DNA of 22,122 bases from a bacterium (GTDB taxonomy: Bacteria > UBP14 > UBA6098 > 4484-93). Where the stretch lies: the NCBI GenBank assembly GCA_021158465.1, contig JAGGUN010000050.1:1-22122 (forward strand), read 5' to 3'. The notes below the pieces were generated by a model. It was given only the letters and a program-made list of their open reading frames with translations. It made no database searches and was not told the origin of the DNA. A program made the translations under genes and the position numbers. This document shows, one piece after another, positions 1 to 22,122 of this stretch (position 1 is its first letter; each line of letters begins with the position of its first letter).

Positions 1-179
1 ATTTTCCTCATTTTGTCCAGATATGCATAATAACTCTCAAATAAATCTGGATAATCAAAAGGGGCATTGAAATATGGAGGTGAAGTAACCACCAGATGAA
101 CGCTCCCATCCTCTAACTCTTTCATATTTTCTGCATCGCCAAAGATTAATTTATGGTGCGTCTTCATTGTTTTATTCAT
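1..179 (-). CDS. DNA methyltransferase, N4-cytosine/N6-adenine type, partial (C-terminal part beyond window)
   Basis: Only the first 59 codons are inside the window; the gene runs off the left edge. The ATG at 179 has an AGAGG ribosome binding site about 9 bases upstream; an in-frame ATG four codons later (167) is an alternative. The peptide contains LIFGDAENM followed by TSPPYFNAPFDYPDLF. TSPPY is motif IV, the catalytic motif of amino-methyltransferases that methylate the exocyclic amine of cytosine N4 or adenine N6. Its position near the N-terminus fits the beta class, in which the AdoMet-binding motifs come later. The stretch is visibly richer in A+T than the genes to its right, consistent with an acquired restriction-modification or orphan methyltransferase gene. 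Target sequence, and whether a nuclease partner exists, cannot be seen. Confidence 0.8.
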   Translation of the reverse strand, partial: MNKTMKTHHKLIFGDAENMKELEDGSVHLVVTSPPYFNAPFDYPDLFESYYAYLDKMRK

Positions 180-284
180 TTTGGTTTGCCTCTATTTATT
201 TTCTCATTTTTCGCATATCCTCACTTATTGTTCTGTTATTTACAATTAAAGCAAAGATTCTCGTTTTACCAAGTGAAATCTTAA

Positions 285-1106
285 CTATATACCGGCAAGT
301 ATCTCGTCGAGCCTCCAGTCAACTGTAGGGGCTTGTTTGAGCCAGTTTATCACGGATGTGAGTTCCTCTCTTGAGTAGAACACCTTTTTCAATAGAAGCC
401 CCTCTGGTGGCAATGTTCTGAAATGGTATAACCTCTTTCCCTTTCTGAGCATCTCTGATATGTTCTCCGGTAAGATGTTGCCCTCCAGGCAGGCGAGAGC
501 GGCTCCTACCATTCCCCTTACCATATATTGCAAGAAACTCTCTCCGATAACGATGAAGTGAATCAGCTTTCCCCGTGGAACTATATCGAAATGGAATACC
601 AGGCAGAGACCATCCTTTTCGATAGAGGAGCTCTTTGAGAATGCGCTGAAGTTATGCTTGCCGATGAAGGAACGCCTTATCTTGGGAATAAGCGATAGGT
701 TTAATTTATTAGTTAATCTGATGGGTTGCACCACTGGGTTGAGCGGCATCCTGTGGCTTGCAACAGTGTAAATATACAGCTTCCCATATGCGGAGAACCT
801 CGCAGAAAAGCTGTCCGGAACAACGACGGCATCTGCTATATGGATATCCTGTGGTAGAAGCGATTCAAGCGCGAGAGATAGCCTTTTGGGTGTAAAGTCA
901 CCTCTCGGTATTGAGAAGCTGGCTACCTGTCCTTCTGCTGATACGCCAGCATCTGTCCTCGAGGCACCTACAGCCTTTATTCGTGAATTGAATAACCTCT
1001 CCAGTGATGATTCCAGCTCGCCTTGAACGGTCCTCAGTTTCGGTTGCTTCTGCCAGCCATGGAAGCTCCTCCCGAGGTAGACGAGTTTGATGGCAAACTT
1101 TGGCAT
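285..1106 (-). CDS. truA: tRNA pseudouridine synthase A
   Basis: TruA converts uridines 38-40 in the anticodon stem-loop of many tRNAs to pseudouridine. The 273-residue length is usual for the family. The catalytic loop reads ASRTDAGVSA, with catalytic Asp52 and the conserved Arg50; family members usually have GRTDAGVHA, so two neighbouring positions are substituted. The N-terminal LVYLGRSFHGWQKQP and the later FLQYMVRGMVGAAL segment are also typical of TruA. The ATG at 1106 has only a weak AGGT upstream and lies 20 bases after the deacetylase stop, so translation probably depends on the operon. About 105 AT-rich bases separate it from the methyltransferase. Confidence 0.95.
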   Translation of the reverse strand: MPKFAIKLVYLGRSFHGWQKQPKLRTVQGELESSLERLFNSRIKAVGASRTDAGVSAEGQVASFSIPRGDFTPKRLSLALESLLPQDIHIADAVVVPDSFSARFSAYGKLYIYTVASHRMPLNPVVQPIRLTNKLNLSLIPKIRRSFIGKHNFSAFSKSSSIEKDGLCLVFHFDIVPRGKLIHFIVIGESFLQYMVRGMVGAALACLEGNILPENISEMLRKGKRLYHFRTLPPEGLLLKKVFYSREELTSVINWLKQAPTVDWRLDEILAGI

Positions 1107-1126
1107 ACTTACCTATGCTCTCGTAA

Positions 1127-1906
1127 TCAACGCCCTAACTGTTTCTTGTATATCTTCGTTAGCTTGGAGCCGAGGTTCATTACACGGAGTCGAGCAAGCT
1201 CCAAGGTATCCCTTTCGAGTTTTTTCTTGATTTTTCTGTCCGTATCGAAGGAGTAGACACACATCGAGCGAAGCGCGAGGAAAGAGAAAGGGAGCATTCC
1301 CTTTGCAATGGAAAAGCCCACCCTGTACCCCGTTTCGCTTGCAATATCGATAACACGCTCATCCCAGTCGCCGAACGGATACGAAATCGCCTCAACGGGT
1401 TTCCCTGTTATATCTTCCAGGAGTTTTTTGGAGTAGCTAAGTTCATTCCGTATCTCATGCGCAGAGAGTGAGGAAAGAGCCCTATGGCTCCTCGTGTGTG
1501 AGCCTATGATAATCCCCGAATTCGACAGAGAAAGGATAGATGCCCGTCCCAGGTGGGGGAACCCCCTCAGGCTCGGCAGGTCCCAGGAATTCTGTTTACC
1601 GATAAAATCCGTTATAACAAAGAGGAAAGCCCGATACCCGAACTCGTCGAGAACCGGGTAAGCGTAATGTTCAAAATCCTCGTAGGCGTCATCGAATAGA
1701 AGCGCTACCTTCCCCTTTGCAAACGGGTTCTCAATGAGTTCATCCACGGAGGAGACAGAAAGATGGCATCTTCTATTTACAATCTCGAGCGTTCTTTTGA
1801 AGCGCTGGGGTGATAGCCTCGTGAAACCAAATCGCTCGGCTTTTGGGTCTATCTTGTGGTATGTCAGTATAGGAAGAAGCCTATCTCCCTGTGTGTCCGA
1901 GCCCAC
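1127..1906 (-). CDS. Polysaccharide deacetylase (NodB homology domain)
   Basis: Predicted metal-dependent de-N-acetylase of 259 residues (carbohydrate esterase family 4 type). The NodB motifs are present in order: LLFDDAYEDF (Asp72/Asp73, normally FDDG), SHTRSH with metal-ligand histidines 137 and 141, and SYPFGDWD near 175-182. No convincing signal peptide is seen, so it may act in the cytoplasm or need an export route not obvious here; substrates of relatives include N-acetylated glycans of peptidoglycan or surface polysaccharide. The start is GTG at 1906, chosen because AGGGGG lies about 5 bases upstream. That start overlaps the dut gene by 26 bases, implying translational coupling. The precise substrate is unknown. 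Confidence 0.85.
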   Translation of the reverse strand: MGSDTQGDRLLPILTYHKIDPKAERFGFTRLSPQRFKRTLEIVNRRCHLSVSSVDELIENPFAKGKVALLFDDAYEDFEHYAYPVLDEFGYRAFLFVITDFIGKQNSWDLPSLRGFPHLGRASILSLSNSGIIIGSHTRSHRALSSLSAHEIRNELSYSKKLLEDITGKPVEAISYPFGDWDERVIDIASETGYRVGFSIAKGMLPFSFLALRSMCVYSFDTDRKIKKKLERDTLELARLRVMNLGSKLTKIYKKQLGR

Positions 1907-2321
1907 CTTTCCCCCTCGGACTGTCTGGTAGACTCTCTGTTACCTCGAATGTGGCATCCTCGCACCCTGAGAATACCATCTGTGCAACCCTCTCACCAGG
2001 ATGGACAACGAACCCCTCTTTCCCTGTGTTGAAAAGTATAATGAAGACCTCTCCTCGGTAGTCAGAATCGATTGTCCCTGGCGAATTTAATATCCCTATT
2101 CCGTATTTTGCAGCAAGCCCACTTCTGGGTCGAATCTGCGCCTCGAATCCCCGCGGTATCTCTAAGGCAAATCCTGTCGGAACAACTGCATACCCGCCTG
2201 GTGGAACAACAATCGGTTCGGTGCTTCCGGATGCAATATCGTATCCTGACGAGCCGCCTGTTGCCCTCACAGGAACAGACGCCTCGGAGCGGAGAAGCTT
2301 TATCTTAACATTTATCCCCAT
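1881..2321 (-). CDS. dut: Deoxyuridine 5'-triphosphate nucleotidohydrolase (dUTPase)
   Basis: Hydrolyses dUTP to dUMP and pyrophosphate, keeping uracil out of DNA and supplying dUMP for thymidylate. The trimeric dUTPase motifs appear in order: GYDI at 26-29 (motif 1), RPRSGLAAKYG at 64-74 (motif 2), NSPGTIDSDYRGE at 79-91 with catalytic Asp85 (motif 3), GERVAQMVF at 109-117 (motif 4) and RGKGGLGHTG at 136-145 (motif 5). Motif 5 usually reads RGxGGFGSTG, so the aromatic residue that stacks on the uracil ring is Leu here. I chose the ATG at 2321, giving 146 residues, because GGAGGAGA lies just upstream within the end of the preceding gene; a longer frame opening at 2378 would overlap the peptidase. 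Only two bases separate it from the peptidase stop. Confidence 0.95.
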   Translation of the reverse strand: MGINVKIKLLRSEASVPVRATGGSSGYDIASGSTEPIVVPPGGYAVVPTGFALEIPRGFEAQIRPRSGLAAKYGIGILNSPGTIDSDYRGEVFIILFNTGKEGFVVHPGERVAQMVFSGCEDATFEVTESLPDSPRGKGGLGHTGR

Positions 2322-2323
2322 AA

Positions 2324-3586
2324 TCAGGCTATCTCCTCCAGTTTGAAGCCGTCTATAGGAGCAGGTTTTGCCCCCCATACGAGCATCATAAGATGTTCGG
2401 GAGACAAGAATTCACTGGCGATGCTGATTATATCCTCCGGTGTGACCGAGCCGAGCATCTCAAGGGTCTCCGACAGCGGGACCACCCTTCTAAGCATCAG
2501 CTCGTTCTCCAGCAGTCTTGCTATACGAAAAGATGGATTTTCCATCTCCAGCATAAGCCTTCCTTTTATCTTTTGCTTGGCTATCCCGACAACATTGGCA
2601 GGAAACGGCTTCCTCGACGCAGACTCAAGCTCGTTGAGTATAAGCGATATTGTTCTGTCTGTATTCTCTGGACTGACTCCGGCGTAGGCGAGGAAAAACC
2701 CTGTATCGGTAAAGAACTCGGCATAAGAATAGACCGAGTAGGCAAGCCCCTCCTCCTCGCGGACCCTCTGGAATAGGATGCTCGTGCTACCGCCGCCAAA
2801 TATCTCGTTGAAGAGAGCCACTGCATAGCGTCTCTTATCGTTGTAGGCAAAAAGCGGGGCACCGAGGAATATATGCACCTGTTGATTTTTCTGTGGCTTG
2901 TAGAAAACGGTTCCTGTATTGAGAAGATCAGGTTTTTCCCTTCTTCTTCTTTTCCCCGTTGGTGTGATGTGAAGGTTCCTCTGGATAAAGTGCAAGATAA
3001 ACTCATGCTCGACATCACCGACAGCAGCAACGACGAGATTATCCGCGGTGTAGTGCGAACTAACGAATCTGAGCAACTCTTCCCTCGTTATAGCCTCAAT
3101 ATCCTCCCTCTTGCCGAGTATCTCATCCCCGAGAGGGTTCTTCTCGTACAGCCTCTCGAGAAAGAACATTGCTCCCACCTGCGACGGAACATCAAGCAGT
3201 TCGTCCACCTCTTCAAGTATGACTTTTCTCTCCAGCTCCATCTGTGATGGCTCGAAGACAGAGTTGGTGAACATATCTGTCAGGATATCCAAGGTTGTAG
3301 CAATGTATTCCCCGAGTATCACTCCGGAGTAAGAGACACTCTCCCTCGTTGTGTAAGCCTCGAGACTGCCACCAAGGTTCTCTACCTCAGCGGAGAGTTC
3401 GCGAGCGCTTCTGGTTTTCGTCCCCTTGAAGAGCATATGCTCGACGAAGTGTGATGCCCCTCGCATACCCGGTGGGTCATCGCGAGAACCAGAACAGACG
3501 AGAAAGCGGATATATGCCCCCTTAAATCCAGCGATAGGCTCGGTTATAAGCCTCAATCCACTGGGTAGTACGCTCTTTTTGAACAT
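2324..3586 (-). CDS. M16-family zinc metallopeptidase (pitrilysin/processing peptidase type)
   Basis: A 420-residue, two-domain M16 peptidase. The inverted zinc motif HFVEH (His46, Glu49, His50) is followed by MLFKGT, as in mitochondrial-processing-peptidase-like and PqqL/YmxG-like bacterial enzymes. The third zinc ligand is expected about 76 residues later and fits Glu126 in ERKVILEEVDE. The C-terminal half carries the usual FGGGSTSILFQRVREEEGLAYSVYSY segment, the inactive-domain signature of the family. No signal peptide is visible. The start ATG at 3586 follows CGGGGGT. It sits between accD (61-base gap) and dut (2-base gap). The physiological substrate cannot be told from sequence. Confidence 0.93.
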   Translation of the reverse strand: MFKKSVLPSGLRLITEPIAGFKGAYIRFLVCSGSRDDPPGMRGASHFVEHMLFKGTKTRSARELSAEVENLGGSLEAYTTRESVSYSGVILGEYIATTLDILTDMFTNSVFEPSQMELERKVILEEVDELLDVPSQVGAMFFLERLYEKNPLGDEILGKREDIEAITREELLRFVSSHYTADNLVVAAVGDVEHEFILHFIQRNLHITPTGKRRRREKPDLLNTGTVFYKPQKNQQVHIFLGAPLFAYNDKRRYAVALFNEIFGGGSTSILFQRVREEEGLAYSVYSYAEFFTDTGFFLAYAGVSPENTDRTISLILNELESASRKPFPANVVGIAKQKIKGRLMLEMENPSFRIARLLENELMLRRVVPLSETLEMLGSVTPEDIISIASEFLSPEHLMMLVWGAKPAPIDGFKLEEIA

Positions 3587-3647
3587 ACGCTTACCCCCGA
3601 CAGGTTGAAGAAAATAATATCAAGGAGAAAAAATGCAAGCGGAAAGA

Positions 3648-4496
3648 TTAACCCGAATAGAGGTAACCGAGCAGAGTAGAGATAGTCTTTTTAAGCTTGT
3701 TTCTGGGGACAATGATATCAACGAACCCATGCTCAAGGAAGAACTCCGATGACTGGAACCCCTCTGGCAGTTCTTCTCCTATCGTCTGCTGGATAACCCT
3801 CGGTCCGGCAAATCCCAGAAGCGCCTTCGGCTCGGCAATAACTATATCACCCAACGATGCATAAGATGCCATAACACCAGCGGTCGTCGGATTTGTGAGA
3901 ACGGATATATACGGAAGCCCTGCTTCTTTCAGCTTGGTGAGGGCACAGGCAGTCTTTGCCATCTGCATAAGAGAAAGTATCCCCTCCTGCATCCTTGCGC
4001 CGCCAGAAGCAGAGACAATGACGAGCGAAATCCTCCTCTCTATCGCACGCTCTATCGAGCGGGTTACCTTCTCACCGACAACGGACCCCATGCTCCCACC
4101 TATGAAACGAAAATCCATAACAGCAAGGGAGACAGGAAACTTGTCTATCTCCCCTATCCCACAAACAACAGCCTCATTTAGCCCTGACTTTTCCTGAGCG
4201 TTCCTTAGACGAACGGGATACGGCTTGGAATCACAAAACCCGAGCGGGTCCTCCGGAAGAATCCCCGTGTCAAGCTCCTGAAAACTCCCATCATCACAAA
4301 GAATAGATATATAGTCCCAGCTTGTTATCTTTAAGTGATGTCCACACTTCGAACAGACGAATAGGTTCTTCTCAAGCTCCTTACGGTAAACAATCTCCCC
4401 ACATCCAGGACACTTCAGCCACAGCCCGTCAGGGATATCCTTCTTCTTCGCATTCTTGTTGAGACCACCTATACGAATGTTATCATACCAAGGCAT
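3648..4496 (-). CDS. accD: Acetyl-CoA carboxylase carboxyltransferase subunit beta
   Basis: Beta subunit of the carboxyltransferase that moves the carboxyl group from carboxybiotin to acetyl-CoA, giving malonyl-CoA for fatty acid synthesis; it works with AccA, which is not in this window. The 282-residue protein begins with the bacterial zinc ribbon (Cys29, Cys32, Cys48, Cys51), followed by a crotonase-like carboxyltransferase domain with FRFIGGSMGSVVGEK, SASGGARMQEG and LTNPTTAGVMASYASLGD, all typical of AccD. The ATG at 4496 has GAGGTGG upstream. A promoter-like TTGACT-16-TAAATT lies in the short gap after the XRE gene, so accD may start its own transcript. Confidence 0.96.
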   Translation of the reverse strand: MPWYDNIRIGGLNKNAKKKDIPDGLWLKCPGCGEIVYRKELEKNLFVCSKCGHHLKITSWDYISILCDDGSFQELDTGILPEDPLGFCDSKPYPVRLRNAQEKSGLNEAVVCGIGEIDKFPVSLAVMDFRFIGGSMGSVVGEKVTRSIERAIERRISLVIVSASGGARMQEGILSLMQMAKTACALTKLKEAGLPYISVLTNPTTAGVMASYASLGDIVIAEPKALLGFAGPRVIQQTIGEELPEGFQSSEFFLEHGFVDIIVPRNKLKKTISTLLGYLYSG

Positions 4497-4518
4497 AGCT
4501 CCACCTCTTAATAAGATA

Positions 4519-4546
4519 AATTTAATCTAATTTCGAGAAAAGTCAA
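4519..4546 (-). promoter_or_regulatory. Predicted sigma-70-type promoter of accD
   Basis: On the minus strand TTGACT (4546-4541) and TAAATT (4524-4519) are separated by 16 bases. The -10 box ends 22 bases upstream of the accD ATG. The same hexamer pair with the same spacing occurs upstream of the secreted protein at 10866-10893, which supports it as a genuine promoter type in this organism. The start site is inferred, not observed. Confidence 0.5.
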
Positions 4547-4560
4547 GAAAAAAGAAAGGA

Positions 4561-4974
4561 TCAGGCTATGCTCTTCATTATCTTGAGTAGAACCTTGAGG
4601 TTGAAGGTGGATATCCTCTTCAGCATGTCGAAGAACTGGTACTGCTCGAGGAGCTTGAGTTTTTCGGTAGATATTTCTGTATAAAGATTCCTGATGAATG
4701 AGAAGCTTTTGTCCTTCTTGAGTTGTTCTATAATCTGGTTGGCAACGGCGGTCGAGCGAGCATTCTCCCCTAGCTCTTTGCCTGCTATAAGGTAGTCGGT
4801 CGTGGTGCCGAAAAACTTCGCCATCCTGAACACAACATCGATGCTTGGGCGGTTTTTATCCCGCTCCACGAAGGAAATAAGCCCCGGTGAGACATTTACA
4901 GCCTTTGCCAGTGCACGCTGGCTGATGCCTTTCTTTCTGCGAAGCCGCCTGATACGCTCTCCAAAACTTTCCAT
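4561..4974 (-). CDS. XRE-family helix-turn-helix transcriptional regulator
   Basis: A 137-residue DNA-binding protein. Residues 5-64 form a classic Cro/C1-type helix-turn-helix: FGERIRRLRRKKGISQ, then ALAKAVNVSPGLISFVERDK, then the DVVFRMAKFFGTTTDYLI helix pair. The C-terminal half (about 75-137) is helical and charged, with no recognisable sensor domain; it may mediate oligomerisation. The ATG at 4974 has AGGGGG about 8 bases upstream. The gene is divergent from lpd, and the intergenic region contains symmetric promoters in an inverted repeat, so it may control its own expression and that of lpd-ecfT. This is inferred from arrangement only. The ligand, if any, is unknown. Confidence 0.9.
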   Translation of the reverse strand: MESFGERIRRLRRKKGISQRALAKAVNVSPGLISFVERDKNRPSIDVVFRMAKFFGTTTDYLIAGKELGENARSTAVANQIIEQLKKDKSFSFIRNLYTEISTEKLKLLEQYQFFDMLKRISTFNLKVLLKIMKSIA

Positions 4975-4997
4975 AATTTATCCCCCTTGCAAAATTT

Positions 4998-5025
4998 AAT
5001 ATATAAAATTCTCACCAAAAATCAA
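4998..5025 (-). promoter_or_regulatory. Predicted promoter of the XRE regulator
   Basis: Minus-strand TTGATT (5025-5020), a 16-base spacer and TATATT (5003-4998) lie 24 bases upstream of the regulator's ATG. The hexamers and spacer are identical to the divergent promoter facing lpd. Confidence 0.5.
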
Positions 5026-5054
5026 CTTTTGACGGCATTTTCTATGTTGATTTT
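5018..5054. promoter_or_regulatory. 9-bp inverted repeat spanning both divergent -35 boxes (candidate operator)
   Basis: AAAATCAAC at 5018-5026 and GTTGATTTT at 5046-5054 are perfect reverse complements separated by 19 bases, and each arm contains one of the two -35 elements. Inside the loop there is a smaller imperfect palindrome, TCAA-CTT-TTGA (5022-5032). A dimer bound across these arms would block both promoters, which suits the adjacent XRE protein, but part of the symmetry follows simply from two identical promoters facing apart. Confidence 0.4.
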
Positions 5055-5074
5055 ATACATTAGGAAGCTATATT
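5047..5074 (+). promoter_or_regulatory. Predicted promoter of lpd-ecfT
   Basis: TTGATT (5047-5052), a 16-base spacer and TATATT (5069-5074) lie 34 bases upstream of the lpd GTG. Just downstream, TTTAA and TTAAA (5073-5089) form a short inverted repeat around the probable start of transcription, which could be a further regulator site. Confidence 0.5.
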
Positions 5075-5108
5075 TAATTTGAAGTTAAACTAAATAAAAG
5101 GAGGCAGG

Positions 5109-6473
5109 GTGAAGCTTGGGATACTTGGAGGTGGTCCAGCTGGGTATTCTGCGGCGTTTGCGGCGGCTGGGGCGGGTTGCGAGGTTGCGATCATTGAGAG
5201 GAGGGAACGGCTCGGTGGTGTCTGCCTGAACGAGGGGTGTATTCCGACCAAGGCGTATGTGAGAACAGCAAGGATTAGAAAACTGTTCAACAGAGCAGCT
5301 GAGTTCGGGTTTGAGGTAGCCTCCCCGGATATAAGCTGGGAGAGGGTTCTTGCAAGAAAAGAAAGGGTGGTCAAGCTACTTACGGCTGGGGTTGAGCTGC
5401 TTGCCAGGAGGAGGAAGGTAGCGGTCTATCACGGAGAGGGGAAGCTTCTTCCACCTGCAAACATCCTTCTCAACGGGGAAAACCTCTCGTTCGACAAGGT
5501 GATAATAGCGACAGGAACAGAGGCATCTGTTCCGCCAATACCAGGGCTTTCTGAAGCAGGCTACTGGACAAACAGAGAAGCTCTGAGTGCAAGGTCTCTC
5601 CCGCGGTCCGTTGCAATAATTGGGGCGGGTGTTGTCGGTGTGGAGTTTGCCCATATATTCAGCGCGTTTGGGGTGCCTGTAACGGTATTCGAGGTTATGC
5701 CCAGCATCCTCCCCGGTATAGACAAGGAGATAAGCTCAGGGCTTGAAACTGCGCTACGGAAGGATGGAGTAAGGATTTACACATCCTGCCAGATCACTCG
5801 TGTGGAGAAGAATGAGCTTTTCAAGCTGTATTTCAAGGTTGGGGATGGAGAGGAGAGCTCTTTGTCGTTTGAGCGGTTGCTTGTTGCAACGGGCAGAAGA
5901 GCGAGCTTCCCTGAGGGTATGGAGGCGCTCGGAATAGAGCATGAGAAGAACAGGATTCTGGTCAATGACTATCTTGCCACGAGTAATCCTCGCTTCTTTG
6001 CTGCAGGGGACATCATTGGCGGGGCGCTGCTTGCACATGTAGCGTATTATGAGGGTGAGCTTGCCGTCAGGAATGCCCTGGGTGCGAATGAAGCAGTGGA
6101 CTATACAGGTGTTCCTTCTGCCATATTCTCTGCCCTCGAAATAGGAACTGTAGGGTTATCGGAGGAGAGGGCAAGGGAGGTTGTGGGTGATAGGATAAGG
6201 GTTGGTCGCTTCCCGTATTCGGCACTTGGCAGGGCGATGGCAGAGGGGAAGAGGGAAGGGTTTGTCAAGCTGATAGCGGATAAGAACGAGACCATACTGG
6301 GAATACACGCGATAGGGGAAGGAGCCAGTGAGATGCTGGCAGCGTTCTCTGTTGCCGTTCGGAACAGGATGAAACTCACATCTGTTCAGGAGACGATATT
6401 TGCTCATCCGACCTACTCGGAGGCACTGGGTGAGGCAGCTCTTGCTGTGGATGGTAAGGCTCGGCACATCTGA
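5109..6473 (+). CDS. lpd: Dihydrolipoamide dehydrogenase (E3)
   Basis: Flavoprotein that reoxidises dihydrolipoyl groups of 2-oxoacid dehydrogenase complexes or the glycine cleavage system, passing electrons to NAD+. All signatures are present in 454 residues: FAD-binding GGGPAG at 7-12, the redox disulfide in GGVCLNEGCIPTK (Cys39/Cys44), NAD-binding GAGVVGVEF at 172-180, the second FAD motif FFAAGDIIGG, and the C-terminal His433/Glu438 pair in AHPTYSE. The start is GTG at 5109, supported by AAAAGGAGG a few bases upstream; there is no ATG option. No E1, E2, lipoate or glycine-cleavage genes are in the window. It is followed after 9 bases by ecfT. Confidence 0.95.
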   Translation: MKLGILGGGPAGYSAAFAAAGAGCEVAIIERRERLGGVCLNEGCIPTKAYVRTARIRKLFNRAAEFGFEVASPDISWERVLARKERVVKLLTAGVELLARRRKVAVYHGEGKLLPPANILLNGENLSFDKVIIATGTEASVPPIPGLSEAGYWTNREALSARSLPRSVAIIGAGVVGVEFAHIFSAFGVPVTVFEVMPSILPGIDKEISSGLETALRKDGVRIYTSCQITRVEKNELFKLYFKVGDGEESSLSFERLLVATGRRASFPEGMEALGIEHEKNRILVNDYLATSNPRFFAAGDIIGGALLAHVAYYEGELAVRNALGANEAVDYTGVPSAIFSALEIGTVGLSEERAREVVGDRIRVGRFPYSALGRAMAEGKREGFVKLIADKNETILGIHAIGEGASEMLAAFSVAVRNRMKLTSVQETIFAHPTYSEALGEAALAVDGKARHI

Positions 6474-6482
6474 AACCGTAAT

Positions 6483-7250
6483 ATGACCTTCGGTAGATAC
6501 ATAAATGCAGATTCTCCTGTCCATCGCATCGACCCGAGAGCAAAGCTCGCCCTTCTTCTGGCAACGAGCATCGTTGTCGTCTCGAGCAAAGGGATTGTAG
6601 TAAATGTACTGTTTCTTCTACTTCTTTTCCTCGTTTCATCCTGCGCCAGGATAGGCTTAAGGCAGACTGTAAAGACCCTATTGGGGTTTTCCTTCTTTTT
6701 CCTCCTGACCGTTCTCTTTCATCTGGTTTTTACAAGGGAGGGGGCAGTTATCGACTTCTGGATATTCCATCTTGGTATCACTGGATTTGTGAGGGGGGTA
6801 ATCTATTCTGTCCGGCTTGCCAATCTTGTTCTTGCATCCACAGTGTTCATTCTGACGACCTCCCCTGTCGAGCTCGCCGATGGTGTCGAGAACCTTCTCT
6901 CTCCGCTTACAAGGGTTGGATTGCCCGTGCGTGACTTCTCGCTTATGCTTATGATAGCGATGCGCTTTGTTCCGACGATGCTTGAGGATGGCAGGCGCGT
7001 CTACAACGCCCAGCTCTGTCGTGGTGCTCGTTTCCATGGTGGGATAGTGAAGCGGGCTGGAATGCTCACATCTGTGATTGTTCCGCTGATTGTGATGAGC
7101 TTCTACCATGCCGAAACATTATCTTACGCAATAGTTGCAAGGGGGTACAGAACGTTCGGGAAGAGGACACACCTCTGCCGTCCCTCCTTCGGAAGAGCTG
7201 ATACTCTGGCTGTTGCTTTATCGATCACTCTTATTATACTTACAATCTGA
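6483..7250 (+). CDS. ecfT: Energy-coupling factor transporter transmembrane protein EcfT
   Basis: Membrane scaffold subunit of ECF-type importers, which carry vitamins or metal ions; it links a substrate-binding S component to a pair of EcfA ATPases. The 255-residue protein starts with RIDPRAKLALLL, a typical EcfT opening, and has several hydrophobic segments (roughly 20-55, 63-83, 100-126, 196-210 and 238-255). The two cytoplasmic coupling motifs that contact the ATPases are present: AQLCRGARF at 176-184, where the usual ARG has become CRG, and AIVARGYRTF at 216-225. No EcfA ATPase or S component is encoded nearby. The ATG at 6483 lacks a clear ribosome binding site, so it is probably coupled to lpd, which ends 9 bases upstream. 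Confidence 0.85.
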   Translation: MTFGRYINADSPVHRIDPRAKLALLLATSIVVVSSKGIVVNVLFLLLLFLVSSCARIGLRQTVKTLLGFSFFFLLTVLFHLVFTREGAVIDFWIFHLGITGFVRGVIYSVRLANLVLASTVFILTTSPVELADGVENLLSPLTRVGLPVRDFSLMLMIAMRFVPTMLEDGRRVYNAQLCRGARFHGGIVKRAGMLTSVIVPLIVMSFYHAETLSYAIVARGYRTFGKRTHLCRPSFGRADTLAVALSITLIILTI

Positions 7251-7257
7251 GAATACT

Positions 7258-7272
7258 GTCATTGCGAGGAGC
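7258..7272 (+). repeat. Possible degenerate copy of a GTCATTGCGAGGAGC-type dispersed repeat
   Basis: The 51-base gap between ecfT and the next gene contains GTCATTGCGAGGAGC, the first half of a palindromic dispersed repeat that I recall from many unrelated bacterial genomes. The following bases diverge from the usual second half. A chance match cannot be excluded without searching the whole genome. Confidence 0.3.
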
Positions 7273-7301
7273 ATAACTACTCGATAGACGAAAGGAGCTT
7301 T

Positions 7302-7637
7302 ATGAAGAAGGTTGAATTGAGGTCGCTCGATGTGTTATCCGTTATGAAGGTTGTATTTATCATCTACATTGTAGTTGGTATTATCCTCGGTATCCTGTAT
7401 GGGCTTTTCTTCGGCTGGATACTGGGGATACTTGGGCTCAGTGGAGGGGAGGAATTGCCGTTTTTGCCCATGCTCGGTTTCGGTGTTGGTGCGTATGGTG
7501 GGCTCTTGCTCGGCATCCTGTACGGGATTTTCTACGCCATCTGGATGACGATTGTGACTGCCATCGGAGCCTTACTGTTCAATCTTGTGGCGAGTTTGGT
7601 CGGCGGTGTGCATATAAAGGTAAAACTGTCCGATTAG
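7302..7637 (+). CDS. Small integral membrane protein, DUF3566-like
   Basis: An unassigned 111-residue membrane protein. A short basic N-terminus (MKKVELRSLDVLSVMK) leads into two very hydrophobic glycine-rich regions, about 15-46 and 55-100. Each contains a version of one motif, GIILGILYGLF (26-36) and GLLLGILYGIF (68-78), suggesting an internal duplication. The tail GALLFNLVASLVGGVHIKVK resembles the end of DUF3566-type small membrane proteins, whose role is poorly known. The ATG at 7302 has AAAGGAGC upstream. It could be transcribed with lpd-ecfT (51-base gap). Its stop overlaps the stop of the convergent radical SAM gene by 4 bases. Family assignment is from memory of the pattern. Confidence 0.65.
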   Translation: MKKVELRSLDVLSVMKVVFIIYIVVGIILGILYGLFFGWILGILGLSGGEELPFLPMLGFGVGAYGGLLLGILYGIFYAIWMTIVTAIGALLFNLVASLVGGVHIKVKLSD

Positions 7638-8704
7638 ACCAGGTCGTCGAACCAGAGTGCATCGTCTTTTCTTGGCACGGTCAGAACACGGTAGTGGTTC
7701 TCGGGATTTGCTGCTCTATGGTATTTGAGGTATATCTGCTTTTCGTCGCAGCCTACTATTTCGATCTTGCCGGTTGTGTGGGACATAGCGTAGATTATTC
7801 TCCCGGCGAGACCTGATATACCTCGTTTTGCCTCCCTTATTATCCTTATCCCATCCGGTATCGGGACAGAGAAGTGACGGTTGCCGAGAACAGGTCTGTT
7901 CTGGAATATATAGTATGGGCTTATACCGATTTTTACAAGGGAGACAAAAAGCTCTCTCAGTGTGTCGGGGTCATCGTTTATACCCCTTAAAAGCGGTGTC
8001 TGGTTGAGAAGGATTGCTCCCCAGGACAAAAGTTTCCTTACCGCCTCCTTTGCCTCGTCGGTTAGTTCCCTCGGATGGTTGAACTGTGTTACGATATACA
8101 TCCCCTTGCCCGATTTCTTGGGTATGGAGACCACCTTCTCAAGCTCAGGGTCATCTGTTATTCTGAAAGGGTTGAATGCTGGTGCTTTTGTTCCGATGCG
8201 GATGAAACGCAGATGCTCAATCTCCGATAGGGCAGATACCAGCTCAACGAGCTTTCTTGTTGATAGGATGAGCGGGTCTCCACCAGATAGCAGAACATTG
8301 GTTATCTCTGGGTGTAAGCGGATATAGTTTATCCTATCCTTTATTTTGAGCGTTACCTCACTACTCCCCTTAATGAACAATCTCTTCCTGAAGCAGAACC
8401 TGCAGTATGAGCCGCAGACCTGGCTTGTTAAGAACAATGCTGTATCTGGATACTTGTGTTCGAGACCTTGCTGAACGGTATACCGTTTCTCATTGGAGGC
8501 ATCAAGTTTCCCCCATTCTTCGAGCTCATCGAGGGTAGGGATTATAATCCGCCTTATCGGGTCGGTTGGGTCATCCCATCTGATGAGGCGAAGATAATAA
8601 TCGTTTGCCCGGAACGCAAAACGGTTCTCTACCTTCAGTAGCCTTTCCTTTTCTTCTTCTGTAAGATATGGAACCTGCGCTATCTTTGAGTAGTATTTTA
8701 CCAT
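7634..8704 (-). CDS. KamA-family radical SAM aminomutase-like protein
   Basis: A 356-residue relative of lysine 2,3-aminomutase, which uses a [4Fe-4S] cluster, S-adenosylmethionine and pyridoxal phosphate to shift an amino group. The cluster motif is CGSYCRFC (Cys97, Cys101, Cys104), followed by LLSGGDPL (138-145), RIGTKAPAF (169-177), TQFNHPRELT (206-215) and NQTPLLRGIND (234-244), all laid out as in the family. Lys313 in SHTTGKIEIVG is the probable PLP lysine. Where lysine 2,3-aminomutase has the aspartate-containing CDLS segment that binds the substrate amine, this protein reads QNRPVLGN (268-275), so its substrate may not be lysine. The ATG at 8704 has AGGAGGGG about 9-11 bases upstream. 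No biosynthetic partner gene is adjacent. Confidence 0.85.
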   Translation of the reverse strand: MVKYYSKIAQVPYLTEEEKERLLKVENRFAFRANDYYLRLIRWDDPTDPIRRIIIPTLDELEEWGKLDASNEKRYTVQQGLEHKYPDTALFLTSQVCGSYCRFCFRKRLFIKGSSEVTLKIKDRINYIRLHPEITNVLLSGGDPLILSTRKLVELVSALSEIEHLRFIRIGTKAPAFNPFRITDDPELEKVVSIPKKSGKGMYIVTQFNHPRELTDEAKEAVRKLLSWGAILLNQTPLLRGINDDPDTLRELFVSLVKIGISPYYIFQNRPVLGNRHFSVPIPDGIRIIREAKRGISGLAGRIIYAMSHTTGKIEIVGCDEKQIYLKYHRAANPENHYRVLTVPRKDDALWFDDLV

Positions 8705-8730
8705 AGCTGTTTACCCCTCCTTTTCACTTT

Positions 8731-8769
8731 TCATTGAGCAATGAGGCATGCCTCCTCTATAACGAGGAG
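8731..8769. promoter_or_regulatory. Cluster of overlapping hairpins in the leader of the KamA-like gene
   Basis: Three inverted repeats are packed into 39 bases: TCATTG-AG-CAATGA (8731-8744), the perfect palindrome GAGGCATGCCTC (8743-8754), and CTCCTC-6-GAGGAG (8752-8769). The second and third share bases and cannot form together. On the minus-strand transcript they lie just upstream of the AAAAGGAGGGG ribosome binding site (8714-8724), and the CTCCTC arm could also pair with it. A regulatory role is inferred. Confidence 0.35.
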
Positions 8770-8814
8770 CAACGAGAAAAAGCTTAAGATAGTAAGGATA
8801 GGTAGCCAGATAAA

Positions 8815-8845
8815 GAGGGGCTCCCGTGTTTAGCGAGAACCCCTC
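8815..8845 (-). terminator. Rho-independent terminator of the BNR secreted-protein gene
   Basis: On the minus strand GAGGGG-TT-CTC, an 11-base loop, then GAG-CCCCTC form a 9-bp stem with a two-base bulge, followed by TTTAT. It starts 14 bases after the stop codon of the gene ending at 8860. Confidence 0.55.
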
Positions 8846-8855
8846 AGAAAGATTG

Positions 8856-8878
8856 GATGCTACTTCATAAGAAGCATC
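8856..8878. repeat. Inverted repeat enclosing a stop codon
   Basis: GATGCT (8856-8861) and AGCATC (8873-8878) pair, with a further CTT/AAG inside, forming a hairpin over the last codons and the TAG stop of the secreted-protein gene. It lies directly ahead of the terminator hairpin and may help stabilise the 3' end of the message. Confidence 0.4.
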
Positions 8879-10812
8879 TTGCGGGAGACAGAACCGCCAG
8901 TATCACTACTTATCTTGCAGAAATACAGACCGGATGGACAGCGATTTCCGCTGTTATCTGTGCCGTCCCAGGTGACCGTATAGCTACCTGTCCTCTTGAA
9001 TCCAGTTGCCAGCGTCTTAACCCTTTTACCAAGGATGTCATAAACAGCAAGCTCAATCTCGGATGGGCTGTTCACATCGAATCTGATCTCTGTCGCCGGA
9101 TTGAACGGGTTCGGGACATTCGGATAGAGTGTGAAGGAGGTCGGTTTCGCGGTTTCCTCCTCCTCGATACCTTCTATAACCGTCCTCGTGGAGACGACAT
9201 GGCAGATAACCGGGTTCAGTGTAGGCTCTCCAACATCAAGGATAGTTACCCCCGCATCCTTGTCGAGGATATAGAAGATATAGAGTGAATCGTTGGTTGC
9301 ATATTTTGCTGCCGATACATCGAGCTCGGATAGACATTCACCGGGCAGGCATCCAGGAGAATGAGAATCCGTGAGGTTCAGCGGCTCAGACCAGGTTGCA
9401 CCGTTATCTGTCGAGTATGCCACATATACCTCGTTGTTTGGGATACCTCCTGCCTCCCAGCCATCGCCAGAGTAGTCCTCATAGAGTGTATCCTCGAAAG
9501 CACCATACTGATACCAAACACAATACAGGGTTCCATCATCGCCGAGTGTCAGGTTTGGCTTGTGGAAAAGCCCTGCATCCCTCATTCCCCCCTCGTCTCT
9601 TATCCCTGGTGTGAAGTACCAACCAGGGGGAGTGACCTGAGTAACACCTGTTTCCTCAGACCAGTGATAGATATGGTTATACAGATAGTATGAGAACCCT
9701 GCTGTGTCTGATGTATCGAGTGCCTCGGCAGCCCAGGTAATAGTTGTATAGACAATATGGAGGTTGTCATCGTTATCGAATATAGCGGCTGGGTCAGTCC
9801 AGGGTCTCGGAACAACGACAACGGTATCGATGCCGCCCAGTGTATCCTCAAAGAATATGGTATCCGTTTCCTCGAGGGTGTATCTCTCATACCCGGTTGC
9901 ATTTACCCTTTCTCCCCAGGTCTCGCCACCATCTGTCGATATGTGATAGTAGACATTGAAATACTCGGGCCAGTGATGCCCGTAATCCGGCTCGCCGTGG
10001 GTTGTATAGACGATAGCTATCTTGTTGGAAACATGGGAGCAGGCTATAGCTCTATTTACGCCGTAGACGAAATACGGCACATTCACGGATTCGGGCGGTT
10101 CGGAGGTTACACCCATATCGGCATAGTGGCAGCGGTAGTAGTAGAGCGCTCCACTACCGGCAAAAGCCTGACTTAACATATGGATAGTATCATCGATGCC
10201 GACATCGACAAACGGCCAGATAGCCTCCATATCGACGATTTCGCCGCCGCCGGAATCGCCCATTGCTGCCTCCATCTCTGTGGCAACGAAGACGCCCCTT
10301 GTTCCGATATCTGGACCAATGTCGGCTGCCAAGACCGAATGTGTTGCGCCGGATGGCGTGGTCTGGTGGTATCCGATGAACGGAATTCCGGCTGAGTTCA
10401 CAGCGATTGTTGTGTAGCCTGCTCTCGGAGAAGAATCCACACGCATACCTGTTCCAGGCCACTCCCAGACCCCCTCAGGGGAACGGTAGTTGTAATAGAC
10501 ATGACGGGATGTTGAAGCCTCATCCTCGCCGTTCATCCAGGAGATATGCACTCCACCGTTCAGATCAGTGGCTATGTTCGTTCCGTTGCCGTTGTGCTGC
10601 ATGTCATAATATGTTGTTCCGATGGTATCGATATGCCCGACAAGCTCCTTCCTCCCTTCGCTGGCGGCTCTTGGATACCAGTTGCCAAGCACCTTCCCAG
10701 ATGGATAGATAGGCGTTATCTTCCCGGGAAGATCGCTTACAGCATCCTCAAGAGCGAATGCAGTTGCCACGAGAAGAAACAACATACCAACGACAAGAAT
10801 GCCTTTCCTCAT
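8860..10812 (-). CDS. Secreted BNR/Asp-box repeat protein with type A C-terminal sorting domain
   Basis: A 650-residue exported protein of unknown function. The start ATG at 10812 is chosen because AAGGAGG sits just upstream and the protein then opens with a clean signal peptide, MRKGILVVGMLFLLVATAFA. The body contains beta-propeller-like repeats with two clear Asp-boxes, STDGGETW (292-299) and STDNGATW (467-474), as in sialidases and many surface-exposed propellers; the sialidase catalytic set is not evident, so enzymatic activity is not claimed. A Glu-rich linker leads to the C-terminal domain (about 560-650) with LYPNVPNPFNPATEI, YDILGKRV and a final SRKMLLMK, the FlgD-like/type A sorting fold of FCB-group secreted proteins. 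Divergent from the other secreted protein; own promoter and terminator are visible. Confidence 0.85.
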   Translation of the reverse strand: MRKGILVVGMLFLLVATAFALEDAVSDLPGKITPIYPSGKVLGNWYPRAASEGRKELVGHIDTIGTTYYDMQHNGNGTNIATDLNGGVHISWMNGEDEASTSRHVYYNYRSPEGVWEWPGTGMRVDSSPRAGYTTIAVNSAGIPFIGYHQTTPSGATHSVLAADIGPDIGTRGVFVATEMEAAMGDSGGGEIVDMEAIWPFVDVGIDDTIHMLSQAFAGSGALYYYRCHYADMGVTSEPPESVNVPYFVYGVNRAIACSHVSNKIAIVYTTHGEPDYGHHWPEYFNVYYHISTDGGETWGERVNATGYERYTLEETDTIFFEDTLGGIDTVVVVPRPWTDPAAIFDNDDNLHIVYTTITWAAEALDTSDTAGFSYYLYNHIYHWSEETGVTQVTPPGWYFTPGIRDEGGMRDAGLFHKPNLTLGDDGTLYCVWYQYGAFEDTLYEDYSGDGWEAGGIPNNEVYVAYSTDNGATWSEPLNLTDSHSPGCLPGECLSELDVSAAKYATNDSLYIFYILDKDAGVTILDVGEPTLNPVICHVVSTRTVIEGIEEEETAKPTSFTLYPNVPNPFNPATEIRFDVNSPSEIELAVYDILGKRVKTLATGFKRTGSYTVTWDGTDNSGNRCPSGLYFCKISSDTGGSVSRKMLLMK

Positions 10813-10865
10813 CTGTTCCTCCTTACTTTTTGGATTCAATTGCTCATTACCCTGATATTATCTGA

Positions 10866-10893
10866 AATTTATGTAATTTTTAGCTCAAGTCAA
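10866..10893 (-). promoter_or_regulatory. Predicted promoter of the BNR secreted-protein gene
   Basis: Minus-strand TTGACT (10893-10888), a 16-base spacer and TAAATT (10871-10866) lie about 53 bases upstream of the ATG at 10812. Hexamers and spacing are the same as in the accD promoter. Confidence 0.5.
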
Positions 10894-10914
10894 GAGTTTT
10901 TTATTCAAACTATG

Positions 10915-10943
10915 TTGACTTTTGGGGAATTTCTTCATATTTT
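10915..10943 (+). promoter_or_regulatory. Predicted promoter of the GGPD-domain secreted-protein gene
   Basis: TTGACT (10915-10920), a 17-base spacer and TATTTT (10938-10943) precede the ATG at 10967. The two -35 boxes of this divergent pair are 21 bases apart, exactly as in the XRE-lpd region, and the 9-mer CTATGTTGA leads into the -35 box in both. A perfect TATAAT at 10943-10948 is too far (22 bases) from this -35 box to be its partner but could contribute. Confidence 0.45.
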
Positions 10944-10966
10944 ATAATCAAACAAAGGAGGGTATG

Positions 10967-13846
10967 ATGAAACAGATTTTGGTTTTCTCACTACTTCTCG
11001 TTGTTTCGGTGCCTCTTCTCGCCCGGACAGGCGGTCCGGATGATTATGGTTATATGTTCACCGACGAGGTAGAGTTTTCCTGGATAGACGAGGAGGGTGC
11101 GGTTGCTATCGGGCTTTCTGGAGATGATGACTTTCTCCAGATTCCGCTCCCGTTCTCGTTTGGCTTCTATGGTGAAAGGTACGACAGCATCTTCTGCGGA
11201 ACAAACGGACTTCTCTCATTCTTCGAGGAGGAGGCAGATGCATACTGGAACGAGCCTATTCCTGCAACTTCCACTCCCAATGGGATAATCGCACCTTTCT
11301 GGGATGACTGCAATGTAAGGGATGAATCGGAGGTACTTGTTAAGACGGTTGATTCGGTATTTGTCATAATATACAAGAATGTCTTCTGTCCCTTCTCCTC
11401 GATGACGAACCCTTTGACCTTTGAGGTGCTATTGATAAACCATCCGGAAGGTGATGGTGATATTGTTTTTCAGTATCTTGATGCAGAGGTAGACGATGTA
11501 ACCCATACCCACGGTGGGGGTGCTACTGTCGGGATTGAGAACGAGGATGGAACAGTTGGATTGCAGTATTCTTATGACGAGGCGGTCGTGGACAGCGGAC
11601 TTGCCATCAGGTTCTTCTTCTCTGGAGGAATAAATAATGTCTCGGCTATGGAGATACTTTCTCCTGCAGGTGTTGTTATTGGAGGAGAGGAGATTACACC
11701 GAAGGCTGTTTTCAGGAACTGTTCGGATAGTTCTGTCGACTTTACTGCATTCTTCAGGATACAGGATACAACGGGAGCTCTTGTTTATATAGACTCTTTT
11801 GATGTCTCATCGCTTGGAGCGGGGGAAAGGGATACTGTTGAGTTTGCTCCCTGGATGCCTGAGATGGGAGATTTTATCGCTACTGCCTGGCACAACTTCG
11901 GGGGAGATGAGCTACCGGCTGATGATACGACAACTGCTGAATTCAGTGTCTATGAACATATCTCGTCCGGTGGACCCGACGATTTTGGCTACACCTGGCG
12001 AGATTCCTACCACCCCGGTGGACCGACCCCATTGCCTATCGATATAGAGGGCGCAACGAGGATAGATATTTCCGGGGATGATGTGACAGCAGAAATTCCT
12101 CTCCCGTTTGAGTTCCCGTTCTATGGTAGTGAGTATTCCTCTGTCTGGGTCTCATCCAATGGGTTTTTGTCGTTTGAGTCGCTGACAAGGTCATATATGC
12201 TCAACGACAGTATCCCGTGCGCCGATGACCCGAATGCAATCCTTGCGTTATACTGGGATGACTCGGATATCGATACATACTCTGACCCTGAGGCAGGGAT
12301 TTATGTCAAGCGACCCGCGGATGATGAGTTCCATATCATATTCTGGCATATATTCTTACCTTACTCCTCCGCAACGGATAATGTTACATACGAGGCGATA
12401 CTTTATGAATCGGGCAGGATTATCTTCAATTATGCCCAAACGGAGACACCAACATACCCCGAGCGCTCTATGGGACGCTCCGCTACCGTGGGGATAGAAT
12501 CCCCCGATGGAATAACAGGACTCCTCTACGAATACAACGGTGAGCCCCCTGCCAATCTTATATACCCTGATTTTGCGATTGAGTTCTCCTCAGAACCCGT
12601 TGTGGATACGATACCGCCTGCTATCTCACATACACCGCCTGCTGTTTTGTATAGCACAGAGGAGAATTTTATTGTTCAAGCTACCATAACCGACATATCG
12701 GGTGTGATTGCCGATACGCTTTTCTTCAGTGTCACGGGGCTTTTCACCCCTGTTTCACACGATAGTGTGGTCGGTTCGAACTACTACTACACCCTGCCGG
12801 TTCCGCCTGCGGGGATGAGCATCTGCTACAGGTTCTTGGCAGTCGATGGTGCAGAGGGTCATAATGTCGGCTATCTCCCAGGTGGGGATTCTTCATTCTG
12901 TATCACTGTTGTAGACCCGCACTTTGGTGGTCCGGATGAGGATGGATTCTACTTCGCCGATTCCGATGCTCCGGATTCGATCGAGTATAAGCCAGTGTTC
13001 GATTGGGTTGAACTCGACCCTGCACTCGGTGGGGAGGGCGAGGTTCTACCGGTGAGAGATGATTGTCTCTCCGATATCATAACGCTCCCGCTTCCGTCCG
13101 TGTTCTATGGTGTGGATGCAACAGCCCTTGTCATCTCCTCGAACGGGTTTGTCTCTTTCGATACGACACTTACTTTTTCCTACGCGTATAACAGACCGCT
13201 CCCATCTGAGGAGGCACCATCCCCTATTATTGCACCGCTGTGGCTTGACCTCGTTCCACCGGAAGATAGCACAGGTCTCTTCTTCTGGGTGGATGAATCA
13301 GGAGGGAGGCTCATTATCGAATGGAAAGATTTCCATGAGTATGCCGATACTGTCCCTATGACATTCGAGGCAGCAGTCTATTTTGGTCTCGAATACCCGT
13401 ATATCAAGTTCCAGTATCTTGAACTGCCGGAGGAGCTGGGAGCAACTGTTGGCATCCAGAATTGGGATGGGACAAGTGGAGTGCAATATTTCTATGATGG
13501 AGTGCCTGGTTGTCTCTTGCACGATTCGCTCGCTGTTATCTTCTCGACGAACCCGACATATGTTCCAGAGGTAAAAAGCGTTCCGCAGAAACTTGCCCTC
13601 CATCTGCCTTATCCGAACCCGTTCAACTCGGTGGTGCAGATAAGGTTTGATGTCCCAGAGGGAGAGAGTGCCTCCGTTGAACTTTACAACATCCTTGGAG
13701 AGAGGGTCGAGGTGCCTGTTAGGGAGGCTGGACCTGGAAGATATACCGTATCGTATAGGGCTGATAATCTGCCCTCCGGTGTATATATGATTCTGCTCCG
13801 TGGAAGAGATACCTCTCTTTCCAGGAAGCTCTTGTATCTAAAGTAG
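10967..13846 (+). CDS. Large secreted protein with three GGPD-type beta domains and type A sorting domain
   Basis: A 959-residue exported protein. Two ATGs are adjacent (10964, 10967); I prefer 10967 for its spacing to AAAGGAGG. The signal peptide is MKQILVFSLLLVVSVPLLA. Three related units start near residues 22, 334 and 653 with GGPDDYGY, GGPDDFGY and GGPDEDGF. Each continues with a (I/L)PLPF-type strand, a FYG loop, a (S/T)NGxLSF turn, APxWxD-like residues and an ATVGI(E/Q) segment, reminiscent of nidogen-like or jelly-roll surface domains. Between them lie two Ig/CARDB-like insertions (about 225-330 and 545-650). The last 90 residues carry LPYPNPFNS, LYNILGERVE and a terminal SRKLLYLK, the C-terminal sorting domain. 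Function unknown; adhesion or an extracellular structural role is only a guess. lpxK begins at once after its stop. Confidence 0.85.
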   Translation: MKQILVFSLLLVVSVPLLARTGGPDDYGYMFTDEVEFSWIDEEGAVAIGLSGDDDFLQIPLPFSFGFYGERYDSIFCGTNGLLSFFEEEADAYWNEPIPATSTPNGIIAPFWDDCNVRDESEVLVKTVDSVFVIIYKNVFCPFSSMTNPLTFEVLLINHPEGDGDIVFQYLDAEVDDVTHTHGGGATVGIENEDGTVGLQYSYDEAVVDSGLAIRFFFSGGINNVSAMEILSPAGVVIGGEEITPKAVFRNCSDSSVDFTAFFRIQDTTGALVYIDSFDVSSLGAGERDTVEFAPWMPEMGDFIATAWHNFGGDELPADDTTTAEFSVYEHISSGGPDDFGYTWRDSYHPGGPTPLPIDIEGATRIDISGDDVTAEIPLPFEFPFYGSEYSSVWVSSNGFLSFESLTRSYMLNDSIPCADDPNAILALYWDDSDIDTYSDPEAGIYVKRPADDEFHIIFWHIFLPYSSATDNVTYEAILYESGRIIFNYAQTETPTYPERSMGRSATVGIESPDGITGLLYEYNGEPPANLIYPDFAIEFSSEPVVDTIPPAISHTPPAVLYSTEENFIVQATITDISGVIADTLFFSVTGLFTPVSHDSVVGSNYYYTLPVPPAGMSICYRFLAVDGAEGHNVGYLPGGDSSFCITVVDPHFGGPDEDGFYFADSDAPDSIEYKPVFDWVELDPALGGEGEVLPVRDDCLSDIITLPLPSVFYGVDATALVISSNGFVSFDTTLTFSYAYNRPLPSEEAPSPIIAPLWLDLVPPEDSTGLFFWVDESGGRLIIEWKDFHEYADTVPMTFEAAVYFGLEYPYIKFQYLELPEELGATVGIQNWDGTSGVQYFYDGVPGCLLHDSLAVIFSTNPTYVPEVKSVPQKLALHLPYPNPFNSVVQIRFDVPEGESASVELYNILGERVEVPVREAGPGRYTVSYRADNLPSGVYMILLRGRDTSLSRKLLYLK

Positions 13847-13849
13847 TTG

Positions 13850-14842
13850 ATGGGTGGTTTTGTGGGTGTGAGGCTCCTCCTTTTCCCCCTTGTTCCTGTC
13901 TTCTGGATAGGAGTAACCGTTAGGGGTATGCTCCATCCCCTTTTGGGAGAGGAGATATTCCTGCCTGGAGCTATCAATGTTGGCAGTGTTCTTATCGGTG
14001 GCACAGGTAAGACGGCTATCGTGAAGATGCTCGCCCACCATTTTCTTTCGAGGGGAGAGAAGGTTGCTGTTTTGTCTCTGGGGTATGGGCGACGGAGCAG
14101 AAGAGAGAAGGTTGTTCTCCCTGGTGAGAAGACAAGCTGCGATGAGGTCGGAGATGAGCCGCTCGAGATATCTTCATCCTCCGGTGTTGCCCTTGGAGTT
14201 GGCAAAAGGCGAGAAAGGTTGTATGAGTTCCTTGTTCATCGAGGATACAACAGGATAATACTCGATGACGCTTTTCAGTATATGAAGGTTCGCGCCAGTG
14301 TGAACATAATCACCCTAACAGATGCTCCGTTTCTCCCGTTTCCTGCGGGTGAACTCAGGGACAGGGTGTCTCGTATAAGGGAGGCAGATTTTGTGCTTGT
14401 GAAGGGGAAAAGGACGGAGAGGCTCTCCCGCATCATCCGTCGCTTCAATAAACAGGATAGAACATTCGATTTCTGGTACACTCTATCGGGTATATACAGT
14501 CTTGCCACGGGAACAGAGGTCTCTCTTCCCACTGAGAACGAATTCCTTGCGTTTTCTGGCGTTGCTCATCCGGATGACTTTTTTGATATGCTGAGAAGCG
14601 AAGGGATACCCCTTTCCGGGAGCAGAGCTTTTCCTGACCACCACCGGTTCAGTGAGAAAGAGGTCAGCTCCCTTGCTGAAACGGGTTGTCCACTTTTGAC
14701 GACAGAGAAGGATAGAAGTCGACTTGAATTTTTAACTGGCAATCTGCGCGAAAAGGTTTATATTGCAAAGGTGAAAGTCGTTCTGGGTGAGACGGACAGG
14801 TTTTTCCGACTGCTGGAGGAGAAGTTATATGGGATACAATGA
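13850..14842 (+). CDS. lpxK: Tetraacyldisaccharide 4'-kinase
   Basis: Phosphorylates the 4' position of the tetraacyldisaccharide 1-phosphate to make lipid IVA, a late step of lipid A synthesis at the inner membrane. In 330 residues the N-terminal hydrophobic segment (9-25) is followed by the P-loop GGTGKT (50-55), SLGYGRR (76-82, usually SRGYG), VGDEPL (100-105), ILDDAFQ (137-143, usually DDGFQ), PAGELRD and FPDHHRF with the conserved Asp-His pair. Several motifs are slightly degenerate but the key acidic and P-loop residues remain. The start is ATG at 13850; TTG at 13847 touches the upstream stop and is an alternative. No ribosome binding site is evident, so translation is likely coupled to the secreted-protein gene. 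Presence of lpxK indicates an outer membrane with lipid A. Confidence 0.92.
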   Translation: MGGFVGVRLLLFPLVPVFWIGVTVRGMLHPLLGEEIFLPGAINVGSVLIGGTGKTAIVKMLAHHFLSRGEKVAVLSLGYGRRSRREKVVLPGEKTSCDEVGDEPLEISSSSGVALGVGKRRERLYEFLVHRGYNRIILDDAFQYMKVRASVNIITLTDAPFLPFPAGELRDRVSRIREADFVLVKGKRTERLSRIIRRFNKQDRTFDFWYTLSGIYSLATGTEVSLPTENEFLAFSGVAHPDDFFDMLRSEGIPLSGSRAFPDHHRFSEKEVSSLAETGCPLLTTEKDRSRLEFLTGNLREKVYIAKVKVVLGETDRFFRLLEEKLYGIQ

Positions 14843-15758
14843 TTATCTCTCTATGTCCGACGATGAGCTTGCATCGCTTATTATCGAAGAGAAGAAGAAA
14901 AAGGGTATAGTTATCCTTGCTCATAACTACCAGCGTTTGGAGATACAGAAGCTTGCCGACTATGTCGGAGATTCGCTCGAGCTTTCCCGAATTGCGGCGA
15001 AGGTTCCTGCTCAAACGATCGTCTTTGCAGGTGTTATGTTTATGGCTGAGACGGCTAAGATTCTTGCGCCCGAGAAGAAGATTCTTATACCAGACAAGGA
15101 AGCCGGTTGCCCACTTGCTGAGAGCATAACCGCAGACCAGCTACGGGAATTGAGGACGAAATACCCCAACAGGGTTGTGGTATCCTATGTCAACACGACG
15201 GCGGATATAAAGTCTTTATCCGATGTTGTCTGCACATCTGCCAACGCTGTTAAGGTGGTTGAGCATCTTGATGGGGAGAAGATAATATTTGTTCCCGATA
15301 GAAACCTTGGCGACTGGGTGAAGAGATGCACGGGCGCCGATATGATAATCTGGCAGGGGTCATGCTATGTGCATGAGCGGTTCACCGTGGAGGATGTGGA
15401 GCGGGCGAAGAAGCTCCACCCTGATGCCGCCGTTCTCGTTCACCCGGAGGCACCACCGGATGTTGTCGCTCTCGCTGACCTCGTGGCATCGACAAGCGGA
15501 ATGTATAAATTTGTCCAGGAGAAAAGGGTTCCTGCTATAATCGGCACAGAAGTAGGGCTTATGGAAAGGATAAGACACGAGATACAGGATAGTAAGGTTT
15601 ATCCCCTGAAAGATGATGCCATCTGCAAGACGATGAAATATACCACACTACCAAAGCTTGCAAGAAGTGTGAGAGAAGAGCTTTTTGAGGTCACCGTTCC
15701 TGAGGATGTAAGGGAGAGGGCTGTTTCGGCTGTCCGCAGAATGACGGAGATGGTGTAA
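14829..15758 (+). CDS. nadA: Quinolinate synthase
   Basis: Condenses iminoaspartate with dihydroxyacetone phosphate to form quinolinate, the second step of de novo NAD synthesis, using an oxygen-sensitive [4Fe-4S] cluster. The 309 residues contain ILAHNYQ (29-35), GDSLELSR, the three cluster cysteines Cys94 (EAGCPLAES), Cys179 (WQGSCYVHE) and Cys266 (AICKTMKYTTL), and YVNTTADIK (120-128). The length suits the compact NadA form. The ATG at 14829 overlaps the end of lpxK by 14 bases and has GGAGGAGAAG upstream; a frame opening 42 bases earlier exists but adds sequence foreign to the family. The stop overlaps the nadB start by one base (TAATG). Confidence 0.97.
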   Translation: MGYNDYLSMSDDELASLIIEEKKKKGIVILAHNYQRLEIQKLADYVGDSLELSRIAAKVPAQTIVFAGVMFMAETAKILAPEKKILIPDKEAGCPLAESITADQLRELRTKYPNRVVVSYVNTTADIKSLSDVVCTSANAVKVVEHLDGEKIIFVPDRNLGDWVKRCTGADMIIWQGSCYVHERFTVEDVERAKKLHPDAAVLVHPEAPPDVVALADLVASTSGMYKFVQEKRVPAIIGTEVGLMERIRHEIQDSKVYPLKDDAICKTMKYTTLPKLARSVREELFEVTVPEDVRERAVSAVRRMTEMV

Positions 15759-17359
15759 TGGAAAAGCGGTATGACATTCTCGTTATAGGTAGCGGAGTTG
15801 CAGGGCTATTCTTTGCACTCAAGCTTGCGGATCGCTTCAAGATTCTCGTTGTCACAAAGGGGCAGGCAACAGTCTCCAATACATACTATGCTCAGGGTGG
15901 TATAGCTGCCCCTATCGGTGAGGACGATTCGGTGGAGCTGCACATTCAGGATACCCTCGATGCAGGTAGAGGGTTATCGAAGGAGCCCGTCGTTCGAAGG
16001 ATTATCTCATACGCCGCGCAGGGAATAAAGGAACTTATTGATATGGGTGTTCAGTTTACTGAAGCAGACTCAAACCTGGAGCTTGGCAAGGAAGGTGGGC
16101 ATTCGAGGAAACGGATAGTCCATGTTGGGGATTTCACGGGCAAAGTCATCGAGGAGAAGATGGTTGAGCTTGCCCGCAACCACCCCAATATAGATATATT
16201 CGAGAATTCATTCGCCGTTGACCTCATTACCCAGCATCATCTGCGTATCCCCGAGTCGAGGAAGAGGAAGGAGCCTATCCGCTGTTTCGGTGCCTATGTG
16301 CTTGACACCAAAGCGGGAGAGATAAACACTGTCCTTGCCCAGTACACGCTGCTTGCCTCAGGAGGTTGTGGTAGGGTATATTTCCACACGACAAACCCGC
16401 CTGTTGCCACAGGGGATGGCGTCGCAATGGCTTTTCGCGCGGGTGCAAGGGTGGCTAATATGGAGTTCATCCAGTTCCATCCGACCAAGCTCTACAACCC
16501 TTCTGACCCTGTTCCGTTTCTCATATCGGAGACTGTTAGGGGAGAAGGAGGAGTTTTGCGCAGAAAGGATGGCTCCACTTTTATGGAGATGTATAACCCG
16601 AAGCGTGAGCTTGCGCCGAGGGACATCGTTGCCAGAGCGATAGACCATGAGCTGAAATCAACGGGGGATCCTTGTGTCTATCTGGATGTAACGCATCTTG
16701 ACAAGGATTTTGTCAGAAAACGGTTTCCAGCTATCTACGAGCATTGCCTGTCCATCGGGATAGATATAACAAAGGACTGGATACCTGTTGTTCCAGCGGC
16801 GCACTATATGTGTGGCGGTGTTATGGTCGATGAGAACGGGAGAACAGATATTGAGAACCTCTACGCATCTGGTGAGGTTGCATATACAGGGTTGCACGGG
16901 GCGAACAGGCTTGCTTCAAATTCCCTTCTCGAGGCACTCGCACTCTCTCACTTCGCTGCAGAGGATATAAAGCAGAGGTTCGGTTCTGTCGAGGGTTTCC
17001 CTCCTGTTCCGTCGTGGGACACATCGGGGGTGTTCGATTCGCACGAATGGGTGGTTATCTCGCATGACAGGCTGGAGCTGGAGCATATTATGTGGGACTA
17101 TGTCGGAATAGTCCGCTCGGATAAACGGCTGAATATGGCCAGGGAGCGGGTAGAGAAGATATCGAGCGAGGTGCGTGATTTCTATGCCAAAAACCCTGTC
17201 AGACAGGAACTCGCTGAGCTGAGGAACCTCGTCTCCGTTGCAGAGCTTATTATCCTCTCGGCACTGGCACGAAAAGAGTCGAGGGGACTGCACTACAATG
17301 TCAACTACCCCTACCAAAGCGAGAAGTTCAAGAAAGAGACAATACTGAAAGCATTTTGA
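15758..17359 (+). CDS. nadB: L-aspartate oxidase
   Basis: FAD enzyme that oxidises L-aspartate to iminoaspartate, handing the unstable product to NadA. The 533-residue protein has the N-terminal GSGVAG dinucleotide fold (11-16), TYYAQGGIAAP, the fumarate-reductase-like segments NPPVATGDGVAMAFRAGA and MEFIQFHPT, active-site SETVRGEGGVLR and LAPRDIVARAID, and the FAD motif SGEVAYTGLHGANRLASNSL. A C-terminal helical domain (about 425-533) follows, as in NadB rather than in succinate dehydrogenase flavoproteins, and no iron-sulfur partner subunit is nearby. It starts at the last base of the nadA stop codon. The third enzyme of the pathway, nadC, is not in the window. Confidence 0.97.
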   Translation: MEKRYDILVIGSGVAGLFFALKLADRFKILVVTKGQATVSNTYYAQGGIAAPIGEDDSVELHIQDTLDAGRGLSKEPVVRRIISYAAQGIKELIDMGVQFTEADSNLELGKEGGHSRKRIVHVGDFTGKVIEEKMVELARNHPNIDIFENSFAVDLITQHHLRIPESRKRKEPIRCFGAYVLDTKAGEINTVLAQYTLLASGGCGRVYFHTTNPPVATGDGVAMAFRAGARVANMEFIQFHPTKLYNPSDPVPFLISETVRGEGGVLRRKDGSTFMEMYNPKRELAPRDIVARAIDHELKSTGDPCVYLDVTHLDKDFVRKRFPAIYEHCLSIGIDITKDWIPVVPAAHYMCGGVMVDENGRTDIENLYASGEVAYTGLHGANRLASNSLLEALALSHFAAEDIKQRFGSVEGFPPVPSWDTSGVFDSHEWVVISHDRLELEHIMWDYVGIVRSDKRLNMARERVEKISSEVRDFYAKNPVRQELAELRNLVSVAELIILSALARKESRGLHYNVNYPYQSEKFKKETILKAF

Positions 17360-17373
17360 GGAAGACTGATACC

Positions 17374-18912
17374 GTGTCCTGGGAAAGGGTCGTCATTTTT
17401 GATTTTGGCTCACAATATACCCAGCTTATCGCCCGCAGGATAAGAGAAAATAAGGTGTTTGCCGAAATAGTGCCGTACAATACACCGATAGAGGCGATAG
17501 ACAGAAAGCATCTTATTGGGATAATACTTTCCGGTGGTCCTGCGACCGTTTTGAGAGAGGATAGTCCAAAGATCGGGAAAGAGGTTTTTGCTCTCGGTCT
17601 CCCTGTGCTCGGAATATGCTATGGGATGCAGCTTATGGCATATCTGCTTGGTGGAAGGCTCACCTCGTCCATAACAAGGGAATATGGCAGGGCTCGATTT
17701 CGCATCAAGAGAAGCTCTTCTCTCTTTGAGGGGGTGCCAGATAGTTCCATCGTGTGGATGAGTCACGGCGACAGTGTCGAGACCGTTCCCGATGGCTTTG
17801 TCGTCACAGGTGAAACAGATACTCTCCCTGTCGCTTCGTTTGAGGAACCAGAAAGGTTGCTCTTTGGGCTTCAGTTCCATCCGGAGGTCGCCCATACCGA
17901 GTTCGGAAGCAGGATCATCGAGAACTTCCTTGTTCGTATCTGCCACGCCAAGCAGGATTATACCCCCGAATCGTTTGTCGAGCGCACGGTCGATAGGATA
18001 AGAGAAGAGGTAGGGGACAGGAAGCTGATTATGGCTGTTTCTGGTGGAGTTGATTCCACCGTGGCTGCTGTTCTTATCCATAAGGCAATCGGCGAGCGAC
18101 TTGTTCCTCTCTTCGTTGACAACGGACTCCTCCGTGAGGGTGAGGCTACCGATGTCTTGGATACATTCCGTAGCACACTGTCTATTCCGGTGAAGTTTAT
18201 CGATGCGTCCGATAGGTTTCTTACCAATCTGTCCGGTATCTGTGACCCTGAGGAGAAGCGGAAGGTTATCGGGCGCACATTCATCGAGGTTTTTGAGGAG
18301 GTGGCAAGCTCTATACCTGGCGTTTGCTGTCTCGGGCAGGGGACACTGTATCCCGACCTGATAGAATCTGTCTCATTCCGTGGACCGTCGGCAACGATCA
18401 AGAGCCACCACAATGTCGGTGGACTGCCGGAGCGTATGAAGCTTAAGCTCGTCGAGCCTCTGAGAGAGCTTTTTAAGGATGAGGTGCGCGCGGTGGGGAG
18501 AAGCCTCGGAATACCGAGAGCTGTTCTTATGCGTCATCCGTTCCCGGGTCCTGGGTTAGCCGTGAGGATAATCGGAGAGGTCACCAAAGATAGACTTGAC
18601 ATTCTGAGGAAGGTTGATAATATATTTATCCAAGCCCTGAAGGATGATGGGCTATATGACGAGGTTTGGCAGGCTTTTGCTGTTCTCTTGCCCGTTTGCT
18701 CTGTCGGAGTGATGGGGGATAAGAGGAGCTATGGAAACTCTGTGGTTCTGCGGGCTGTTGTGAGTCAGGACGGAATGACAGCGGACTGGGCGCATCTCCC
18801 GTACGACTTCTTGGCGATGGTCTCTGGGAAGATAATCAACAGCGTGAAGGAGGTGAATAGGGTAGTATACGATATCAGTTCTAAACCACCAAGCACGATA
18901 GAGTGGGAATAA
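17374..18912 (+). CDS. guaA: GMP synthase (glutamine-hydrolysing)
   Basis: Converts XMP to GMP using ATP and glutamine. Residues about 5-190 form the class I glutamine amidotransferase, with nucleophile Cys82 in GICYGMQ and the His169/Glu171 pair in QFHPEVAHTE. The ATP-pyrophosphatase domain follows, with the PP-loop SGGVDS at 223-228. The C-terminal dimerisation domain ends in PPSTIEWE, the family's usual terminus. I chose GTG at 17374, giving 512 residues, because GAGGAAG lies 9 bases upstream; TTG at 17356, overlapping the nadB stop, is the other option. The gap to nadB is 14 bases, and the next gene begins 11 bases after its stop. Confidence 0.97.
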   Translation: MSWERVVIFDFGSQYTQLIARRIRENKVFAEIVPYNTPIEAIDRKHLIGIILSGGPATVLREDSPKIGKEVFALGLPVLGICYGMQLMAYLLGGRLTSSITREYGRARFRIKRSSSLFEGVPDSSIVWMSHGDSVETVPDGFVVTGETDTLPVASFEEPERLLFGLQFHPEVAHTEFGSRIIENFLVRICHAKQDYTPESFVERTVDRIREEVGDRKLIMAVSGGVDSTVAAVLIHKAIGERLVPLFVDNGLLREGEATDVLDTFRSTLSIPVKFIDASDRFLTNLSGICDPEEKRKVIGRTFIEVFEEVASSIPGVCCLGQGTLYPDLIESVSFRGPSATIKSHHNVGGLPERMKLKLVEPLRELFKDEVRAVGRSLGIPRAVLMRHPFPGPGLAVRIIGEVTKDRLDILRKVDNIFIQALKDDGLYDEVWQAFAVLLPVCSVGVMGDKRSYGNSVVLRAVVSQDGMTADWAHLPYDFLAMVSGKIINSVKEVNRVVYDISSKPPSTIEWE

Positions 18913-18923
18913 GGAGGCAGGTT

Positions 18924-20786
18924 ATGATACCCGACAGTGCAAACTCCGATGAGATGTTATCCGATTCCGCCAGATACTCAAATTTTATGTATCAGCTCAT
19001 CGAGCAGGATATCCCGTTTAAGGTATGGGAGAGCATCATTGTTTATGTCCTGAAAGACCGTTCGCCTATCAACATCGAGGATCTCTACGATGAGATAACA
19101 GACCGTTTTAAGTTGAAGCAGGAATTTTTCCGACTGCAGTTCGATAGGGCGCTCGCAAGCCTCGAGAAGTCGGGCGTTGTTGAGTTCTCTGGTGCGAAGG
19201 CGCTCAAGGAGGTCTCGCTTGTCGAGACAGAGGTGGGTGTCCACAAAGGGATAGATGTGGTAGGAAGGCTCTCGCATCTCACCGAAAGGATCATTAGGAT
19301 AGTTGGGAAATATGTTCCGGACATAGCGGATAAGGAGGAGCTGCGGGATGCTGTTATGCTTATGTGGTTCAATCTGTTCAGAAACTACGGAGCGATCATA
19401 GCCAGATATTTCAGCAAGGACGGTTTGACGGATGAAGAGCAGAACAGGTTCGGTAGCCTGAGCGACCTTCTCCGTAGCTGTGTGCAAATAGATGACCGTA
19501 GGGTCTCCTCCCATATTCGGGAGATTGCATCGGATGTAGCCGATTCCTTGAATGAACAGGATGTTGAGCTTATATTTGAACTGCTCAAAGGCTACACATT
19601 GTATACCTTATTCGGCTACTCTGATGTGGCTGATAATGTTGTGAAAGAGCGTGTTGAAGGGGGGAGACTCCTCCTCGACACAAATATCCTTTTCCCGCTT
19701 GTGCTTGAATATCATCGGAAGCATCCGTTTGTAAAGGGGCTTTTGGATGTCTGTTCACGCTATAATATAAAGGTCTTTGTGCTTGAGGAAACGGTGAACG
19801 AGCTTTCGAGGGCTATGCGCCGTCGGATGCGCTATCGCAATATCTCTCCCGATGTGGATTTCAAGATTATATACGAGCGCCGTGTCGACGATGATATGAT
19901 AGACTCCTACTACAACTATGTTCAGCAGGAGGAATCGCCGTTTTCCTGGGAGGAGTATCTCCGCTGGTATATGGAGAACGCCGAGAGGTTTCTGTCCGAC
20001 TACGGTGTCGAGATTATAAAAGAGATGCCAGAGGATTTTTGTGTCAAGTTCACTTGTGAGGTTGCATCCGCGACGAAGAGGCGGGGGAGGCTTGTTAGAG
20101 GTGTGTGGATCGAGCGCCCCAAGGCAAAGGATGAGGTGGACCACGACGCAAAGCTGCTATCATTGATCGACTACTGGCGGAGAAAGGAACGCGGAAACTC
20201 CGGTAAGTACTGGCTTATCACCTGGGACAAGTATCTTTTAAAGGGCGACGATATCATATTTGACCGATGGTTCCATTTTCGTGGTCGCAGGATGGCTATC
20301 CGTCCGGAGGACTGGATTGCCTACTTCTCTATCCCGCAGGCTCCGACAGCGGAAGGGAAAAAGGCGTTCCTCGATTTCCTCTCATCCGAACTGTTCGAGG
20401 TGACAAGGCAGTCTATCCCTGCTACATTTATAAATGCTCTATCTCGCCCGACTGTTCTCAGATTGTCTAAGGAAGAGCCAGAAGCCGTGATAGCATTTAC
20501 CGAAAACTACCTGACAGACCATATCATACGAAAGGAGATATTCGAGCTATCCACAGAGAATGGTATGGAGGAAAAGATAGAGCAGATACTCACCCGCTTC
20601 ATCGATAAGGTGAAGAAACAGAAGATATTTGAGGAACGCTCCCCCTCCGGGGATAGAAATCTCCTGCACTTCGCAGGCAAAACATATCCGATCCCCAGAG
20701 GTTCTAATGCGAAGCTTGTAGGACTCGGTGTAGGGATAGGGGTTGCAATAGGGATAGCGATAGGACTAATCTTGACCCTAATATAG
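18924..20786 (+). CDS. Tail-anchored PIN-domain protein of unknown function (putative RNase)
   Basis: I do not recognise a named family for this 620-residue protein. Residues about 30-100 look like a winged-helix or similar small helical domain (PINIEDLYDEI, then LDRALASLEKSGVVEF-like pattern). Residues 110-240 are helical. From 246 the chain shows PIN nuclease signatures: LLLDTN at 249-254 (Asp252), EETVNEL at 288-294 (Glu293), VDHDAKLL at 405-412 (Asp406/Asp408) and LITWDKYLL at 431-439 (Asp435), the four acidic positions expected around a PIN metal site, with a roughly 110-residue insertion between the second and third. A charged segment (about 480-590) leads to a single Gly-rich membrane helix at 598-620 ending in GLILTLI. 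The topology is probably a cytoplasmic body with a C-terminal anchor. ATG at 18924 has AAGGAGG; the longer GTG at 18903 would overlap guaA. No antitoxin-like partner is adjacent. Confidence 0.75.
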   Translation: MIPDSANSDEMLSDSARYSNFMYQLIEQDIPFKVWESIIVYVLKDRSPINIEDLYDEITDRFKLKQEFFRLQFDRALASLEKSGVVEFSGAKALKEVSLVETEVGVHKGIDVVGRLSHLTERIIRIVGKYVPDIADKEELRDAVMLMWFNLFRNYGAIIARYFSKDGLTDEEQNRFGSLSDLLRSCVQIDDRRVSSHIREIASDVADSLNEQDVELIFELLKGYTLYTLFGYSDVADNVVKERVEGGRLLLDTNILFPLVLEYHRKHPFVKGLLDVCSRYNIKVFVLEETVNELSRAMRRRMRYRNISPDVDFKIIYERRVDDDMIDSYYNYVQQEESPFSWEEYLRWYMENAERFLSDYGVEIIKEMPEDFCVKFTCEVASATKRRGRLVRGVWIERPKAKDEVDHDAKLLSLIDYWRRKERGNSGKYWLITWDKYLLKGDDIIFDRWFHFRGRRMAIRPEDWIAYFSIPQAPTAEGKKAFLDFLSSELFEVTRQSIPATFINALSRPTVLRLSKEEPEAVIAFTENYLTDHIIRKEIFELSTENGMEEKIEQILTRFIDKVKKQKIFEERSPSGDRNLLHFAGKTYPIPRGSNAKLVGLGVGIGVAIGIAIGLILTLI

Positions 20787-22115
20787 ATGAAAAAAAATCA
20801 TCTCTTTCCTTTTTTGCCCTTTGGATTAAGTCCGTTCGTTGGTTGTTCATTCAATCACCGATTGTTAGCTCTCTTTCTCTTTTTATTGAGCCTCTCTTGT
20901 GCTGCAACTCGTCCGCCGAAGAAGGAGGAAAGGCATCCACCAAGCACCGAGCGGATAAGCTTTATATGGAGCGAGGACTTCCCTGATTCCGTCTCTATTA
21001 CACTCCCGCTTTCCTCTCCGCTTACAGGGGATATTTGCCTCTTTGACTCCAGTGTCGAGCAACGGATAAAGTTCTCCTACTTCGAGCAAAAGAACCCCAA
21101 TATCCTTATCCTCCAGGACTGTTCAGCGAGCGGCAGGGAGTCTCTTCCAAAGAGCAACAGGATAATAGAAGCAATTGCAAGTGAGCTCTCTTTCAGGAAG
21201 ATCGGACTTATACGCTTTGCGAAGGATATAGTCGTTATCTCGCCCCTGACATCGAATAGGGAAGAGTTCTTAGCCAAACTCCCAAAGGGGAAGTATCCTT
21301 CTCCCGATGGGACAGAGATAAAGCAAGCAGTTGGGTATGCAATCGGTTTGCTCGAGAAGGAGAGGTCTGGCGAGAGGATAATCCTGCTTTTCTCCGATGG
21401 AAACCAGAGACCAGACCAAGATTTCACACCAGAGTTATCCCGTGCAAACGAGACGGGGGTAAGGCTCTTCGTGATAGGGGTCGGTCCGACACAAACAGCT
21501 ATTCTGTTTCCGCTTGCCACCTTGTCTGATGGCTTTTTCGTGGAGACAAGGTCGCTTGTTCCTGAGCTTGCCGCAAGGATTATCAAGAACGGTATCCGAC
21601 GGTTCGTATATATCCAATACACACCGACCAATCAGGATAGGGGGCTGCATACGGTTCTGATCGAGCAGAGGGATTCAACGGACCGGGTTGTTAGGAAGTA
21701 TGTCGGCTCATACATACCGCCTGAAGTAGAACAGGTTGCAGGGGCGAAGCCGTTTTCCTTCCAGCCGTCGCGCTTTGTTATCCCGTTTGTTGAGCGGGAT
21801 AACTACGAGATACTTCGTATTGCTATCCCTATCCTCGATAGCATAGTTGCACTTATCAACTCGTCCCCAGAGAGCATTCTGGTCGAATGCGAGTTCGATG
21901 GTTACACCTGTGACCTCGGAACTGATGAGCATAATCTCTGGTTGTCAGAGATGCGGGCGAACTCTGTCAAGCGGTATATAGAAGAGCATACATCGGTAGG
22001 GATTGTATCTGTTGTTCATTCCTGGGGAGAGAAGTTCCCGCTTGTTGAGAATTCAGATGAGGAGAGCCGTAGAAAGAACCGCCGTGTCGAGGTAAAACTG
22101 TCCGCATTGAGGTGA
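20787..22115 (+). CDS. Lipoprotein with von Willebrand A domain fused to an OmpA-like domain
   Basis: A 442-residue envelope protein of unknown role. The start ATG directly follows the stop of the PIN gene (TAGATG), with no separate ribosome binding site, so the two are translationally coupled. A hydrophobic run RLLALFLFLLSLS ends at Cys38, a probable lipidation site; FVGC at 17-20 is a second possible lipobox. The vWA domain (about 105-275) keeps the MIDAS metal site: DCSAS (Asp111, Ser113, Ser115), Thr176 and Asp204 in FSDG. The C-terminal part (about 325-440) resembles OmpA/MotB peptidoglycan-binding domains: CEFDGYTCDLGTD, NLWLSEMRANSVKRYI and KNRRVEVKL. The usual GHTD is replaced by GYTCD, while the conserved Arg390 of the RA motif remains. 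It probably sits in the outer membrane facing the periplasm and touching peptidoglycan. Seven bases of window follow its stop. Confidence 0.85.
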   Translation: MKKNHLFPFLPFGLSPFVGCSFNHRLLALFLFLLSLSCAATRPPKKEERHPPSTERISFIWSEDFPDSVSITLPLSSPLTGDICLFDSSVEQRIKFSYFEQKNPNILILQDCSASGRESLPKSNRIIEAIASELSFRKIGLIRFAKDIVVISPLTSNREEFLAKLPKGKYPSPDGTEIKQAVGYAIGLLEKERSGERIILLFSDGNQRPDQDFTPELSRANETGVRLFVIGVGPTQTAILFPLATLSDGFFVETRSLVPELAARIIKNGIRRFVYIQYTPTNQDRGLHTVLIEQRDSTDRVVRKYVGSYIPPEVEQVAGAKPFSFQPSRFVIPFVERDNYEILRIAIPILDSIVALINSSPESILVECEFDGYTCDLGTDEHNLWLSEMRANSVKRYIEEHTSVGIVSVVHSWGEKFPLVENSDEESRRKNRRVEVKLSALR

Positions 22116-22122
22116 GATTTGG

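Follow-up and report, generated by a model that had tools for sequence, protein, structure and literature searches.

The gene at positions 18924 to 20786 of the window, by which is meant the whole stretch of 22,122 nucleotides that was analysed, encodes a protein of 620 amino acids (P0001) that is best read as a membrane-tethered, metal-dependent PIN endoribonuclease whose family is defence-effector-like and whose gene has settled in an operon of housekeeping genes. This reading is given a probability of about one in two, and the function it names is one that we infer. It draws support at the sequence level from the PIN core with its catalytic set, the membrane helix, the contexts in which relatives are found, the insertion into the operon and the purifying selection acting on the gene.

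The gene and the history of its operon

The PIN gene lies between two genes of the same direction:

17356-18912, + strand: guaA, directly upstream of the PIN gene (NCBIfam GMP synthase equivalog, 771.8 bits)
18924-20786, + strand: gene for the 620-aa PIN protein with a C-terminal membrane anchor (open reading frame, AGGAGG, 86% identical ortholog L004, dN/dS 0.146)
20787-22115, + strand: lipoprotein gene with VWA and OmpA domains (Pfam VWA 2.2e-14, OmpA 7.3e-9)

The coding frame (18924-20783 on the + strand, with the stop codon reaching 20786) starts with the ATG at 18924, which is preceded by AGGAGG at 18912-18917 with a spacer of 6 nt, and the stop codon of guaA overlaps this Shine-Dalgarno sequence. 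At the other end the ATG of the lipoprotein gene abuts the PIN stop codon with zero gap in both species of the genus; the guaA/PIN junction is closely similar in the second species. The ortholog from that species, L004, belongs to a candidate division Zixibacteria metagenome genome and sits on the same contig of 14,645 bases that was met as G001 in the genome search. Its gene order (nidogen-type protein, lpxK, nadA, nadB, guaA, PIN, lipoprotein) is as in the window, where nadA-nadB-guaA-PIN-lipoprotein is read. Elsewhere in the window (10922-13846 and 8860-10839) two large secreted proteins are encoded that carry type IX-like sorting domains at the C-terminus (Por_Secre_tail E 1.1e-8 and 1.2e-5); one of them has three nidogen-like stretches.

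Between the window and the second species dN/dS amounts to 0.146 for the PIN gene, 0.143 for guaA, 0.118 for nadB and 0.200 for the lipoprotein gene. The most constrained segments of the PIN gene are residues 481-590, with the lowest ratio (0.086), and the two PIN halves (0.094-0.096). Judged by these ratios, the PIN gene is under purifying selection and is not a chance frame. The open reading frame of the earlier note can be taken as real, given its ATG and AGGAGG, an 86% identical ortholog in the same gene order and a dN/dS near that of guaA.

The position between guaA and a lipoprotein gene had been called unexpected, and comparison within the class bears this out: in two same-class genomes (G002 and G005) nadB is followed directly by the lipoprotein gene, with neither guaA nor the PIN gene between them. 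In G011 nadB is followed by guaA, and the order nadA-nadB-guaA-PIN-lipoprotein was seen only in the genus of the window. Of the 16 other same-class genomes searched, 14 yielded no PIN homolog; the exceptions are G001, of the same genus, and G005, in which the homolog lies in a defence island. On the simplest reading, an operon of nadB and the lipoprotein gene would have gained guaA and the PIN gene within the lineage of the window genus. There is no sign of a recent event, because the GC content of the PIN gene (0.484) is close to that of its neighbours (0.489-0.512) and GC3 is likewise close; a recent transfer of the gene gains no support from composition. Most genomes of the class carry a long homolog of the lipoprotein (20787-22115) with 26-32% identity, and two of them have it next to nadB.

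The fixed place of the gene in a metabolic operon makes a domesticated housekeeping RNase a serious rival for the window copy: an enzyme bound to the membrane and engaged in normal RNA turnover or processing by a logic like that of RNase Y or membrane-bound RNase E, with the tie to defence lost. Fixation in the genus, a dN/dS equal to that of guaA, GC and GC3 near those of the neighbours, the strong ribosome site after guaA and, in both species, the gapless join to the following gene are all consistent with such an enzyme. It also counts against the defence reading that the window gene evolves like housekeeping genes and unlike a typical defence gene. However, with no homolog found in the 14 genomes mentioned above, P0001 does not count among the core RNA-decay enzymes of its class; moreover, the G005 copy lies in a defence island, and the patchy distribution together with the contexts of the relatives resembles that of a conflict gene. 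Domestication is on the whole regarded as somewhat unlikely.

The kept zero-gap junction could also mean that the PIN protein is functionally paired with the downstream VWA/OmpA lipoprotein, for example in an envelope-stress sensor whose envelope partner controls the nuclease. Nevertheless, the lipoprotein is kept across the whole class independently of the PIN gene, its gene directly follows nadB in two genomes, and no such lipoprotein gene was seen beside the PIN relatives at the L003, L007 and L025 loci, so that the pairing is considered quite improbable.

Architecture of the protein

The order of parts in the family would be a winged-helix-like region, a helical linker, a PIN core with a helical insertion, a helical or coiled-coil region and a membrane anchor. 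In P0001 the parts are placed as follows:

19020-19223, + strand: probable winged-helix domain, residues 33-100 (weak HTH_45 and AbiEi matches of relatives; L80 and G84 invariant)
19251-19658, + strand: helical linker domain, residues 110-245 (alignment A7, low-confidence helices)
19659-19823, + strand: PIN first half, residues 246-300, with D252, N254 and E293 (PIN_3 E 0.006, hhalign 93.9%, invariance)
19824-20108, + strand: insertion between acidic motifs two and three, residues 301-395 (present in relatives with variable length; PIN_12 span)
20109-20327, + strand: PIN second half, residues 396-468, with K400, H407, D408, R419, T433 and D435 (invariant in six sequences; TxD match E 0.033)
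20361-20708, + strand: C-terminal helical domain, residues 480-595 (alignment, low-confidence helices; coiled coil here in relatives)
20715-20783, + strand: single membrane helix with glycine zipper, residues 598-620 (hydropathy up to 2.5 over 19 residues)

The catalytic set was judged from an alignment of six family members (A7), whose identity to P0001 is 16-18% except for the one close ortholog. Only 14 positions besides the start methionine are invariant. Acidic residues account for four of them, namely D252, E293, D408 and D435, and no other acid is kept in all six sequences; the chance that four invariant acids would match the four named ones among 102 is about 2e-7. The four PIN-type acidic motifs listed in the earlier note are thereby upheld for these residues, and the alternative D406 falls away, being not conserved (Ser in the ortholog). 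N254 of DxN and T433 of TxD are also invariant in the six sequences, which completes the PIN signatures, and the residues follow the D-E-D-D order in DxN and TxD contexts that marks the PIN superfamily. K400, H407 and R419 are further invariant residues of the family; L80 and G84 also belong to the invariant positions of A7.

A Pfam search with the single sequence gave weak PIN_3 matches (E 0.014 for P0001, E 0.006 on the excised core), and the stronger evidence came from the relatives. When the core profile was aligned with one built on PIN domains of other genomes, which had been collected from Pfam PIN hits and motif-filtered, hhalign returned a probability of 93.9% and E 2.6e-8 in this one comparison; the N-terminal half, run as a control against the same profile, reached 0.02%. 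This comparison places the PIN similarity in the core and none in the N-terminal half. The second half of the PIN core alone matched PIN domains weakly (E 0.033) with the TxD strand in register. Pfam PIN_12 (PF16289) has a cut-off of 32 bits, and the PIN pieces of the family score at most 22.4: the L003 piece is matched over nearly the whole model (E 1.8e-4, 22.4 bits), the L007 piece with 16.5 bits (E 0.011) and the window piece with 14.2 bits. A sub-threshold Pfam PIN match was obtained for L025 (E 0.0048). In the Pfam and NCBIfam HMMER searches of P0001 no PIN model reached its curated cut-off, and nothing meaningful was matched by phmmer and a profile search against PDB sequences. The AlphaFold models, made with two and three sequences, are of low confidence (full length pLDDT 31; core pLDDT 42 and pTM 0.39). 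Because they are poor, the structural results stand at noise level: Foldseek against the PDB and viral models gave no match at E <= 0.001, and the PIN entries (HARP, VapC4) among the low-Z rows have Z of 2.2-2.7, noise for a model of this quality.

With high confidence, P0001 can be predicted to have a PIN core and a membrane tail, and nuclease activity is likely. An inactive PIN scaffold, which had been offered as an alternative, would agree with PIN scores under the curated cut-offs, but the acid quartet and the DxN and TxD residues are precisely what stays conserved at 16-18% identity. Since the profile comparison ties the core to PIN domains, the scaffold is held to be highly improbable.

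The large insertion reported earlier (about residues 301-395) is real, since it is found in the relatives as well and falls within the PIN_12 model (sub-threshold matches of L003 and L007); because nearly the whole PIN_12 model aligns to L003, a large segment between the second and the third acid is not unique to P0001. The N-terminal winged helix that had been seen in the sequence is weakly suggested through relatives (HTH_45 E 0.024, AbiEi E 0.0014). Residues 191-328 (window 19494-19907) also gave weak partial PADLOC matches, to PRTase_III-A over residues 191-261 (E 1.2e-4) and to PDC-M11A over residues 248-328 (E 0.0028).

The segment 593-620 is the only one in P0001 with a mean hydropathy above 1.4 over 19 residues, and it contains GxxxGxxxGxxxG spacing (G602, G606, G610, G614) that is kept in the ortholog, in agreement with the glycine-rich membrane helix described earlier at the extreme C-terminus. 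By hydropathy and ortholog conservation the protein is predicted to be tail-anchored, with one terminal helix and the soluble part N-terminal to it. The C-terminal ends of L003 and L007 are hydrophobic helices by the same measure, those of L025 and L040 are hydrophobic by eye, and coiled-coil-like sequence precedes the helices in the relatives. Because these four end hydrophobic, C-terminal membrane attachment is regarded as a family trait, of which the predicted single helix of P0001 is a simpler version.

Relatives and their neighbourhoods

Relatives of P0001 are rare (about 1% of the genomes searched). Successive genome searches led to L003 (genome G005), L007 (G121), L025 (G038, where the first hit came from the PIN_12 profile) and L040 (G929), the only four distant full-length relatives found. 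L003 is preceded by genes for a type IIG restriction enzyme-methyltransferase (PADLOC, 1047 bits) and for an AriA/Old-type (OLD/PARIS-type) AAA15 ATPase, with a BrxH/DrmD-like helicase (BREX/DISARM-type) further downstream. L007 follows hsdR, hsdS and hsdM, apparently in one type I restriction operon. L025 sits where a Mu-like prophage carries its cargo, with the lysis side on one flank and regulatory genes on the other; the MuA transposase was recognised by Pfam, the terminase and portal by eye. An identical copy of L025 is present on a viral contig; searches of viral contigs with the family yielded the prophage copy only, and neither plasmids nor phages gave a tblastn match to family members. 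On the short contig of L040 a clear defence neighbour is absent. Conflict-type settings thus apply to three of the four distant relatives (L003, L007, L025), a suggestive count with no statistics behind it, and the window copy itself lies outside any defence island. The contexts are suggestive of anti-phage and mobile-element conflict, and the family is considered defence-type with moderate confidence.

The PIN-like superfamily includes DNA nucleases, and the relatives adjoin restriction-modification genes, as might be expected if the family were a DNA-directed PIN nuclease (FEN-like or restriction-type) that attacks invading DNA and not RNA. The best matches are, however, VapC-type and PIN_12 PIN domains, and VapC-type PIN domains are RNases where tested; a DNA substrate is judged improbable.

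A more distant member of 744 aa, L041 (G633, 727-2958), scored E 2.5e-6 with the family vs 0.65 for the best of 200 shuffles. The acids of its PIN core are intact, and it has an extra N-terminal domain that looks like an Mrr-type restriction nuclease by eye, without a Pfam hit. L043 (G790, 67-2793) was considered and rejected as a family member, its whole-chain score being no better than shuffled controls (one domain E 0.018) and its PIN-like motifs looking degenerate. It is a protein of 908 aa with an N-terminal, ThsA-like SIR2 domain (SIR2_2 E 2.7e-21) and possibly a degenerate PIN domain in the C-terminal half, encoded directly downstream of an integrase-like gene. Beside the type I restriction operon of G121 lies a cluster (L008, 5226-8244) with QueC-like, PfkB kinase/nucleoside-transferase-like fusion and HhH glycosylase-like genes by eye, perhaps a base-modification or nucleotide-based defence.

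Proposed action and known systems

It is proposed that the protein most likely cuts RNA endonucleolytically while bound to the inner membrane, with the PIN part presumably on the cytoplasmic side. Because an antitoxin gene is absent, PIN activity would be restrained within its own chain, to be released once a disturbance is sensed by the N-terminal region or the membrane anchor. Subunits could assemble through the glycine-zipper helix. In its mode of action the family would resemble effectors of abortive infection or exclusion; the window copy would be a stably inherited member, co-expressed with the nadA-nadB-guaA-lipoprotein operon, and may have a role in defence. The role in RNA decay or stress response suggested in the earlier note is possible, but the relatives point elsewhere; the interpretation given there was reasonable though incomplete.

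A bolder and rather unlikely proposal is that of a single-gene defence family in which self-inhibited, membrane-tethered PIN proteins sense infection at the inner membrane and occur in restriction operons, defence islands and prophages, one lineage having fixed the effector in the nadA-nadB-guaA operon. If this were true, the effector level would follow NAD and GTP synthesis, the large, anchored, antitoxin-free PIN family would represent a novel kind of effector architecture whose catalytic residues lend themselves to direct testing, and the window copy would show how an effector gene gets fixed in a core operon.

Most of what is known of bacterial PIN nucleases concerns small toxins paired with antitoxins. 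The VapC toxins of VapBC pairs (PIN, PF01850; PIN_3, PF13470) share with P0001 the catalytic motif order D..E..D..D, but they are proteins of about 130 aa with an adjacent antitoxin, whereas P0001 is anchored and has no antitoxin gene alongside. The VapBC reading was rejected on the length of 620 aa and on the neighbours, which in both species are guaA and the VWA/OmpA lipoprotein gene. YacL and PilT-N PIN-TRAM proteins are likewise membrane-bound, and they carry N-terminal membrane helices and a TRAM domain; this reading was also set aside, the only hydrophobic segment of P0001 being 593-620 and Pfam giving no TRAM hit in it. The earlier view that P0001 is neither of VapC-pair nor of PilT/YacL type can be maintained: it lacks an antitoxin partner, a TRAM domain and any membrane segment at the N-terminus. 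HARP, the minimal protein-only RNase P, is also a PIN-superfamily nuclease with a weak structural match (Z 2.6-2.7, within noise), but it has about 190-200 aa and no membrane anchor. Pfam PIN_12 resembles the family in the long region between the second and third acidic motifs; its model covers the PIN part alone, the winged-helix-like region and the anchor lie outside it, and the scores of the P0001 family stay below 32 bits.

DS-3 is a one-protein PIN defence system reported with DefensePredictor (PMC13092281). Like P0001, it is a single protein without antitoxin whose PIN domain is interrupted by a long segment, and auto-inhibition until infection was proposed for it (PMC13092281). Compared by description and not by sequence, the two differ in that the PIN domain of DS-3 is split between the chain termini, whereas that of P0001 is central and followed by a C-terminal membrane helix. 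DS-3 is thus an earlier example of PIN-based defence that does without an antitoxin and for which auto-inhibition is proposed.
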